From Pseudomonadota bacterium (GTDB lineage: Bacteria > Pseudomonadota > Gammaproteobacteria > Acidiferrobacterales > UBA6901), in the NCBI GenBank assembly GCA_021819085.1, contig JAKASJ010000005.1, positions 62,001 to 126,000 of the forward strand: a DNA stretch of 64,000 nucleotides, written 5' to 3'. Positions 1 through 64,000 of this stretch are shown here, in pieces (positions within the stretch are counted from its first letter, which is position 1; every line of letters begins with the position of its first letter). The position numbers were made by a program, and so were the translations under genes. The notes under the pieces are model-generated. The model ran no database searches. It was given only the letters and a program-made list of their open reading frames with translations, and was not told where the DNA came from.

Positions 1-2
1 TG

Positions 3-332
3 ACCTACCCGGCAGGGACCAGCGAGGATAAGGTGATGGAGGCGGCACTGGCGGCCGGGGCGGACGATGTGATCGCCAACGAGGATGGTTCCATCGAAGT
101 GCTGACCGTGCCCGATGCCTTCGAAAATGTGTGCCGCGCGATGGAGCAGGCCGGGCTCGCACCGGAACATGCCGAAATCGTGCAGCGCGCGAGCACCGAT
201 GTCAGGCTGGACGGCGAGGAAGCCGAAAAAATGCTGAAGCTCATGGATGTCCTTGAGGACTTGGATGACGTGCAGAATGTGTATACCAATGCGGATTTTC
301 CCGACGAGGTGCTGGAGCGGCATGCCGGCTGA
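3..332 (+). CDS. yebC: YebC/PmpR-family regulatory protein, C-terminal part
   Basis: The reading frame is open from the window edge, so the N-terminus lies outside. The 109 visible residues match the C-terminal two thirds of the YebC/PmpR (TACO1-like) family: an AAxAGADDV segment, an acidic stretch with alternating strands and helices, and the closing [12 protein letters not shown] motif near the C-terminus. Family members act as transcriptional regulators or as factors that relieve ribosome stalling at proline runs. It sits directly upstream of ruvC, the usual gammaproteobacterial arrangement of yebC-ruvCAB. The family call is firm; the exact role in this organism is unknown. Confidence 0.93.
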
Positions 333-374
333 GCGCGCGATCGCGTGCCTCCGGTGCTGGGAATAGCCGCCGGG

Positions 375-911
375 ATGCGGATACTGGGCATAGATCCGGG
401 TTCGCGCATCACGGGATTCGGCGTGGTGAGCGTGCTGGCTTCGGGCGCGGTCGGTTATGTTGCCAGCGGCTGCGTGCGTGTGGCGGGAGAAAACCTGGCC
501 GAACGCCTGAAAGTCGTGTACAACGGCGTGCTCGAGATCATCGAGCGCTACCAGCCGGAAGTCCTCACCATCGAAAAGGTGTTCATGGCGCGCAATGCTG
601 ATTCCGCGCTCAAGCTCGGACAGGCGCGCGCGGCCGCCATTCTGGCAGGCGTAAACCGTGCGCTCCCCGTATCCGAATTTACGGCCCTGCAGATCAAGCG
701 TGCGGTGGTCGGGCACGGCCACGCGCACAAGGACCAGGTCAAGCACATGGTCAAGGCGCTGCTTGAACTCTCCGGCATGCCCCAGGCGGACGCGGCCGAT
801 GCGCTTGCCTGCGCCATCTGCCACGCGCATCACGCTTCTGGCGTCGGCATGGGCGCGCGCCGGGCGGCACCCCGTCTGCGGGTGGTGCGTGGCTTCGAGG
901 GGGGACGATGA
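375..911 (+). CDS. ruvC: Crossover junction endodeoxyribonuclease RuvC
   Basis: Holliday junction resolvase of 178 residues, the usual family length. The N-terminal MRILGIDPGSR carries the first catalytic Asp. The EKVF segment near residue 68 supplies the conserved Glu, and the DAADALA segment near residue 140 supplies the C-terminal Asp pair. A GTG at 345 in the same frame would add ten residues, but the ATG at 375 places the GIDPG motif at its normal distance from the start. Its stop overlaps the ruvA start (ATGA), so ruvC-ruvA-ruvB are translationally coupled. RuvC cuts junctions that RuvAB migrate. Confidence 0.97.
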   Translation: MRILGIDPGSRITGFGVVSVLASGAVGYVASGCVRVAGENLAERLKVVYNGVLEIIERYQPEVLTIEKVFMARNADSALKLGQARAAAILAGVNRALPVSEFTALQIKRAVVGHGHAHKDQVKHMVKALLELSGMPQADAADALACAICHAHHASGVGMGARRAAPRLRVVRGFEGGR

Positions 912-1504
912 TCGGGCGCCTGCACGGCACGCTGCTGGTCAAGGAGCCGCCGCTGCTGCTCGTGGATGTCGGCGGCGTCGGCTACGAGCTGGAGGCGCCC
1001 ATGTCGACCTTCTATGACCTTCCGCAAGCCGGCGGGATCGTCACGCTGCATACCCACCTTGTGGTACGCGACGATGCCCACTTGCTGTACGGGTTCTCGC
1101 GCGAACGCCAGCGCCGGCTGTTCCGCAGTCTGCTCAAGGTAAACGGCGTGGGTCCGCGCGTCGCGCTCGCGATTCTTTCGGGCCTGTCGGACGACGAGCT
1201 GTTGCGCTGCATCGCCCAGGAGGATATCGCCCGCCTTACGCGGGTGCCGGGGATAGGCCGCAAGACGGCCGAGCGCCTGATCATCGAACTGCGGGACAAG
1301 GTCGAGCCGGCACCATCCGCGGATGCCGTCCGTCCGCCGGCCGGGCCGCCCGATCCGGTGCAGGAGGCGATCAGCGCCCTGGTTGCGCTAGGCTACAGGC
1401 CGCAGGAAGCAAGCCGCGCGGTGGGATCGGTGTCCCCGGATGGCCTGCGCAGCGAAGAAATCATACGCCAGGCCCTCAAGGGGCTGGCCGGGTTGCGCAC
1501 ATGA
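908..1504 (+). CDS. ruvA: Holliday junction branch migration protein RuvA
   Basis: DNA-binding subunit of the RuvAB branch-migration motor, 198 residues. An N-terminal OB-fold ([10 protein letters not shown], about residues 1-62) is followed by two helix-hairpin-helix motifs with VNGVGPRVA and [10 protein letters not shown], a Pro/Ala-rich flexible linker near residue 140, and a C-terminal RuvB-binding domain ([16 protein letters not shown]). The start overlaps the ruvC stop and its own stop overlaps the ruvB start, again as ATGA, which suggests stoichiometric coupled translation. Confidence 0.97.
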
Positions 1505-2550
1505 TAGAAACCGAGCGCCTGGTTTCGGCGCAAAGCGAGGGTTCGGCCGAAGAGCAGGGGGTAGAGAACAGGCTGCGTCCGCAGCGTCTCCAGGACTACA
1601 TCGGGCAGCCCGAGATCCATGAACAGATGGAGGTGTTCATCGCGGCGGCGCGCAAGCGCGGCGAAGCACTCGATCATGTGCTGCTGTTCGGTCCGCCGGG
1701 TCTCGGCAAGACGACTCTGGCCAACATCATCGCCCATGAGATGGGGGCGAGCCTGCGCCAGACCTCGGGTCCGGTGCTGGAGCGCCCGGGCGACCTCGCG
1801 GCCCTGTTGACCAACCTGAAGCCGCATGACGTGCTGTTCATCGACGAGATACACCGGTTGAGCCCGGTCGTGGAAGAGATCCTGTATCCGGCCATGGAGG
1901 ATTGCCAGATCGACATCCTGATCGGCGAAGGGCCGGCGGCGCGCTCGATCAAGCTCGAGCTGCCCCCGTTCACCCTGATCGGAGCCACTACCCGGGCCGG
2001 TCTGCTTACCTCGCCGTTGCGCGATCGCTTCGGAATCGTGCAGCGCCTGGAATTCTACGGGACCGACGATCTTGCGCGCATTGTTGGACGTTCGGCCGGC
2101 ATTCTCGGCATAGAGGCCGACCCGGAAGGCATTGCGGCGATAGCGCGCCGCTCGCGCGGAACTCCGCGCATCGCCAACCGGCTGCTGCGGCGGGCACGCG
2201 ATTTTGCCCAGATCCGGGGCGAGGGCGTGCTGAGCGGGGACATCGCGGAAGGCGCATTGCGCATGCTGAGCGTCGATGAGCACGGCTTTGACCCGCTCGA
2301 CCGCAAGTTCCTGCTTGCTGTGCTCGAAAAGTTCAGCGGCGGCCCGGTCGGAATAGACTCCATCGCCGCTGCGATCGGCGAGGAGCGCGGGACGATCGAG
2401 GACGTTGTCGAGCCGTTTCTGATCCAGCAGGGGTTCCTCGCACGCACGCCGCGCGGACGGGTTGCGACGCGCGGAGCCTGGCTGCATTTCGGGTTGTCTC
2501 CGCCTGCGGCCACGGAGCCGTCGCAGCGCGGGATCTTCGAGGGCGAATAG
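1501..2550 (+). CDS. ruvB: Holliday junction branch migration ATPase RuvB
   Basis: AAA+ motor of the RuvABC resolvasome, 349 residues. The [11 protein letters not shown] segment is the family's N-terminal signature. Walker A is [10 protein letters not shown] (about residue 62), Walker B is LFIDEIHRL, and sensor 1 lies in LIGATTRAG. The arginine finger region [10 protein letters not shown] and the C-terminal winged-helix DNA-binding domain ([13 protein letters not shown]) are both present. It is the last gene of the ruvCAB cluster; about 95 bp follow before ybgC. Confidence 0.98.
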
Positions 2551-2645
2551 CGGATGCGGTCGCGGGCTTGGTTGAGCCGATATCGACGCCAGAGCGCGTG
2601 CGGCTGCGCTCCGCCGATGCCGCGCGAGAGCGGCGGGCGGGTGCC

Positions 2646-3059
2646 GTGAGTGCGGTTTTTTCCATCCCGGTACGGGTGTATTACGAGGATACGGACGCGG
2701 GCGGTGTCGTGTATTACGCCAATTACCTGAGATTCATGGAGCGTGCGCGCACCGAATGGCTGCGTGAGCTCGGGTTTGACCAGAATGAACTTAGCAGCGG
2801 CCAGAATGTCGTATTCGCGGTACGCTCCGTGCGAGCGGACTATCTCAGGCCGGCGCGCTTGAATGATATGCTGGAGATAACGGCGGCGCTTGGCAGAATC
2901 GGATCCGCGAGCCTCGTGTTCGCGCAGGAGGTCCGCCGCGGCGGCGAAGCGATCTGCGCCGGAGAAATCAAGGTTGCCTGCCTGGACTCACAGGGATTTT
3001 TCCCTAAACCCATTCCGTCCTCTGTTCTGTCCCGCATCAATCTGTGGAGAGCGTCTTGA
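2646..3059 (+). CDS. ybgC: Acyl-CoA thioesterase YbgC, Tol-Pal associated
   Basis: Hot-dog fold thioesterase of about 137 residues, the first gene of the tol-pal cluster. The motif YYEDTDAGGVVYYANYL carries the catalytic Asp of the 4-hydroxybenzoyl-CoA thioesterase-like family. The frame is open further upstream (a GTG at 2568), but the extra residues are Arg-rich and unlike the family, so I prefer the GTG at 2646, which gives VSAVFSIPVRVYYEDTD. The 3' end overlaps tolQ by 16 bases. In Escherichia coli the protein is cytoplasmic and associated with phospholipid enzymes. Confidence 0.92.
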   Translation: MSAVFSIPVRVYYEDTDAGGVVYYANYLRFMERARTEWLRELGFDQNELSSGQNVVFAVRSVRADYLRPARLNDMLEITAALGRIGSASLVFAQEVRRGGEAICAGEIKVACLDSQGFFPKPIPSSVLSRINLWRAS

Positions 3060-3754
3060 ATATCGTTACAGCCAACCAAGGCATCGCCTTGTTCTCGATC
3101 GTCCGCGACGCGAGCGTACTGGTACAGCTGGTGCTGCTGCTGCTGTTTCTGGCATCGCTGCTGTCCTGGACCATGATTTTCCGGAAGTGGTTCATGATCA
3201 AGGCGGCCAACCAGGCAGCCGCCGGATTCGAGAGCCGGTTCTGGTCCGGCGGCAATCTTAGCCAGATGTACAAGGACCTTTCCCAGAACGAAGACGCAAA
3301 TTCCGGGATGGACTCCATGTTCGTTGCCGGTTTCAAGGAATTCGCCCGTCTCGAGAAGCAGAAGAACATCGAGCCCATGGATATTCTGGAAGGTGCGCAG
3401 CGCGCCATGCGCGTGGCGCTGAGCCGCGAGATCGAATATCTGGAGACGAGCCTTTCGTTCCTGGCGACAGTCGGATCGACCAGCCCCTATGTCGGCCTGT
3501 TCGGTACCGTGTGGGGCATCATGAACGCATTCCACGCGCTCGGCGCTTTGCAGCAGGTCACGATCGCGAATGTTGCCCCCGGCATTTCGGAAGCGTTGGT
3601 CACGACGGCCATGGGATTGTTCGCGGCGATTCCGGCGGTGATCGCCTACAACCGCTATTCCCATGATGTCGAACGGTTGGTCACGCGCTACGAGGTGTTC
3701 TCGGAGGAATTCTCGAGCATCCTGCAGCGTCAGGCGTTTCTGGCCAAGGCATGA
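3044..3754 (+). CDS. tolQ: Tol-Pal system proton channel subunit TolQ
   Basis: Inner-membrane protein of 236 residues, homologous to ExbB and MotA. Three membrane segments are visible: about residues 20-40 (VQLVLLLLFLASLLSW), 135-160 (LATVGSTSPYVGLFGTVWGIM) and 170-195 (TTAMGLFAAIPAVIAYN). The second and third hold the conserved Thr/Gly residues that line the proton path with TolR. A GTG at 3044 inside ybgC, or the TTG at 3056, may be the true start. The stop overlaps the tolR start as ATGA. Confidence 0.96.
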   Translation: MESVLNIVTANQGIALFSIVRDASVLVQLVLLLLFLASLLSWTMIFRKWFMIKAANQAAAGFESRFWSGGNLSQMYKDLSQNEDANSGMDSMFVAGFKEFARLEKQKNIEPMDILEGAQRAMRVALSREIEYLETSLSFLATVGSTSPYVGLFGTVWGIMNAFHALGALQQVTIANVAPGISEALVTTAMGLFAAIPAVIAYNRYSHDVERLVTRYEVFSEEFSSILQRQAFLAKA

Positions 3755-4194
3755 GTATGTCGACCTATCGCAGCCGGCGCCGGAAGCTCATGGCGGAAAT
3801 CAACGTCGTGCCCTATATCGACGTGATGCTGGTGCTGCTGGTGATTTTCATGATTACTGCGCCGCTGCTGACCCAGGGGGTCAAGGTCGATCTGCCACAG
3901 GCTGCCGCGCGGCCTGTGAATACCGACAATCGGGACACCCTGGTGGTGACGGTTACACGCACCGGAAAGTATTATCTGGACGATCGTCTGATCACGCCGG
4001 CCCAGCTCCGGACCAAGGTGGCTACGGTTCTGCGCATCCGTCCGCGGACACCGGTCATGATCCGTGGTGACGGGCGTGCCGCGTATGATGAGGTGGTCAG
4101 GGCCATGGCACTTCTGCAAAGTGCCGGCGCCGAGAGTGTCGGCCTTCTCACCCAAACGCCGGCGGGCGCGGAGGGTGCCGGGCCCGGCAGGTAG
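3751..4194 (+). CDS. tolR: Tol-Pal system protein TolR
   Basis: ExbD-like protein of 147 residues. A short N-terminal cytoplasmic tail (SRRRKLMAEINVVPYIDV) leads into a single membrane helix, IDVMLVLLVIFMITAP, which carries the Asp that is protonated in the TolQ-TolR channel. The rest is a periplasmic domain with the RTPVMIRGDGRAAYDEVV segment typical of the ExbD/TolR fold. It is coupled to tolQ by ATGA overlap; tolA follows after six bases. Confidence 0.96.
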   Translation: MSMSTYRSRRRKLMAEINVVPYIDVMLVLLVIFMITAPLLTQGVKVDLPQAAARPVNTDNRDTLVVTVTRTGKYYLDDRLITPAQLRTKVATVLRIRPRTPVMIRGDGRAAYDEVVRAMALLQSAGAESVGLLTQTPAGAEGAGPGR

Positions 4195-4200
4195 CAATCT

Positions 4201-5079
4201 ATGGTACGCAACGGGGTGCGTAAGCCGATCGGCAGAACCAGGGCCATGGTCTATGCGGTGCTGGTTCATGTGGTCATCATCGGTCTTTTGCTGCTGAGTT
4301 TTCGCTGGCACAGCGAGAACGACGTTATGCAGGCACCGAAGATGATCGAGGCGCACGTGGTGGATGCGACTGCGGCGAGTCGGGCGGCGCAAAAACTGAA
4401 ACAGCGGCTTGCGCAGCAGGAGCTGGCGCGGCAGAAGCAGCAGCTGCAGCAGCAGGAGTTGCGGCAGCAACAGCAGCTCAGACAGCAGCAGGCCCTGCAA
4501 CAGCAGCTCAGACAGCAGCAGCAGCAGCAGGCACTGCAACAGCAGCTCAGACAGCAGCTGGCGCTGGCGCGCGAGCGGCAACAGAAGCGCGAGGTGGAGC
4601 GCAAGGCGGCGGTTGCAGCCAAGCTGCGCGCCGCTGCCCTGGAGAAAGCGCGGCTGGCGGCCGTGAAAAAGCAGCAGCATCTGGCCGAAAAGCGGCGCAG
4701 ACAGCGGGCCATAGCCTCGCTTCAGCGGCAGCTGGCGGAGGAGCAGGCGCACCGGGCAGCGGCCGCGGCGGCCGCCGCGGCCGCTGCCAAGGCGCAAAGC
4801 GCCATCGCGCGCTATAAGGTGCTGATCCGCCAGAAGGTCGAGCAGAACTGGGTGCGGCCGCTTGACACCAGAAAGGGCATGAAGTGCGTGGTCAGGGTGA
4901 AACTGGTTCAGGGCGGCGACGTATTGGAGGCGGAAGTGGTGCAGTCGAGCGGTGACCCGGTATTTGATCGTTCGGTGGAGAATGCGGTATATAGGGCGTC
5001 GCCGCTACCCTTGCCGGATGACAGCACCTTGTTTCCCTATTTCCGAGAACTCGAGTTCACGTTCAAGCCGGAGTCCTGA
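4201..5079 (+). CDS. tolA: Tol-Pal system envelope-spanning protein TolA
   Basis: 292 residues with the three TolA domains. A membrane anchor lies near residues 15-37 (AMVYAVLVHVVIIGLLLLS). A long helical domain II, about residues 55-200, is extremely rich in Gln, Arg and Ala and ends in an Ala-rich run. C-terminal domain III begins near residue 205 with the IRQKVEQNWVRPL motif and a VRVKLVQGGDVLEAEVVQSSG strand region that contacts TolB and Pal. Domain II is unusually Gln-rich because of CAG-rich repeats. The stop overlaps the tolB start by one base. Confidence 0.95.
   Translation: MVRNGVRKPIGRTRAMVYAVLVHVVIIGLLLLSFRWHSENDVMQAPKMIEAHVVDATAASRAAQKLKQRLAQQELARQKQQLQQQELRQQQQLRQQQALQQQLRQQQQQQALQQQLRQQLALARERQQKREVERKAAVAAKLRAAALEKARLAAVKKQQHLAEKRRRQRAIASLQRQLAEEQAHRAAAAAAAAAAAKAQSAIARYKVLIRQKVEQNWVRPLDTRKGMKCVVRVKLVQGGDVLEAEVVQSSGDPVFDRSVENAVYRASPLPLPDDSTLFPYFRELEFTFKPES
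4467..4557 (+). repeat. CAG-rich tandem repeats inside tolA
   Basis: A unit close to AACAGCAGCTCAGACAGCAG occurs three times (near 4469, 4499 and 4538), separated by further CAG triplets. It encodes the LRQQ/LQQQ heptad-like stretches of TolA domain II. Such repeats are prone to slippage, so the length of domain II may vary between strains. Confidence 0.85.
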
Positions 5080-6419
5080 TGCAGCATTCCATTTCCATGT
5101 CCGCAGGACGGTCGCGATGGTACGCGATGCTCGTGGGGCTGTGTCTGGCAATCTTTGCGCAGACCGCCGGGGCGGTGCTGACGATCGAGATCACCAAGGG
5201 GCTTGCGCACGGGCTGCCTATCGCCATCGTGCCGTTCAGCTGGAGCGGTCCCGGCAGTCCGGCCCAGGATGTTTCCGCGGTAATCAAGGCCGATCTGGTC
5301 CGCAGCGGGCGCTTCGACGCGCTGCCGACCAGGGATTTCCTGTCCATGCCGCATGCGGACAAGCAGGTGGTCTTCAAGGACTGGCGTCTGATCAAAGCCG
5401 AGGCGCTGGTCATTGGCGCGGTGCGCGCGCTGCCATCCGGCCAGTACCAGGTTCAGTTCCGGCTGTACGACGTATTCAAGCAAAAGCAGCTGGCCGGCTT
5501 CCTCTATGTCGTGACCGGCGCCCAGCTGCGCACGGTTGCGCACCAGATCAGCGATATCATCTATCAGAAGCTCACCGGGGTGCCGGGAGCGTTCAACACG
5601 CGCATTGCCTACATCACGCGTACCGGAGGAGTGCACCATCCGGTCTTCCGGCTTCAGGTGGCCGATTCCGACGGCTATGATCCCAGGACGATCCTGCGCT
5701 CCTCGCAGCCGCTCATGTCGCCGGCATGGTCGCCGGACGGCACGCGCCTCGCCTACGTTTCCTTCGAGCACGGACACTCGGTCGTATATATCCAGAATGT
5801 CGACACCGGAGCGCGCTGGAAGGTGGCCGATTTCCGGGGCATCAACAGCGCGCCGGCATGGTCGCCGGGCGGCAGGCGCCTTGCGCTGTCGCTGTCGATG
5901 AGCGGTCATCCGGAAATCTACGTCATGACCCTGAGCGACGGCGCCCTGAGGCGCCTGACGGATGATTCGGCGATCAATACGGAGCCGGACTGGTCGCCGC
6001 ACGGCCGTTACATCGTCTTTACCTCGGATCGCAGCGGTTCGCCGCAGATCTTCCGCATGAATGCTGATGGCGGGGATGTCAAGCGCCTGACATTCGAGGG
6101 CAGCTACAACGCCGCTCCTTCGTATTCTCCGGACGGCAAGCTGCTCACCTTGATCACGGAGCAGCAAGGCCAGTTTCATGCGGCCATCCTGCACCTGCGT
6201 GATTCGGCGTTGCAGGTGCTGACCGATACGTCGCTCGATGAATCGCCCACTTTCGCACCCAACGGGCAGATGATTCTCTATGCTACGATTGTGCACGGGC
6301 GCGGTGTGCTGGCGACGGTTTCCGTCGACGGGAGTGTGCGGCAGATGCTTAAGACGAACGAGGGCGATGTGCGCGAGCCTGCCTGGTCGCCCTTTAACCA
6401 CCAACTTCAGGCCAACTAA
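5079..6419 (+). CDS. tolB: Tol-Pal system beta-propeller protein TolB
   Basis: Periplasmic protein of 446 residues. A signal peptide (residues 1 to about 36, ending near TAGAVLT) precedes an N-terminal alpha/beta domain that carries the TolA-contact strand. A six-bladed propeller follows, seen as repeated W/F-S-P-x-G-x-x-I/L units: AWSPDGTRLAYVS, AWSPGGRRLALSL, DWSPHGRYIVFTS, SYSPDGKLL and TFAPNGQMI. TolB links TolA to Pal and helps outer-membrane constriction during division. It begins on the last base of tolA and is followed by pal after 12 bases. Confidence 0.97.
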   Translation: MQHSISMSAGRSRWYAMLVGLCLAIFAQTAGAVLTIEITKGLAHGLPIAIVPFSWSGPGSPAQDVSAVIKADLVRSGRFDALPTRDFLSMPHADKQVVFKDWRLIKAEALVIGAVRALPSGQYQVQFRLYDVFKQKQLAGFLYVVTGAQLRTVAHQISDIIYQKLTGVPGAFNTRIAYITRTGGVHHPVFRLQVADSDGYDPRTILRSSQPLMSPAWSPDGTRLAYVSFEHGHSVVYIQNVDTGARWKVADFRGINSAPAWSPGGRRLALSLSMSGHPEIYVMTLSDGALRRLTDDSAINTEPDWSPHGRYIVFTSDRSGSPQIFRMNADGGDVKRLTFEGSYNAAPSYSPDGKLLTLITEQQGQFHAAILHLRDSALQVLTDTSLDESPTFAPNGQMILYATIVHGRGVLATVSVDGSVRQMLKTNEGDVREPAWSPFNHQLQAN

Positions 6420-6431
6420 GGAGTTTTTTCA

Positions 6432-6965
6432 ATGAAGAACAAATTGATCTTTTCGTTGCTGACGCTGTTTGCGATATCCCTTGCCGGTTGTGGCGGCCAG
6501 CAGGCGGTCAAGCCGAGTGCCTCGGGAACCGGCCAGTCGGCGGGGGCCGGACAGGGTGCCGAGTCGGCGGGAGCCGGCCAGGCGGGGGGTGCGCAGGGCA
6601 GCGCGCTCGGAAGCCAGCAGCAGGCCCCGGCAGTGGTTCTGCATACTATTCACTTTGCCTTTAACAGCAGCCATATCGACAGCAAGAATCGCGCCATTGT
6701 CGAAGCCAATGCCGCCTACATGAACGCCAATCCGCAGGTTACCGTAACCCTGCAGGGAAATACGGACGAGCGGGGAACGCGCGAGTACAATCTGGCGCTG
6801 GGCGAGCGCCGGGCGCAGTCGGTAAAGCGCATGATGCGTGTGCTCGGCGTGGCGTCGGACCGGATGAAAACGGTTTCCTTCGGTGCCGAGAAGCCGGTTG
6901 CACTGGGACATAACAGGGCGGCGTGGCGTCTGAATCGCCGCGTTGATTTCGTTTACAGCGATTAA
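6432..6965 (+). CDS. pal: Peptidoglycan-associated lipoprotein Pal
   Basis: Outer-membrane lipoprotein of 177 residues. The lipobox LAGC near residue 20 ends the signal peptide. A Gly/Ala/Gln-rich tether (residues 21 to about 65) leads to an OmpA-like domain with the NTDERGTREYNLALGERRA signature that binds meso-diaminopimelate in peptidoglycan. A good ribosome site, AAGGAG, sits about eight bases upstream. The tether is longer and more Gly-rich than in enterobacterial Pal. It is the partner of TolB. Confidence 0.97.
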   Translation: MKNKLIFSLLTLFAISLAGCGGQQAVKPSASGTGQSAGAGQGAESAGAGQAGGAQGSALGSQQQAPAVVLHTIHFAFNSSHIDSKNRAIVEANAAYMNANPQVTVTLQGNTDERGTREYNLALGERRAQSVKRMMRVLGVASDRMKTVSFGAEKPVALGHNRAAWRLNRRVDFVYSD

Positions 6966-6973
6966 AGGGCTTT

Positions 6974-7792
6974 ATGGGCATACGCTGGACTGACATCGGT
7001 TGTTGGACGTCGTTCATCCTGGCCGCGGTCATCGTGGTGCCGGCGGCGTTCGCGCAGGATGGCCTGCCGGACTCGCGTTCCACACCGGCTCCGGTGGTGA
7101 GCATTCCTCTTGACGGAGGGATGCCGCCGCCGCAGTCCGGGCTGCGCAGCAGCGTGCTCAACCTGCTTCAGCAGGTCGAGACGCTGCAGTCGCAGGTGCG
7201 TAAGCTGCGTGATGCGGTCGAAATTCAGTCCCATAAGCTGCACGTCATGAAGCAGCAGCAACGGGATCTCATCGCGGATCTTGACCGGCGTGTAAGCGCT
7301 CTCGAGGCGCGAAGCGCGGCGGCTGCTCCGTCAGGGGGGGCGGCTGCTCCGGCAGCGGGGGCGGCAGCCGGAGGTACGACGCCTGCTGCTGCAGTGCAGG
7401 CGACCTCAGGACAGCAGCAGGCCTACAATGGCGCGTTCAATCTGATGAAAGAGGGTTTCTACGATCGCGCCATTGCGGCCTTCCATGCCTTCATCGTGAA
7501 ATACCCGGATGGTCCCCTGGCCGGCAATGCCGAGTACTGGATTGCCGAAGGCAACTACGTCATGGGCAACTACCGGCGGGCCTTGAAGGAATACAAGGTG
7601 GTGGTCACAAAATACCCGAACGGAACCAAGGTACCGGATGCCCTGCTCAAGATCGGTTTCACTCAGTACGAGCTGCACTCCTATGACAAGGCGCGCAAGA
7701 CCCTGAACAGCGTCATCGCGCGTTTCCCCAGCACTACGGTGGCAACGCTAGCCGCCACGCGTCTCGATCAGATGCAGAAGGAAGGGCACTGA
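6974..7792 (+). CDS. cpoB: Cell division coordinator CpoB (YbgF)
   Basis: Last gene of the tol-pal operon, 272 residues. A signal peptide ends near FAQDG (residue 28). A coiled coil (about residues 60-110) corresponds to the trimerisation segment; a Ala/Gly linker precedes TPR repeats, seen as AYNGAFNLMKEGFYDRAIAAF, AEYWIAEGNYVMGNYRRAL and the next repeat. In E. coli CpoB couples Tol-Pal constriction to PBP1B-driven peptidoglycan synthesis. A gap of 135 bases separates it from queE. Confidence 0.94.
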   Translation: MGIRWTDIGCWTSFILAAVIVVPAAFAQDGLPDSRSTPAPVVSIPLDGGMPPPQSGLRSSVLNLLQQVETLQSQVRKLRDAVEIQSHKLHVMKQQQRDLIADLDRRVSALEARSAAAAPSGGAAAPAAGAAAGGTTPAAAVQATSGQQQAYNGAFNLMKEGFYDRAIAAFHAFIVKYPDGPLAGNAEYWIAEGNYVMGNYRRALKEYKVVVTKYPNGTKVPDALLKIGFTQYELHSYDKARKTLNSVIARFPSTTVATLAATRLDQMQKEGH

Positions 7793-7927
7793 ACGCGGTT
7801 CCGGGACATGTCTGCCGGGCATTTTGTAGTCATGGCGCGAAGGTATAACATCTCCGACGTCCTCATATTTAGAACGGTGTCGGACGGCGACGAAGCGGTC
7901 CGGCCGCAGTCGGCACCTTGAAGCCTT

Positions 7928-8632
7928 ATGGCAAGCGCACCCAAACCCGAAGCCGAGTTCTTAGGGCCCGGGCCGGAGAACAGTGCCGGTGCGGCGCGCC
8001 TGCGGGTCAAAGAAATCTTCTATTCGCTGCAGGGTGAGAGCCGTACCGTCGGCTTTCCCACAGTGTTTGTACGGCTTTCAGGATGCCCCCTGCGCTGCGG
8101 CTACTGTGATACAACCTATGCCTTTCAGGGTGGATCGTGGATGTCGCTTGAGGAAATAGGCAACCGTGTGGCACGGCATCGGCCGCGTTACGTGACACTG
8201 ACTGGCGGTGAACCGCTTGCACAGCGTCCGAGCACCGTGCTTCTCGAGCGCCTGTGCGATGCCGGCTACGAGGTGTCGCTAGAAACCAGCGGAGCGCTCG
8301 ACATCTCCGCAGTCGACCAGCGCGTGAGTGTGGTGATGGATATCAAGACACCGGGATCGGGCGAGGAAGCGCGCAATGTCTACGCGAACCTCGCGCATAT
8401 CGACGCCAATGACCAGATCAAGTTCGTGATCTGCGATCGCGCCGACTATGAGTGGAGTCGCGCCAAGCTCGATGAACTGGGACTCGCCGGACGGTGCGAG
8501 ATCCTGTTCTCGCCCTCCCATGGCGCCGTGGCGCCGACGGAGCTTGCCGACTGGATTCTGGCGGACCATCTCCCGGTGCGCATGCAGGTGCAGCTGCACA
8601 AGCTCCTCTGGGGCAACAGCCCGGGGCATTAG
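7928..8632 (+). CDS. queE: 7-carboxy-7-deazaguanine synthase QueE
   Basis: Radical SAM enzyme of 234 residues that converts 6-carboxytetrahydropterin to 7-carboxy-7-deazaguanine in queuosine synthesis. The substrate motif FYSLQGES is followed by the [14 protein letters not shown] cluster-binding site (C-x3-C-x2-C). The TGGEPLAQ motif follows near residue 95. The first about 25 residues are extra to the core, so a later start is possible. It is followed by queC two bases after its stop, so the two form an operon for preQ0 synthesis. Confidence 0.95.
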
Positions 8633-8634
8633 CG

Positions 8635-9309
8635 TTGACGCGCGCAGTCGTGCTGCTCTCCGGAGGGCTTGATTCCGCCACGCTGCTTGCGATGGCGCGC
8701 GGTCTCGGACATTCCTGCCATGCGCTGAGCTTTGATTATGGCCAGCGCCACCGCGTCGAGCTTGATGCGGCGCAGCGCGTTGCCCGGCAGCTTGGCGCGG
8801 CGGAGCACCGTATCGTCAGCCTGGATATCGGATGGATGGGCGCATCGGCCCTGACCGACAGCGCCATTCCCGTGCCGCGTGCGCCTACCGAGGGAATCCC
8901 GGTGACCTATGTGCCGGCGCGCAACACCATTTTCCTGGCGATCGCTCTCGGCTGGGCGGAAGTGCTGGGGGCAGGCGACATCTTTATCGGTGTGAATGCG
9001 CTCGACTACTCGGGCTATCCGGACTGCCGGCCGGAATTCATCCGTGCCTTCCAGGCGCTGGCGGATCTTGCGACACGGGAGGGCGTGGAGGGCCGCGGTT
9101 TCCGGATCAATGCCCCGCTCGTCGCGATGACCAAGGCCGAAATCATCCGCACCGGGATGAAGCTCGGCGTGGATTATGGACAGACCCTGTCATGCTATGC
9201 ACCGGACCCGATGGGACGCGCCTGCGGGAAATGCGATTCCTGCCGGTTGCGGGCGCAGGCGTTCGCCGCCGCAGGTGTGGCGGATCCCACCCGCTATCAG
9301 GACGGCTGA
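8635..9309 (+). CDS. queC: 7-cyano-7-deazaguanine synthase QueC
   Basis: ATP-dependent enzyme of about 224 residues that turns 7-carboxy-7-deazaguanine into preQ0. The PP-loop [11 protein letters not shown] lies near the N-terminus, and the C-terminal zinc site [14 protein letters not shown] is complete. The frame is open upstream into queE, but that extension is not family-like. The TTG at 8635, three bases after the queE stop, gives [14 protein letters not shown] and is the best start. It lies in the usual pal-cpoB-queE-queC order. Confidence 0.95.
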
Positions 9310-9519
9310 ATTTCCGCATTGCGACGCCAGTTGCCGTTCCAGACGCACAACCCCCGGAGATTTGCTGCCGCGCAGGACGGGCGCCAGGGACGGCGGCGCC
9401 TGCCGCACCGCAAGGGAATAAACCTCCGGACCAAGCCGTCTTTTCGGCAAATCGGGATGAGCTATCCTTAAGCTTGGTCCAGAACTAGTGGTCGAGGTCG
9501 ACTCCGGAGGTATTAAAAG

Positions 9520-10662
9520 ATGCATCTGAACAATGTTGAACACGTAGCCCTGCTGGGCTTCGGGGTTGCTGTCGCATTCGGCGCGATCGCGAACAAGACG
9601 AATTTCTGCACCATGGGTGCGGTAAGCGACTGGGTCAATATGGGTGACACCGGGCGCCTGCGCGCCTGGTTCCTGGCCATCGGGGTCGCCATTCTCGGTT
9701 CCCAGGCGCTGCAGGGCCTGGGCTATGTCGACCTCGGCAAGTCCATCTATCTCACGACCAATTTCGGATGGCTGGGCAATCTGGTCGGCGGGTTTCTGTT
9801 TGGTGTCGGGATGACCCTGGGGTCGGGGTGCGGCCAGCGTACTCTGGTCCGTGTCGGAGGCGGAAACCTCAAGTCTCTGGTCGTCATGCTCATGCTCGGC
9901 TTTACCGCCGCGACGACCCTCTATGGGGTGCTCGCGCTGTTGCGCATCCACTACATTGAAGTGACCAACGTTGACCTGTCCAGCCACGGTCTGGTGAATC
10001 AGGGCATCGACACTGCGATCGTAGCGCTGACCGGATTCAAGAACGCCAACCTGGTTCACTGGGCGGTGACGGGTGTTATGGGGCTCGGGTTGGTGCTGTT
10101 TTCCTTTTCGAGCAGGGATTTCCGCAGGAATTTCGACAACGTGCTGGCCGGTGCATTCATCGGTCTGGCAGTGGTTGCGGCCTGGTACATCACCGGCAAG
10201 GTGGGTCACGATGATTTCAATCCGATACCGGTGGAATCCTTCACTTTTGTGGCGCCAGTCAGCGACACCTTGCAGTACATAATGACCTTCACAGGATCGA
10301 CCATCAAATTCGGCATTGCCGCGGTCTTAGGAGTGATCGTGGGCTCGTTCCTGTATGCTGTTTCATCGGGCAAGTTCCGCATCGAGACATTCACGTCGCG
10401 AAATGACATGGTCAATCACATTGTTGGCGGCGCGTTGATGGGGTTCGGCGGCATCGTCGGGTTGGGGTGCACCATAGGGCAGGGCGTAACCGGTGTGTCG
10501 ACGCTCGCAATGGGCTCGTTGATCACACTCATCATGATCATTTTCGGCAGCGCACTGACGATGAAGGTGCAGTATTACATGCTGGACGAGCAGGGATTCT
10601 TCAGCGCCTTGTTCTCGGGCCTGGCGGACTTCCGCCTCCTGCCTCGCAGGAGAATTGCCTAG
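9520..10662 (+). CDS. YeeE/YedE-family sulfur-compound transporter
   Basis: Polytopic membrane protein of 380 residues from the YeeE/YedE (TsuA-like, DUF395) family, whose characterised member imports thiosulfate. The family's cysteine-containing motifs are present: NKTNFCTMGAVSDW near residue 30, GSGCGQRTLVRVGGGN near residue 105, and GLGCTIGQGVTGVSTLAMGS near residue 320. About nine hydrophobic segments are visible. A clear GGAGG precedes the ATG. The gene is monocistronic and ends at a strong hairpin. Thiosulfate or another sulfur compound is the likely substrate, by family inference. Confidence 0.88.
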   Translation: MHLNNVEHVALLGFGVAVAFGAIANKTNFCTMGAVSDWVNMGDTGRLRAWFLAIGVAILGSQALQGLGYVDLGKSIYLTTNFGWLGNLVGGFLFGVGMTLGSGCGQRTLVRVGGGNLKSLVVMLMLGFTAATTLYGVLALLRIHYIEVTNVDLSSHGLVNQGIDTAIVALTGFKNANLVHWAVTGVMGLGLVLFSFSSRDFRRNFDNVLAGAFIGLAVVAAWYITGKVGHDDFNPIPVESFTFVAPVSDTLQYIMTFTGSTIKFGIAAVLGVIVGSFLYAVSSGKFRIETFTSRNDMVNHIVGGALMGFGGIVGLGCTIGQGVTGVSTLAMGSLITLIMIIFGSALTMKVQYYMLDEQGFFSALFSGLADFRLLPRRRIA

Positions 10663-10674
10663 TTTCCAACAGTC

Positions 10675-10702
10675 CCCGGGCCGGGACTTATCCCGGTCCG
10701 GG
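10675..10702 (+). terminator. Hairpin terminator after the sulfur transporter
   Basis: CCCGGGCCGGGA, loop CTTA, TCCCGGTCCGGG form a 12-bp stem with one G-T wobble, followed by ATGTTCTTCCTT. It lies 13 bases after the stop codon. Confidence 0.75.
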
Positions 10703-10929
10703 ATGTTCTTCCTTGCCGCTGCCTGATTTGACAGGTCCGCGGCATGTCCGGATAATCCGACGCCTGCTGCTCCCGGCCAAGTGTGGGTTATCAGCCCGAC
10801 GGGCTTCGATCCCGAGTTCCGTCAACCTGGTGATTTTCGGCCTTCGGCCTGCTCCCGGGCGGAAGCGAGTGTGGTTGGCTCGAGGTAGGATGGTTGGAGC
10901 GGGCAGTGGCAAGTAGCTGGAAATTCGTC

Positions 10930-11005
10930 GGGCCGTTAGCTCAGCCGGTAGAGCAGCTGGCTTTTAACCAGTTGGTCGACAGTTCGAATCTGTCACGGCC
11001 CACCA
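10930..11005 (+). tRNA. tRNA-Lys (anticodon TTT)
   Basis: 76 bases with CCA encoded. The acceptor stem GGGCCGT pairs with ACGGCCC, the D-loop carries AGCTCAGCCGGTAGAGC, the anticodon loop is CTTTTAA with TTT at the centre, and the T-loop is GTTCGAATC. Its 3' half is repeated at 12,224, which marks it as an integration site for tyrosine-recombinase islands. Confidence 0.97.
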
Positions 11006-11010
11006 ATTAA
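10961..11010 (+). repeat. att repeat, proximal copy (3' end of tRNA-Lys)
   Basis: Fifty bases from the anticodon loop to five bases past the CCA are identical to 12,224-12,273. The proximal copy keeps the tRNA intact; an integrase relic pointing at the tRNA lies immediately beyond it, as in tRNA-targeted islands. Confidence 0.92.
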
Positions 11011-11215
11011 TCAACGACTTACAGCTCCTTCCCGTCCTTGCGGTTCGGGTCTTGTGCCCTGGATCAGGCGCGGGCGGCCAATCTTCTCCGCGTACGGTGC
11101 AAGATGCTCGGCCGAGAGATGCGTGTAGCGGCGCACCATCAGCTCCGTTTCCCAACCGCCCAGGCTCTTGCAATATATGCATCGGTGTTCCCGCCTGGGT
11201 GTGCCACGAGCCCAC
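11011..11215 (-). pseudogene. Integrase relic, C-terminal end
   Basis: On the minus strand a frame reads SWHTQAGTPMHILQE and then, after a one-base shift, LGGWETELMVRRYTHLSAEH. The two parts make the end of a tRNA-targeting phage-type tyrosine integrase, including the catalytic Tyr of RRYTHLS. The N-terminal two thirds are missing. It stops at the edge of the tRNA-Lys att repeat, the expected position for the integrase of this island, and cannot be functional. Confidence 0.85.
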
Positions 11216-11344
11216 TTGTTCTGGGTTTCTACCGTACAGTGCTGGGTGGACGCAGTGTCCGATGTAATAGTTCTGGAACGTATTCAGCTTCCGTTGATAC
11301 GTTGTAGTATCGTTCGGAATTTCGGACAGTACGAGATATTTTGC

Positions 11345-11752
11345 CTATTCCCAGGGATTGGTGACGGGGACACCGAAGCGGCGGAAATCCGCCTCATTGC
11401 GGGTTGCCACGGTCAGACCGTGGACGTGGGCCGTGGCCGCGATAAGTCCATCGACCACAGGAAGGGATTGCTTGCTGGTTCCGCGACGCGTACCCCAGAC
11501 AACTGCCACCGGCAGGTCCACGGCGAGCAGCCGGCCGGCGAACCGATCCGGAAGGGCGCGTCGCACCCATGTCAGGAGTTGGGTGCGTTTCTCGCCATCC
11601 GGCAGGGCTGCCACGCCTTCCTCGATTTCACCGATAGTGATGACGCAGAGATAGAGATCGGCTTCGCGCTGCGCATCGATCCAAGCTATTACCCGTGCTG
11701 CTGGCCTGGCTTTGACCAGCTCGGAGATGACGCAGGTGTCGAGCAGGAACAC
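11345..11752 (-). CDS. PIN-domain toxin (VapC/FitB-like)
   Basis: 135 residues beginning with a GTG. PIN ribonuclease features: MFLLDTCVISELVK with the first acidic residue, the GEIEEGVAAL Glu, DGLIAATAHVHG with the third acidic residue, and TRNEADFRRFG at the end. Type II toxins of this family cleave RNA, often tRNA. It follows the antitoxin gene by one base in the same direction, so the pair is an operon. With the integrase relic it is the only cargo of the 1.2-kb tRNA-Lys island, where it may act as an addiction module. Confidence 0.9.
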   Translation of the reverse strand: MFLLDTCVISELVKARPAARVIAWIDAQREADLYLCVITIGEIEEGVAALPDGEKRTQLLTWVRRALPDRFAGRLLAVDLPVAVVWGTRRGTSKQSLPVVDGLIAATAHVHGLTVATRNEADFRRFGVPVTNPWE

Positions 11753-11753
11753 G

Positions 11754-12008
11754 CTAGAGCCGTACGCGCGGGCGGCCGGTGTCCTTCACGCGGCGTACTT
11801 TGAGCCGCGTGCCGGCCAGCGGTGAGTGCCGGAAGAACTCGGTCAGGGTTTCGGGCGGCTGCGACAGCTCGCGGAATTTTTCCACCGAGACCACCACGGC
11901 GGCCGGCGCGCCATGCACGGTGATGGTTTGCGGGCCGTGGCGGCGCGCCTCGGCCACCACGCGCGAAAGCTGGTTTTTTGCGTCCTGGAGTTGCCACCGC
12001 TTACCCAT
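11754..12008 (-). CDS. Phd/YefM-family antitoxin
   Basis: 84 residues from the ATG at 12,008 (a TTG two codons upstream is also in frame). The WQLQDAKNQLSRVVAEARRHGPQTITVHG stretch is the N-terminal DNA-binding fold of Phd/YefM antitoxins, followed by AVVVSVEKFREL. The basic C-terminal tail (LKVRRVKDTGRPRVRL) would wrap the toxin. It precedes the PIN toxin in one operon, and a nested palindrome just upstream is a likely autoregulatory operator. Confidence 0.9.
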   Translation of the reverse strand: MGKRWQLQDAKNQLSRVVAEARRHGPQTITVHGAPAAVVVSVEKFRELSQPPETLTEFFRHSPLAGTRLKVRRVKDTGRPRVRL

Positions 12009-12024
12009 AGTCAACCTCGATAAT

Positions 12025-12051
12025 TCTGGCTAGAATAGCCAGATTCTAGCC
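12025..12051. promoter_or_regulatory. Nested palindromic operator of the Phd/PIN operon
   Basis: Two perfect overlapping palindromes lie 17-43 bases upstream of the antitoxin start: TCTGGCT-5-AGCCAGA (12,025-12,043) and GGCTAGAAT-6-ATTCTAGCC (12,028-12,051). Such sites fit Phd dimers and conditional cooperativity with the toxin. Confidence 0.65.
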
Positions 12052-12223
12052 GAGGCGGACGGAAACTCAAAGCCTCCCGCGGAGGGTAGTTTGGCAGGTG
12101 TGCCAAATTTGTACCAAAGCGGTCTCTGCTGCTACAGGAAATCAACGTTTTTCATCGGTCACAAGGTGGCGGAAATCGTCGCAAGTGACTGTTATGGTTA
12201 AGATTTCAATTTGACGGTTCGGC

Positions 12224-12273
12224 CTTTTAACCAGTTGGTCGACAGTTCGAATCTGTCACGGCCCACCAATTAA
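12224..12273 (+). repeat. att repeat, distal copy of the tRNA-Lys 3' end
   Basis: Exact 50-base copy of 10,961-11,010. It closes a 1.2-kb island (integrase relic plus Phd/PIN pair). A second integrase relic starts two bases after it, so at least two islands integrated in tandem here. Confidence 0.92.
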
Positions 12274-12274
12274 C

Positions 12275-12493
12275 TCAGGTAGTTACCGCATCATCAGCAG
12301 AGTGCTGGTCAGGCGACTTTGCCAATTTTTTGCCAGCAACCACCCGAAGTCGCGGGAGATTGTCGGCAAACTCAGCCAGGTGGCTGGCACCGAGATGGGT
12401 GTATCGCAGGACCATCTCCAGCGTCTTCCATCCGCCGAGCTGCTGCAGGACAGGCAAAGGGGTTCCGGACTGCACGTGCCATGAAACCCACGT
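12275..12493 (-). pseudogene. Island integrase, C-terminal part, split by RIT element
   Basis: The minus-strand frame reads TWVSWHVQSGTPLPVLQQLGGW, then TLEMVLRYTHLGASHL with the catalytic Tyr, and ends just before the att copy. It begins exactly at the Arg-His codons of the H-x-x-R-H motif, where a 7-kb element enters. The preceding residues (FRWHDLRH) lie on the far side of the element at 19,487-19,546. Apart from the insertion, the C-terminal region is intact. Confidence 0.9.
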
Positions 12494-12527
12494 GTGGCGG
12501 CTATTCCGATATCGGAATAGCCGCCAC
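12494..12527. repeat. Perfect 34-bp palindrome at the ritA end of the outer RIT
   Basis: GTGGCGGCTATTCCGAT is followed directly by its exact reverse complement. The last seven bases, CCGCCAC, are also the tip of the terminal inverted repeat. The ritC end (19,487-19,493) has only the seven-base tip. The inner RIT has a related palindrome in the same relative position. Confidence 0.95.
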
Positions 12528-12612
12528 TATGCCGCATTGGAAACTATGCCGAGTTGAGTTTCCTGCGCCTGTTGTTTGACGGGTTTGCGTTGTTCTGACT
12601 CGGCATAGTTTC
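12521..12612 (+). repeat. Outer RIT terminal inverted repeat, left
   Basis: 92 bp matching 19,402-19,493 in inverted orientation with one mismatch (C/T at 12,534). Within it GAAACTATGCCGAGT and its inverse ACTCGGCATAGTTTC sit about 45 bases apart, so each terminal repeat is itself hairpin-like and could present paired recombinase-binding sites. Confidence 0.93.
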
Positions 12613-12646
12613 ATGTCTTCTCCCTTATCGATAACAAGGAGCAGAC

Positions 12647-13888
12647 ATGAGCACCGAGGCATTGTTTACCTTCCGCAGCACGGTCGATCGCATGCGCCAA
12701 GGTCCACTGGGATCCTATGTCGATGCGTATGCCGCGCGGTTGCAGGAGCAAGGTTATTCGGAGGAGTCGACCCGCACACAGATTCGATGCGTCGCCGACT
12801 TCAGCCGCTGGCTTAAGCGCCGTGGGCTTGCGGCCGACGATGTCGACGATCAGACGCTTACGCGTTTCCTGAAGTATCGTCAACGGCACCGCCATCTCAC
12901 CCGCAGCGATGCCTCGGCGTTACAGAAGTTGCTGGCACTGTTGCGCGAACGGCACATCGCCAGGCCCATGCCGGTTCAGTGTCACCTCAATCCGCTGGCC
13001 CGGATTGAGCGCAACTTTGAACGCTGCCTCACGCAGGAACGGGGACGGTCACGATCCACCCTCCTCAACTACCAGCCCTTCATCCGGCAGTTTCTGCAGG
13101 AGCGATTTCAGGGGGGCGCGATTCGTCTTGCGGCGCTTACGGCGGCCGATGTCATGGCGTTCGTGCAACGCCACGCACGCGACTACGGCGTGAAACGCAC
13201 CAAACTCATGCCGACGGCGCTGCGTGCCTTTCTGCGGTTTCTGCACCTGCGCGGAGACATCGTCTGCGATCTTGCCGCCGCCGTTCCCACGGTCGCCTGC
13301 TGGTCGTTTGCGACACTGCCGAAGTTTCTCGCGCGGGGAGACGTGCAGCGGGTGCTCACCGCTTGCCGCCGAGATAGCCGGGTGGGTCGGCGCAATTACG
13401 CGATCCTGCAGCTGCTCGCCCGCCTGGGTCTTCGTGCCGGGGAGATCGTGACGTTGACGCTCGAGGACATCGACTGGGAGGCCGCCCGTATCCGGCTTCA
13501 CAGCAAATGCCAACGCCTCGATGAGCTTCCATTGCCCGACCCCGTCGGTCGCGCGATTGCCGAGTATTTGCGACACGGACGGCCCCGTTGCCCGGACCGT
13601 CGGCTCTTTATTCGGGAGCGCGCGCCGATCCAAGGGTTTGCCAATGCCAGTGCCGTGTCAACGGTGGTTCGCCGCGCCCTGGCGCGCGCCGGCATTGAGA
13701 GCACGCACAAAGGGGCACATGTGTTTAGGCACACGCTCGCCACCGAGATGCTCGCGCACGGCGCCTCGCTCCACGAGATCGGGCAGCTGCTGCGCCATCA
13801 GAACCCAGAGACGACCATGATCTACGCCAAGGTCGATGTGGCGGCCTTGCGCCACCTGGCGCCACCCTGGCCGAAGGAGATGCTATGA
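12647..13888 (+). CDS. ritA: RIT tyrosine recombinase RitA (outer element)
   Basis: 413 residues. The N-terminal SAM-like core-binding region (residues 30-230) precedes a tyrosine recombinase catalytic domain. Active-site parts are visible: Arg I in GLRAGEIVTLTLEDI, the H-x-x-R box HVFRHTLATEML, the second His in IGQLLRHQNPETT and the catalytic Tyr in MIYAKVD. A ribosome site AAGGAG precedes the ATG by seven bases. The stop overlaps the ritB start as ATGA. In RIT elements the three recombinases are thought to act together in site-specific transposition. Confidence 0.93.
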   Translation: MSTEALFTFRSTVDRMRQGPLGSYVDAYAARLQEQGYSEESTRTQIRCVADFSRWLKRRGLAADDVDDQTLTRFLKYRQRHRHLTRSDASALQKLLALLRERHIARPMPVQCHLNPLARIERNFERCLTQERGRSRSTLLNYQPFIRQFLQERFQGGAIRLAALTAADVMAFVQRHARDYGVKRTKLMPTALRAFLRFLHLRGDIVCDLAAAVPTVACWSFATLPKFLARGDVQRVLTACRRDSRVGRRNYAILQLLARLGLRAGEIVTLTLEDIDWEAARIRLHSKCQRLDELPLPDPVGRAIAEYLRHGRPRCPDRRLFIRERAPIQGFANASAVSTVVRRALARAGIESTHKGAHVFRHTLATEMLAHGASLHEIGQLLRHQNPETTMIYAKVDVAALRHLAPPWPKEML

Positions 13889-14628
13889 ACACCCTGCGAG
13901 AAGCGATCGATGACTATCTCATGATGCGCCGTGCCTTGGGCTTCAAACTCACCCGTGTGGGAGGGAAGCTTAAGCACTTTGCGGATTTCCTGGAAAGCCA
14001 CGGCGCCGACACGATCACCACGTTGTTGGCCCGGCAATGGGCGATGCAGCCGCCCGAGGCGAAGCCGGCCACATGGGCCGAGCGTCTGATGCACGTGCGC
14101 GTCTTTGCGCATTATCGTCAAGCGGCCGATCCGCGCACCGAGATCCCGCCGGCCGGGCTGCTGCCCTTTCGGGCAGAACGTGCCAAACCCCATTTTTATA
14201 GCGAGGCGGAGATTCACCGGCTGCTGGCGGCGGCCGAAGCTCTGCCACCGAAAGACGGCCTGAGGGGAGCAACTTACCATTGCCTGTTCGGTCTGCTGGT
14301 GGTGACGGGAATGCGTATCAGCGAGGTGCTTGCCTTGAAGCATGATGACGTCGATCTTACGCAAGGGATACTCATCGTTCGGGGCGCGAAGTTCGATAAG
14401 TCGCGTCTACTGCCGCTGCATCGCTCGACCCAACAGGTACTGGTGGAGTACGCGCGTAAACGCGATGCCCGGTTTCCCCGTCCCACCACCCCGCACTTCT
14501 TGGTCTCGGACGGCGGGCGGCCCTTGGAAGGCTCCACCGTGCGGCGCACGTTCTACGCGCTCTCGCGCGCGATCGGGTTGCGCGGTGCCGACGATTCCTA
14601 TGGTCCCCGGCTACACGATTTTCGCCAT
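13885..14628 (+). pseudogene. ritB: RitB of outer RIT, 5' part, split by the inner RIT
   Basis: Encodes the first 248 residues of a RitB-type tyrosine recombinase, with Arg I in GMRISEVLALKHDDVDL. It ends exactly at the codons HDFRH, the H-x-x-R-H active-site motif. The remaining 62 codons resume at 18,211 with RFARETLVRWYR, and joining the halves gives an uninterrupted 310-residue protein. The gene is therefore intact except for the insertion. A short read-through of about 26 residues into the inner element ends at 14,709. Confidence 0.93.
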
Positions 14629-14744
14629 TATTCCGCCACCCGGATTATTCCGGCAACGGGTGAGCGACGCGCGTATTTCCCGGGGAATCGCGTGATCGCA
14701 GGCGCATGATGGGCGGAATAATCAGAGGGAGTTCAGGAAGGCCA
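14623..14744 (+). repeat. Inner RIT terminal inverted repeat, left (ritC end)
   Basis: 122 bp, the exact inverse of 18,061-18,182 as read by eye. It contains spaced TTATTCCG motifs, CGGATTATTCCGGCAAC, and the inverse motif GGCGGAATAATC. The end of ritC (codons for FLNSL and the stop) lies inside this repeat. The identity of the two ends suggests recent movement. Confidence 0.93.
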
Positions 14745-15723
14745 ACACACGATCACTGGGCCGGTAGCGAGAAGCGCGGGCCGGGTGGGTGGCCGCGGTC
14801 TTCGCCAGCGCCTGTTCTTTAAGCTGCATGTCGGCCTGCAGGTAAATCGAGGTCGTTTCCACCGACTCGTGGCCCAGCCACAGCGCGATGACGGAGGTGC
14901 CAACGCCGTGGTGAAGCAGGTTCATCGCGAGTGAGTGGCGCAAGGAATGGAGCGTGATGCGCTTTTGGGTCAACGAGGGGCAGTGACGGCGGGCGACGGC
15001 CAGATGTTTGTTCAGCAGGTATTCCAAGCCGTCATGACCCAAGGCCTGGCCCCGCGTGGTGGGGAAGACCGGATCGGAGGGTTGGCCCTGGCGTTCCCGT
15101 AGCCAGCTCCGTAGGACCGTGACGGTCTCTTGGCGAAGCGGGGTGCACCGTGTCTTGCGTCCTTTGCCCAAGCACTGTACGTGCGCCCCGGCGCCGAAGA
15201 CGATGTTCTCGCAGCACAAGCCGGTGAGTTCTGCCGCTCGCAGTCCCGTCTCGACAGCGAGCAGCAACAGGGCCCGATCGCGCCGTCCGCTCCAGGTCGT
15301 GAGGTCGGGTGCGGCGAGCAGAGCATCGACTTCGGCCGGTATCAGGAAACAGGTCGGTCGACGTATATAGCGTTTACTGGGCATCGCGAGCACACGCGCA
15401 GCCACAGCGTTGTACTCCGGCGCGTGCAAGGCAACGTAGCGGAAGAAGGAATGGATGGCGGCGAGACGCACGTTGCGACTGCGGGCGCTGTTGTCGCGTT
15501 TTTGCTCAAGGTGATCGAGGAACGCGCCAATAAACGCCGCATCCAAGTCGGACACCGCCAGCGCCGAGGGCGCTTTGCGCAGTCGCTGTTGTGCATACTG
15601 CAGCAGCAGGCGAAAGGTATCGCGATAGCTGGCAATGGTGTGGGGACTGGCCTGCCGCTGTCGCATCAGCCGATCCATGAAGAATGACTCCAACAGCGCG
15701 GGAAAGGGGCTGGCTCCGTTCAT
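14722..15723 (-). CDS. ritC: RIT tyrosine recombinase RitC (inner element)
   Basis: 333 residues starting at MNGASPFPALLE. The start overlaps the ritB stop as ATGA, which decides it over longer in-frame extensions. The core-binding region carries RQASPHTIASYRDTFRLLLQ. Catalytic residues: Arg in GLRAAELTGL, H-x-x-R in LHSLRHSLAMNLL, the second His in WLGHESVETTSIYL, with the Tyr in that last segment. The final residues lie inside the terminal repeat. Its Arg-His is encoded CGC CAC, so this gene itself contains a potential RIT target. Confidence 0.93.
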   Translation of the reverse strand: MNGASPFPALLESFFMDRLMRQRQASPHTIASYRDTFRLLLQYAQQRLRKAPSALAVSDLDAAFIGAFLDHLEQKRDNSARSRNVRLAAIHSFFRYVALHAPEYNAVAARVLAMPSKRYIRRPTCFLIPAEVDALLAAPDLTTWSGRRDRALLLLAVETGLRAAELTGLCCENIVFGAGAHVQCLGKGRKTRCTPLRQETVTVLRSWLRERQGQPSDPVFPTTRGQALGHDGLEYLLNKHLAVARRHCPSLTQKRITLHSLRHSLAMNLLHHGVGTSVIALWLGHESVETTSIYLQADMQLKEQALAKTAATHPARASRYRPSDRVLAFLNSL

Positions 15724-16655
15724 AGACGGGTCCTCCGCTCGGATCGCTCCACCCGGTTGAGCGCGTAGCGCAACAACTGCGGCGTCGCCGTCAAATACCA
15801 CTGCGTGTCGGTAATATGGGCATGCCCCAAATAGGTGGAAAGCTCAGGCAGATGACGCTCGACATCGACCCCATGTCGATACCACTTGAGAAGCGTATGG
15901 ATCGCTAGCCGGTGACGGAACCCGTGCAGACGGGGTCCCTGCGAGTCACCGGGACCGCGCAGGCCGCTCTGGTGAGACAGTTTGACGAACGTCCACCGCA
16001 GCGTGTCATACGTCACGCCGTTGCCGCGATCGGAGAGGAAAAAACGGGGACTGCCGGGGGAGCGGCACAAGCGATCCCGAATCTTGGCATAGCGTTGCAA
16101 AGCGCGTTGCGTGGAACGGTGCACGGGGACGTATCGGGTCTTGCCGAACTTGGTATCCCGAATCGTCAGCACGCCGTGGATGAGGTCCACATCGTCCCGA
16201 TCCAGATGCAAGGCCTCGTTAGCCCGCAGACCGGTGGCGACGTACAGCCCCAAGAGCGTGGCAAAGGTGTGCGGTCGCAAGCCGATCGCGGAGGGCAGCC
16301 GCCGTGCCGCCTTGAGCAGCCGGAGGATCTCCTCGTCACTGGCGATATGGGGTGCCACCCGCCGGTACGGGTGGGGGAGCAGATCAGGCGGCGGCACCAC
16401 GGTGCGCGGATCATTGGGAAGGCAGTACCGCGCGAAACGACGCACCATCCCTAAGCGGTTGGCCCACTGGGACGGCTGGGCGTGGGCCGGTTGGGTGGCC
16501 CACCTCAAGGCCAGTTCGGTGGTGATGTACTCGGCGCCCGCGCGTTCGGCGAAGTCGACGAATCGCCGCAACAGTCGTCCTTCCAGGCGCAGCTTGTATC
16601 CCAGAGCGCGACGCACGGCGAGATACTCATCGAACGCGGTTCGTAATGCGCTCAT
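15720..16655 (-). CDS. ritB: RIT tyrosine recombinase RitB (inner element)
   Basis: 311 residues from MSALRTAFDEYLAVRRALGYKL. The ATG overlaps the ritA stop, and longer upstream extensions in frame are unlikely. Active-site parts: GLRANEALHLDRDDVDL, LHGFRHRLAIHTLL and TYLGHAHITDTQWYL. Its similarity to the outer RitB is clear along the whole length but the sequences differ considerably, so the two elements are not recent copies. Here Arg-His is encoded CGT CAC rather than the CGC CAY used as a target. Confidence 0.93.
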   Translation of the reverse strand: MSALRTAFDEYLAVRRALGYKLRLEGRLLRRFVDFAERAGAEYITTELALRWATQPAHAQPSQWANRLGMVRRFARYCLPNDPRTVVPPPDLLPHPYRRVAPHIASDEEILRLLKAARRLPSAIGLRPHTFATLLGLYVATGLRANEALHLDRDDVDLIHGVLTIRDTKFGKTRYVPVHRSTQRALQRYAKIRDRLCRSPGSPRFFLSDRGNGVTYDTLRWTFVKLSHQSGLRGPGDSQGPRLHGFRHRLAIHTLLKWYRHGVDVERHLPELSTYLGHAHITDTQWYLTATPQLLRYALNRVERSERRTRL

Positions 16656-17884
16656 GACGCACCTCCCATCCACGGCAGAGCAATGTGACGCAGCGCCTTG
16701 ATGTCGACCTTGGCATAGATCTGCGTCGTCGTGGGCTGCCGGTGACGCAACAGTTGACCGATCTCGGTGAGCGAGGCGCCACGGCGCAGCATGGTGGTGG
16801 CCAGAGAATGTCTCAACAAATGGGCCCCTTTGAAGTCGGGGTTCAATCCAGTGCGCTTGAGGGCGCGACGAACCACACAGCAAATGGCGCTTAAGCAAAG
16901 GCCGTGCCACGGAGCGTTCATTCGGATAAAGACCGTGCGCGTCGAACACGCAGGACGAACGTGGCGCAGATAGCGGACCAATGCCTCGCCTACGTCTTTC
17001 GGCAACGGTAATCGTTCCCATCGCTGACCTTTTCCGCGCACAATGATCTCGCCGCGCTCCCAGTCCAGGTCGTCCAAGGTCATGGCGAGTACTTCTCCAC
17101 CGCGCAACCCGAGTCGAGCCAAGAGCATCAAGATCGCATAATCACGCTGACCGCACGGCGTGCGGCGATCGCAGCAGCGAAGCAGTCGCTCGACCTGTTC
17201 GGGCGGGAGCGACTTGGGGAGGTGCGACAACCGCCAGCGAGCCACCCCGAATAGGGCGCCAGCCAGGTCCGTTTTGATCGCGCCGCGCTGGCGCAGAAAG
17301 CGCAGAAACGAGCGTAGCGCGGTGACCGTGGTGCCGGCATGAGTGCGGCTGACGCGCCGCACTTGACGAAGAATGAAGCGATGCAGATCCCGTGGTTGCA
17401 AATCCTGAAGGCGCAAGGCCTGGCCCCCGAAGTGCTCGGTCAAAAACCGTCGCACGATGGGTAGATAGCCCATCACCGTCGTGTGGGCCAAGCCGCGCTC
17501 AGAGCTCAGGAATCTCTCATAATCTCGTATGAGCCGATCCAAGGCAGTCCGGTCTATGGTTTGCGGTAACGCAGGGATCACCCCGAGGCCGCGTAAAAAC
17601 GCCAGCAGTTGATGGCCCGTAGAGGCATCGCCGCGCCTCATTGACCGGCGATGGTCGGCGTCAAACTGTGCGAGCGTCGCCTCGTCCAGTTTGGCGAGCG
17701 ACAATCGGCGCTGCTTCAACCAGCGGCTGAGATCCGCTGTCAGCAAACACTTGGTCTTTATCGTCGCCGGAACGTACCCCTCGCCGGCGAGGAACTCCGC
17801 AAATCTATCGATGTAAGTGGCGATTGGCCCAGCGCACACAGGTTTGATTGATATCGCTACAGCACTCTTGCGATCGATCTTCAT
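16652..17884 (-). CDS. ritA: RIT tyrosine recombinase RitA (inner element)
   Basis: 410 residues from MKIDRKSAVAISIK; GAGGAG about seven bases upstream favours this ATG over one five codons earlier. The core-binding part carries GYVPATIKTKCLLTADLSRWL. The catalytic part has GLRGGEVLAMTLDDLDW, HLLRHSLATTMLRRG, IGQLLRHRQPTTTQIYAKVD with the Tyr. It is the first gene of the inner trio; the stop overlaps ritB. About 175 bp between it and the right terminal repeat hold no other gene and probably contain the promoter. Confidence 0.93.
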   Translation of the reverse strand: MKIDRKSAVAISIKPVCAGPIATYIDRFAEFLAGEGYVPATIKTKCLLTADLSRWLKQRRLSLAKLDEATLAQFDADHRRSMRRGDASTGHQLLAFLRGLGVIPALPQTIDRTALDRLIRDYERFLSSERGLAHTTVMGYLPIVRRFLTEHFGGQALRLQDLQPRDLHRFILRQVRRVSRTHAGTTVTALRSFLRFLRQRGAIKTDLAGALFGVARWRLSHLPKSLPPEQVERLLRCCDRRTPCGQRDYAILMLLARLGLRGGEVLAMTLDDLDWERGEIIVRGKGQRWERLPLPKDVGEALVRYLRHVRPACSTRTVFIRMNAPWHGLCLSAICCVVRRALKRTGLNPDFKGAHLLRHSLATTMLRRGASLTEIGQLLRHRQPTTTQIYAKVDIKALRHIALPWMGGAS

Positions 17885-18060
17885 CGTCCGTCTCCTCAAA
17901 GCTGGGGGAAGATCCCCAACCGGAGACGAGAGTCGAACTCAAGAGCGATTGCAACATCGAGATCGGAATCGACTCTGTATGCTCGGCCCATGAATTCACG
18001 GCATTACGGCATCATTCATTTCGTGACGGTCCCTTCACTACCGCCCTATCGGCCGTGTTC

Positions 18061-18182
18061 TGGCCTTCCTGAACTCCCTCTGATTATTCCGCCCATCATG
18101 CGCCTGCGATCACGCGATTCCCCGGGAAATACGCGCGTCGCTCACCCGTTGCCGGAATAATCCGGGTGGCGGAATAATGGCG
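18061..18182 (-). repeat. Inner RIT terminal inverted repeat, right (ritA end)
   Basis: 122 bp, the exact inverse of 14,623-14,744. It runs into the 34-bp palindrome that starts at 18,177. Confidence 0.93.
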
Positions 18183-18210
18183 GTAATTCCGCCGGCGGAA
18201 TTACCGCCAT
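18177..18210. repeat. Perfect 34-bp palindrome at the ritA end of the inner RIT
   Basis: ATGGCGGTAATTCCGCC is followed by its exact reverse complement. Compared with the outer palindrome, 12 of 17 half-site positions agree, as the blocks TGGCGG and ATTCCG. The terminal variable base (T here, C in the outer) matches the His codon of the target in each case. Confidence 0.95.
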
Positions 18211-18399
18211 CGGTTTGCCCGGGAGACGCTGGTGCGCTGGTACCGCGCGGGCGAGGAGGTCGAGCGTCGATTGCCGGTGCTATCGACCTATCTGGGCCAT
18301 GCCCACGTGAGCGACACCTACTGGTACTTATCGGCCTGCCCCGAGTTGATGGGGGAGGCCAGACGGCGGCTCGAGAAACGCTGGGAGGGGTACCCATGA
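18205..18399 (+). pseudogene. ritB: RitB of outer RIT, 3' part
   Basis: Continues the interrupted ritB frame: RHRFARETLVRWYRAG, then LPVLSTYLGHAHVSDTYWYL with the second catalytic His and Tyr. The stop overlaps the outer ritC start as ATGA. On its own it has no start signal. Confidence 0.92.
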
Positions 18400-19394
18400 G
18401 CACCAGCGCCAGCCTTGCTCCGTTGCTTGAGCGCTTCTTCACGCAACGGCTGATGCGTGAGCGCCAGGTGAGTCCGCATACGATCGTCGCCTATCGCGAC
18501 ACCTTCCGTCTGCTACTCGCGTTCGCCAAGCAACAGCTGGATAAACCGCCATCGCGATTGCAGCTCACCGATCTCGACGCGCCGCTGATCGGCGCCTTTC
18601 TCGATGATCTTGAGAAGCACCGTCACGTGAGCGCCCGCACGCGCAATCTGCGCCTGACCGCCATCCGTTCGTTCTTCCATTATGCGCAATTTGAGGCGCC
18701 GCAACATAGTGCGCACATTCAGCGCGTGCTCGCCATCCCCGGTCAACGCCCTACGCGCCGCGTGGTAGGGTTCTTAACGCGCGAGGAGATCGAGGCGTTG
18801 TTGGCAGCCCCCGATCGAGGTTCCTGGGGCGGGCGGCGCGATTATGCGTTTTTGACACTTGCCCTGCAGGCGGGGCTGCGGGTGGCGGAGATGACGAACC
18901 TAAAACAGGAGGATCTCGTCTTCGGTGTCGGTGCGCACGTGCGCGCGTACGGAAAGGGTCGCAAGGAGCGCTGTACGCCCTTGACGCGTCAGTGTGCCGC
19001 CGTGCTGAAGGGGTGGTTGACCGAGGTCGTGCACGCCGGCGGTGAGATTCTCTTCCCGAGCGCCCGCGGCGGGCGATTGAGTTCGGATGCGGTACAGTAT
19101 CTGCTGGCCAAGCAAGTGGCGGTGGCGGCTGAACGCTGCCCGTCGCTGGCAGCAAAACGCGTCACGCCGCATGTGCTGAGGCACAGCGCCGCCATGGAGC
19201 TACTTCAGGCAGGGGTCGATATCACGGTCATTGCCCTTTGGTTAGGCCATGAATCGATAAAAACCACGCAGATCTATTTGGACGCTCATCTGGCGTTGAA
19301 AGAGGCTGCGCTCGCCAAGACGAAACCCTTTGGCGGAGCGGCCACGCGATATCGGCCCCCGGATTCCCTTATGGGGTTCCTCAAGAGCCTGTAG
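18396..19394 (+). CDS. ritC: RIT tyrosine recombinase RitC (outer element)
   Basis: 332 residues from MSTSASLAPLLERFFTQRL. Catalytic parts: GLRVAEMTNLKQEDLVF, HVLRHSAAMELLQAG, and WLGHESIKTTQIYL with the nucleophilic Tyr. It is similar to the inner RitC throughout. The inner RIT now separates it from its promoter and from the 5' part of ritB, so expression and coupled translation are probably lost. Arg-His is encoded AGG CAC here, not the target sequence. Confidence 0.92.
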   Translation: MSTSASLAPLLERFFTQRLMRERQVSPHTIVAYRDTFRLLLAFAKQQLDKPPSRLQLTDLDAPLIGAFLDDLEKHRHVSARTRNLRLTAIRSFFHYAQFEAPQHSAHIQRVLAIPGQRPTRRVVGFLTREEIEALLAAPDRGSWGGRRDYAFLTLALQAGLRVAEMTNLKQEDLVFGVGAHVRAYGKGRKERCTPLTRQCAAVLKGWLTEVVHAGGEILFPSARGGRLSSDAVQYLLAKQVAVAAERCPSLAAKRVTPHVLRHSAAMELLQAGVDITVIALWLGHESIKTTQIYLDAHLALKEAALAKTKPFGGAATRYRPPDSLMGFLKSL

Positions 19395-19401
19395 CCAACC
19401 G

Positions 19402-19493
19402 GAAACTATGCCGAGTCAGAACAACGCAAACCCGTCAAACAACAGGCGCAGGAAACTCAACTCGGCATAGTTTCCAATACGGCATAGTGGCGG
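19402..19493 (-). repeat. Outer RIT terminal inverted repeat, right (ritC end)
   Basis: 92 bp, inverse of 12,521-12,612 with one mismatch. It ends in GTGGCGG and meets the integrase codons for HDL directly, with no palindrome at this end. Confidence 0.93.
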
Positions 19494-19546
19494 AGGTCAT
19501 GCCAACGAAAGTTGGTGATGCCCGCGCTGTTGAATTGCGCCCGAAA
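19487..19546 (-). pseudogene. Island integrase, fragment ending at the HxxRH motif
   Basis: On the minus strand the codons read FNSAGITNFRWHDLRH and then meet the outer RIT. The next codons of the same gene (RHTWVSWHVQSG) are at 12,493 on the other side. Only about 20 family-like residues are left here; the rest of the N-terminal part is missing or too diverged to recognise. Confidence 0.85.
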
Positions 19547-19700
19547 TTGATCCAATTTCAGGCTGTTTTTGCATCGAACAGTGACCAATCCCGATCCGTA
19601 ATATCACCGACGGTATCAGCGTGTTAGGACCGAATTGCTGGGTCAATGCGAAATGCAAACTCCAGGTCAATTATGGACGCAATTCAGCAAGGTAGGTTAT

Positions 19701-19717
19701 GGTTGCACTGTGCAACC
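19701..19717. promoter_or_regulatory. Palindromic operator upstream of FitA-like antitoxin
   Basis: GGTTGCAC-T-GTGCAACC, a perfect 8-1-8 palindrome, lies about 43 bases before the antitoxin start. Ribbon-helix-helix antitoxins commonly bind such sites. Confidence 0.55.
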
Positions 19718-19759
19718 AGTTTCAGCTAGACTGGGTTTATCCGCTATGAGGATATGACC

Positions 19760-20008
19760 ATGGCCATCCTGCACGTCCGTAACATTCCCGACAAACTCTA
19801 CAGGCGCATTCAGAAGCTCGCCGAGGAAGAAAATCGATCCCTCACGGCTGAGGTGATCCAGCTTTTGGATCAGGGCCTCAAGACGCGTGAGGCGCGCCGG
19901 GGTGCCGCTGCGGTCGTGGCACGTATCCGCCGCCAGGCCGAAAAAGTCGAATTGCCCAAAGGCTGGACCGACGCCGCGGAACTGATTCGTGAGGACCGCC
20001 GCCGGTGA
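19760..20008 (+). CDS. FitA-like ribbon-helix-helix antitoxin
   Basis: 82 residues. MAILHVRNIPDKLYRRIQKLAEEENRSLTAEVIQLL is a typical FitA/VapB ribbon-helix-helix domain. The C-terminal half is charged, as expected for a toxin-wrapping tail. Of two ATGs (19,754 and 19,760), the second is better spaced from GAGG. The stop overlaps the toxin GTG start (GTGA), so the two genes are coupled. Confidence 0.9.
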   Translation: MAILHVRNIPDKLYRRIQKLAEEENRSLTAEVIQLLDQGLKTREARRGAAAVVARIRRQAEKVELPKGWTDAAELIREDRRR

Positions 20009-20460
20009 ATTCGACCCCGCTGCGCGCGGTTATGGATGCGAGTGTTGCCGTCAAGGTGTTCGTGCCGGAATTGCACTCCGCTGAGGCGCGCGCGATTCTG
20101 GAGCGATTCACGCAGGAGGAGGACGCTGAACTCGTGGTGCCCGATCTTTTTTTTATCGAGTGCGCAAACGTGTTCTGGAAATGGGTGCAGCGGTCAGGTT
20201 ATCCATCCCAGGATGTACAGGAGCACCTCCATGACCTAGGGGGCCTCGGCTTTACGGTGCTACCTACCCAGTTTCTGGCCGAGGATGCCTTGGAGGTTGC
20301 ACTGAGGCACAAAGTCACAGCCTACGATGCCTGTTACATCGCGGCAGCTGCGAAACTCGGGTTGCCGCTCATTACGGCAGACGAAAAGCTGGTGAAGCGG
20401 GTTGATAAGCGCAGGTACGATATTCAGTGGCTGGGCAGCATGCCGCTGATGAAGGGGTGA
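20005..20460 (+). CDS. PIN-domain toxin (VapC family)
   Basis: 151 residues with a GTG start. PIN residues: VMDASVAVKVFVPE (Asp), LFFIECANVFWKW (Glu), VTAYDACYIAAAAKLGLPLITADEKL (two Asp). It forms a toxin-antitoxin pair with the overlapping upstream antitoxin and probably acts as a ribonuclease. It sits just outside the RIT insertion, in a zone with several other toxin-antitoxin genes and relics. Confidence 0.9.
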   Translation: MNSTPLRAVMDASVAVKVFVPELHSAEARAILERFTQEEDAELVVPDLFFIECANVFWKWVQRSGYPSQDVQEHLHDLGGLGFTVLPTQFLAEDALEVALRHKVTAYDACYIAAAAKLGLPLITADEKLVKRVDKRRYDIQWLGSMPLMKG

Positions 20461-21238
20461 GTGCAAGCGCGGCCAGTTCCAGCGTGGGCGGAATCACCGG
20501 TACTGCCCAGGCCACGACGCAGGGCGCCTCCGGCACGGCGGAGGCGCAAAGTAGTGGCCTCGGCGCTGGCCAATCGGCCGTAGGAAAAGCCTTCGCACCT
20601 ACGACTCCCACCCCGGAAACCGTGATGACGCAGGCCAATGTCGCGGGGGCCTGGTATGGAAATCCGCCCACCGGCAGCAACGGGCACGTCGCCTACAGTG
20701 ATGTGCTGTCTTCGCCCACTTCGGCCACGGTATCCTCGATACTCGGTACAACACACGCCAACGTGGTCGGCGCCCTGCGTGGTAGTACTGTACTCAGTGC
20801 GGGCCTGATGGGCGCGAACTACTTCACTGCATCAACTGGATCGAACGGTACGTACACCTATACGGCCGGAGGTGAATTTGTTTATACGCTCAGCGGGAGT
20901 CACCGCTTTACTTTGGGTCTGCTCGACATGGGGCTTATGGAAACGGTTTTGACAGCCTGACGTTCGACGTCAAGAACGGTGCCGCCACGCTGCTCTCTGA
21001 CACCTTCACCACACTATTCCAGGCGCGGACCTTCTTCACGGACGACCCTCTAGTTCTGGGCGCATTGAATGGAAACGTGGACCTGAAGCTCGATTACAGT
21101 CTGAAGGGGTGCCAGGCGGAAGGGTCGGGGATCAGCTATGTCATTGGGGTCGCTCCCGTGCCCCCGGCAATGTGGCTCTTTGGTTCTGGCCTTATTGGGC
21201 TGATCGGCATCGGCTGGCGGCGTTCTGTGTCAGTGTGA
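20457..21238 (+). pseudogene. Frameshifted secreted protein with PEP-CTERM-like tail
   Basis: A first frame (to 20,960) encodes a Ser/Thr/Gly-rich protein with GGEFVYTLSGSHRFTLGLLDMGLME. Shifting frame near 20,945 continues as FDSLTFDVKNGAATLLSDTF and ends with VPPAMWLFGSGLIGLIGIGWRR, a VPxPA/PEP-CTERM-type sorting tail (motif, membrane helix, Arg cluster). No signal peptide is visible, so the 5' end appears replaced by the toxin gene. It is most likely a relic of an exported protein. Confidence 0.7.
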
Positions 21239-21424
21239 GTGTTTCAGGATGACCGACGATTGCGTATGGCGAATTGGTGTTTGCGCTCGATCATCAAAGT
21301 GTGGATCGGCCACGACAACCGGGGGCGTCCGCACAGGTCACTCGGGCCCCGTCCTCGGCAAAAATTCGATCAGCCTGCTTCCCTTGACGGCCAGTCCCGT
21401 TCCTGTGGCATGATCGCGGCGTGA
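21239..21424 (+). pseudogene. Transposase relic, DDE integrase C-terminus
   Basis: The frame contains WCLRSIIKVWIGHDNRGRPHRSLGP, the usual end of rve-type (IS3/IS481-like) transposases, where the N-R-x-R-P-H-x-S-L-G signature follows the catalytic Glu. Nothing upstream of this piece is left. Confidence 0.7.
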
Positions 21425-21655
21425 CCGCGATCCTTCAAATCTTCTGGCGTCTCGGCGCCGATATCTTCGCACTGTTTGTCTTGTCATTTAGTTCCCGTGG
21501 CTCGATTCGCGCCGAGAACCTGTTTCTCCGGAGGCAGCGCGCACTCTATAAGGAGCGCGGCCCGAAACCACGACGCGTCGATCCCTCAACCCAGGTAAGT
21601 TTGGCACTGCTCTCGAGGCTGCACGATGGGCGCTTTTCCCCGGTGTTCCGGATCC
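21421..21655 (+). pseudogene. Transposase relic, N-terminal part
   Basis: Residues AENLFLRRQRALYKERGPKPRRVDPSTQ followed by a LALLSRL segment match the start of a common rve-family transposase (usual form AENLFLRKQLALYQER). The frame loses similarity after about 75 residues. It directly follows a C-terminal relic of the same type, so two degraded copies or a deleted tandem are likely. Confidence 0.65.
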
Positions 21656-21812
21656 GCCAACCGCACCAGCAATGGTCCTGCGGGCGAAACGCCGACATCT
21701 TCTTGCGGAAGGTCTTTTGGTGCACGCTGAAACCGTACTGGGTGGGCTGCACCACGAATACTCGTTGGCAGTCGCTGGCGCGTGGTTAGTATTTTGCGGA
21801 GCATATCCGGCA

Positions 21813-22089
21813 ATGGCACTGACATTTGAGTGGGATAATAAGAAGGCGCTGGCCAATTTGAGAAAACACGGTGTATCGTTCGAGGAGGCGAGCACTGTGT
21901 TTGGTGATACCTTGTCGGCTACTGTGCCAGATCCGCTGCATTCGCATGCCGAAGACCGTTTTGTGACGATCGGCACGTCAACGAGCGGCAAGCTATTGGG
22001 TTGCGGTACATTCTGATCGCGGTGATAAAATTAGGGTTATCAGTGCGAGACCGGCCACAACCAAGGAACGCAAAGACTACGAAGATTAA
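21813..22089 (+). pseudogene. brnT: BrnT-family toxin, frameshifted
   Basis: MALTFEWDNKKALANLRKHGVSFEEASTVFGD is a clear BrnT start. Near 21,995 one extra base (in TTGGGTTG) breaks the frame. The family ending then continues in the next frame as VHSDRGDKIRVISARPATTK followed by ERKDYED and a stop at 22,089. BrnT toxins are RNases of type II toxin-antitoxin systems. As written the toxin is truncated after its core; a sequencing error is also possible. Confidence 0.82.
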
Positions 22090-22099
22090 TGGTGCAACG

Positions 22100-22303
22100 A
22101 TGAAGCCCGATATGCTCCCCGAATACGATTTCAGCAAAGGAAAGCGCGGCAAGTATGCCGCCAAGTACGCGCGCGGTACTAATATCGTACGCCTTGAGCC
22201 AGATGTCGCCGCCATGTTTCCCGATGCCCGGTCAGTCAACAAAGCGTTGCGGATGGTTGCCGAGATCGCGAAACTTCCGACAAAAAAGAGATCGACTCGA
22301 TAG
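22100..22303 (+). CDS. Probable antitoxin partner of BrnT
   Basis: 67 residues from the ATG at 22,100, ten bases after the brnT relic. MLPEYDFSKGKRGKYAAKYARGTNIVRLEPDVAAMFPDARSVNKALR is a form often seen next to BrnT toxins (CopG/BrnA-like antitoxin). The longer upstream frame overlaps brnT and is unlikely. With the toxin broken, the antitoxin may be an orphan. Confidence 0.75.
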   Translation: MKPDMLPEYDFSKGKRGKYAAKYARGTNIVRLEPDVAAMFPDARSVNKALRMVAEIAKLPTKKRSTR

Positions 22304-22868
22304 AAGCCCGTTTCACATCTTGCTTCTTTCTAAGGAAAGGATTTTCCTCAAATTCAAAATTCTTGTCCCCGGCAAGTGTGAATCTTATCGAAACCCCCTG
22401 TGGGAGAATCATGGGAAACGCATGTGCACGCATAAGCATCTATAAGAATTCTTCATGAAATCGCAGCGGGACGTCCCATTCCAACTCGTTGATTAACCAG
22501 CGCCGAAAAAACGAACAACTCGCTTTTAAGCCGATGTTCGGGCGATCGAATTCCTCAAGGTGAACGAAATAAATTGTGGCGCATTTGGCAGATGTTTATT
22601 GCAGAATAATATTTCTGCCATGGACAGGAGGGGAATACCAACAAGTGGGGTGAATTTCCAGCGCCGTCTCGCCACACTTCTGTGATCGTGGAGGGTCATT
22701 CTGGGATCGTGAACACTGATTCTGAAATGTACCCAGAAGTGTTCACGATAAATCAGAATCAGTGTTCACGGTGGGGCAGAATACGCACTTGAACGCGAAG
22801 TCATGGAAGCGGAGGCCTGCGCCGCCCGGGCTATACTTGAATAAAACACACCTGTCCGCGAAAAGCCC
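22304..22868. other. Intergenic stretch without a supported gene
   Basis: About 565 bases, more AT-rich than the surroundings in the first half. No coding frame resembles a known family. It contains the cluster of GTGTTCACG repeats listed separately. Confidence 0.7.
22706..22769. repeat. Clustered inverted repeats, possible insertion-sequence end
   Basis: GTGAACACTGATTCTGA at 22,709-22,725 is exactly inverted at 22,753-22,769, and a third copy of the motif (AGTGTTCACGAT) lies between at 22,738. Multiple short terminal repeats of this kind are typical of IS21-family ends, but no transposase is adjacent. Confidence 0.5.
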
Positions 22869-23720
22869 ATGGCCCAGCTCTGCCCCCAGTGCCACGCCCG
22901 AATAGGCTGGTTTCGTAACCGGATTCGCACGCGGTACTCGAGACGTCCGGGCGCAAAGTGGTATCGTTATTTTTCCGTGCGCCACTTTTGTCCGAACTGC
23001 GGCGTCGAACTGCGCCCGGTGACCCGGCTCCGTGGCTTGGTTCTCATCATGCTTATGAGTGCCGCAGTCATCGGTTACTTTCTTTTTTTTATCTCGCATC
23101 CTTCGATAATGCTGCGTATCGGGCTTTGGGCTTCGGCAGGAGGTGGGCTGCTCATTGTGCTGCTCTTGACCGCAGCCTTCTTCAAATGGGGTTTCGGCTA
23201 TTCGGTCGTCCCCAATGAAGAAGCGTTTGCTGCGGCAACCTTGGCCGGAACGAATCGCACGATTCATTACCATGCCTCCCGCCGGGAGGTATGGCGCGGG
23301 TACTGGAAAACATGGAGACACCGGCTTTGGGCCAGGCAAGTTCTGGCGGCTGCATGGGCCGGATGGGCTTTTTCGAATTCAACTTCGCGCCTGCCCAGCA
23401 TCACCTCGTGGGGACTCGCGTTTCTCGTTGCATTACCGGTCATCGCGCTTGTCATGGCCCTGGTGCCGCAAATCCTGTTCAAGAGCGCCGAGCGCATTGT
23501 GCATGTGGGCCCGCATGGTTGGTCGACCGAAATCGGCAAGGTAACCGAAACACGCGCCTGGTCTGAAGTGGCCTCTGTTGAGGAATGGGCGGGGCAGGTC
23601 GTCATCGCCAGCCCTTCGGGCGATGCGCTTGTCATCCCGGCGCGGGCATTGCCCGATTCGGCATCATGGCGGCAGTTCGTTCAAGACATTCAACAGTGGC
23701 ATAGACAAAAACGCGGCTGA
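22869..23720 (+). CDS. Membrane protein with zinc ribbon and YcxB-like domain
   Basis: 283 residues. The N-terminus has a zinc-ribbon pattern: CPQC at residues 5-8 and CPNC near residue 41, separated by a basic segment. Two membrane helices follow near residues 55-72 and 82-103. A middle region with HYHASRREVWRGYWKTWRHR and two more helices (about 162-200) precede a C-terminal domain like YcxB/PH-type domains (ERIVHVGPHGWSTEIGK, ARAWSEVASVEEWAGQVVI-like strands). The function is unknown; a membrane-anchored sensor or scaffold is possible. It has no clear operon partner. Confidence 0.65.
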   Translation: MAQLCPQCHARIGWFRNRIRTRYSRRPGAKWYRYFSVRHFCPNCGVELRPVTRLRGLVLIMLMSAAVIGYFLFFISHPSIMLRIGLWASAGGGLLIVLLLTAAFFKWGFGYSVVPNEEAFAAATLAGTNRTIHYHASRREVWRGYWKTWRHRLWARQVLAAAWAGWAFSNSTSRLPSITSWGLAFLVALPVIALVMALVPQILFKSAERIVHVGPHGWSTEIGKVTETRAWSEVASVEEWAGQVVIASPSGDALVIPARALPDSASWRQFVQDIQQWHRQKRG

Positions 23721-23761
23721 GGCCGGAGAAGCGCGTATCCTGCCCGGTGCGAGGGCCTTCC

Positions 23762-23923
23762 GTGGAACCGAAGCCGCAAAGGGTACTGACGGTCTATCTC
23801 GATACCAGCTTCATCGTTCCTCCCGCGATTGCCGAGGCAAGCAGCGGGTCGGTCGAGGCCTTTTTTCTCGGGCGCAAAACCGGATTAGCCACATCCCAGT
23901 CGGGGAGATGGGCTGCAGTGTAG
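23762..23923 (+). pseudogene. VapC-like PIN toxin, N-terminal relic
   Basis: The frame reads LTVYLDTSFIVPPAIAEASSGSVEAFFLGRKTGLATSQSGRW and then a stop. This is the first third of a PIN toxin with the initial catalytic Asp in YLDTSFIV. The rest of the gene is lost. Confidence 0.72.
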
Positions 23924-24557
23924 GGATCAATTGGCCATACGCGGGATCGTTAGTGCCAATGGCCCTTTACAGGAAAGATCACCGGGTGGCATCAATAGTG
24001 ATTGAAGCAAACAAACCGCCGCCTTTACATGGATGAGCCAGCAGGAACGAGATCGCGGAGACTTGATTCAATCAGGGAGCAGGTAAGAGCACCTTTGAAT
24101 TTGATCAAGGAATTCCAGCAACAGGCGAAGCCGCTCGAAATGGGTGAAGGGTTCTTTTCGTGAGCGAGCGGTCGGGGCGATCACTGGACGGATTACCGGG
24201 GGCTGTTCGGCAAAGAACCTCCTCCTGATTAGGCAATACGCAGACACAAGGCCAAGCTCACGAGTATTGACGCCAGTCGAAATTTGACGATTTCAGGAAC
24301 ATCGTTTCGGAAATCGATTGAACAATTGGCCGTTTGGCCGGCTCGTGCGGACCTCGGCCATGGATGGTGACCCGGTGGCTCGGGAAAACGACACTCAAGA
24401 AGTCACTCCAGCCCACCATTGCCGCCGACGTGGCGGCACGTGTGAGCTTGGTCATTAGGCGATTTCAAATTGCCTCAGCATCCGAACGCTATCCCGTAGC
24501 AATTCTGAAAGACGACGCCTGTCGATGGTCGCGCCACCCGGGCGTGGTCCCCTTGAC
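23924..24557. other. Intergenic stretch without a supported gene
   Basis: About 630 bases with only short frames that resemble nothing I recognise. It follows a PIN-toxin relic and probably consists of decayed accessory DNA. Confidence 0.6.
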
Positions 24558-24573
24558 TGGACCGATCAGTCAA
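24558..24573. promoter_or_regulatory. TetR-type operator upstream of tetR
   Basis: TGGACCGATCAGTCAA agrees at 15 of 16 positions with the near-palindrome TTGACCGATCAGTCAA found before the next gene. It lies 15 bases before the tetR start, so autoregulation is likely. Confidence 0.7.
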
Positions 24574-24587
24574 CTACAATTCGTCCC

Positions 24588-25202
24588 ATGAGTGCCCCCA
24601 CCGATACCCGCGAGCGGATCCTGGCTACTGCCCGCAACCTGATCTATGCCCGCAGCTACACGGACGTGGGGGTTGCGGAGATCTGCGAGCGGGCGGGGGT
24701 CTTCAAGGGCAGCTTCTACCATTTCTTCCCGAGCAAGCGTGATCTCACCCTGGCGGTGCTGGATTTCATCCTTGCCGAGACCAAGGAACGGCTCCTCGAC
24801 CGGGCTTTCGATCCGGGCATTCCGCCGCTCGATCGCCTCGACCGGCTGGCGGAGCTCGCCTACGGCATCCAGAAGGAATGGGCGGCCCCCGGAGGCCGGG
24901 TGCTGGGCTGTCCGGTCGGCAACCTCGCAACCGAACTTGCCACCCAGGACGAGGCGATCCGTGCCGCCACTGCACGGGCCTTCGCACGCCTCCAGCGGTT
25001 GCTGCGCCAAACCCTGGAGGAGGCCGTGGACAGTGGTGCTCTGCCGGCGGTGGATCTCGACGCCACCGCCCAGGCCATGGTGGCCTACTTCGAAGGGGTC
25101 CTGATGCTCGCCAAGACCGAGAACGACCTCAAAGTCATCCGTCGGCTGCTGCCGGCGCTGCGCCACATCCGGGTGCCCATAAAACAGAGCCGGAAAAAAT
25201 AA
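24588..25202 (+). CDS. TetR/AcrR-family transcriptional regulator
   Basis: 204 residues from the ATG at 24,588. The N-terminal helix-turn-helix is standard: TRERILATARNLIYARSYTDVGVAEICERAGVFKGSFYHFF. The C-terminal ligand domain (TetR_C-type, with GCPVGNLATELATQDEAIR) is like that of the YxaF/LmrA subgroup. An upstream ATG-less extension is unlikely. It shares a nearly identical operator with the downstream carboxymuconolactone-decarboxylase-like gene, so it probably represses both and is released by a small electrophile or oxidant. Confidence 0.92.
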   Translation: MSAPTDTRERILATARNLIYARSYTDVGVAEICERAGVFKGSFYHFFPSKRDLTLAVLDFILAETKERLLDRAFDPGIPPLDRLDRLAELAYGIQKEWAAPGGRVLGCPVGNLATELATQDEAIRAATARAFARLQRLLRQTLEEAVDSGALPAVDLDATAQAMVAYFEGVLMLAKTENDLKVIRRLLPALRHIRVPIKQSRKK

Positions 25203-25245
25203 TCCCTGTGGCGCAGCGCCCCAGGCCCAGTGTCTTGCCCGGAGA

Positions 25246-25261
25246 TTGACCGATCAGTCAA
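25246..25261. promoter_or_regulatory. TetR-type operator upstream of the AhpD-like gene
   Basis: TTGACCGATCAGTCAA is palindromic except for one pair (TTGAC-C-GATC-A-GTCAA). It lies 50 bases before the AhpD-like start and repeats the site before tetR. Confidence 0.75.
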
Positions 25262-25310
25262 CTCCAGTACAGATTTACCCTCAACGACAACCAAATGAAG
25301 GAGATCAGCC

Positions 25311-25859
25311 ATGTCACAGCCCCTGCTTACCCCCCAGATCCCGGCCGGCGAGGAGGCCCGAGTTGCCGCGCTCTACGGGACCATCGAGGCCCGTCTGGGT
25401 TTCGTGCCGGACGGTCTGCGTCTTTACGGGATCAGCCCCCCGCTGCTCGAGACCTTCGTCGGCACCGTGGGTTATCTCAATACCGAGTCCACCCTGGGCC
25501 CACGGCTCGCGGCGATGATCCGCTATCTCGTTTCTTCCCAGGCACACTGCAGCTTCTGCATCGACATGAACGAAGGGTTCCTGACCGGCATGGGGCTTGA
25601 TCTCGCGGCGATCCGCGCCGCGCGCGGCGATCTGGAGGCGGCCCCCGTCGAGGCGCGCGAACGCCCGCTGCTGCGGCTTGCCCTGAAGGCTGTTACCAAA
25701 CCCGAGCAGGTGAGCGCCGCCGATCTTGACGCAGCCCGCGCCGCGGGCTGGGACGACCGTGGCATCTTCGATGCCGTCGCTTTGGCCACGGGCAACCGGG
25801 CTTTCAACCTGCTGCTCGCCACCTTCAAGGTGGAACACCAGGGGGTCTTCGCCGCTTAG
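25311..25859 (+). CDS. Carboxymuconolactone decarboxylase / AhpD-like protein
   Basis: 182 residues. The family helix bundle carries the redox motif C-x-x-C with flanking residues in AHCSFCIDMNEGFL near residue 84, as in AhpD-like alkylhydroperoxidases. A KAVTKPEQVSAADLDAARAAGW segment and the FNLLLATFKVEHQG end are normal for the uncharacterised peroxidase-related subgroup. It pairs with the upstream TetR regulator by shared operator. A role in peroxide or electrophile defence is likely, by family. Confidence 0.88.
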   Translation: MSQPLLTPQIPAGEEARVAALYGTIEARLGFVPDGLRLYGISPPLLETFVGTVGYLNTESTLGPRLAAMIRYLVSSQAHCSFCIDMNEGFLTGMGLDLAAIRAARGDLEAAPVEARERPLLRLALKAVTKPEQVSAADLDAARAAGWDDRGIFDAVALATGNRAFNLLLATFKVEHQGVFAA

Positions 25860-25884
25860 TCGCAAGCGGGGCGCGGCGCATTTC

Positions 25885-25920
25885 GGTATCCCCCTCGTTC
25901 CGCGAGACGAGGGGGATACC
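25885..25920. terminator. Strong hairpin after the AhpD-like gene
   Basis: GGTATCCCCCTCGT, eight-base loop, ACGAGGGGGATACC: a perfect 14-bp stem 25 bases after the stop. No T-tract follows, so it could be a terminator, an mRNA stabiliser or a REP-type repeat. Confidence 0.6.
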
Positions 25921-26168
25921 CCGCGACGTGCGTTGGCTGGGATGACGGCATCACGCGGGGGCGGAGCAAGACGTGCCGTCCTGCAGAATCCACGCGGTGA
26001 ATCGTACAGATGCACATCCGGCTGCTCGCGCGCAAACAGCATCTGCCGTGTTACACATCTTTGAACCCGCTTCATCGTTCTCATCGCCTGTGTCGGCAAC
26101 AAATAAGGTTCAGCCCCGCTAAATGCGGCTACCGGTAGCGTTTTCGCAGCCCCGGCGCCTGGGCCGAA
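25921..26168. other. Intergenic stretch without a supported gene
   Basis: Between the hairpin and the dehydrogenase relic I see no coding frame with family character and no further repeat. Confidence 0.6.
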
Positions 26169-26832
26169 TTGGCAGTCGCACCCGTCGAGCGGGTCTATGC
26201 CGTCCCTGCGGCAATACCCGATGTGTCGACCGCACAGTTCGCACCCAATCATTTGACCGCGTGGGGACTGTTTGCGCGATGTGACTTGCCGGCATCTGCC
26301 CGCATTGTTAATTACGGCCGGACGGTCGACGGTTGCGCAGATGCTGACGAGACTCGCTCAGTCCGGAGGGCTCAATGCTGCCTTGCTTATCCGCGAAGGC
26401 TCAGGGTACAGCGCGCGAGGCGTCGATTCCGGACACACTGCATCGGCCCGAGGCAGCCTCGCGGAAGTGTTACGGATAATCTCCGAAGAGCGAGGCTTCG
26501 ACGCCATTATTGACCCCGTGGGCGGTGCCTGCACGCCGGGGCCCGGTGGTCGATTGATTTCGTATGAATTACTCGCCGACAGCGAATTTTTAATCAAGGT
26601 TTCTCGCCTCCTATCCAGGAACATGATCTGGCAGGGATTCGGAACGGATCGATGGCTGAGCCACGCTCCAGCCGAACTACTAAAGAATGCGGAAAGTGAT
26701 CTTTGGAACTTGTTCTCTGAGCAACCTGATCTTTTGCCTGTAATTGGCGGGTTTCCCCTGTCTCGGATTCATGAGGCAATCCAGTCGGCCAGCGCTCCGC
26801 AGGAGCCAGGCAAGATTCTGTTGGTCAGTTGA
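26169..26832 (+). pseudogene. Zinc-type alcohol dehydrogenase/quinone reductase relic
   Basis: A first frame reads VERVYAVPAAIPDVSTAQFAPNHLTAWGLF, the segment before the nucleotide-binding domain of MDR-superfamily dehydrogenases. After a shift near 26,290 the second frame continues with LITAGRSTVAQMLTRLAQSGG, then IIDPVGGACTPGPGGRLISYELL, and ends with FPLSRIHEAIQSASAPQEPGKILLVS, the usual end of the family. The N-terminal catalytic domain is missing. It is a truncated, frameshifted pseudogene. Confidence 0.78.
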
Positions 26833-26970
26833 CGAGCAATGTCGATGTGCTCGCATGAGTTATCGCTAAGACCGAGGACCTGTCGGCGAGATTCCGGATT
26901 GATCACAAGCGATCCGATTGGATTGCCCGGCGGAATCAATACCTCCGACCAATCATCGATGGTCAACGAA

Positions 26971-28353
26971 TCAACGTATTGCCCGACCCGCGAGCAGGGT
27001 CCCGCCCAATACCACTCCCGCCCCGATGCGCATCGCGAGGCTGAACCCGGAAGCGCCTGCACCGACGGTGTCGTAGACGGCCCCGAGCACCGCCACGCCA
27101 AACGTAGCTCCCACCATCCTCGCCGTATTGGCCAAGGCCGATGCGGTTCCGGCGCGGGAGGAGTCGACGGCCGCCACCGCCACCGCGAGCACCGGCCCCG
27201 TGTTGAGGGCCATGCCGACCCCGGTCAGCAGGAGACCAATTTCCGCCAGCCAGAGAGGCCTGCCTGCGTGCGTGCAGGAAAGCACGCCGATTCCTGTGCC
27301 GATCAGGGTCATGCCCCAGACCATGAGCCGCCGGGCGCCGAAGCGGTGGCTCCACGGGCCCGACTGATGCGAGAGTGCGACAAATGCCAGGGACATGGGC
27401 AACAGGGCAATCCCGGCCCACGTGACGCTCAAGGCACCGGACTGCAGCCAGACCCAGGGCAGCAGAAACAGCACCCCGTACATCCCGAACGTCATGGCGG
27501 CCGCTACGCCCATCGCTGCGATCAGCGCACGGTTGCGCAGGAGGGCCAACGGCAACATGGCGGTGTCGCCGGCCCGCCGTTCCACCCACAGGAATCCCGC
27601 CAGGCACACGCCGCTGAAAGCGGCACTCCAGCCGGCGAACTCACCCCGTTCGATGACCGCGAGCGTAAGCCCCGCAATCCCGGCGCCTGCCAGGAACTGT
27701 CCCGGAAAATCCAGCCTGCGGCCGTCCGCGTCGGAGGATTCCGGCAGCACCCGCACCAGCCAACCGACCAGCAGGCCGAGCGGAATGATCAAAAGAAAAA
27801 TGCTGCGCCAGCCGGCGAACGAGATCAGGAGCCCGCCGAGGGTCGGCCCGATCGCCAGCGCAGCGCCATTCGTACCGGCCCAGATGCCGATGGCGTGCGC
27901 CCGCCTTCTCGGGTCGGTCCAGATGACGCGGATCAGCGCCAGGGTGCTGGGCACCAGCAAGGCCGCCCCGATGCCCGACACCACCCGCCCCAGGACCAGC
28001 ACTGCGGCACTCGGCGCCAGCCCAGAAGCCAGCGCGCCGAGGGTAAAGAGGCCGGCGCCCCAGCGGAACACGCGACGGCGGCCAAACATGTCGGCCAACG
28101 TGCCCCCCGACATCAGGAGCAGGGCATAGGTCAGGGTGTAGCCGTCCACCGTCCATTGCAGCATCCTCATGGGTGCCTGAAGGGCAACACCGATGGCGTG
28201 CACCGCCAGGTTGACGACGGAGGTGTCCACCTGGACCATCAAGACCGCCAGGCAAAGGGTCAGGAGGATCACGCGGGAATGTGCTGTGTCCGCCCCCGGC
28301 TGTTTCCTGGCCGTACTCGCCCCGACATCGTGGTCCGTACCCATGGGGATCAA
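26971..28353 (-). CDS. DHA2-type MFS drug efflux transporter
   Basis: 460 residues with about 14 membrane helices, of the EmrB/QacA (DHA2) group. The first helix pair carries VLMVQVDTSVVNLAVHAIG, the classic DHA2 start. Motif A is GGTLADMFGRRRVFR after helix 2, and motif C is near VLGRVVSGIGAALLVPSTLALI. It is divergently transcribed from an ArsR-type regulator, with a palindrome in the shared promoter region. A proton-driven drug or solvent exporter is the likely role; the substrate cannot be read from sequence. Confidence 0.92.
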   Translation of the reverse strand: MIPMGTDHDVGASTARKQPGADTAHSRVILLTLCLAVLMVQVDTSVVNLAVHAIGVALQAPMRMLQWTVDGYTLTYALLLMSGGTLADMFGRRRVFRWGAGLFTLGALASGLAPSAAVLVLGRVVSGIGAALLVPSTLALIRVIWTDPRRRAHAIGIWAGTNGAALAIGPTLGGLLISFAGWRSIFLLIIPLGLLVGWLVRVLPESSDADGRRLDFPGQFLAGAGIAGLTLAVIERGEFAGWSAAFSGVCLAGFLWVERRAGDTAMLPLALLRNRALIAAMGVAAAMTFGMYGVLFLLPWVWLQSGALSVTWAGIALLPMSLAFVALSHQSGPWSHRFGARRLMVWGMTLIGTGIGVLSCTHAGRPLWLAEIGLLLTGVGMALNTGPVLAVAVAAVDSSRAGTASALANTARMVGATFGVAVLGAVYDTVGAGASGFSLAMRIGAGVVLGGTLLAGRAIR

Positions 28354-28431
28354 CTCCGTGCTTTATGGTGATGCCCGAGCGTAACCGGGAATACGGCCCA
28401 ATGCTTCGGCCGCCACCGAAGTGTGGTAAAA

Positions 28432-28449
28432 CCGATTACGTATAATCGG
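28432..28449. promoter_or_regulatory. Palindromic operator between MFS and ArsR genes
   Basis: CCGATTA-CGTA-TAATCGG, perfect 7-bp arms, 17 bases before the ArsR-type start and 78 bases before the MFS start. It probably is the binding site by which the regulator controls both genes. Confidence 0.7.
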
Positions 28450-28466
28450 GGAAGGAGGGTACGCGA

Positions 28467-29153
28467 ATGTCGAATGCGCTCGGGGTTGCCGAGATCGCGG
28501 GCCTGGTCGGGGAGCCGGCGCGCGCGAACATGCTGCTGGCGCTGGGCGACGGCCGCGCTTTGCCTGCAGGCGAGCTGGCTGCCTGCGCCGAGGTCACGGC
28601 GCAAACAGCCAGCGGGCACCTGGCCCAGCTCGAACAGGCCGGGCTGTTGATCTCGATCCGCCAAGGCCGGCATCGCTATTACCGGATTGCCTCGCCGGAC
28701 GTCGCCACGATGCTGGAAGCCGTCATGGTGGTCGCGGCCAGATCGCCTCGCCCAGCCGCACGCTTGCGGATCGATCCGGACTTGCAGCGCGGACGCACCT
28801 GCTACAACCATCTCGCCGGGCGGCTGGGGGTGGCGGTCTGCGATGCGCTGGTCCGCGCCGGCCGCGTGGCGATCGACGGAGAAGTCGCACACGTCACGCC
28901 GGAGGGCCTCAACTTTCTGCAGACCTGGGGGATTCCTGTGGCAGGGATGCGCAAACACCCCTATTGCCGCACCTGCATTGACTGGAGTGAGCGCCGGCAT
29001 CATCTGGCCGGTGCCGTGGGCATCGCGATTCACAGGCGCTGCCTTGAGTTGCAATGGATCGAGCACCATCTCGACAGCCGCGCGGTGCGCGTCACGCGTG
29101 CCGGGAGGCAGGGCTTCGAAAGAGCCTTCGGAATCGTGGGAGCAGGGTTATAA
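28467..29153 (+). CDS. ArsR-type winged-helix regulator
   Basis: 228 residues. The N-terminal 95 residues form an ArsR winged helix: EIAGLVGEPARANMLLAL, then LPAGELAACAEVTAQTASGHLAQLEQAGLL and IRQGRHRYYRI. The C-terminal half (from about residue 105) is an extra domain with CYNHLAGRLGVAVCDAL and HPYCRTCIDWSERRHHLAGAVG, characteristic of a long ArsR subgroup; its Cys/His residues could bind metal or a thiol-reactive ligand. It is divergent from the MFS exporter and is its likely repressor. Confidence 0.9.
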   Translation: MSNALGVAEIAGLVGEPARANMLLALGDGRALPAGELAACAEVTAQTASGHLAQLEQAGLLISIRQGRHRYYRIASPDVATMLEAVMVVAARSPRPAARLRIDPDLQRGRTCYNHLAGRLGVAVCDALVRAGRVAIDGEVAHVTPEGLNFLQTWGIPVAGMRKHPYCRTCIDWSERRHHLAGAVGIAIHRRCLELQWIEHHLDSRAVRVTRAGRQGFERAFGIVGAGL

Positions 29154-29355
29154 GGAGCGCAGCGGGAAAACGAACATCCGGATCCGGAAACCGGGTCACC
29201 TGCCCATTCCGGTCACGGTGTCGGGGTCCCTGCGCCCTGCCGGTGGCACCACCCCGTCCATGCCGACCGATCGGGCAGACGCGTGGGTCATTGTGATTGC
29301 CCGACGGAGTGAAATATCCCTGGCGCAACGCCTAGAGCAAGAACGAGGATAAACA

Positions 29356-29751
29356 ATGCACAAGGGAAGCTGCTTATGTGGTGCCGTGAAGTACGAAGTG
29401 CGCGGCGATCTCGGGCCGATCGTGCTTTGCCATTGTTCGCGCTGCCGCAAGGCCAATGGTTCGGCGTTCGCCTCCAACGCCCCGGTGGCCAGAAAAGATC
29501 TGGTGGTCGTGGACGGTGCCGAGTCTCTCAAAAGCTTCCGCACCGCTGCCGGCGTGCACCGGATGTTCTGTCAAAACTGTGGCTCGCCCATCTTCAGCTG
29601 GCGGGAAAGCCATCCGGAAATGGCCCGTATACGAATCGGTACGCTCGATACGCCGGTTCCCGGAAAGCCAACGGCCCACATTTTTGTGGGTTCGAAAGCC
29701 GAGTGGGATCAAATCTGTGACGACTTGCCCCAGCATGAGGGGATGCCGTAA
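29356..29751 (+). CDS. GFA-family protein (S-(hydroxymethyl)glutathione synthase-like)
   Basis: 131 residues with the full GFA zinc-binding pattern: GSCLCGAVKYEV, LCHCSRCRKANGSAF, and FCQNCGSPIFSWRES. Members of this family include glutathione-dependent formaldehyde-activating enzymes, but most are uncharacterised. Its first 52 bases plus 22 bases upstream recur at 34,890-34,963, where only a truncated copy remains. It is monocistronic. Confidence 0.9.
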   Translation: MHKGSCLCGAVKYEVRGDLGPIVLCHCSRCRKANGSAFASNAPVARKDLVVVDGAESLKSFRTAAGVHRMFCQNCGSPIFSWRESHPEMARIRIGTLDTPVPGKPTAHIFVGSKAEWDQICDDLPQHEGMP

Positions 29752-29976
29752 GGGGGGCAGCCAGGCCGAACTTTCCCTGAACGCCGAGTGCAAATGTGCA
29801 GCCGCACGGATTCGCAATGCACGCTCGTGTACGCTGCCGCGGGTCCGCGCCAGCGTAACCGGAGATGAGCCCCAAGGCGCACCCGCCACTTCCGCCTTCC
29901 CGTCCTACGCATTCCAATTCCATTACGCGCCACATAATTGGCGCAATCCGGTGTATCGCGCCACCACGAGGTCCGA

Positions 29977-30240
29977 ATGCCGAAAAAGATCCCGCAAAAC
30001 GAGATCGACCTTATTTTGTAGGCAGTTTCTCGATTTCCCGGGGGCTCTGTCGAGGATATCAGCGGAGTGCTGGATAAGCTGAATATACAGTACGCCGGCC
30101 GTCTGCACCGGGAACATGCCACCAAATCCAATGTCCGGATCTACGACCATGTAGATACTGGACACCCGGTCCTGATGCGAATGTGGCAACGGCGCCAGCG
30201 TGGATACCGAGCGATGGGCACGACATCGGCGAATCTGTGA
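29977..30240 (+). pseudogene. Chimeric relic ending in a DEAD/DEAH helicase C-terminus
   Basis: The frame starts MPKKIPQNEIDLIL, has a TAG stop at codon 15, and continues VSRFPGGSVEDISGVLDKLN. It then reads YAGRLHREHATKSNVRIYDH and VDTGHPVLMRMWQRRQRGYRAMG. The last part matches the C-terminal end of UvsW-type superfamily II helicases. The first part resembles the N-terminal DNA-binding segment of an unrelated protein. A deletion probably fused the two; the product would not be functional. Confidence 0.6.
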
Positions 30241-30549
30241 CGCTGGCGCCCGAGTAGCGTCAGCCACCCCAGGCAGAATCGGTCCACGGGCGATCATGCC
30301 GGGGCCCGGGGTCGATAACAGCTCATGACCCGAAGCGGCTGCTTGAAGGAGAAGAGTCTCCGCGACACCCGATTTGATGCCGCCGGGGCCGAGCAGCCTG
30401 GCGATCATGGTCAGGGCATGGACCCGGAGAATCAGCAGCGATCTCTTCGCGTCGATGCTACCGATCGATTGCGATTAGACAAGTCTGTGAAGCCGTTACG
30501 GATTATGATTCGCGATCGAAATTTCGCCACCGACAGCCTCAATGACCAA
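30241..30549. other. Intergenic stretch without a supported gene
   Basis: About 310 bases between the helicase relic and the convergent fic gene. I see no family-like frame here. Confidence 0.6.
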
Positions 30550-31932
30550 CTAACTCCGCTGTCTGGAGTTTGCTTTATTCAGCTTCCCCAGTCTTTCGGA
30601 AAGGTTTGCAGGGGAAACGAAAACGAATGCTCTCCCGACGCGCGATTTTTCCAGTAACCGAAGTTCGGCAAGTTCCAGCAGATCAGTGCGCGCAGTGTCG
30701 TACGTCACATCGTGCGATTTCCGATGGCCTTCAACGCGGTAATTGGCGTTTGGCCGGCGCAGCGCATGCCCAAGTAGCGCGATCTGACGGTGGTTGAGCC
30801 TGGTCCTCAGGGTTGGCGATTTTCTGATCATTTCTTCGATTTCGTGTACCTCGTCGATCTTTCGGGCGAGGTATTCATGCAGGTCACCGATCGCACGGAC
30901 GATCGTTTTAAGCTGGTGCACAATGAAGTACGTTATGTCGCCTCCGTCAGTCTCGGTATAGAGATACGCGCGCGCGTAATCCGCCGGCGCTGCTTTGAGT
31001 ATGCGCGAAATCGAGAGATATTCGGTCAACCAGTATCCCTGGTTGAGCATTGACCAGTAGAACAGGGTGCGCGCCGTCCGGCCGTTGCCATCCGTGAACG
31101 GATGGTCGTAACCGAGCATGAAATGCAGGATGATCGCTCGGATTGCCGGATGCATGAAGGGCTCAGTATTCTTGTCGTTGGCGAAACGGCAAAGTCGCTT
31201 TATCCGCTCCCCGAGTTCCGCAGCAGCCGGTGGTGTATGAAGCGCCTCGCTATCACGGACATCGACGACGTGGACGTCATCCTCATCGCGGCGCAGCCGA
31301 CCTGCGGCGGAAGGATCGTCGAGGGTGTCGACGACGAGCATGCCGTGTAGTTCGAAGATGATCGATGGCGTCATTTCCTCCGCGGCGAATTGGCGAATGA
31401 ACTGCATCGCCTGATAGTTATTGAAGATCATTTGTTCGCTACGTGTCCGTGGCTTTCTGCCTTCGCGGAGCATTTCCTTCGCGACGCGACGCGTAGTGGA
31501 CGCGCCCTCCAGTTGGCTGGAGGTGATCGCTTCCTCGATGAGCGAGCTAATTAGATAAGAGTCCCTCGTCTGCGGATTGCTGATCTGCTCCGTGCCGGGA
31601 ACCTGTCCACTGGCAGCGCGATCCAGCTGGTGGAGCAGGCCGAGTACGACATCTGGCATTGTGTAGGAAAAGGGGCGGCCATGCTTGTCCTTAAAGAGCA
31701 ATGGTCGGGACAGGGCGATCCGCGCCGATTTGGCAGCGAACCACCACTCCTCCGTCGAGAGATTTTCGGGCGGTGTGAGATGACGCAGTTTGTCCCAGTG
31801 CAGGTACTCGCCGCGGGGCGCGGGACCTACCCCGCTTCCTACGAGATCAAGGAACCGCTCGGGGCCTTTTGCGCTGCGCGAGAGTTTGTTGAGCAGATCA
31901 TCCATCTTGGGCGGTGTCAGTGGAATCTTCAT
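30550..31932 (-). CDS. Fic-domain AMP-transferase-type protein
   Basis: 460 residues. A DUF4172-like N-terminal region (HWDKLRHLTPPENLSTEEWW) is followed by the inhibitory helix motif TSSQLEGA near residue 140 (S/T-x-x-x-E-G), so auto-inhibition is expected in cis. The catalytic Fic motif HPFTDGNGRTAR is complete (about residue 275). The C-terminal region from about residue 375 is a winged-helix domain (TRLNHRQIALLGHALRRPNANYRVEGHR) that could bind DNA. Upstream lies a series of TTGGTA sites. Such large Fic proteins modify target proteins, usually by adenylylation. Confidence 0.92.
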   Translation of the reverse strand: MKIPLTPPKMDDLLNKLSRSAKGPERFLDLVGSGVGPAPRGEYLHWDKLRHLTPPENLSTEEWWFAAKSARIALSRPLLFKDKHGRPFSYTMPDVVLGLLHQLDRAASGQVPGTEQISNPQTRDSYLISSLIEEAITSSQLEGASTTRRVAKEMLREGRKPRTRSEQMIFNNYQAMQFIRQFAAEEMTPSIIFELHGMLVVDTLDDPSAAGRLRRDEDDVHVVDVRDSEALHTPPAAAELGERIKRLCRFANDKNTEPFMHPAIRAIILHFMLGYDHPFTDGNGRTARTLFYWSMLNQGYWLTEYLSISRILKAAPADYARAYLYTETDGGDITYFIVHQLKTIVRAIGDLHEYLARKIDEVHEIEEMIRKSPTLRTRLNHRQIALLGHALRRPNANYRVEGHRKSHDVTYDTARTDLLELAELRLLEKSRVGRAFVFVSPANLSERLGKLNKANSRQRS

Positions 31933-31993
31933 TAGGGCGGCCCTTATTCAGGACAACGGAGGCTGTCGTGCGTATCTACCGAATTTATATATA

Positions 31994-32066
31994 TTGGTAG
32001 TTAATTGGTAGTCTAGCGAACAATCGGGTAATTACCAATATGGTAAATATTGGTAGAAAATTGGTA
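31994..32066. promoter_or_regulatory. Array of TTGGTA sites upstream of fic
   Basis: TTGGTA occurs at 31,994, 32,005, 32,050 and 32,061, giving two pairs with an 11-bp step (one helix turn). An inverted TACCAA sits at 32,033. The stretch is AT-rich in a GC-rich neighbourhood. The C-terminal winged helix of Fic makes autoregulation plausible. Confidence 0.6.
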
Positions 32067-32091
32067 ATTGTTTGCCCCGCAAAACGGGGGG

Positions 32092-32355
32092 CACTGTGAC
32101 AGCCAGATCGGCAGCGGCGCCCTGCCGCTCGAGCGGTTGCCGAGCCGGGCGCTGGCCCTCACTCCGGCGCGACGCAGGCGCGGCCAGGGCACTGCGCTCA
32201 AGCGTCTGGCGGAAGCCTTCCGTGCTCTGCCGGTGCCGGTCGTAGGCGCGGTGAGTGAAGGGGCGCTGAGGTTCGACCTGCGTTGTCTGGAAGACGAACG
32301 CGAATTCGTCGCGCAGCTGGGGCAGCTGCGTGTACGCGGCGGGCTGGCGTCATGA
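32092..32355 (+). pseudogene. selA: Selenocysteine synthase SelA, C-terminal remnant
   Basis: About 87 residues of the family C-terminus remain: CDSQIGSGALPLERLPSRAL, then LKRLAEAFRALPVPVVGAVSEGALRFDLRCL. The N-terminal four fifths, with the PLP lysine, are absent; the sequence changes at about 32,090 to the AT-rich fic promoter. The end overlaps the selB start as ATGA, so the original order selA-selB is kept. The remnant cannot make selenocysteyl-tRNA. Confidence 0.85.
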
Positions 32356-34344
32356 TCATAGGGACGGCCGGTCACGTCGACCACGGCAAGACGGCGCTCA
32401 TCAAGGCGCTCACCGGCGTGGATGCCGACCGCCTCAAGGAGGAAAAGGCGCGTGGCATCAGGATCGACCTCGGTTTTGCGTATTGTGCATTGCCGGATGG
32501 CGGGGTGCTTGGCTTCGTCGATGTCCCCGGACACGAGCGTTTCGTGCACAACATGCTCGCCGGAGCGACCGGTATCGATTGCGTGCTGCTGCTGGTGGCC
32601 GCTGACGACGGCGTAATGCCGCAGACCCGGGAGCATCTCGAAATCATCGATCTCCTCGGAATCTCCAGCGGCGTGGTTGCGATCAGCAAGATCGATCGCG
32701 TCGATGCCGCGCGCGTGGCGCAGGTCGAGCGCGATGTCCGCATGCTGCTCGGCCACACGCGCCTCTCGGGAAGCCCGGTTTTCGCGCTGGCCAGCGTGAC
32801 CGGAGATGGCATTGAGCCGCTGCGCAGGCACCTGGCGCACCGTGCGTTGCAATCCGCCGTGCGGCGCACCGACGCCTATTTCAGGCTGGCCGTCGACCGG
32901 TCGTTCACGCTTGCCGGCGTCGGCACTGTCGTCACCGGTACGGTGTTCGCAGGTCGCGTGCGGGTGGGGGACCGGCTGCTGGTATCGCCGTCCGGGGTAG
33001 AGGTTAGGGTGCGCGCCCTGCATGCGCAGAACCGCGAGTCTGAAACCGGTGAGGCCGGTCAGCGCTGCGCGCTCAACCTGACAGGAATCGAAAAAAAAGG
33101 ATGTCGTACGCGGCGACTGGTTGGTCGCTGCGCCACTGCACCGGCCGTGCCAGCGCTTTGATGCCCGCATCCAGGTTGCGCACTCGGCTGGCAGATCGCT
33201 GAGGCATTGGGCTGGCGTGCATGTGCATCTGGGTGCCGCGGACGTCGCGGCGAGCGTATCGGTGATCGGCGGGGCGGGCCTGGAGCCGGGCCGCGACGGG
33301 CTCGTGCGGATCGTGCTCGCAAGGCCGGCCGGCGTACTGCACGGGGACCGTTTCATTCTGCGGGATCAGTCGGCGCGCGCCACGTTGGCCGGCGGGGTGG
33401 TGGTGCAGCCGTTTGCGCCGGCGCACCGGGTGCGCACGCCGCAGCGCCTCGCGTTGCTTGGCGCGCTGGAACGCGATCCACCGCGCGCAGCCCTGGCCTC
33501 GCTTCTCGACATATCGACGTGCGGGGTGGATCTCGATGCGTTTGCCTGTGCCCGCAACCTGTTGCCCGATGCGATGCAGTCGATGCTGGACGACCTGGCG
33601 GTGACCACGGTTCCGACGGCTGCTAGCGGACCTGTCGGCTTCGCGCCGGCGCGCTGGGCCGCGTTGAAACAGGCGGTGCTGGAGCAGGTGGCCGCCGAGC
33701 ACCGCAGTGCTCCGGAACTGCTCGGCATCCAGGCCCGGCCGCTGCGCCGCAGGGTAGACGCGCAGCTCCACTGGGAGGTCTTTCTGGCCCTCGTTGAAGC
33801 GCTGTGTTCGGAGAAGCGCCTGGCGCGGCGCGGGCCTTGGCTGCACCTGCCCGGACACCGCATCCTGCTGACGGCTTCAGACGAGAAGTTGTGGCGCGCG
33901 GCCGTGCCGCTTATTCGCGCAACGCTTTTTCAGCCACCATGGGTGCGCGACCTGGCAGGGGTGCTTGGGGTGCCGGAGGTCCGGGTGCGGGCGCTGATGC
34001 AGCGTGTGGCCGTGCTGGGTGACGTCTACGAAGTGGTGCACGATCGATTTTTCCTGCGCGAAGCGCTATCGCGCATCATCGCGATCGCCGCGCAGATCGC
34101 AGCTGAGAGCGGGGTGGTGCGGGCCGCAGACCTGCGTGACCGGATCGGAACCGGGCGCCGGCTCGCCATCCAGATTCTCGAGTACCTGGACAGGACTGGT
34201 ACCGCGCGTCGCGTCGGTGACGCACATCGCCTGCGCATTACGGAGCTGCTGGTCGACGGGCCGGCGGTGCGCAGCGGGGATCGGCCGGGCGTGCCGGGAT
34301 CACTGGACAATGGAAGAGATACGCACCCCGGTGGGGCGACTTGA
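32352..34344 (+). pseudogene. selB: Selenocysteine-specific elongation factor SelB, frameshifted at an A8 run
   Basis: The first frame carries the GTPase domain: [47 protein letters not shown], and EF-Tu-like domain 2 up to CALNLTGIEKK. At 33,091-33,098 eight A residues shift the frame. With one A fewer, the next frame reads DVVRGDWLVAAPLHRPCQRF and continues to the winged-helix domains that bind SECIS RNA (LFQPPWVRDLAGVLGVPE, LRDRIGTGRRLAIQILEYLDRTG). The joined length, about 660 residues, is normal. It may be inactivated, read by slippage, or a sequencing error. The 3' end overlaps tRNA-Sec by 33 bases. Confidence 0.88.
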
Positions 34345-34408
34345 CTTCAAATCAGGTAGGGACCGTCAGTCGGCCCCTGGTGGGTTCGACTCCCGCTCTC
34401 TTCCGCCA
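34312..34408 (+). tRNA. selC: tRNA-Sec (anticodon TCA)
   Basis: 97 bases. The acceptor stem GGAAGAGA pairs over eight bp with TCTCTTCC, then G and CCA. The anticodon loop is CTTCAAA with TCA, the long variable arm GGGACCG/CGGCCCC has one mismatch, and the T-loop is GTTCGACTC. The eight-bp acceptor stem and long arm are diagnostic. It lies at the end of selB, as in many selAB-selC loci. Confidence 0.93.
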
Positions 34409-34911
34409 TCTTTCGAAATCAATGCGTTACCCGCGTTGTTCCTGGATTCCCTGCCTGCGTTTCCGAGCGTTCCATCTCGGCAGGCCGGGCGTCAGCGGTT
34501 TTGAGTGACAGATGTCCATGCGGGCGCCCCGTTACGGCGCGGGCAGCCGATTGAGCGTCGCCCCCCTGTGGGTCCACCCATGCAGGGCAGCGACGGCGAA
34601 GATTCTGATGACAAGACCACACTGAATCTAAACCGGATCGCGGTTCAGCGGTCCGGGTCTGCACAGTCAGGTTACAGCCGCGCGGCGCCGCGTACGACGG
34701 AGCTGTCGCCATGGGCGTTCGGCAGGATCGGGGTCCGCTGTCTGTCATTGAAGACATGCGTCTGGCGACCCGCGCGCGTCCTTCGTCATAAAGGCCGGCA
34801 ATATTGGACAGCCCGCCGCCCGGGATTATTGCGTCGCGATCAGGAATCCTGAACGCCACACGGGGGAAAGTCTCCTGGGCGAAGCGCCGAGAGCAAGAAC
34901 GAGGTTAAACA
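34409..34911. other. Intergenic stretch between selC and truncated GFA copy
   Basis: About 500 bases. Both strands have open frames but they look like low-complexity noise rather than proteins. No repeat of the selC 3' end was noticed that would prove an island boundary. Confidence 0.6.
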
Positions 34912-34980
34912 ATGCACACGGAAAGCTGCTTATGTGGTGCCGTGAAGTACGAAGTGCGCGGCGCGAAAAAGTGCAATTGA
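34912..34980 (+). pseudogene. Truncated second copy of the GFA gene 5' end
   Basis: MHTESCLCGAVKYEVRG matches the first 17 residues of the GFA protein at 29,356 with few changes. Then the frame leaves the family and stops after 22 residues. About 22 bases upstream of the ATG are also shared, so a direct repeat of about 74 bp flanks the 5.5 kb between the copies. Confidence 0.85.
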
Positions 34981-35099
34981 TAATTCGCCACCCACATGGT
35001 CAACGCGCCGGCTTTGGTCATCGGATTGGGCGGTCCAAATTCCAGTTCCGGGCAATGCAGCCGATTACAGACAGGCGATGACTCTTTATTGGATGTTAT

Positions 35100-35939
35100 T
35101 CATTGCACGGATTTCCCATGCCATGTCGCGTTCGCATAGCGGGCAGGCGTGACGCCCATGATCTGCCGAAAATGGCGCGTGAAGTGACTCTGGTCAGCAA
35201 AGCCGACGGACAAGGCGACACTCGACAGTGGGAGTCCGGTCTGGAGCAGCGCGCGGCCACGTTCGATTCTCAGGCGGATCTGGTACGCATGCGGTGGGAT
35301 GCCGGTCTGCTTCACAAACGTGCGTAGCAGGTGGAAGCGGCTCAGCCCCGTGACGGCACATAGCTCATCGAGCGTGACCGGCACATCGAAGTGCGCGCGC
35401 AGATATTCTTTCGCCCGGGCGACGGCACGATGTGTCCCGTGGGTCGACAGGGATGGCAGTCTGCTTTCGACATAATGCGTGAGAAGAAGCCGCGCGCAGG
35501 CCGCCAGGCGCGACTGTTGCTCCAGAACGGTCGCATCGCGTCCGATGGCCGCGTAAAGTCCCTGGCACGCCTGAAAAAACTCCGGATTGCTGTCCTGGGA
35601 CATCCGAAGATGCGGGATTTCCGGGAGCGCGAGTTCGCTGGAGAACTTCTCCATGACTTCAGGTGTGAGAAACAGAACCTGGAAGTCGGAAGGTTTGTGG
35701 ACGCGGTAGGTGAAGTGCGTTTCCCCGGGTTCCATGAGCATGAAAGCCCTGTCTTCCAGGAAATTTGATCTGCGGCGATACCGCCAGTCGGCTGCCGCCG
35801 TATTGCAGGTACAGATCGCGTAGCGCTCGTGGAATATGCGCCAGTGATGGCTATTCTGTCGCGCGAACAATATCTCGACGCCGGGCAATGCGCGGGGACG
35901 GGCATACGTGACGGTGCCGTCGTCTTGCGATCTGGCCAT
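35100..35939 (-). CDS. AraC-family regulator (first of a tandem pair)
   Basis: 279 residues. An N-terminal cupin-type AraC_binding domain (FMLMEPGETHFTYRVHKPSDF) precedes the two helix-turn-helix units: VTLDELCAVTGLSRFHLLRTFVKQTGIPPHAYQ and LSSVALSVGFADQSHFTRHFRQIMGVTPARYA. It lies 36 bases downstream of a related AraC gene in the same direction. No adjacent target gene is obvious, and the ligand is unknown. Confidence 0.92.
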   Translation of the reverse strand: MARSQDDGTVTYARPRALPGVEILFARQNSHHWRIFHERYAICTCNTAAADWRYRRRSNFLEDRAFMLMEPGETHFTYRVHKPSDFQVLFLTPEVMEKFSSELALPEIPHLRMSQDSNPEFFQACQGLYAAIGRDATVLEQQSRLAACARLLLTHYVESRLPSLSTHGTHRAVARAKEYLRAHFDVPVTLDELCAVTGLSRFHLLRTFVKQTGIPPHAYQIRLRIERGRALLQTGLPLSSVALSVGFADQSHFTRHFRQIMGVTPARYANATWHGKSVQ

Positions 35940-35975
35940 GCAGCTCCCCCAGTATTTATTTATTTTTGTGAAGAA

Positions 35976-36809
35976 TCACTCCGCTTTTGAATTATAGCAT
36001 CGTGCGTATTGGCCGGGTGTCACCCCCGTCACCCGTTTGAAGTGGCGCGTGAAGTGGCTCTGGTCGCAGAAACCGAGCTCACTGGCCACCAATGCCGCCG
36101 ATACTCCTCTTCGCAGCTGCGTGCGCGCCCGCTCGATCTTTAGCTGAAGCTGATAGGCATGCGGTGGCAGCCCGAATCGGCGCTGAAAGGTACGAAGAAG
36201 CCGAAACCGTCCCAGCCCCGCTACAGCCGTCAGTTCGTCGAGACTGACCGGATCATAAAGATGGTCGCGCAGATAGTCCCGTGCGCGCGTGAGGGTGGAC
36301 GGCTGATCCTTCCCATAGGCGGGTCGGGGTGGCCGCTCCGCATGGGCGAGCAAGTTCCGCAACACGACTGCCTGCATGGTCTGGAGTTCGAGCAGGGTAT
36401 TATCGCCTTGCGCGACAGCCTCCCCGAGCCGCAACACGGCGTTGGTCAAGGCAGGATCATCGGTTTGCGCGTGTGCCAGATGGACGACGCCAAGCGTACC
36501 GAACTCAGCCGCTGCCTCCTCCACTGCAGAAACCGGGATCACCGCAACCTTGAACGCGGTTTCCTGTGGAACGGACAGCGTGCGGTGCAGTTCTCCAGGC
36601 TCAAGCAGCATCATGCCCGGTCCGGATCGGGCATGGGTGCGTCCCCGATAGCGCCAATAATGGTTCCACCGAAGGCAGGCGCAGAGATCGTAGGTTTCGT
36701 GGTAGACCGTCCACAGGTGGCGGGAGCGGTGGGCGATCAGGTACTCCCACCCGCCCAGCTGGGGTCGCCGCAGCCAAGCAACCTGCTCAAAAGGGTCATC
36801 GAGGCTCAT
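35976..36809 (-). CDS. AraC-family regulator (second of a tandem pair)
   Basis: 277 residues with the same plan: cupin-type N-terminus (GMMLLEPGELHRTLSVPQETAFK) and C-terminal HTH pair (VSLDELTAVAGLGRFRLLRTFQRRFGLPPHAYQ and ALVASELGFCDQSHFTRHFKRVTGVTPGQYA). The two proteins are clearly paralogous but well diverged, so the duplication is old or both were acquired together. It is transcribed first. Confidence 0.92.
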   Translation of the reverse strand: MSLDDPFEQVAWLRRPQLGGWEYLIAHRSRHLWTVYHETYDLCACLRWNHYWRYRGRTHARSGPGMMLLEPGELHRTLSVPQETAFKVAVIPVSAVEEAAAEFGTLGVVHLAHAQTDDPALTNAVLRLGEAVAQGDNTLLELQTMQAVVLRNLLAHAERPPRPAYGKDQPSTLTRARDYLRDHLYDPVSLDELTAVAGLGRFRLLRTFQRRFGLPPHAYQLQLKIERARTQLRRGVSAALVASELGFCDQSHFTRHFKRVTGVTPGQYARCYNSKAE

Positions 36810-37120
36810 CTTTTCCTCCCCTTATCCTGCTTGTTTAGTCTTTAAAGAAAGATTCTTCTCAGGACCCTCCCGCGTTCAAGCACCGCATCGCGCGCAGCAA
36901 AACCAGCCAGACATCGATGAACGGCGGGTGAATTGACAGCAATTTCATTCTATACGGACTCCATCGCGCCCGCTAATGTCCCCGATGTGCCCAAAGGAAA
37001 TGGCGTTTTCCGTGCGAGGCGCAGACCCTGTGCCTAGCCACGCTCTGCGGTCCGCCGGAAAATCCTGATGGCGTGGAATGCAATGTATGAAATCAACAAC
37101 CTGACGGGAGACCACAACCA
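36810..37120. other. Divergent promoter region
   Basis: About 310 bases between the araC pair and the secreted-protein gene. It must carry both promoters. A TTGACA at about 36,935 has no convincing -10 partner at normal distance; I see no clear operator. Confidence 0.5.
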
Positions 37121-37624
37121 ATGAACAACAAACGTATCGGTATTCTGGCGAGCAGCCTCGTCGCACTCGGCTTCCTGGCCGGCTTCGCGCCCGGCGCATC
37201 CGCCGCACTGAGCGGAAGCTGCGGAATGGTGGTATCACTGCCTCATAACTACGTGCTTGGCAGCATGTCGGGAATCATGAACACGAGCAACGGCAATTAT
37301 AATGGCAACTTCCAGCTGGCCACCCCCGGATCGACAAAAGGGGTGAACGTGCTGGCGGTGCTCGATTTCAACACCAGTACCATCAGCTTCAACGTCACGC
37401 AGGTCACCATCGGCAATCCCAACTCCTACGGAACATCGGAGACCTCAACCTCGTTTACGACCGCGGCGGGACCGCTGCCGAATTCGTACACGATCACCTT
37501 CACGCCGCCGTCGTCCACCGCGATCAATCTCAACCTTCTGCCCGTGAATTCAGGCAACACGATACTGGTTCAGGGAACTGCCTCCGGCGCCTCTGCGCTG
37601 GTGGGCGTCTGCCAGGCACTCTAG
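37121..37624 (+). CDS. Secreted Ser/Thr/Asn-rich protein of unknown function
   Basis: 167 residues. A signal peptide is clear (MNNKRIGILASSLVALGFLAGFAPGASA, cleavage near residue 28). The mature part has alternating short strands with many Ser, Thr and Asn residues (STKGVNVLAVLDFNTSTISFNVTQV), and two Cys residues near its ends (SGSCGMV and GVCQAL) could form a disulfide. I do not recognise a family. A beta-rich exported surface protein is likely. A small lipoprotein gene follows after 39 bases, so the two may be co-transcribed. Confidence 0.7.
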   Translation: MNNKRIGILASSLVALGFLAGFAPGASAALSGSCGMVVSLPHNYVLGSMSGIMNTSNGNYNGNFQLATPGSTKGVNVLAVLDFNTSTISFNVTQVTIGNPNSYGTSETSTSFTTAAGPLPNSYTITFTPPSSTAINLNLLPVNSGNTILVQGTASGASALVGVCQAL

Positions 37625-37663
37625 GCAGGACATCCGAGGCATCCGGCAGGGGGAAACAACGTC

Positions 37664-37861
37664 ATGAAACGCATTAAAAAGCTGCTGTGGGGTCCGATGC
37701 TGGGCCTGTTCCTGGCGCTCGCCGCGTGTGGGGGCGGGGGCGGGGGCGGGTCCACCCCGTCGTCGTCTTCATCATCCAGTGGTTCCAGTCCGACCGCCGC
37801 GGCCAATAATGGCACCGCAGCCACCGTTGGGGTGGCAACGGTGGTGGTGGGATCTCAGTAA
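37664..37861 (+). CDS. Small Gly/Ser-rich lipoprotein
   Basis: 65 residues. The signal peptide ends in the lipobox LAAC near residue 22, followed by seven Gly and a Ser-rich run. This start is common in longer 'CGGGGG' lipoproteins, so the gene may be the surviving 5' end of a larger one, ending soon after the flexible linker. It follows the secreted protein gene. Confidence 0.6.
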   Translation: MKRIKKLLWGPMLGLFLALAACGGGGGGGSTPSSSSSSSGSSPTAAANNGTAATVGVATVVVGSQ

Positions 37862-38026
37862 TCGGTGTCCGGCTCCACGGGTCAGGGGCTCCCTGGCCCG
37901 GGGAAGCCGGATCTGCTTCTCTCCACCGGGCCCGCTGCAGCGGTACGCGCCAGGCTCGACAGGCCGGGCTGGCGTTGCATCTGCCGGACAGCCGTCACCG
38001 GTACTTCACGTATCCGGAAATTCCGG

Positions 38027-38317
38027 ATAGTTCAGAAAGAAGGCAAACGCGAGGTTACCCGCGACATCGCGCATTACACCCTGGACGTGATTTTCCCGGT
38101 GGGCTACCGCATCAAGTCCGCGCAGGGAACCCGCTTTCGCCAATGGGCGAGCGCTCGCCTGAAAGAACATCTGGTGGGCGGCTACACGTTGAACGAAGAG
38201 CGGCTGCGAGGGAAACTGGAACATATCCGTCAACTGGAACGCACACTGACCCGGTTTCAGCAGAACCTCATCGATCAGGCAGGCCTGGACGAAGCACGCG
38301 GATACCAGGAATTATGA
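38027..38317 (+). pseudogene. RhuM-family protein relic
   Basis: The frame reads EGKREVTRDIAHYTLDVIFPVGYRIKSAQGTRFRQWASARLKEHLV and YTLNEERLRGK, the conserved core of the RhuM family (usual length over 300 residues). Upstream residues in frame are unlike the family and the C-terminal part is missing, so only a middle fragment remains. Confidence 0.75.
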
Positions 38318-38455
38318 GTGTCCCAGGAAACTCACGGCTTAACGCAGCGGCATTCACGTAACGATCGCGTGATACGAAACGCGACGGTTGTACAGTTCCG
38401 GTAGACAGCCGCCGCCAGCCTTGTCGGTCAGGAAATATCCGCTCTTCCTGCCCAG

Positions 38456-40153
<1,698 letters not shown>

Positions 40154-40432
40154 TTATTGCGAGGCTACAGAAGGATAGCCCGCGTCGGTGGTGGCCTTGA
40201 TCAATGCCTTGACGTCGGTCTTGGCATTGTCGAAGGTGACCACGGCGTCTTTTTTCGCTTCATCGACGCTGACTTTCTGCACGCCGGGAACGGCGTCGAG
40301 CGCCTTGCGCACGGTGATGGGGCAAACCCCGCAGGTCATGCTGGGGATGGACAGGGTGACGGTCTGTTCGGCAGCCCAGGCGGGACTGATCACTGTACAG
40401 GTGACAACGAGGGCAGTCAGAAATTTTTTCAT
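40154..40432 (-). CDS. merP: Periplasmic mercury-binding protein MerP
   Basis: 92 residues: signal peptide (residues 1-20, ending SPAWAAE) and one heavy-metal domain with MTCGVCPITVRKAL, where the two Cys bind Hg(II) and pass it to MerT. It is 12 bases from both neighbours in effect, the middle gene of merTPA. Confidence 0.95.
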   Translation of the reverse strand: MKKFLTALVVTCTVISPAWAAEQTVTLSIPSMTCGVCPITVRKALDAVPGVQKVSVDEAKKDAVVTFDNAKTDVKALIKATTDAGYPSVASQ

Positions 40433-40444
40433 AAGACAGTCCTT

Positions 40445-40795
40445 TCAATAAAAGAGAGGTGCAACATAGGGGAAGGACAGGGCCACGACGATGAGCGCGG
40501 TCACCATCCAGAACAGCAGTTTGTAGGCCAGGTTGACCTGTGAAATCGCGCAGACTTCGCCGGACGTGCAGGCCGATGCCGGCCGGAACAGCCGGCGGTA
40601 GGCCAGAAACAGGGCGATCAGGGCGGCGCCGATGAAGTATGGCCGGAAGGGTTCCAGCAGCGTCAGGTTGCTGATCCAGGCGCCGCTGATACCCAGCGAC
40701 AGCAGGATGAGCGGTCCCAGGCAGCAGGTGGAGGCCAGGATGGCGGCCAGTCCCCCGGCGAACAGGGCGCCACGTGCGCCTTTCGATCCCGGCAT
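40445..40795 (-). CDS. merT: Mercuric transport protein MerT
   Basis: 116 residues from the ATG at 40,795. Three membrane helices are visible. The first carries the Cys pair in [16 protein letters not shown] that receives Hg(II) from MerP, and the loop between helices 2 and 3 carries the second Cys pair ([11 protein letters not shown]). An upstream in-frame extension overlaps the mer promoter and is rejected. Confidence 0.95.
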
Positions 40796-40829
40796 TATGT
40801 TTCCTTCCAGATCCGAACGTGATCGGGCA

Positions 40830-40860
40830 AGTTTAGGTCCGTACCCAAGTACGGAGTCAA
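40830..40860 (-). promoter_or_regulatory. mer promoter and MerR operator
   Basis: On the minus strand -35 TTGACT and -10 TAAACT are separated by 19 bases, the over-long spacer typical of MerR-controlled promoters. The spacer carries the dyad CCGTAC-TTGG-GTACGG. It looks fully functional, although the adjacent merR is broken. Confidence 0.88.
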
Positions 40861-41268
40861 TGGGATCGGAAAGCGGTGCGGAAAACCTCACCATCGGTGC
40901 CTTTGCCAGGGCCGCCGGTGTCCCTGTCGAGACCCTGCGGTTTTACCAGCGCAGTGGCCTGCTGCCCGAGCCGGAACGGCCTTTCGGCAGCATCCGCCGC
41001 TGCGGTGGTGCGGACGTGGCGCGGGTGAAATTCGTGAAATCCACCCAGCGCCTGGCCGAAGTGCGGGCTCGTCTGCCGGATCTCCGGCAGATGGAGGGAG
41101 GTGTTGTCAAAACTGCTGCGCGAATGCAAGGCGCATCGCAACCGCATGTCCTGTCCGGTGATCGACGCACTGCATGGCGAAGCAGGGATCTGGGTTCGCG
41201 GTGAAGTAGCACGTTGCGGCTCGATGGCAGGTGGCCGGTCAGCGGCCGGCGTTCACTGGCACTGGTGA
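40860..41268 (+). pseudogene. merR: Broken mercury regulator MerR
   Basis: The start is normal: [26 protein letters not shown] and [23 protein letters not shown], the winged-helix DNA-binding part. Then about 35 residues expected in MerR (the rest of the DNA-binding domain, the first Hg-ligand Cys and part of the dimer helix) are missing, and the frame joins [15 protein letters not shown] shift near 41,100 leaves the end, [20 protein letters not shown], with the other two ligand Cys, in another frame. The protein cannot bind mercury as a normal dimer. Confidence 0.85.
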
Positions 41269-41492
41269 GCGGCGGCCTCCAGGCAGGACGAACGGCGGAT
41301 CAGGCTGCAACCTGCCGGCCGATGATTCTTTAGCCCGCCGGAACCGCGTCGGTGCCGCGCGCAGCGCCGAGCGCATCGGCAGGATGGATGTCGCAGGGCT
41401 TGCGGGAGCGGTCCGGTGCCAAGGGGAACCCTTGCAACAGGCTGCCGAATCTCGATTGTGACCGGTCAAGGCACCCGCACCTCCCGGCCCCG

Positions 41493-42029
41493 CTATTTCA
41501 TTCTGGAGGGCAGCTTGATGATTTCGCCGTCGACGGCGAATATGCCGCGGCCACGATGGTGGATGGTGCGGGGATCCTTTTGCGAGCGGTCGATCCAGGC
41601 CTTGACCACCTCGACGATGAAGATGTTGTATTGATTCACGAGCCTCGTGTCGGTCACCCGGCATTCCAGGTTGGCGTAGCATTCCTTGATCAAAGGTGCC
41701 CGAACGCGTTCGGCCGCGGACAGTGTCAGGCCGAACTTCCGGAATTTGTCGACCTTGCGCCCGGAAGCGTTGCCGCAGGCCACCACCTTTTCGGCCAGTT
41801 CCACCGTCGGGATGGCGATGACGCATTCTTTCGTTTTCTTCAGTATTTCGAATGTGTAGTCGCCATTGCTGATGACGCAGGCCAGGAGCGGTGGTTCGAA
41901 ATCGATCATCATGTGCCAGGACAGGGTCATGACGTTTGCCCGGGCGCCGTTTGCGGTCGTGACCATCACCACCGGACCCGGCTCGATCAGGCGGTAAACC
42001 TGGGACAGGGGCAGGGAACGTTTTGTCAT
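41493..42029 (-). CDS. Flavin reductase-like (FMN-binding) protein
   Basis: 178 residues from the ATG at 42,029. The split-barrel flavin reductase fold is suggested by PGPVVMVTTANGARANVMTLSWHMMIDFEPPLLACVIS, GDYTFEILKKTKECVIAIPT, and the NQYNIFIVEVVKAWID strand. Members bind FMN and transfer electrons from NAD(P)H or other donors. It is followed in the same direction, 20 bases upstream, by a nitroreductase gene, so the two flavoproteins form an operon. Confidence 0.85.
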   Translation of the reverse strand: MTKRSLPLSQVYRLIEPGPVVMVTTANGARANVMTLSWHMMIDFEPPLLACVISNGDYTFEILKKTKECVIAIPTVELAEKVVACGNASGRKVDKFRKFGLTLSAAERVRAPLIKECYANLECRVTDTRLVNQYNIFIVEVVKAWIDRSQKDPRTIHHRGRGIFAVDGEIIKLPSRMK

Positions 42030-42048
42030 GGCGATAGGGGGCTCGGCA

Positions 42049-42654
42049 TCATTTCCAGGAGACAATTTCCGGCGGCTTGCGGGATACGGGCGGTGTTTCG
42101 CCGGCAGGAACGCCTACGATGATCGGCGCCACGGCCGTCATGGGCGTAGGGATCTTCAATTCGGCCTTCCACGACGGTGCATTGAGTGCCGGGACCGAAG
42201 AGCCGATGACGCAGGTGCCCAGGCCCCTTGCGCAGGCGGCCAGCATGAGGTTTTCCGCAGCCAGCCAGCAATCCGCGACGACAAAAGGGCCGGGGAATCT
42301 GCCGTATAGGACGATGAGCGTGCCGGCACCGTGGAAAACATCGAAATCGGAATGGCCCAGCAGACGCGCGAGCTGCGTTTCCTGGGCGGGCTGCGGTCTT
42401 TGCGCCTCGTGTTGCGCCATCTCCTTGACGCTATCCGACAGGCGGTCCAGCAGATTCCTGTCCTGAATCACGGCAAAAGCCCAGGGCTCTTCGTGCACGG
42501 CGGTCGGGGCGTGCACGGCGGCGTCGAGCAGTGCCCGGATGGTGTCCGCATCGACCGGTTGCGACCCATAGTGGCGCACGGCGCGGCGATGATGGATGGC
42601 GTCCATCACACTCATGGAGCTTTCGGGTTTGACGGCATGCGACGGGGTGATCAT
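42049..42654 (-). CDS. Nitroreductase-family protein
   Basis: 201 residues from the ATG at 42,654. SVMDAIHHRRAVRHYGSQPVDADTIRALLDAAVHAPT is the family N-terminus with Arg residues that bind FMN phosphate. AAENLMLAACARGLGTCVIG and PIIVGVPAGETPPVSRKPPE are the usual C-terminal motifs. Such enzymes reduce nitro compounds or quinones with NAD(P)H. It is the first gene of a two-gene operon with the flavin reductase. Confidence 0.9.
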   Translation of the reverse strand: MITPSHAVKPESSMSVMDAIHHRRAVRHYGSQPVDADTIRALLDAAVHAPTAVHEEPWAFAVIQDRNLLDRLSDSVKEMAQHEAQRPQPAQETQLARLLGHSDFDVFHGAGTLIVLYGRFPGPFVVADCWLAAENLMLAACARGLGTCVIGSSVPALNAPSWKAELKIPTPMTAVAPIIVGVPAGETPPVSRKPPEIVSWK

Positions 42655-42966
42655 GAGCTGCTCCGTGGAGCCAAACGGCTGCCGGTCATGCGGAGAATGA
42701 TCTCTGCGGCGGTGGTCCACATGAACCCTGCCCTGTCCCAGCAGACATACTCTTATATAACCCGCAGTCGGCATCCCGGCATTGATGGCAGTCAAAGCCG
42801 GAGGCGAAAGAGTGTTCGGGTGGACGTGTTCTGGCGCACTATGGCGGGCAGGGACCGGGTTTCAGCGGAAACCGGACGTTCGGCGGTCTTTGCGAGGCTG
42901 CGGACGTGCCTGCACGCGCAAACGCGTATACTTTCTCGGGGGTGAAAGCATCTGTCGGAGAAGCTC
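42655..42966. other. Divergent intergenic region
   Basis: About 310 bases between the nitroreductase and patatin genes. It should hold both promoters; no clear operator or gene seen. Confidence 0.5.
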
Positions 42967-43932
42967 ATGAGAATGCGGGCCTTTCTGGGTTGGTTCATGC
43001 TGGCGACCGGCGCGTTGTTGTCCGGATGCGCGACTTTGCCGCCACCGGTTCCGGCGGCCGGCTACCCGACCGCCGGGCCGCTTGTGCGGATCAAGCGGAC
43101 CAATCATCCGGTCGTGGTGATGGCCCTGAGTGGCGGTGTCGCGCACGGCTTTGCCCACATTGGTGTGCTCGAGGTGCTTGACAAGAACGGGATCCGGCCC
43201 GACGGCATCGTAGGCACCAGTGCCGGCAGTGTGGTCGGTGCGCTTTATGCCGGCGGCCTGCACGGTGAAGCGCTGGTCGATGCCGGGCTCGAGCTGCGGC
43301 GCAATCAGGTCATCGAATTCACATTGCCCAATAGCGGGTTCATCAACGGACAGCGGCTCCAGGACTATATCGACCGGCGTCTGGGCAATCGGCCGATCCA
43401 GCGGCTCGGCCTGCCATTTGTGGCGGTGGCGACGGACCTGCGCACCGGTCGGCTCGTCGCCTTCAACCGCGGTGATACCGGTATGGCGGTGCGCGCCTCG
43501 AGCAGTGTTCCAGGTGTGTTCCAGCCGCTTGCGATCGATGGGCACGAATACGTCGACGGCGGGCTCGTGAGCCCGGTGCCGGTACGCGTGGCGCGCGCAC
43601 TGGGCGCCGACATCGTCATCGCGGTCGACGTAACGCGTCAGCCGGCCGTGGCCAGGCGGTTGGGGGACACTGCTTCGCTTGTTGGCCAGTCGATTGTCGT
43701 CATGGAACACGCCCTGGCGAAGAATGAACTTGCCGGGGCCGATATCGTGATTCGTCCCGATCTGCGCAATGTGCCGACCACCGATTTCGATCTGCGCGCC
43801 GAGGCGATCGAGGCTGGCGAGCGCGCGGCGCTCGCAGCGCTTCCGAAGATCCGCGCCCTGATCGCGAAAAAGCAACGCGAGCTGTTTGGCCGCGCCGCGC
43901 CGCAGCCCGCTGCGCCCGGTTCCTGTCGCTGA
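42967..43932 (+). CDS. Patatin-like phospholipase lipoprotein
   Basis: 321 residues. A signal peptide ends with the lipobox LSGC near residue 19, so the protein is membrane-anchored. The patatin fold shows the oxyanion-hole motif SGGVAHGFAHIG, the nucleophile GTSAGS (G-x-S-x-G) and the catalytic DGG in EYVDGGLVSP. The arrangement is like RssA/NTE-type serine lipases, which hydrolyse phospholipids or lysophospholipids. It is monocistronic. Confidence 0.9.
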   Translation: MRMRAFLGWFMLATGALLSGCATLPPPVPAAGYPTAGPLVRIKRTNHPVVVMALSGGVAHGFAHIGVLEVLDKNGIRPDGIVGTSAGSVVGALYAGGLHGEALVDAGLELRRNQVIEFTLPNSGFINGQRLQDYIDRRLGNRPIQRLGLPFVAVATDLRTGRLVAFNRGDTGMAVRASSSVPGVFQPLAIDGHEYVDGGLVSPVPVRVARALGADIVIAVDVTRQPAVARRLGDTASLVGQSIVVMEHALAKNELAGADIVIRPDLRNVPTTDFDLRAEAIEAGERAALAALPKIRALIAKKQRELFGRAAPQPAAPGSCR

Positions 43933-44359
43933 CGGTTGGCGTGTCCGGTCAGGACGGAACCGGGCGAGTGGTTCGCAGTGAGCGCAGGGGCGTGCCTTCC
44001 TGTTTCCTTATATATGTCTCTTTGGAGTGCGATGTCTTCGGCCTCGGCGCCACGGGAAAATTCCATTGTCGGGTGGGGTGCCGCGGTGGACGCGGGAAGT
44101 AGAGAGACCGCAGGGTCCGGGATGGCATCAGACGGGGGATCCCGACGCGCTCTCGGGGACAAAAATGCCTACGGAAGGACGCCGATATGATATATATAAA
44201 GGACTCAAAAAGGGTCGTAAATTGATGATTATTAATTTAATGTACTTATTTTAATACACTAAATTAACTTGTTTATTGACGAATCACGACCATTTTAATA
44301 GATTTATTTAGTATCATTAAATGGATAATATATAGATAACATCCTAGTATAGGTCTGTT
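43933..44359. other. AT-rich region upstream of hipBA
   Basis: The last about 150 bases (44,185-44,345) are very AT-rich, unlike the surroundings, with repeated ATTTA/TTTAAT tracts and a GGATAATATATAGATAACATCC stretch (in two parts, GGAT and ATCC arms). It probably holds the hip promoter and HipB operators. The base composition suggests the hip module was acquired. Confidence 0.55.
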
Positions 44360-44692
44360 ATGGATATCTATTCACTCTCGGACAAGGGAATCCAGGCAGA
44401 GCTTGGCGCCCGCCTCAGGGCGCTTCGCCTGAGAAGAAATGTCACCCAGAGCGCACTGGCAGAGGCAACGACTCTGTCGCTCAATGCCATCAAGTCCCTG
44501 GAATCCGGAAAAGGGAAACTGTCCACCCTGATTGCCGTATTGCGGGAGCTGGGTGCCCTGGAGCAGCTGGACAGCTTCATCCCGGAGCCCCCGATCAGCC
44601 CGGTTCAGATGGCCAGGATGCAGGGCAGGCATCGTGAACGGGCATCGGGCAAGCGGCCCAAGGGCGAATCCCGGGGCCCGGCAGAATGGTGA
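44360..44692 (+). CDS. hipB: HipB-like XRE-family antitoxin
   Basis: 110 residues. The helix-turn-helix is clear: LGARLRALRLRRNVTQSALAEATTLSLNAIKSLESGKGKLSTL. A C-terminal region of about 40 residues is disordered and basic. Its end overlaps the hipA start by seven bases, so the two are coupled. HipB binds operators upstream and neutralises the kinase. Confidence 0.9.
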   Translation: MDIYSLSDKGIQAELGARLRALRLRRNVTQSALAEATTLSLNAIKSLESGKGKLSTLIAVLRELGALEQLDSFIPEPPISPVQMARMQGRHRERASGKRPKGESRGPAEW

Positions 44693-45999
44693 ACAGGCTC
44701 GATACCGCGCTGGTGCGGTTGTGGGGTGATGTCGTCGGAGCTGTCTCATGGCTGGATGATCGGGGCTACGGCGTTTTCGAATACGACCGGACTTTTCTCG
44801 GCAAGGGGATCGATGTTTCGCCCATCCATATGGGCCTGGACGATGCCCGGAACGGAGACGGGATCTTCTCGTTTCCGTCCCTGAACCGACACACGTTCCT
44901 CGGCTTGCCGGGCCTGCTCGCCGACGCCCTGCCCGACAAGTTCGGCAACGGCATTATCGATGCCTGGCTGGCGCGGCAGGGGCGCGACAGCGCCGGCTTC
45001 AGCCCCGTGGAACGGCTCTGCTACACGGGCAAGCGCGCAATGGGTGCGCTGGAGTTCTCTCCCGCGATCATCGGCAAATACGACAAATCGGTGCCGGTGG
45101 AGGTGTCCGCGCTGGTCGACCTGGCGCAGGAGGTTATGAGTGAGCGCAAGTCGCTGAGCGGTAACCTGGGTGGTTCGGAAAAGGAGAACGCCGACGCCAT
45201 CGTGGATATCCTGCGTGTGGGCACGTCCGCAGGTGGCGCGCGGCCCAAGGCGGTTATCGCCATGGATGACAAGGGGAATGTCGTGTCCGGACAGGCCAGG
45301 GCGCCAAAGGGATACGACTACTGGATTCTCAAATTCGACGGTGTTTCCGACCTGGAGCTGGGTGAACCGGGAGGATATGGCCGAATCGAATACGCCTATT
45401 ATCTGATGGCAAAGGCCGCCGGCATCGACATGACCGAATGCCGCCTGCTGGAAGAAAACGGGCGCGCCCACTTCATGACGAAACGCTTCGATCGTGTCGA
45501 TGGCGAAAAGCTGCATCTGCAGTCGCTATGCGGCATTGCCCATTACGATTTCAACATGGCAGGCGCATACAGCTACGAGCAGGCATTCGCCGTGATGCGG
45601 CGGCTTCGCCTGAGCAAGGCGGACGCCGTTCAGCAATTCCGCAGAGCGGTGTTCAATATCGTCGCCCGTGATCTCGATGATCACACCAAGAACATCTCGT
45701 TCCTGATGGCGCCGGACGGAAAATGGAGATTGTCACCCGCCTACGATGTCATCTATTCGCACAATCCCGCCGGCAGGTGGACCAACCAGCACCAGATGAC
45801 CCTGAACGGCAAACGCGATCATTTTACGAGGGAAGATCTGGTTGCCGCAGGCGACGCCATAAGCCTGTCGAAACCCGAAGAGGTCATTGGCGAGGTGGTC
45901 GATGCGGTTGCTAGATGGCCGGAATTCGCCAGGCTAGCGGGAGTCAGCGCCGGAACGATCAGGGAAATATCGGACAACCACCGGTTGAGGCTGGGCTGA
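44686..45999 (+). CDS. hipA: HipA-family serine/threonine kinase toxin
   Basis: 437 residues. An N-terminal Couple_hipA region (GVFEYDRTFLGKGIDVSPIHM) precedes the kinase domain. The ATP-binding Gly loop is in VGTSAGGARPKAVIAM, and the catalytic segment DLDDHTKNISFLMAPDGKWRLSPAYDV carries the Asp and Asn and the metal-binding YD. In E. coli HipA phosphorylates glutamyl-tRNA synthetase and triggers growth arrest. All motifs look intact. Confidence 0.93.
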   Translation: MVNRLDTALVRLWGDVVGAVSWLDDRGYGVFEYDRTFLGKGIDVSPIHMGLDDARNGDGIFSFPSLNRHTFLGLPGLLADALPDKFGNGIIDAWLARQGRDSAGFSPVERLCYTGKRAMGALEFSPAIIGKYDKSVPVEVSALVDLAQEVMSERKSLSGNLGGSEKENADAIVDILRVGTSAGGARPKAVIAMDDKGNVVSGQARAPKGYDYWILKFDGVSDLELGEPGGYGRIEYAYYLMAKAAGIDMTECRLLEENGRAHFMTKRFDRVDGEKLHLQSLCGIAHYDFNMAGAYSYEQAFAVMRRLRLSKADAVQQFRRAVFNIVARDLDDHTKNISFLMAPDGKWRLSPAYDVIYSHNPAGRWTNQHQMTLNGKRDHFTREDLVAAGDAISLSKPEEVIGEVVDAVARWPEFARLAGVSAGTIREISDNHRLRLG

Positions 46000-46116
46000 G
46001 GCCACTCCTGTGCGGATCCCGGCGATGCAGCCACCCTCACCGCAGGAGCGCGATCGGGGTGATTCCGCGTCACCGCGGGCGGCTTGCGCAGGGCGGGGCG
46101 TGCGGTCCGTGCCGCG

Positions 46117-47364
46117 CTACGGGTGCACCTGCCCCTTATCGCTCACGTTGAACAGCCGCTCGATGATGGTCTCGCGATCCAGGTTCTCGCCATTCAGGGC
46201 CATCGCCAGGATTTCGCCGCCCATCACCTGAGGGGCGATGATCATGTCGGGTCGCACACTGCGCACGCGCGCCATGTTCTTTCCGTGGTTGACCGCCGCA
46301 ACCGTGCGCGGATTGCCGCCCGCTTCCTTCACCGCCAGCACCGTGAAGGCATTCTCGGAATCGTCGTCACGCAGTGCCAGCACCGCGATCGCGGCGCTGG
46401 CGCCGGCCTGGTTGAGCGTCTCGACATCGCTGCCCTCGCCAATCACCACGTCGGCATCGGCGAAATCGGCGGCCGCCGGCGGCTGTGCCGTGATCACCGT
46501 CACCGGCAGCTGGCGCGCCTTGAGTTCCCGGTAAGTGTTGCGCGCCAGCGGGGTGTTGCCCACGATGACGTAGTGGTTCTTGCGTGACATCAGCTTTTTC
46601 CCCCCTTCCAGCAGCTCCTGCATGCGGCCGTTCACTGCCGGGACGATGATTGCCGAAACGGATGTGGCGAAAACGGTGATGCCCAGAATGATCACCGATA
46701 CCGTGAAAAGGCGCGCATCGACACTGGCCGGCACAATGTCGCCGAAACCGACGGTCGACATGGTCTCTACGGCGAAGTATAGCGCCGTCGGCAGGTTTCC
46801 GATGGGCGGCGCGAACCCGCTGCCCAGGCTGTAGGCGCCGAATACCGCGTAGCCAAGCAGCATCAGCACACTGATGGCGGCGAACATCGTGCCTGCGGCG
46901 AGACTCGAACGGCCGAAGTGGCGATAGGACAGAAGCAATGCGAGCAACGTCGCGCCGTTGAAAACGATGAGCGTCCAGGAACGATGGGCGGGCGCATGCC
47001 ATTCCATGGCCAGGGCGGCGACGGCGATAAGGAGGGTGGTCACCCAGGCGAGCCGCGAGCGCAGCAGCAGGCCCACCGTCATGGCGAGCATCACCAGACC
47101 GGTGATGCCCTGTGGCAGATTGTGGAGCACGTTGATGTTGAGCAGCAGCGATCGCAGCCCCTCCGGGCCGCCGGCCGTGCGCAGCCGCAACACATGTCGG
47201 ACGGCGGGCAGCAGATTCGCCAGCCCCAGCAGGCCGACCGCCAGCGCCAGGGGGACATGCGGAAACCACAGGTCCCAGCGGGTTTTGTGGCGCCAGCGAT
47301 CGAAAAGGCGGTGCGCCCGCTGACGCGGACGCGGGCGGAACAGGTCGGTGGGCAGCATCGGCAA
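46117..47364 (-). CDS. kch: Voltage-gated-type potassium channel with RCK domain
   Basis: 415 residues. About six or more membrane helices fill the first 240 residues. The selectivity filter is STVGFGDIVPAS (residues about 200-211), after a pore helix ALYFAVETM. A cytoplasmic TrkA-N/RCK domain follows with a Rossmann start HYVIVGNTPLARNTYRELK and QAGASAAIAVLALRDDDSENAF. The plan matches Kch-like channels. It controls K+ flow and membrane potential, relevant to acid or osmotic stress. Confidence 0.92.
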   Translation of the reverse strand: MPMLPTDLFRPRPRQRAHRLFDRWRHKTRWDLWFPHVPLALAVGLLGLANLLPAVRHVLRLRTAGGPEGLRSLLLNINVLHNLPQGITGLVMLAMTVGLLLRSRLAWVTTLLIAVAALAMEWHAPAHRSWTLIVFNGATLLALLLSYRHFGRSSLAAGTMFAAISVLMLLGYAVFGAYSLGSGFAPPIGNLPTALYFAVETMSTVGFGDIVPASVDARLFTVSVIILGITVFATSVSAIIVPAVNGRMQELLEGGKKLMSRKNHYVIVGNTPLARNTYRELKARQLPVTVITAQPPAAADFADADVVIGEGSDVETLNQAGASAAIAVLALRDDDSENAFTVLAVKEAGGNPRTVAAVNHGKNMARVRSVRPDMIIAPQVMGGEILAMALNGENLDRETIIERLFNVSDKGQVHP

Positions 47365-48235
47365 AAGCTTGCAGCTCCAGATAGTCGGAAGATGGCCGCC
47401 GCGTGATCCTTACCCGGGCCACGCCGGCCGTCAAGCTCTTTTCGGGAATTCGAATCCCGCGGAGCGGGTTGCCGGCCCGGATCTGCGCTTCTCGCCGGCG
47501 TGATTGCCGCCCCCCGGAGCCGGGTGCGCGGATACGGATTGCGTCCGGAACCCTTCTCCATGCCTGTGGTGTGCAACCAGTGCCCGGGGTGCGCCCGCCT
47601 TTCTCGGTGGTTAGGGCGGCAACACCGATTGTAATGCGCGCACCATCGGCTAAGATGATGACCATGATTGTCGCGCGGCGGGTTTTGGTTGCGCTCGGTG
47701 ACGCAGCAGCGGACATCGGTATCCAATGCGGCGCCGGTGTCGGGCGGCAGACCAAGAATAATTAGAGAAACGGACGGGCATGAAAGAGGTCATCCTCGCG
47801 CTGTTCGGCTTGTGCGCCGTTTCCGCTGTGCTGTCCGGTCGTCACAGTCGTCCTGCGGTGACGAAGCCCGTCCGCCGGTCACCGCCGGTGTCTGGCGGAC
47901 TGGCGCAGGACCGGCAAACCGTCGTTGCGTTCCTGGCCGCTGCCGGCACGGGTCTGGTCGTCTCCTCTTGAACGTCGATACCCGACATACGACCGGAATC
48001 TAGCGGCGTGGTCGCCGAGCGGAACTACCCGGGCGCGGCCCGGGCAGGCGCCGGTCCGGAGCAGGAGCCCGCCTGACCTTCTTCGGGAAGGCGCTGCAGC
48101 AGCGTGCACACTGCTGACCGCGATCCGGCATGGCTTGTGCCGCCGCCTGCTACCTTGTCATGGAGGCCGGATGCGGCATGCCGGTTGGCATGGGAATCCC
48201 GGTCGGAAAACGTCTGTCGGACGAGGATCCTGTCG
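47365..48235. other. Long intergenic region before the first H+-ATPase
   Basis: About 870 bases. A small plus-strand frame at 47,780-47,971 (63 residues, MKEVILALFGLCAVSAVLSG start) could encode a small exported peptide, but it has no good ribosome site and no family. Otherwise nothing supported. Confidence 0.5.
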
Positions 48236-50578
48236 ATGAACGAACCCTCAAAAAGTGCAGCACCGCCGCTCGAGGGCCTAAGCAGCGCAGAAGCGCAGCG
48301 GCGCCTCGAGCAGTTCGGCCCGAACGCGGTCGCCGAAGAGCGGCGCAGCCCGCTGCTGGCGCTGCTCAAGAAATTCTGGGATCCGGTGCCGTGGATGCTG
48401 GAGGCTGCCGTCGTCCTTGAGGTCATCCTCGGGAAGAAGGATGAAGCGATCATCATCGGCGCGCTGCTGCTGGTCAACGCGATCCTGAGCTTTCTGCAGG
48501 AGAGCAGGGCCAACCAGGCGCTTGCGCTGCTCAAGAGCCGGCTCGCGGTGCGCGCCCGGGTGCGGCGCGACGGGCGCTGGCAGCAGGTGGCTGCAGAGGC
48601 GCTGGTGCCGGGCGATGTGATCCATCTGCGTATGGGCGATCTCTCCCCGGCGGACGTGCACCTTACCGAGGGACAGGTGCTGCTCGATCAGTCTGCGCTC
48701 ACCGGCGAATCCCTGCCGGTCGAGGCCGCGGCCGGTGCCCAGTCCTACGCCGGAGCGGTGGTCAAGCGCGGAGAGGCAACGGGCGAGGTCACCGCCACCG
48801 GGGCGAACACCTATTTCGGCAAGACCGCCGAGCTGGTCCGCACCGCCAAGACCGTGAGCCACCTGCAGACGATCATTTTCACCATCGTCAAATACCTGGT
48901 TGCCGTCGACGCGGCCCTGGTTACGGCGCTGCTGGTCTACGCGCTCGCTACCGGGCTTGCGCTCGGCGACGTCATCCCTTTCGTGCTCATCCTGCTGGTG
49001 GCTTCGGTTCCGGCGGCGCTGCCGGCGACCTTTACGCTTGCTACCGCACTGGGTGCGCGCGAGCTGGCGCGCAGCGGCGTGCTCGTCACGCGCCTGTCGG
49101 CGATCGAGGAAGCGGCGGCCATGGACGTTCTGGCGAGCGACAAGACCGGAACCATTACCGAGAACCGGCTGGCGCTGGCCGGCCTGCAGCCGGTTGCGCC
49201 GCATTCCGAGGCCGAATTGCTGCGCGCCGCCGCACTTGCCTGCGATGAGGCCACCCAGGACCCCATCGATCTTGCCATCCTCGAGGCGGCTCGTGCGCAA
49301 TCCGCGCTTACCGACCCGCCGGAGCGGTTGCAGTTCATTCCCTTCGATCCCGCGACCAAGCGCTCGGAGGGCGTGTACCGGGACGCCGGCAGGAACCTGC
49401 GCGTCGTCAAGGGCGCGGTGCGTGCCGTCTGCTCGCTCTGTGCGCACGCGCCGGATCTCGACGCCGACGTGGACCGGATGGCGGCCAAGGGGTACCGCAT
49501 CCTGGCTGTGGCGGCGGGACCGGACGGCAATCTGGACATGCTGGGTCTGCTGGCGCTGCAGGACCCGCCACGGGCCGACTCCAAGAGCCTGATCGACAAC
49601 CTGCGCGGGCTCGGTGTGCGTGTCGTGATGGTGACCGGGGACGATCTGGCCACTGCCCGGGCGGTGGCCGCCGAGGTCGGTCTCGGCGATCGCGCGTGCC
49701 CGCCTGAAGTCCTGCATGGCGAGGGCAATGCGAACCTGATGGATTGCGACGTTTTCGCGCGGGTGTTTCCGGAGGACAAGTTCCATCTCGTGCAGGCCCT
49801 GCAGCGCGGCGGCCACGTGGTCGGGATGACCGGCGATGGCGTCAATGACGCGCCGGCGCTGAAGCAGGCGGAGGTGGGCATCGCCGTCGCCAACGCGACG
49901 GATGTTGCCAAGGCATCGGCCAGCCTGGTCCTCACCAATCCGGGTCTGAGCGATGCACTGGCGGCGGTGGAAACCAGCCGGCGCATCTACCAGCGCATGC
50001 TCACCTATACGCTCAACAAGATCATCAAGACCATCGAGATCGCTGTGTTCCTGAGCGTGGGCGTCATGCTCACCGGAACCTTCATCATCACGCCGCTGCT
50101 GATCGTGCTGCTGCTGTTTACCAATGACTTCGTGACCATGTCGATCGCCACCGATCAGGTCTCGTTCTCGCGCCAGCCGGACCGCTGGAATATCCGCACG
50201 CTGGTGCTGACCGGCGGAATCATGGCGGGCCTGGTCCTGATCCTGTCGTTTTCAGTTTTCTTCATGGCGCGCGCGTGGCTGCACCTGCCCCTGCCGCAGC
50301 TGCAGACCCTGATATTCGTCATGCTGGTGTTTTCCGGGCAGGGCACGGTGTACCTGGTGCGCGAGCGGCGCCATTTCTGGCGTTCGCGTCCCGGCCACTG
50401 GCTATTGCTGAGCTCGGTCGCGGACATCGTGATCGTCAGCATCCTGGCGAGCCGCGGCATCCTGATGGCGGCGATCGCCCCCGGCCTGGTTCTGGGACTC
50501 CTGGTCCTGGTCATGGCCTATCTGGTGGTCGCCGATTACCTCAAGATCCGGGTCTTTCGGGCGCTCGATTGGCGCTGA
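48236..50578 (+). CDS. Plasma-membrane-type proton-exporting P-type ATPase (1)
   Basis: 780 residues from MNEPSKSAAPPLEGLSSAEA; a longer in-frame start is unlikely because the family begins here. P3A-type motifs: WDPVPWMLEAAVVLEV in helix 1, LTGESLPVE (actuator), ASDKTGTITEN with the phosphorylated Asp, FDPATKRSEGVY (nucleotide domain), and TGDGVNDAPALKQAEVGIAV. About ten membrane helices. Such ATPases export H+ with ATP, seen in archaea, plants, fungi and some acid-tolerant bacteria. It precedes the cytochrome oxidase operon and follows the K+ channel. Confidence 0.93.
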   Translation: MNEPSKSAAPPLEGLSSAEAQRRLEQFGPNAVAEERRSPLLALLKKFWDPVPWMLEAAVVLEVILGKKDEAIIIGALLLVNAILSFLQESRANQALALLKSRLAVRARVRRDGRWQQVAAEALVPGDVIHLRMGDLSPADVHLTEGQVLLDQSALTGESLPVEAAAGAQSYAGAVVKRGEATGEVTATGANTYFGKTAELVRTAKTVSHLQTIIFTIVKYLVAVDAALVTALLVYALATGLALGDVIPFVLILLVASVPAALPATFTLATALGARELARSGVLVTRLSAIEEAAAMDVLASDKTGTITENRLALAGLQPVAPHSEAELLRAAALACDEATQDPIDLAILEAARAQSALTDPPERLQFIPFDPATKRSEGVYRDAGRNLRVVKGAVRAVCSLCAHAPDLDADVDRMAAKGYRILAVAAGPDGNLDMLGLLALQDPPRADSKSLIDNLRGLGVRVVMVTGDDLATARAVAAEVGLGDRACPPEVLHGEGNANLMDCDVFARVFPEDKFHLVQALQRGGHVVGMTGDGVNDAPALKQAEVGIAVANATDVAKASASLVLTNPGLSDALAAVETSRRIYQRMLTYTLNKIIKTIEIAVFLSVGVMLTGTFIITPLLIVLLLFTNDFVTMSIATDQVSFSRQPDRWNIRTLVLTGGIMAGLVLILSFSVFFMARAWLHLPLPQLQTLIFVMLVFSGQGTVYLVRERRHFWRSRPGHWLLLSSVADIVIVSILASRGILMAAIAPGLVLGLLVLVMAYLVVADYLKIRVFRALDWR

Positions 50579-50932
50579 CCGGATGTTCGGTACCGCTGCG
50601 GGGTCAGTCCGGCCGTGCCGGATGCCGATCAGGGCCCGGTCCGGCCGCGGATATTCCCGGCGTGGCGCTGCGCGCTGGCGTACCGTCGATCGCATCCCGG
50701 CCCGCCGGTCGTGCGAGCGCCCTGGTCGCAATGCTGCGGCCGTCAAAAAACTTATGGGTGCATCAGCCGGCATGCAGTGTGCGGGCCTGAAGCACCACGC
50801 CTTGCTGGATACGCTGCATGCCTCCTCCGGAATGGGTGCGTCGCAGCGGGTGTGAGCGCACAAATCATGTCCGAAGGATCGGACCGGGATGTATTTGTCA
50901 AGGAGGGGTCCCCTACGAAATCTGCAGTTTCA

Positions 50933-50946
50933 TTGATCTAGATCAA
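50933..50946. promoter_or_regulatory. FNR/Anr-type site
   Basis: TTGAT-CTAG-ATCAA is a perfect match to the FNR/Anr consensus (TTGAT-N4-ATCAA). It lies 360 bases before ctaC. Oxygen-responsive control of the aa3 oxidase is plausible. Confidence 0.7.
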
Positions 50947-50989
50947 TGAGCGCAAAGCCCCTCCTGCGGTTAACTGCGCCGCTGACCGT

Positions 50990-51019
50990 TTAGGGATGTT
51001 ATAACTCTTAGGGATGTTA
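50990..51019. promoter_or_regulatory. Direct repeats upstream of the oxidase operon
   Basis: TTAGGGATGTTA occurs at 50,990-51,001 and 51,008-51,019, an 18-bp step. Such spaced direct repeats could be an activator binding site. The binding protein is unknown. Confidence 0.5.
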
Positions 51020-51307
51020 CAAATCTAATGTTGGCGTGACCAGTCTCGAAAGATCGACCTTAAGTGTTGTATTTAGTCCAAGCAGAAAGAATGAACGGCA
51101 ATTCCTGTGCGCGGCGCGATCCGCGTCGTCAGACCACCAACCGTAGCGACTTCCAGCGGCACCGCACGCCCCGGGGCGTGCCCGAGCCGGCGCTGGCTGC
51201 AGCGGTGCGCCAGCGCCGCCTGCCGCCGCCAGGGGAAGGGCTTGCCGGTCAACCGGGCACTGCGGGAACAGCCATGAACGCGAACTTCACCTTTGGGGGT
51301 ATTCGGC

Positions 51308-52552
51308 ATGTCGGCTAGGAAAGTTATGGCGCTGTTGTCGGGGCTGGGGTTGGCGGCGCTGGTCGCCCCCGATGCGGCCCAGGCCAGGTATCCCTGGGAG
51401 TTTCCGACGCCGGTCACGCCTGTTGCAAAGGAAACGCTCTGGGTCCACAACATTTTTCTGACGTTCATTTCGATCGTGTTCGTCGTGGTGCTGAGCATCA
51501 TGCTCTATTCGCTGTTCTTTCACCGGAAGAGCCGCGGCGCCAAGGCGGCGTCGTTCACGGCGCCCCGCACCAAGCTCCAGTTTGCCCTGTCCACCATCCC
51601 GTTCCTGATCCTTGCGTTCGTCGACTATGTGGTCATGGGCATTCCGGCCTATCACGCCGTGCTCGCCATGGCCAACACGCGGGCCGGTTCGCAGATGGTC
51701 GTCAAGGTCACCGGAATGCAGTGGAAGTGGCAGTACGAGTACCCGGGCCTGCATATCAAGTATCTGAGCACCATCACCACGCCCCAGGCCCAGATCCATG
51801 ACCAGGCGCCGAAGAACAAGCACTTCCTGAGGCAGGTGAACCATCCGCTGGTGCTGCCGGTGAACGAGAAGATACGTGTCATCCTGGCGTCCAAGGACGT
51901 CATCCACTCCTGGTGGGTGCCGGCGTTCGGGGTGAAAGAGGACTCCATTCCCGGATTCCTGCGCGAGACCTGGGTCAAGATCGACAAGCCCGGGGTCTAC
52001 CGCGGGCAGTGCGCCGAGCTGTGTGGCGTCGGCCACGCGTTCATGCCGGTGGTCGTCGATGCGGTATCCGACGACCAGTTCAAGCAGTGGGTCGCCAAGG
52101 AGCAGGCCCGGGAGCAGGCGGCCAAGGCGCAGCAGGCCGCCGCCACCGCCGTGACCTACACCGAGGCACAGCTCGTCACGATGGGTCAGAAAGTCTTCAC
52201 CGCCAACTGCGCAGCCTGCCATCAGGCGAGCGGCATGGGCATTCCGGGAACCTTTCCGCCGATTGCGGCGGGCCATGCGTTCTCGGCGGCGCCGAACATG
52301 ATCGCGCAGCTGCGCAAACGCGGCTTCATCACGCCTGGCGGCAAGATCGTCGAGGGACCGGTCGCCAGCCACATCAACATCGTGCTGCAGGGTATCGCCG
52401 GCACGCCGATGCCGCCGTTCGGCGCCTCGCTCAGCAACCTCGATATCGCATCGGTGATCACTTTCGAGCGTAATAGCTTTGGCAACCATACCGGCGATAT
52501 CGTCCAGCCGGCGCAGGTGCAGGCGGCACGGGCCGCAAACCAGAAACCCTAG
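51308..52552 (+). CDS. ctaC: Cytochrome c oxidase subunit II fused to cytochrome c
   Basis: 414 residues from the ATG at 51,308. A signal peptide and two membrane helices (about residues 45-70 and 90-115) precede the cupredoxin domain with the CuA ligands: HSWWVPAFG (His) and CAELCGVGHAFM (two Cys, His, Met). A C-terminal class I cytochrome c domain has the heme site CAACH near residue 304 and the Met ligand in GTPMPPFG. The fusion gives an internal electron entry, as in caa3 oxidases. First gene of the ctaC-D-G-E-B operon. Confidence 0.96.
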   Translation: MSARKVMALLSGLGLAALVAPDAAQARYPWEFPTPVTPVAKETLWVHNIFLTFISIVFVVVLSIMLYSLFFHRKSRGAKAASFTAPRTKLQFALSTIPFLILAFVDYVVMGIPAYHAVLAMANTRAGSQMVVKVTGMQWKWQYEYPGLHIKYLSTITTPQAQIHDQAPKNKHFLRQVNHPLVLPVNEKIRVILASKDVIHSWWVPAFGVKEDSIPGFLRETWVKIDKPGVYRGQCAELCGVGHAFMPVVVDAVSDDQFKQWVAKEQAREQAAKAQQAAATAVTYTEAQLVTMGQKVFTANCAACHQASGMGIPGTFPPIAAGHAFSAAPNMIAQLRKRGFITPGGKIVEGPVASHINIVLQGIAGTPMPPFGASLSNLDIASVITFERNSFGNHTGDIVQPAQVQAARAANQKP

Positions 52553-52576
52553 AAATCCTGTTCGCGGAGACCAGAC

Positions 52577-54166
52577 ATGAACGCAGCTCATGCTCACGAG
52601 GCACATCACGATGAACTCCCGCGCGGGATCACGCGCTGGCTGTTCACGACCAACCACAAGGACATCGGCCGACTGTACATCGGCTTTTCGGTGATCATGT
52701 TTCTGGTAGGCGGCATACTTGCGATGCTGATCCGCACCGAACTGCTGCGCCCGACGCTGCTGTTCCCGCCGGAGATCTACAACCAGATCATCACCGTGCA
52801 TGGCCTGGTGATGGTGTTCGCGGCGGTGATGCCGGCCACCACGGGCCTCGCCAACTATCTCATTCCCATGATGATCGGCGCCCCGGACATGGCGCTGCCG
52901 CGGCTCAACAACTGGGGGTTCTGGCTGCTGCCGCCGGCCGCGGTGCTTCTGGTGATGCCGTTTTTCCTGATGCTCTTCGGCATCGGCAACGGAGCGATCG
53001 ACACCGGCTGGACCATGTATGCGCCGCTGTCGGTGCAGGGCGGGATCGGAGTCGATTTCGCGATCTTCGCGATCTACCTGATGGGTGCGTCGTCCCTGCT
53101 GTCGTCGATCAACATCATCGTGACGATCTTCAACATGCGCGCTCCCGGCATGACGATGATGAAGCTGCCGATATTCGTGTGGAGCTGGCTGATTACGGCG
53201 TTCCTGCTGATCGCGGTGTTTCCGCCGCTCGTTGCCGGCGCGACCATGCTGTTCGCCGACCGGCATTTCGGAACCCATTTCTTCAACGCCGCCGGCGGCG
53301 GCGACCCGGTGCTCTGGGAACACCTGTTCTGGTTCTTCGGCCATCCGGAAGTGTACATCCTGCTGCTTCCGACGACCGGCATCCTGCCGCACATCCTGTC
53401 GACCTTTTCACGCAAGCCGATCTACGGCTACAAGGCCCAGGTGTACTCGTTCTGGGCGATCGGGGCGCTGTCCGTGGTCGTCTGGGCGCACCACATGTTC
53501 ACCTCGGGCATGCCGGTGGCGGCGCAGCTGTACTTCATGTATGCCACCATGGCGATCTCCATTCCTGTCGCGGTACTGTTCTACTGCTGGTTTGCGACCA
53601 TCTGGCAGGGGTCCATGACCTTCGAGACCCCGATGCTGTTCGCGCTGGGCTACATCGTGCTGTTTGGCGTCGGCGGGTTGACCGGTCTGGTGCTGTCCGA
53701 CGCGGTGGCTGACCAGCAGTACCATAACAGCTACTTCCTGGTCGCCCACTTCCATTACGCCCTGTTCGGGGGCCCGGTGATGGGCATCATCGCCGCAACG
53801 TACTATTACCTGCCGAAGATCACCGGGCGGATGTACAGCGAGACGCTCGGCAAGTGGCATTTCTGGCAGACCCTGGTGGGTTTCAATCTGACCTTCATAC
53901 CGCAGTTCTTTCTCGGGATTGCCGGAATGCCGCGGCGCATTCCGGATTACGCGCTGCAGTTTGCGCACCTGAACATGCTCTCGAGCATCGGCGCCTATAT
54001 TCTCGGGTCCGCCCAGCTGCTGCTGGTCTATAACCTGATCCAGGTGATGCGCGGCGTCGGCAAGAAAGCCACCACCCAGGTCTGGGAGGGCGCACAGGGT
54101 CTGGAATTCACACTGTCTTCGCCGCCTCCCTATCACAGCTTCGAGACGCAACCGGTGATCCAGTAA
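52577..54166 (+). CDS. ctaD: Cytochrome c oxidase subunit I
   Basis: 529 residues with twelve membrane helices. Conserved parts: HGLVMVFAAVMP with a heme a ligand, GAPDMALPRLNNWGFWLLPP with the D-channel Asp, the CuB site WEHLFWFFGHPEVYILLLP (His and cross-linked Tyr), HHMFTSGM with the other CuB His, and HFHYALFGG with the heme a3 and a His ligands. The type-A features (GHPEVY and the K-channel segment) make this an A-type haem-copper oxidase. It pumps protons while reducing O2. Confidence 0.98.
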   Translation: MNAAHAHEAHHDELPRGITRWLFTTNHKDIGRLYIGFSVIMFLVGGILAMLIRTELLRPTLLFPPEIYNQIITVHGLVMVFAAVMPATTGLANYLIPMMIGAPDMALPRLNNWGFWLLPPAAVLLVMPFFLMLFGIGNGAIDTGWTMYAPLSVQGGIGVDFAIFAIYLMGASSLLSSINIIVTIFNMRAPGMTMMKLPIFVWSWLITAFLLIAVFPPLVAGATMLFADRHFGTHFFNAAGGGDPVLWEHLFWFFGHPEVYILLLPTTGILPHILSTFSRKPIYGYKAQVYSFWAIGALSVVVWAHHMFTSGMPVAAQLYFMYATMAISIPVAVLFYCWFATIWQGSMTFETPMLFALGYIVLFGVGGLTGLVLSDAVADQQYHNSYFLVAHFHYALFGGPVMGIIAATYYYLPKITGRMYSETLGKWHFWQTLVGFNLTFIPQFFLGIAGMPRRIPDYALQFAHLNMLSSIGAYILGSAQLLLVYNLIQVMRGVGKKATTQVWEGAQGLEFTLSSPPPYHSFETQPVIQ

Positions 54167-54735
54167 TGGCGCTGCAGCAGGAGGCTGGCGGCATGCCTGC
54201 CGCAGGGGCGGGCCGCAATCGCCGCCTCACGATCATCTTGGTGATCGTGGTGCTCGGATTCTTCGGGTTCGGCTTTGCGCTGGTGCCGCTGTACAACAGC
54301 TTCTGCAAGCTGACCGGGCTGAACGGCAAGACCGGTGGCCCGGTCAAGGCCAGCGCGGTTGCCGGCATGAAGGTGGACGGCGCACGCGAGATCAAGGTGG
54401 GCTTCACCAGCGCGGTGATGCCCGGCCTGAACTGGAAGTTCAAGCCGCTGCATCCGGACATGGTGGTGCATCCCGGTGCGATCACCACCACCGGCTACGT
54501 CGTCAGCAACCCGTCGGATCATGCCGAAACCGGGCAGGCGATCATGAGCATCGTGCCTGGCCGGGCGGCGCGCTATTTCAAGAAGCTCGAATGCTTCTGC
54601 TTCCACCAGGAGACGATCAAGGCGGGCGAGTTCCGGAAGATGAAGCTGGTCTTTTTCATCAGCCCGAAAGTTCCGAAAGACGTGCGGAGCATCATCGTGT
54701 CATACAGCTTTTTCCCCGTGAAGAAGCGCAGCTAA
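54166..54735 (+). CDS. ctaG: Cytochrome c oxidase assembly protein CtaG/Cox11
   Basis: 189 residues. A single N-terminal membrane helix (LTIILVIVVLGFFGFGFALV, residues about 20-40) precedes the periplasmic Cox11 domain. The copper-binding Cys pair is in KLECFCFHQE, and VPLYNSFCKLTGLNGKT carries the third Cys. Cox11 inserts copper at the CuB site of subunit I. The start overlaps the ctaD stop (TAATG). Confidence 0.95.
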   Translation: MALQQEAGGMPAAGAGRNRRLTIILVIVVLGFFGFGFALVPLYNSFCKLTGLNGKTGGPVKASAVAGMKVDGAREIKVGFTSAVMPGLNWKFKPLHPDMVVHPGAITTTGYVVSNPSDHAETGQAIMSIVPGRAARYFKKLECFCFHQETIKAGEFRKMKLVFFISPKVPKDVRSIIVSYSFFPVKKRS

Positions 54736-54762
54736 CGGTATTTCCTTTCGAAGGAGACTGAG

Positions 54763-55620
54763 ATGCCAGCAGTAACGCAGAGCAAGGGTCATTACTACGT
54801 CCCGCAGCCGTCGCCCTACCCGATCATGCTGTCCGGGGCGATTTTTCTGATCGCAATGGGGGCAGTCCTGGAGGTCAATGCCCTGAAGGCCGGACCGTGG
54901 TCGCTGTTGCTGGGCGGATTGCTGTTTGTCTACGTGCTCTTCCACTGGTTCGGGAGCGTGGTCGGGGAAAGCGAGGGCGGCCGCTACCACACCTGGGAGG
55001 ACCGCTCCTTCCGCATGGGCATGGTCTGGTTCATTCTGTCCGAGATCGCCTTCTTCGGAGGACTGTTCGGCGTGCTGTTCTACGAGCGCAACATTTCGGT
55101 GGTATCGCTCGCATCGCTGAGCCGGACGTTTACGCCGTATCCGGGGTTCACCGCCGCCTGGCCCTCCGCCGGTCCGCTGGGCAAGCCGTTTTCCACGGTT
55201 GCGCCCTGGGGCATCCCGGCGCTCAACACGCTGATCCTGCTGAGCTCGGGCATCACCGTCACCTGGGCGCACTGGGGCCTGAAGACAGGCAGGCGCGCCG
55301 CCGCCATCGCCGGCCTGGCCTTCACCGTCGCGCTGGGTCTGGTGTTTCTCGGCTTTCAGGCGCACGAGTTCTACGAGGCGTATACCAAGCTCGGCCTGAC
55401 GCTCGCAAGCGGGGTATATGGCGCGACTTTCTTCCTGCTGACCGGCTTCCACGGTCTGCACGTGACGATCGGCGTGATCATGCTGAGCGTGATCCTGGCG
55501 CGCTGCATCAAGGGCCATTTCAAGCCGGACCAGCATTTCGCGTTCGAAGCGGTCAGCTGGTACTGGCACTTTGTCGACGTGGTCTGGCTGCTGCTGTTCG
55601 TATTCGTCTACTGGCTGTAA
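54763..55620 (+). CDS. ctaE: Cytochrome c oxidase subunit III
   Basis: 285 residues with seven membrane helices. Family motifs: YYVPQPSPYPIMLSGAIF, RMGMVWFILSEIAFFGGLFG, VTWAHWGLKTGRR, GFHGLHVTIGVIML and FEAVSWYWHFVDVVWLLLF. Subunit III stabilises subunit I and the oxygen path. It follows ctaG after 27 bases with a clear ribosome site, and ctaB follows. Confidence 0.96.
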   Translation: MPAVTQSKGHYYVPQPSPYPIMLSGAIFLIAMGAVLEVNALKAGPWSLLLGGLLFVYVLFHWFGSVVGESEGGRYHTWEDRSFRMGMVWFILSEIAFFGGLFGVLFYERNISVVSLASLSRTFTPYPGFTAAWPSAGPLGKPFSTVAPWGIPALNTLILLSSGITVTWAHWGLKTGRRAAAIAGLAFTVALGLVFLGFQAHEFYEAYTKLGLTLASGVYGATFFLLTGFHGLHVTIGVIMLSVILARCIKGHFKPDQHFAFEAVSWYWHFVDVVWLLLFVFVYWL

Positions 55621-55664
55621 CCGGGCGGGCCGTTCACCGATACCTACCAGATTACCGGATAGAT

Positions 55665-56585
55665 ATGACGACACTCACGGCAACGCTGCGGCGCCAGGCC
55701 ACCGACGGACTCAGGGGATTCTACCTGCTGTGCAAGCCGCGCGTGACCGCGCTGATCGTGTTCACGGCGGCGATTGGCGCACTGCTGGCGCGCCCCGGAC
55801 TGCCGCCGCTGGCCGTGCTGCTGCCGGCACTGACCGGCATTGCGCTCATGTCGGGCTCCGCCGCGGCGTTCAACTGCCTCATCGAGCGCCGCATCGATAT
55901 CGTCATGGCGCGCACCTGTCTGCGGCCGCTGCCGTCCGGGCAGGTCGGTGCACGCCAGGCGCTGGTCTTTGCCTCGGCGATCGGGGCCATCGGCCTGCTG
56001 ATTCTGTACGCGCTGGTCAATCCGCTCACCATGTGGCTGACGCTGCTGGCATTCCTGGGCTACGCCGTGATCTACACCGCGTTCCTCAAGAACGCCACGC
56101 CCATGAATATCGTCATCGGCGGCGTGGCCGGGGCCATGCCTCCGATCCTGGGCTGGGCAGCCGTGACCGGACATGTGGCGCGCGAGCCGCTCGTGCTTTT
56201 TGCCATCATCTTCACCTGGACACCTCCGCATTTCTGGTCGCTCGCGCTCCATCGCCGCGACGAATACGCCGCCGCCGGGTTTCCGATGCTTCCGGTCACG
56301 CACGGGGAACGGTTCACGCGGCTGCACATCCTGCTCTATGCCCTGATCCTGGTCGCGACCTCGCTCCTACCCTACGCGCTGGGAATGAGCGGTCTGCTGT
56401 ATCTGGCCGCGGCACTGGTGCTGGGTGCGGGATTCCTGCGTTATGCGGTGCAGCTCTACCGGTGTTACAGCGATGCACTGGCGCAGCGTACGTTCGTCTA
56501 TTCCATCGTCTATCTGTCGGTGCTGTTCGCGGCACTGCTGCTCGATCACTACCTGTTGCCGGGTGCAGCCGCACTGGCCGGCTGA
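55665..56585 (+). CDS. ctaB: Protohaem IX farnesyltransferase (haem O synthase)
   Basis: 306 residues from the ATG at 55,665. UbiA-type membrane prenyltransferase with KPRVTALIVFTAAIGALLA, the first Asp-rich motif NCLIERRIDIVMARTCLRPL (N/D-x-x-x-D form), and the second DEYAAAGFPMLPVTHGE. It makes haem O, precursor of haem A, needed for the oxidase encoded just upstream. A long in-frame extension before the ATG overlaps ctaE and is rejected. Confidence 0.95.
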   Translation: MTTLTATLRRQATDGLRGFYLLCKPRVTALIVFTAAIGALLARPGLPPLAVLLPALTGIALMSGSAAAFNCLIERRIDIVMARTCLRPLPSGQVGARQALVFASAIGAIGLLILYALVNPLTMWLTLLAFLGYAVIYTAFLKNATPMNIVIGGVAGAMPPILGWAAVTGHVAREPLVLFAIIFTWTPPHFWSLALHRRDEYAAAGFPMLPVTHGERFTRLHILLYALILVATSLLPYALGMSGLLYLAAALVLGAGFLRYAVQLYRCYSDALAQRTFVYSIVYLSVLFAALLLDHYLLPGAAALAG

Positions 56586-56758
56586 CCGCCGCCGGTCCGG
56601 CGCGGCTGCCGTGTGACGCCTGAAAATCCCTGGACTCCGCTGCTCAGCCGGGCTATTGCCTGACACTGCTTCCCGATGCCACTGTATGTCCGGGGCGCGA
56701 CGCCGGAAATTCCACCCCCCGGCGGCGGGCAGAGGTACTGCAATCGGAGAATCCGGCA

Positions 56759-57007
56759 GTGAAGAGACGACCACACATCCGGGGCAGCGTGCCACCGGCA
56801 CCGGGTCGCGGGGCGTGCAGCAACCCCGAGGCGCGTTTCGAGTCTCTGCGCCACAGCGCCGAGGACGACGGCTGGACCCGTGCGGATGCCGGCGCTCCGG
56901 AGCTGCATACCGTTGTCTCGACGGAGCGGTCGCGCAGCATCACCACGCGCAACCGTTCCCCGGATCTGTCGTTTGCGCAGTCCATCAACCCCTATCGGGG
57001 CTGTTAA
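56759..57007 (+). pseudogene. PA0069-family radical SAM protein, N-terminal relic
   Basis: 82 residues: GRGACSNPEARFESLRHSAEDDGW and STERSRSITTRNRSPDLSFAQSINPYRGC, the conserved start of PA0069/SplB-like radical SAM proteins. The frame stops exactly before the cluster-binding Cys motif, so the catalytic part is lost. Confidence 0.78.
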
Positions 57008-57587
57008 TCAATAAGAGCATCCGCTGTTCCCATTCGTACGATTTTGGCGGTCCCGTGGACTAATGGAATGGTCGCCCCTTCCCATACGGCATCGAAAGTG
57101 CCAGAGGGAAGACGCAGACCTTTCTTTCAACTGCAGAGGAGAAGACCATTCTAACAGTTTTAAATGAAAGCCCTGGGTTAGAATTGATTGGATGTCAACA
57201 GCAATCTGGAGCTGCCGAAAATTCCGCCATCCTGCTCGGCGCCATCAACGGCATAGGACAAACTTTCCGCGTACAGCTTGATCAACTCAGAGATGGTTTC
57301 CTGTGCCTGCTCCAGCGCGGTCATCATGCCAAGCGCTTTATCTTATGGTCGACAGCGAACTCGAACAGATCAGCTGCTTGGATTCGCGATCCACCGTTGA
57401 ATAGGCCATCGCCAGTTGATGCATAGGACGCGCTGTGCTCGATGATCGCGCGTTGCATGACGCGGCGATACTGAGTCGAAAATGCGGTTTGAGCAGGCTT
57501 CGCCAACATGTTGGTGTGCGTCCCGCGCAGGTGTGACGAAAGCTACGGGCAAGCTGCAGCAGAACGGATTGATCAGCTACGGCAGTG
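57008..57587. other. Region between radical SAM relic and the glycoamylase gene
   Basis: On the minus strand (57,324-57,509) a 61-residue frame reads QYRRVMQRAIIEHSASYAST and FNGGSRIQAADLFEFAVDHKIKRLA. A shifted frame continues with MTALEQAQETISELIKLYAESL. Together they look like a small helical protein broken by a frameshift, faintly phasin-like. I cannot name it with confidence. Confidence 0.35.
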
Positions 57588-58913
57588 TCACCGTGTTGAA
57601 TCGCCCGAAACTGGAACTCTTCCGAAGCCGGTGAAACCTGCCTGGCGCAAGCCATTGGCGATGTACGGGCAATTGCGCATCAATCGCCACAGCAAAGCGC
57701 TGCGATAATTCTCGATCATCAGCACGATCGGACCCTGATTCAATCCGTAATGCCAGGGCGCCACCCAGCCAAAAACGCTGCCCGCCTCTCCGGGATAGGT
57801 CGCATTGAACGTTGCCTTGAAACCGTACGGATTGACCGCCTTCAGTTTAAGTTCGTGAACGAAATAGTCGATCGCCGGCAATACGATTTCGGGCGCAAAT
57901 GGCAATGACGCTACCACTGCAAACGGGGCAAGCGTGCCATCATCAGGCCCGTGCGGCACTCCGCGCGCGAGGTAACCGAAGAACCGCCGCTTTTTTCCGT
58001 CGACCTTGATCGTGTCTGGTCCGGGGCCATCACTCGCACTAATCCCCCAGCAGCAGCGGCCATAGCCTTTCCATTTGAGCGGATTGTCGATCGCGTATTG
58101 CTGCTGTACGTAGGTGGCGCGGCGGCTGTTCTCGAAGTAATCTATGCCTTTATCGCGCATGAAGGCATCCTGGATACCACGAAAATCGATCCAGATGTGC
58201 GCCAGTTGGTGCGTAAACAACGATCCGGCGTAAAGATAGTCACAGCCGTAACTGTGCCGCCATTGATAGGTCGAAGACCATGCGGCGTAGCTGCGCTCAG
58301 ACAGCGGATGTGTGGGCGAGCCGAGCGCAAGTATGTAGAGCAGCAGTGCTTCGTCGTAACCCTGCCAACGATAACGCAGGAAGCCGCTTTCAGGTTTCCA
58401 GCCGTGCGTCAGGGTTGCGCCCTGGTTTTGGGCCCAGCGCCAATTGGCGCGGCGATAGAGTGCGTCGGCAAGCGTGCCGATCTCGTGCTCGTCGGCCGTA
58501 TCCGCGTCGAAATACTCTCGTGCCGTCAACGCGCCGGCCAGCAGGAACGCGCTGTCTACGGTAGACAACTCGCATTGCCAGGCACGCCGCCCGGTGCGCA
58601 TGTCGAGAAAGTGATAATAAAGGCCCTGATAGCCAGTGGCATCGGCTTCGGGGCCGTGCGGACTGTTGCAGAAGAAACGCAGTGTCGTAAGCGCGCGCTC
58701 CACTGCGGCGGCGCGCGACATGAATCCGCGCTCTACGCCTACCGGGTACGCCGCCAGCGCGAAGCCGGTGGCAGCAATGCTGGCAGGCCAATCCGGTGCG
58801 GTTTTGTCAATCACCAGCCCGTTTGCGGGATTTGTCTCATGCACAAAGTAGCTGAACGATTCGCGCTGAAGCAGCTCCAGTTCAGCTTCGATGGCCAGTC
58901 TCTTTCCGCTCAC
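57588..58913 (-). CDS. Glycoamylase-family (PF10091-like) glucosidase
   Basis: 441 residues, no signal peptide. The alpha/alpha-barrel family of bacterial glucoamylase-like proteins (GH144-type beta-1,2-glucan enzymes are relatives) is recognised by LQRESFSYFVHETNPANGLVIDKT, SIAATGFALAAYPVGVERGFMSR, STVDSAFLLAGALTAREYFD, GYDEALLLYILALGSPTHPL and WGISASDGPGPDTIKVDG. Cytoplasmic location suggests turnover of intracellular or imported glucans. It is downstream of the PPK2 gene on the same strand. Confidence 0.85.
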   Translation of the reverse strand: MSGKRLAIEAELELLQRESFSYFVHETNPANGLVIDKTAPDWPASIAATGFALAAYPVGVERGFMSRAAAVERALTTLRFFCNSPHGPEADATGYQGLYYHFLDMRTGRRAWQCELSTVDSAFLLAGALTAREYFDADTADEHEIGTLADALYRRANWRWAQNQGATLTHGWKPESGFLRYRWQGYDEALLLYILALGSPTHPLSERSYAAWSSTYQWRHSYGCDYLYAGSLFTHQLAHIWIDFRGIQDAFMRDKGIDYFENSRRATYVQQQYAIDNPLKWKGYGRCCWGISASDGPGPDTIKVDGKKRRFFGYLARGVPHGPDDGTLAPFAVVASLPFAPEIVLPAIDYFVHELKLKAVNPYGFKATFNATYPGEAGSVFGWVAPWHYGLNQGPIVLMIENYRSALLWRLMRNCPYIANGLRQAGFTGFGRVPVSGDSTR

Positions 58914-58968
58914 GCTTCACCGCCCACCGTGACCGGGTTCGCCAAAACTGGAGGACACGATTCACTCA

Positions 58969-59838
58969 TTACTTCGCCAGCAACTTGCGGATAGATTTCA
59001 ATTCGCGCCGGCGTTTCGTGCCGGTCCTCGGATACGCCAGCTTAAGCGCACTGAGCGCATCTATGGCAATTTGTGAAACAATCAGCCGGGCATTCTCCTT
59101 ATCATCGGCGGGAACGATGTACCACGGCGCATGATTGGTGCTGGTCGCGTTCAGGCAAGCCTCATAGGCCTTCATGTATTGCGCCCAGTATTTCCTCTCG
59201 TGAATGTCCGCAATACTGAATTTCCAGTTTTTCTCCGGTTCATCGATGCGATCGAGGAAGCGCCTGCGCTGTTCCTCCTTGGACAGGTGAAGAAAGAACT
59301 TGATGATTCGCGTACCGTTGCGGGTGAGATGGTTCTCCAAGTCCACAATAGAACGATACCGCTCCTCCCAGACCGCCTTCTCGTCGAGCAACTCATCCGG
59401 CAGGCCTTCGCTGCGCAGAATCTCCGGATGCACGCGAACGATCAGCACCTCCTCGTAATAGGACCGATTGAAGATGCCGATCTTGCCCCGCTCCGGCAGA
59501 CACCGGGTGGTGCGCCAGAGAAAATCGTGCTCCAGTTCTGCGGCGCTTGGATGTTTGAAACTGAACACCTGACAGCCTTGCGGGTTGACGCCGGACATTA
59601 CGTGCTTGATGGCACCGTCTTTCCCGGCAGCGTCCATCGCCTGAAAAATCAGCAGCACGGCATAACTGTTGGATGCGTAGTGCCGTTGTTGCAACGTGCT
59701 CAGTTGTGCAACGTGCGCAGCCAGGAGTTTTTGATACTGCCGCTTGGACCGGTAGACCGGCTTCACAACGGTCGGCCACTTCTCGAGCGTGACTTTCTTT
59801 CCTTCCGGAACGCGGAAATATTCAGAATTTATTTTCAT
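58969..59838 (-). CDS. ppk2: PPK2-family polyphosphate kinase
   Basis: 289 residues. Walker A is [23 protein letters not shown] (about residue 68), with the lid module [18 protein letters not shown] and the Walker-B-like region [50 protein letters not shown] and [22 protein letters not shown] complete the family. These enzymes move phosphate between polyphosphate and nucleotides (AMP, ADP). It is flanked by the glycoamylase and H+-ATPase genes; polyphosphate metabolism would support ATP supply for proton export. Confidence 0.93.
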
Positions 59839-59895
59839 ATTCGTCCTTTCGGTAGTCCGGGCTGCACGGATCCGCGATTACCATCGCGTCAAGGT

Positions 59896-62800
59896 CTACG
59901 CGATTTGCAGTCGCTTGAATATCGGGATTTTCACCACATTCAGTATCAACCCGAAGCCGACCGCCACGCCAAGCGTGCCGGCCACAAGCAGAATCGGCAA
60001 GGGCGTCATTAAGATGCCGGCTACGGACAGTGTCGAGATAATCAGAACATTGGCCAGGGACGACAGGTTGAGCCAGAGGCTGGCGCGAGACCACAGGCGC
60101 CGGCGGTCGCGAATCGCATAGACCGTCGTCTGGCTGCCGAATACCAAGGCGACCAGCGCCAGCGTTTCGAGCGCCGCAGTCCCCAGCTTCATGCTGAAAT
60201 GGCCGTAGGCCAGCACACCGGTGCAAAATGCCAGCAGGAAAATTCCCACGATAGCGCTCGCGATCGTCAGCTTGCCTATGTGCCAGGAATTGGGCAGGGG
60301 CGACGCTTGTACCTTGTCCGTGGTCAGAGACATGGTCAAAAAATCTCCGGTAACCATGATGATGACCATCAGCATGGGGGTCAGTATTGCATGGCCGGTC
60401 ATAACCAGGCCCACCGCGAGAAAGAGCACCGTTACCATCTTCTTGATGACGGTGTTGAGGGTATAGGTCAGGATGCGCTGAAACGTAACCCGGCCTTCCT
60501 TGACGGCCGCAACGATGCCGACGAGTCCGGGTTTGGTCAGCACTATACCGGCTGCCGACTTGGCCACGTCGGTGGCAGTGGATACGGCGATTCCCATCTG
60601 CGCCTGACGCAGCGCGGGTGCATCGTTGGCGCCGTCGCCGCACATGCCGACAGTGTGGCCGCCCTTCTGAAATGCCTGTACGAGCTTGTACTTGCCCTCC
60701 GGAAGGACGCCGGCAAAGACTGCGAAATCCCCGGCGTGTACGACGTCGGGGATAGGCCCGGGTGAGGAGACAGCGCCTTCCAGTCCCACCGCATGCGCTA
60801 CGATGGCGGCTGTCGCCGGTGCATCGCCCGTTACCATCACGGTGCTCACACCCAGCGTGTGGAGTTCCGTGATCAGCGCGGCCGAGTCGCTCCGGGGCGG
60901 GTCGCTGAGCGCGATGATTCCCGCCAGCTTCATCGCCGCCGACGGCCCCACTGCGACGGCCAGCACGCGGAAGCCATGCGCTTCGAGTTCATTCGCCGCC
61001 GCGGATGCATCGTGCGAGGTTTGCGTGAGACCGGAGACGGAGGCAAAAGCCCCCTTCACGATACGCAGCGCGGCGCCGGTCGAATCGGTCACAGTCGCCT
61101 CGGACATCTTCGTGGCGGGATCGAACGGCAGGAACTTGTTCAGCTTCGGCAGACTGGACGCGGTGCTGTGCGCGGCGGCAGCGCGAATCGCGCCATCGAC
61201 GGGATCCTGCCCGCCGTCCGAACTCGCCAGCGCTGCCATTCCCACGACCTGCGCTTCGTCGAATCCGGGCATGGGGCGGACGCTGGTCACCTTCAGTTCG
61301 TTGTTGGTCAGCGTACCCGTTTTGTCCGCGCACAGAATATCCATCGACGCCGCTTCGTCTATTGCGGACAGCCGCGTCGGCAGGATACCCAGCTTGGCCA
61401 GCACCTGTGCTCCGACCGTCGCCGCAAGGGTAAAAGTGGCCGGCAGCGCGACGGGGATCGATGCGAGAACCGCCGTCAGCACGAGCGGGATGATCTGGGC
61501 AGATGGCATCGAAATGGCATACGCGTAGGCCACCAGCATGGCGATGAGAATGCCGTTGAACATGGCGAGATTACGCACCACGCGCAGAACGGCTTTCTGC
61601 TGCGAACTGACGACATGCGCGGTGCGGACCAGCTCCGCTGTGCGGCCGAACTTGGTGCGGGCACCGGTCGCCGTGATGTCCGCAACGGCTTCGCCGCGCC
61701 GCACCAGAGCGCCTGCATAGGTCTGCACGCCGGGGCCCGCCTCGATGGGGACCGATTCGCCGGTGAGCATGGACTGGTCGAGCAGGACCGAGCCCTCGGT
61801 GAGGCGCACGTCGGCAGCGACCACCGCACCCAGCGACAGCTTGACAACGTCGCCGGGCACGAGCTCGGCGGCGGGGATGATCTTCCAGGCACTGTCGCGC
61901 CGGACTGACGCATTCAACGCGAGCCGCGACTTCAGCGCGGCAAGGGTTGCCTGCGCGCGTCCTTCCTGGAGAAACCCGAGCGCGGCATTGAACACCAGCA
62001 GACCCGCGATGATTGCGGCCTCCACATACTTGCCGAGCACCAACTCGAGCAGGATTGCGGCCTCGAGCATCCAGGGAACAGGCGCCCAGAATTTGGTGAG
62101 CGCCCTGCGCAACGGATGCAGTGCCGTGTCGGGCATGGCGTTCGGGCCGGATTTCTCCAGGCGGCGGCGGGCCTCATCGCTGGTGAGACCGCCATCTGGG
62201 GTATCCTTGATTGCGCCTGCAGGCGTGCCGGGCGAAGTGGCTACTGTGGGCGGCGTGGGCGCAAGATTGGACTCGCCACCCGCAACCGGGTTGCTTGGGG
62301 GATTCGAGATGCCATCGGCGTTGAGTTTCTTCACGCGCGATGCCGCCAGAATGTCAGGCAGTATGCCTTTGATCCGTGCCAGAAATCCGTGAGCCGGGGC
62401 TGCAGGCGCTGAAGGCGTCGCGCCCGGTGCCGCCTGGTCTTTGTTTTCATTGTCTGCGGGAGCGGCTGGCACTGCGGGGGCAGAAGCGACTTCGGCTGCG
62501 GGAGCCGTCGGTACGGGTACGGCGGCGGGTGCAACGGAAGCGGTTTTTGGCGCAGTAACTGCAGGCGCTGAAGGCGTCGCGCCCGGTGCCGCCTGGTCTT
62601 TGTTTTCGTTGTCTGCAGGAGCGGCTGGCGCGGACGCGGACGCTTTCGGCGTCTCGGCTACAGGTATTGAGGGCGGCACGCCCGGCGCTGCGTTGCCCTC
62701 GTGGCCGTTTTTAGCGACGACTGCCGAGGCGGCGGCTTCAAGCGCAACCGGGCGAGCTTCCACCGCAGGGGCAGCTGAGATGGTGTCTGGCGTGGCTTCT

Positions 62801-63069
62801 GGCGTTGGCCCTGCGGCACGCTTGCGTGCACGCTTGTGTTTACTGGGCTTGGATTGGGATTCGCCTACGGACTGATGCGCGCGTTGGTGCATGATCGCCT
62901 TGATATCGGCGACTTCGAGCCGGGTTTCGTCGTAACGTACAGTGGCGCTTCCCACAGCGTGATTCACGGTAACGCTTTCGACGCCCGGCACCTTGCCAAT
63001 CCGCGTCTCCACTTCGTCCACGGTCAATACCGACAGCATGTCGTGCACTTCTATAACGCTCGTTTTCAT
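59896..63069 (-). CDS. Proton-exporting P-type ATPase (2) with HMA-like N-terminus
   Basis: 1,057 residues. The last about 770 form a P3A H+-ATPase: FWAPVPWMLEAAILLELVLG, MLTGESVPIE, CADKTGTLTNNELKV, FDPATKMSEATV and CGDGANDAPALRQAQMGIAV. The catalytic motif reads CGDGAND instead of TGDGVND. The first about 65 residues fold like a heavy-metal domain (VDEVETRIGKVPGVESVTVNHAVGSATVRYDE) but lack the C-x-x-C. A 225-residue linker rich in Ala and Pro joins them and holds a repeated 20-residue unit. The catalytic part is otherwise intact. A proton pump is likely; the N-terminus may sense or dock. Confidence 0.9.
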   Translation of the reverse strand: MKTSVIEVHDMLSVLTVDEVETRIGKVPGVESVTVNHAVGSATVRYDETRLEVADIKAIMHQRAHQSVGESQSKPSKHKRARKRAAGPTPEATPDTISAAPAVEARPVALEAAASAVVAKNGHEGNAAPGVPPSIPVAETPKASASAPAAPADNENKDQAAPGATPSAPAVTAPKTASVAPAAVPVPTAPAAEVASAPAVPAAPADNENKDQAAPGATPSAPAAPAHGFLARIKGILPDILAASRVKKLNADGISNPPSNPVAGGESNLAPTPPTVATSPGTPAGAIKDTPDGGLTSDEARRRLEKSGPNAMPDTALHPLRRALTKFWAPVPWMLEAAILLELVLGKYVEAAIIAGLLVFNAALGFLQEGRAQATLAALKSRLALNASVRRDSAWKIIPAAELVPGDVVKLSLGAVVAADVRLTEGSVLLDQSMLTGESVPIEAGPGVQTYAGALVRRGEAVADITATGARTKFGRTAELVRTAHVVSSQQKAVLRVVRNLAMFNGILIAMLVAYAYAISMPSAQIIPLVLTAVLASIPVALPATFTLAATVGAQVLAKLGILPTRLSAIDEAASMDILCADKTGTLTNNELKVTSVRPMPGFDEAQVVGMAALASSDGGQDPVDGAIRAAAAHSTASSLPKLNKFLPFDPATKMSEATVTDSTGAALRIVKGAFASVSGLTQTSHDASAAANELEAHGFRVLAVAVGPSAAMKLAGIIALSDPPRSDSAALITELHTLGVSTVMVTGDAPATAAIVAHAVGLEGAVSSPGPIPDVVHAGDFAVFAGVLPEGKYKLVQAFQKGGHTVGMCGDGANDAPALRQAQMGIAVSTATDVAKSAAGIVLTKPGLVGIVAAVKEGRVTFQRILTYTLNTVIKKMVTVLFLAVGLVMTGHAILTPMLMVIIMVTGDFLTMSLTTDKVQASPLPNSWHIGKLTIASAIVGIFLLAFCTGVLAYGHFSMKLGTAALETLALVALVFGSQTTVYAIRDRRRLWSRASLWLNLSSLANVLIISTLSVAGILMTPLPILLVAGTLGVAVGFGLILNVVKIPIFKRLQIA
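62401..62628 (-). repeat. Direct repeat inside the ATPase linker
   Basis: A unit of about 70 bp occurs at 62,401-62,470 and 62,557-62,626 with two differences, a step of 156 bases (52 codons). It encodes PADNENKDQAAPGATPSAPA twice in the linker of the second H+-ATPase. Confidence 0.85.
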
Positions 63070-63460
63070 CGTACCTCGGTAACAATTGTCATATTCAAGA
63101 TGTCTTCGTCCCGCTTCTCCCAGAGTAAGTGCGGCCAGTCTGATTTCGGTACCGCAACACAGCGCACGACAGCTGGTGGCCCAGGCTGATCAGGCGCCGT
63201 ACCGGGCCAAGCATGACGGTCGCAATCGGGCCTGCGTGGCGGGGCGTGGCAAATGCGAACACGGTGCAAGCACCGGACCGAAATTCAACTCACCACGTCG
63301 CGTGCAATTCCGATCGCATTTGAGTTTATGATGGCAAGTGCGCATGTCATGAGCGGCGAGTTGCTTCGTATTGATACGGGCCTGGTTACGTTACGGTACT
63401 GTCAGTGTTCATTTACTGCTGGGCGGTGCGTGCAGACTTGAGCGCGAATCGGCGCAAAGT
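63070..63460. other. Intergenic region without a supported gene
   Basis: About 390 bases between the second H+-ATPase and the CFA-synthase-like gene, both on the minus strand. No family-like frame; it should hold the ATPase promoter. Confidence 0.6.
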
Positions 63461-64000
63461 TCAGTGTGGCACGCGGTAGCCGCCAGGTACGCCATTGGGC
63501 GACAGCGTAAGTTGCCAAAGTTGGCTGCGGCGCGTGCGGAACACCGCGGCAGACGTGCACAGGTAGAACAGCCACATGCGCTTGAAGCGTTCATCATAGT
63601 GCGCGGCGAGGCGCGGCCAGGCCGCGTCGAAATTCTGTTTCCACGCGCACAGAGTGCGGTCGTAATCAGGGCCGAAGTTGTGCCAGTCCTCGACCACAAA
63701 CAAACTTTCCAGCGCCGTTGCGACCTGACTGGCGGCCGGGATCATGGAATTGGGAAAGATGTACTTATCGATCCACGGATCAGGCGTGCAAGGCGGGTCA
63801 TTGTTGCCGATGGTGTGCAGCAGTGAAAGTCCGTCGGGTTTGAGGCACTTGCGCACGGTTTCGAAATAGGTGCGGTAATTGTAGACGCCAACATGTTCGA
63901 ACATGCCGATGGAATACACTGCGTCGAAGGTTTCTTCGATCTCTCGGTAGTCCTGCAGACGGATTTCGATGGGCAGATCGCGGCACAGGTTTTTTGCCCA
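63461..64000 (-). CDS. Cyclopropane-fatty-acyl-phospholipid synthase-like methyltransferase, C-terminal part
   Basis: The last 180 residues are visible; the start lies beyond the window. The family segments are LQDYREIEETFDAVYSIGMFEHVG, FETVRKCLKPDGLSLLHTIG, DPWIDKYIFPNSMIPAASQV, FVVEDWHNFGPDYDRTLCAWKQNF and RMWLFYLCTSAAVFRTRRSQLWQLTLS. This is the S-adenosylmethionine-dependent CFA synthase pattern with the bicarbonate-binding and C-terminal helices. The enzyme adds a methylene bridge to membrane lipids, a known acid-resistance trait. Confidence 0.92.
   Translation of the reverse strand, partial: WAKNLCRDLPIEIRLQDYREIEETFDAVYSIGMFEHVGVYNYRTYFETVRKCLKPDGLSLLHTIGNNDPPCTPDPWIDKYIFPNSMIPAASQVATALESLFVVEDWHNFGPDYDRTLCAWKQNFDAAWPRLAAHYDERFKRMWLFYLCTSAAVFRTRRSQLWQLTLSPNGVPGGYRVPH

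Follow-up and report, generated by a model that had tools for sequence, protein, structure and literature searches.

Nested RIT elements in a tRNA-Lys island and a RIT lineage that inserts at the Arg-His codons of tyrosine recombinases

The window, by which we mean the whole 64-kb stretch of DNA that was analysed, contains two full trios of recombinase genes, one inside the other, and a tRNA-Lys gene (10930-11005). Next to the outer trio, a 45-bp stretch on the plus strand (12224-12268) directly repeats the tRNA-Lys 3′ end; it is an island attachment-site copy and supports the first-pass annotation of the region as a tRNA-Lys island. The 3′ part of the island integrase, from RHTWVSWHV to its stop codon, occupies 12275-12494 on the minus strand. 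The outer RIT (12527-19487, minus the inner element) carries ritA (12647-13888, 413 amino acids), a divided ritB and ritC (18396-19394, 332 amino acids), all on the plus strand; the 5′ part of ritB (13885-14627) is split after HDF, at the R-H codons, and the 3′ part (18210-18399, RHRFARETL) is in frame with it. The inner RIT (14628-18177) lies within this ritB, and its ritC (14722-15723, 333 amino acids), ritB (15720-16655, 311 amino acids) and ritA (16652-17899, 415 amino acids) are on the minus strand. Of the Rit subfamilies, RitA is marked by a double core-binding domain and RitC by an extra C-terminal helix; here RitA, RitB and RitC were assigned by length and by similarity to other trios. 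All six trio proteins match tyrosine recombinase (TR) profiles, and the RitC proteins of the inner and outer RITs are 56% identical.

The long terminal inverted repeats of both elements start with YTATKCCG. Those of the outer RIT, with arms of about 86 bp, are at 12527-12612 on the ritA side (27/28 matches) and 19402-19487 on the ritC side; those of the inner RIT are at 14628-14741 on the ritC side and 18064-18177 on the ritA side, with 119-bp arms including the spacer. At its ritC end each element meets its target through a single, clean 6-bp spacer: TCGCCA at 14622-14627 on the plus strand, inside the F-R-H codons of the outer ritB, and CCGCCA on the coding strand at 19488-19493 (minus), inside the L-R-H codons of the integrase. 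The ritA end is more elaborate. The outer palindromic end (12495-12526) consists of the spacer TGGCGG (12495-12500), the 20-bp palindrome CTATTCCGATATCGGAATAG (12501-12520) and the spacer CCGCCA (12521-12526), and the inner one (18178-18209) of TGGCGG (18178-18183), TAATTCCGCCGGCGGAATTA (18184-18203) and CCGCCA (18204-18209). Spacer, palindrome and spacer together form perfect 34-bp palindromes at 12494-12527 and 18177-18210, and only three perfect palindromes of this length are present in the whole window. The two at the ritA ends are absent from the first-pass annotation.

Both elements interrupt a TR gene exactly at its Arg-His codons, as first proposed, and CGCCAY is found at every junction. 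The inner RIT splits the outer ritB at HDF/RH: the clean junction (14622-14628) reads GAT TT[T CGC CA]T, encoding HDFRH, and the opposite flank restarts at 18210. When the flanks are joined, the predicted RitB of 310 residues is restored with no stop codon. The outer RIT splits the island integrase at HDL/RH, with the clean junction at 19488-19493 (HDLRH, minus strand) and the opposite flank from 12494 (RHTWVSWHV). Joining these flanks restores an integrase frame, and a Pfam PF00589 match spans the join (E 2e-11), but this target is a 5′-truncated C-terminal remnant whose frame is open for only about 36 codons upstream of HDLRH (19494-19601, minus strand), so that the continuous integrase frame claimed for it is true only locally. 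An uninterrupted homologue from a genome of the same order is 81% identical across the join; a twin of the outer target in the window that lacks the insertion was not found.

RITs have been described as three adjacent, slightly overlapping TR genes, ritA-ritB-ritC, in about 3.5 kb with terminal inverted repeats and an overlapping palindrome (PMC3414803). The window elements agree with the published ones (Van Houdt 2009/2012; Ricker 2013) in gene order, size, inverted repeats and palindrome: each has three adjacent TR genes in A-B-C order on the same strand, with ATGA-type overlaps, in about 3.4-3.5 kb between terminal inverted repeats. Published insertions are in radC, IS66 tnpA and a Tn6049-like transposase gene (PMC3414803, PMC2864759), and in a 2023 comparison table the target specificity of RITs is entered as not tested (PMC10214605). 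Among experimentally studied systems, the strand-biased circularizing elements (SEs) and Tn554 offer the closest parallel for 6-bp spacers that move from site to site: they are TR-driven and target-specific, and their 6-bp spacer is a footprint, or fingerprint, carried between insertion sites (PMC10214605). SEs are organised as IntA-Tfp-IntB-Srap and Tn554 as TnpA-TnpB-TnpC, whereas the RITs described here have three TRs only, a 20-bp palindrome and a double spacer, and no fourth gene equivalent to Srap/TnpC lies between their inverted repeats. GInts also have several TR genes, and unrelated members have a conserved gene target in common, the end of ssb (PMC5385486). Unlike RITs, they are larger islands with four genes (ginABCD, at the island end) and a gene-end target that is usually not destroyed; the RIT trios are directly flanked by the element ends.

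RitC-based searches of genome contigs, viral contigs, plasmids and taxon-based genome samples identified about 190 RIT loci; with an end finder based on geometry, the ends of 75 non-redundant insertions were resolved. Plain inverted-repeat alignment was rejected as a way of locating ends, which it misplaced for long repeats and imperfect palindromes. In about 50 trio loci no inverted repeat was detected, and in about 54 no palindrome matched the exact geometry; many of these loci lie at the edge of a contig or belong to diverged lineages, but some do not. Wrong automatic end calls were corrected or excluded (L018, L026, L031, L039, L046, L075 minus and L174). Across all lineages the anatomy is the same: the element has terminal inverted repeats, one end carries a clean 6-bp spacer and the other a spacer-20-bp palindrome-spacer unit, and the arms follow the pattern YTATGCCGnnnnCGGCATAR.

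For the insertions in TR genes we took the 25 automatic insertions within or beside a TR HMM match, together with the window's outer element, and removed L026 (weak match), L046 (wrong ends) and L075 minus (a degenerate overlapping element), which leaves 23. In 22 of them the junction is at the R-H codons in phase 2, that is, the spacer begins at the third base of the residue preceding the Arg of the HxxRH box; L041 and L160 have only one flank intact, R-H being present on one flank only in L160. The sole exception, L070, interrupts a RitB at its catalytic-Lys motif, FGK. With the doubtful L026 and L075 minus included, 23/25 are at R-H, and the same box was seen by reading in six more loci (L018, L023, L031, L039, L056 and L091). 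The rule is broken by a RIT of the window's own genome, L015, which has Arg-His spacers and a clean junction elsewhere than at R-H. Around the junction, 20 distinct TR targets are mutually less than 70% identical; they include RitB, RitC, other TRs, the tRNA-island integrase and two integron integrases (L037 and L085), both of which exceed the NCBIfam cut-off for integron integrases. PF00589 matches span the joined flanks, and in nearly all targets the catalytic Tyr lies 32 residues beyond the split His. The Tyr is thus cut off from the rest of the enzyme, and the target TR is always broken. The preference for the H-x-x-R-H site is genuine: about two dozen insertions, made independently by diverse members of this RIT lineage, support it.

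The spacers of the TR-targeting elements have the form N-(CGN/AGR)-CA, i.e., any Arg codon followed by His, so that CGCCAY, although correct for both window elements, is too narrow as a general rule. All 22 present targets fit NMGNCA by definition of the class; the two element spacers, which were not selected for fit, match in 21/23 (e1) and 22/23 (e2) cases, against a chance fit of 0.8% per spacer. Six Arg codons are represented (CGG, AGG, CGC, CGT, CGA and AGA), and many element spacers depart from the present target at synonymous positions only. From this pattern we infer that the element spacers were probably captured from earlier Arg-His targets. NMGNCA is found in every HxxRH box examined (469/469), which makes the box a universal candidate, but also means that the spacer alone cannot explain the choice among boxes. 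A longer DNA consensus distinguished targeted from untargeted boxes only through weak differences, confounded by relatedness, at -5, -4 and +5 (T at +5 in 80% of targeted vs 38% of untargeted boxes).

The first-pass annotation took insertion antisense to the target, with the HD(L/F) side facing the ritC end, as a rule on the basis of the two window elements, which does not hold: there are 12 antisense and 11 sense TR insertions, two equally used orientations. What is constant is the coupling of palindrome side to orientation, which holds in 23/23: the palindrome is at the ritA end in all 12 antisense insertions and at the ritC end in all 11 sense insertions, and is therefore always 3′ of the target codons. 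Of the features that the first-pass annotation proposed to look for by joining the flanks of collected RITs, the break at HxxRH thus held for the TR insertions, but CGCCAY and antisense orientation proved not to be general. The coupling is also seen between identical copies. L019 and L020 are identical 3419-bp elements in identical copies of a target in one Burkholderia genome, in opposite orientations and with palindromes at opposite ends; L198 and L199 are identical 3475-bp copies in two different ArdC genes, again in opposite orientations and with palindromes at opposite ends. Identical copies at different sites imply that these elements transpose. A genome of the same genus as that of the window (G055) has an outer-like RIT, 98.8% identical, in a different integrase (RHTWASWHV) and in the other orientation, with spacer GAGGCA (AGG CAC); at its other end it has the identical 20-bp palindrome, which therefore travels with the element. 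G055 also has an inner-like RIT, 96.5% identical, whose clean side adjoins the same codons of another ritB and whose palindromic side is rearranged.

Targeting of Arg-His is a rule of a lineage and not a property of RITs in general: TR genes account for 18 of about 33 resolved insertions among the outer RIT's nearest relatives, but for only 2/23 in the taxon-based sample, so the preference proposed from the window does not extend to all RITs. Other RIT lineages strike IS66 TnpC at TAKLNG, GRKNWLF, DNNxxEN and DDFGGY, IS66 TnpB at DFRKG and DPFxGD, IS21 IstA at QVDWG and YDN, and IstB at Walker A; further targets are the HExxH of an ArdC-type zincin, MCNLYS of SRAP, GWQxHTVRG of DUF3489, TrbI and a helicase. 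Target classes other than TR were partly assigned by eye; Pfam supports part of them, and two IstA targets and some others were assigned by motif reading, without a Pfam match. The annotation of a plasmid record, in which an ArdC-type gene is split around a RIT, fits the ArdC class. An uninterrupted IS66 copy that would represent the empty site was looked for in genome G014 and not found. On the RitC tree, target class requires 20 changes, the minimum possible for 21 classes, vs 44.6 in shuffles (shuffle minimum 40), and TR Arg-His vs all other targets requires 7 vs 23.3 (shuffle minimum 17). We lean toward the view that RITs as a class home to the codons of conserved, often catalytic motifs, and that each lineage's spacer pair mirrors the codons of one motif (TR Arg-His; IS66 TAK, GRK, DNNxxE and DDFGGY; IS21 QVDWG and YDN; IstB/AAA Walker A; ArdC HExxH). 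Past targets would then be preserved in the spacers as a kind of fossil record, and lineages would have switched motif over time, TR Arg-His lying basal to a large clade.

For the lineage of the window elements, sequence comparison points strongly to TR-type strand exchange with the DNA encoding the catalytic Arg-His of other TRs, very probably by way of a circular form whose attachment site is neutral to orientation and in which either spacer can be used. The circle would carry IR(ritC)-spacer-20-bp palindrome-spacer-IR(ritA), placing each 6-bp spacer, which reads N-(Arg codon)-CA, between the inverted arms CGGCATAR...YTATGCCG, like a TR core site. Either spacer would recombine with the 6 bp of the target HxxRH box, T-[N MGN CA]-Y, so that the IR beside the recombining spacer would come to adjoin the target's 5′ half, and its 3′ half would receive the palindrome. 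As the two spacers are inverted copies, insertion could occur in either orientation with the palindrome always 3′. Target choice would be set by the Rit proteins together with the spacers, and if partial spacer mismatch is tolerated, spacers may keep Arg-His spellings unlike those of the present target.

That RITs insert nearly anywhere in GC-rich mobile DNA, and share CGCCAY by chance, might be argued from the taxon-based sample, in which most insertions are outside TRs. Yet the chance of 22/23 TR insertions sharing a codon pair and phase, one position of a gene of about 1 kb, is negligible, the element spacers themselves spell Arg-His codons, and the RitC tree shows target class to be conserved; we regard coincidence as wholly implausible. 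Nesting driven by homology, in which RITs recombine with the attachment sites of related RITs and the R-H position is a by-product, draws on the fact that many targets are the RitB or RitC of other RITs. It is nevertheless very improbable, given that the junctions are within coding sequence rather than at RIT termini, and that no fewer than nine of the targets are proteins other than Rit: the IntI-like L037 and L085, the TRs of L019, L033, L043, L054, L084 and L094, and the island integrase struck by the outer element.

The remaining alternatives concern what the preference means. It is likely that the preference is purely at the level of DNA (T-NMGNCA-Y plus flanking bases), the protein motif merely keeping that DNA common, without selection for disabling competitors. 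Recombinases read DNA, the wobble positions of the spacer vary, targeted boxes differ slightly at +5 and -5/-4, and other lineages use motifs that are equally conserved and functionally unrelated (DUF3489, TrbI). No result here contradicts such a preference, which is compatible with strand exchange at the Arg-His codons and differs from it in evolutionary reading only. The first-pass annotation favoured an adaptation that disables competing recombinases, and all TR insertions do detach the catalytic Tyr from the remainder of the protein, while other lineages also strike catalytic motifs of IS66, IS21 and ArdC. We consider this adaptation doubtful, because targets that are not recombinases (DUF3489, SRAP, TrbI and a helicase) indicate that conservation and abundance on mobile DNA suffice as an explanation. 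A safe, abundant and mobile landing site explains the data as well as a benefit from disabling competitors does.

In a literature search that covered work other than Ricker 2013, we found no description of the TR active-site Arg-His as a target, of the spacer-palindrome-spacer site or of the coupling between palindrome and orientation. Inteins and homing introns are likewise parasites, for which the most conserved coding motif serves as a universal landing site. They remove themselves from the product and move by nuclease homing, whereas a RIT destroys the gene that it strikes and appears to be moved by TR integration. A transposon of this kind would use conserved active-site DNA as a universal attachment site; since Arg-His insertion is a rule across the lineage, its elements home to the codons that are most conserved in the enzymes of other mobile elements and turn them into landing pads. 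RIT mobility and targeting have been standing questions since 2009, and the rule makes them directly testable: it supplies exact element ends, a predicted circular junction and a 6-bp core, and predicts the target in any genome with an HxxRH box, integron integrases included. The spacers offer a sequence-based record of the past sites of each element. Ten plasmid RITs were looked at afterwards; five had no resolvable ends, one had a target that was left unassigned, two were in IS66, one in ArdC and one in a TR. This last insertion (L242), from outside the original sample, follows both the target rule and the coupling rule.

Elsewhere in the genome from which the window derives, a RIT at locus L015 (contig C46, 394-3815) carries element spacers that spell Arg-His, GCGGCA, yet its clean junction, the end with a single 6-bp spacer, does not coincide with Arg-His codons. 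It is possibly an off-target insertion or a degraded end. The palindrome of L015 is also present in RITs of genome G014, which sit in IS66 TnpC at DNNATEN, and a further RIT of the window's genome, L016 (contig C21, 344-3902), has an IS66 TnpC gene as its target, at the AVGRKRW motif. The RITs at L122-L127 and L147, drawn from viral contigs and one genome, each split a DUF3489 protein at GWQxHTVRG.

In G055, a genome of the same genus, a spacer-palindrome-spacer unit without an intervening element was detected at L159 (contig C134, approximately 1050-1110). This unit, with spacers TGTCGA/TCGACA, connects the 3' halves of two different ritB genes head to head, each at its Arg-His codons, an arrangement suggesting that both palindrome spacers are active and able to cause inversions, or else that the contig is rearranged or misassembled.

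The nested RIT pair is flanked on either side by VapBC-like toxin-antitoxin gene pairs (11345-12014, minus strand; 19754-20460, plus strand), one of them within the tRNA-Lys island. A third perfect palindrome, of 34 bp and very GC-rich (GGCAGCGGCCGCGGCGGCC..., 4755-4788), is apparently unrelated to the RITs. The window also encodes a tRNA-SeC with anticodon TCA (34312-34408), and the organism therefore probably uses selenocysteine.
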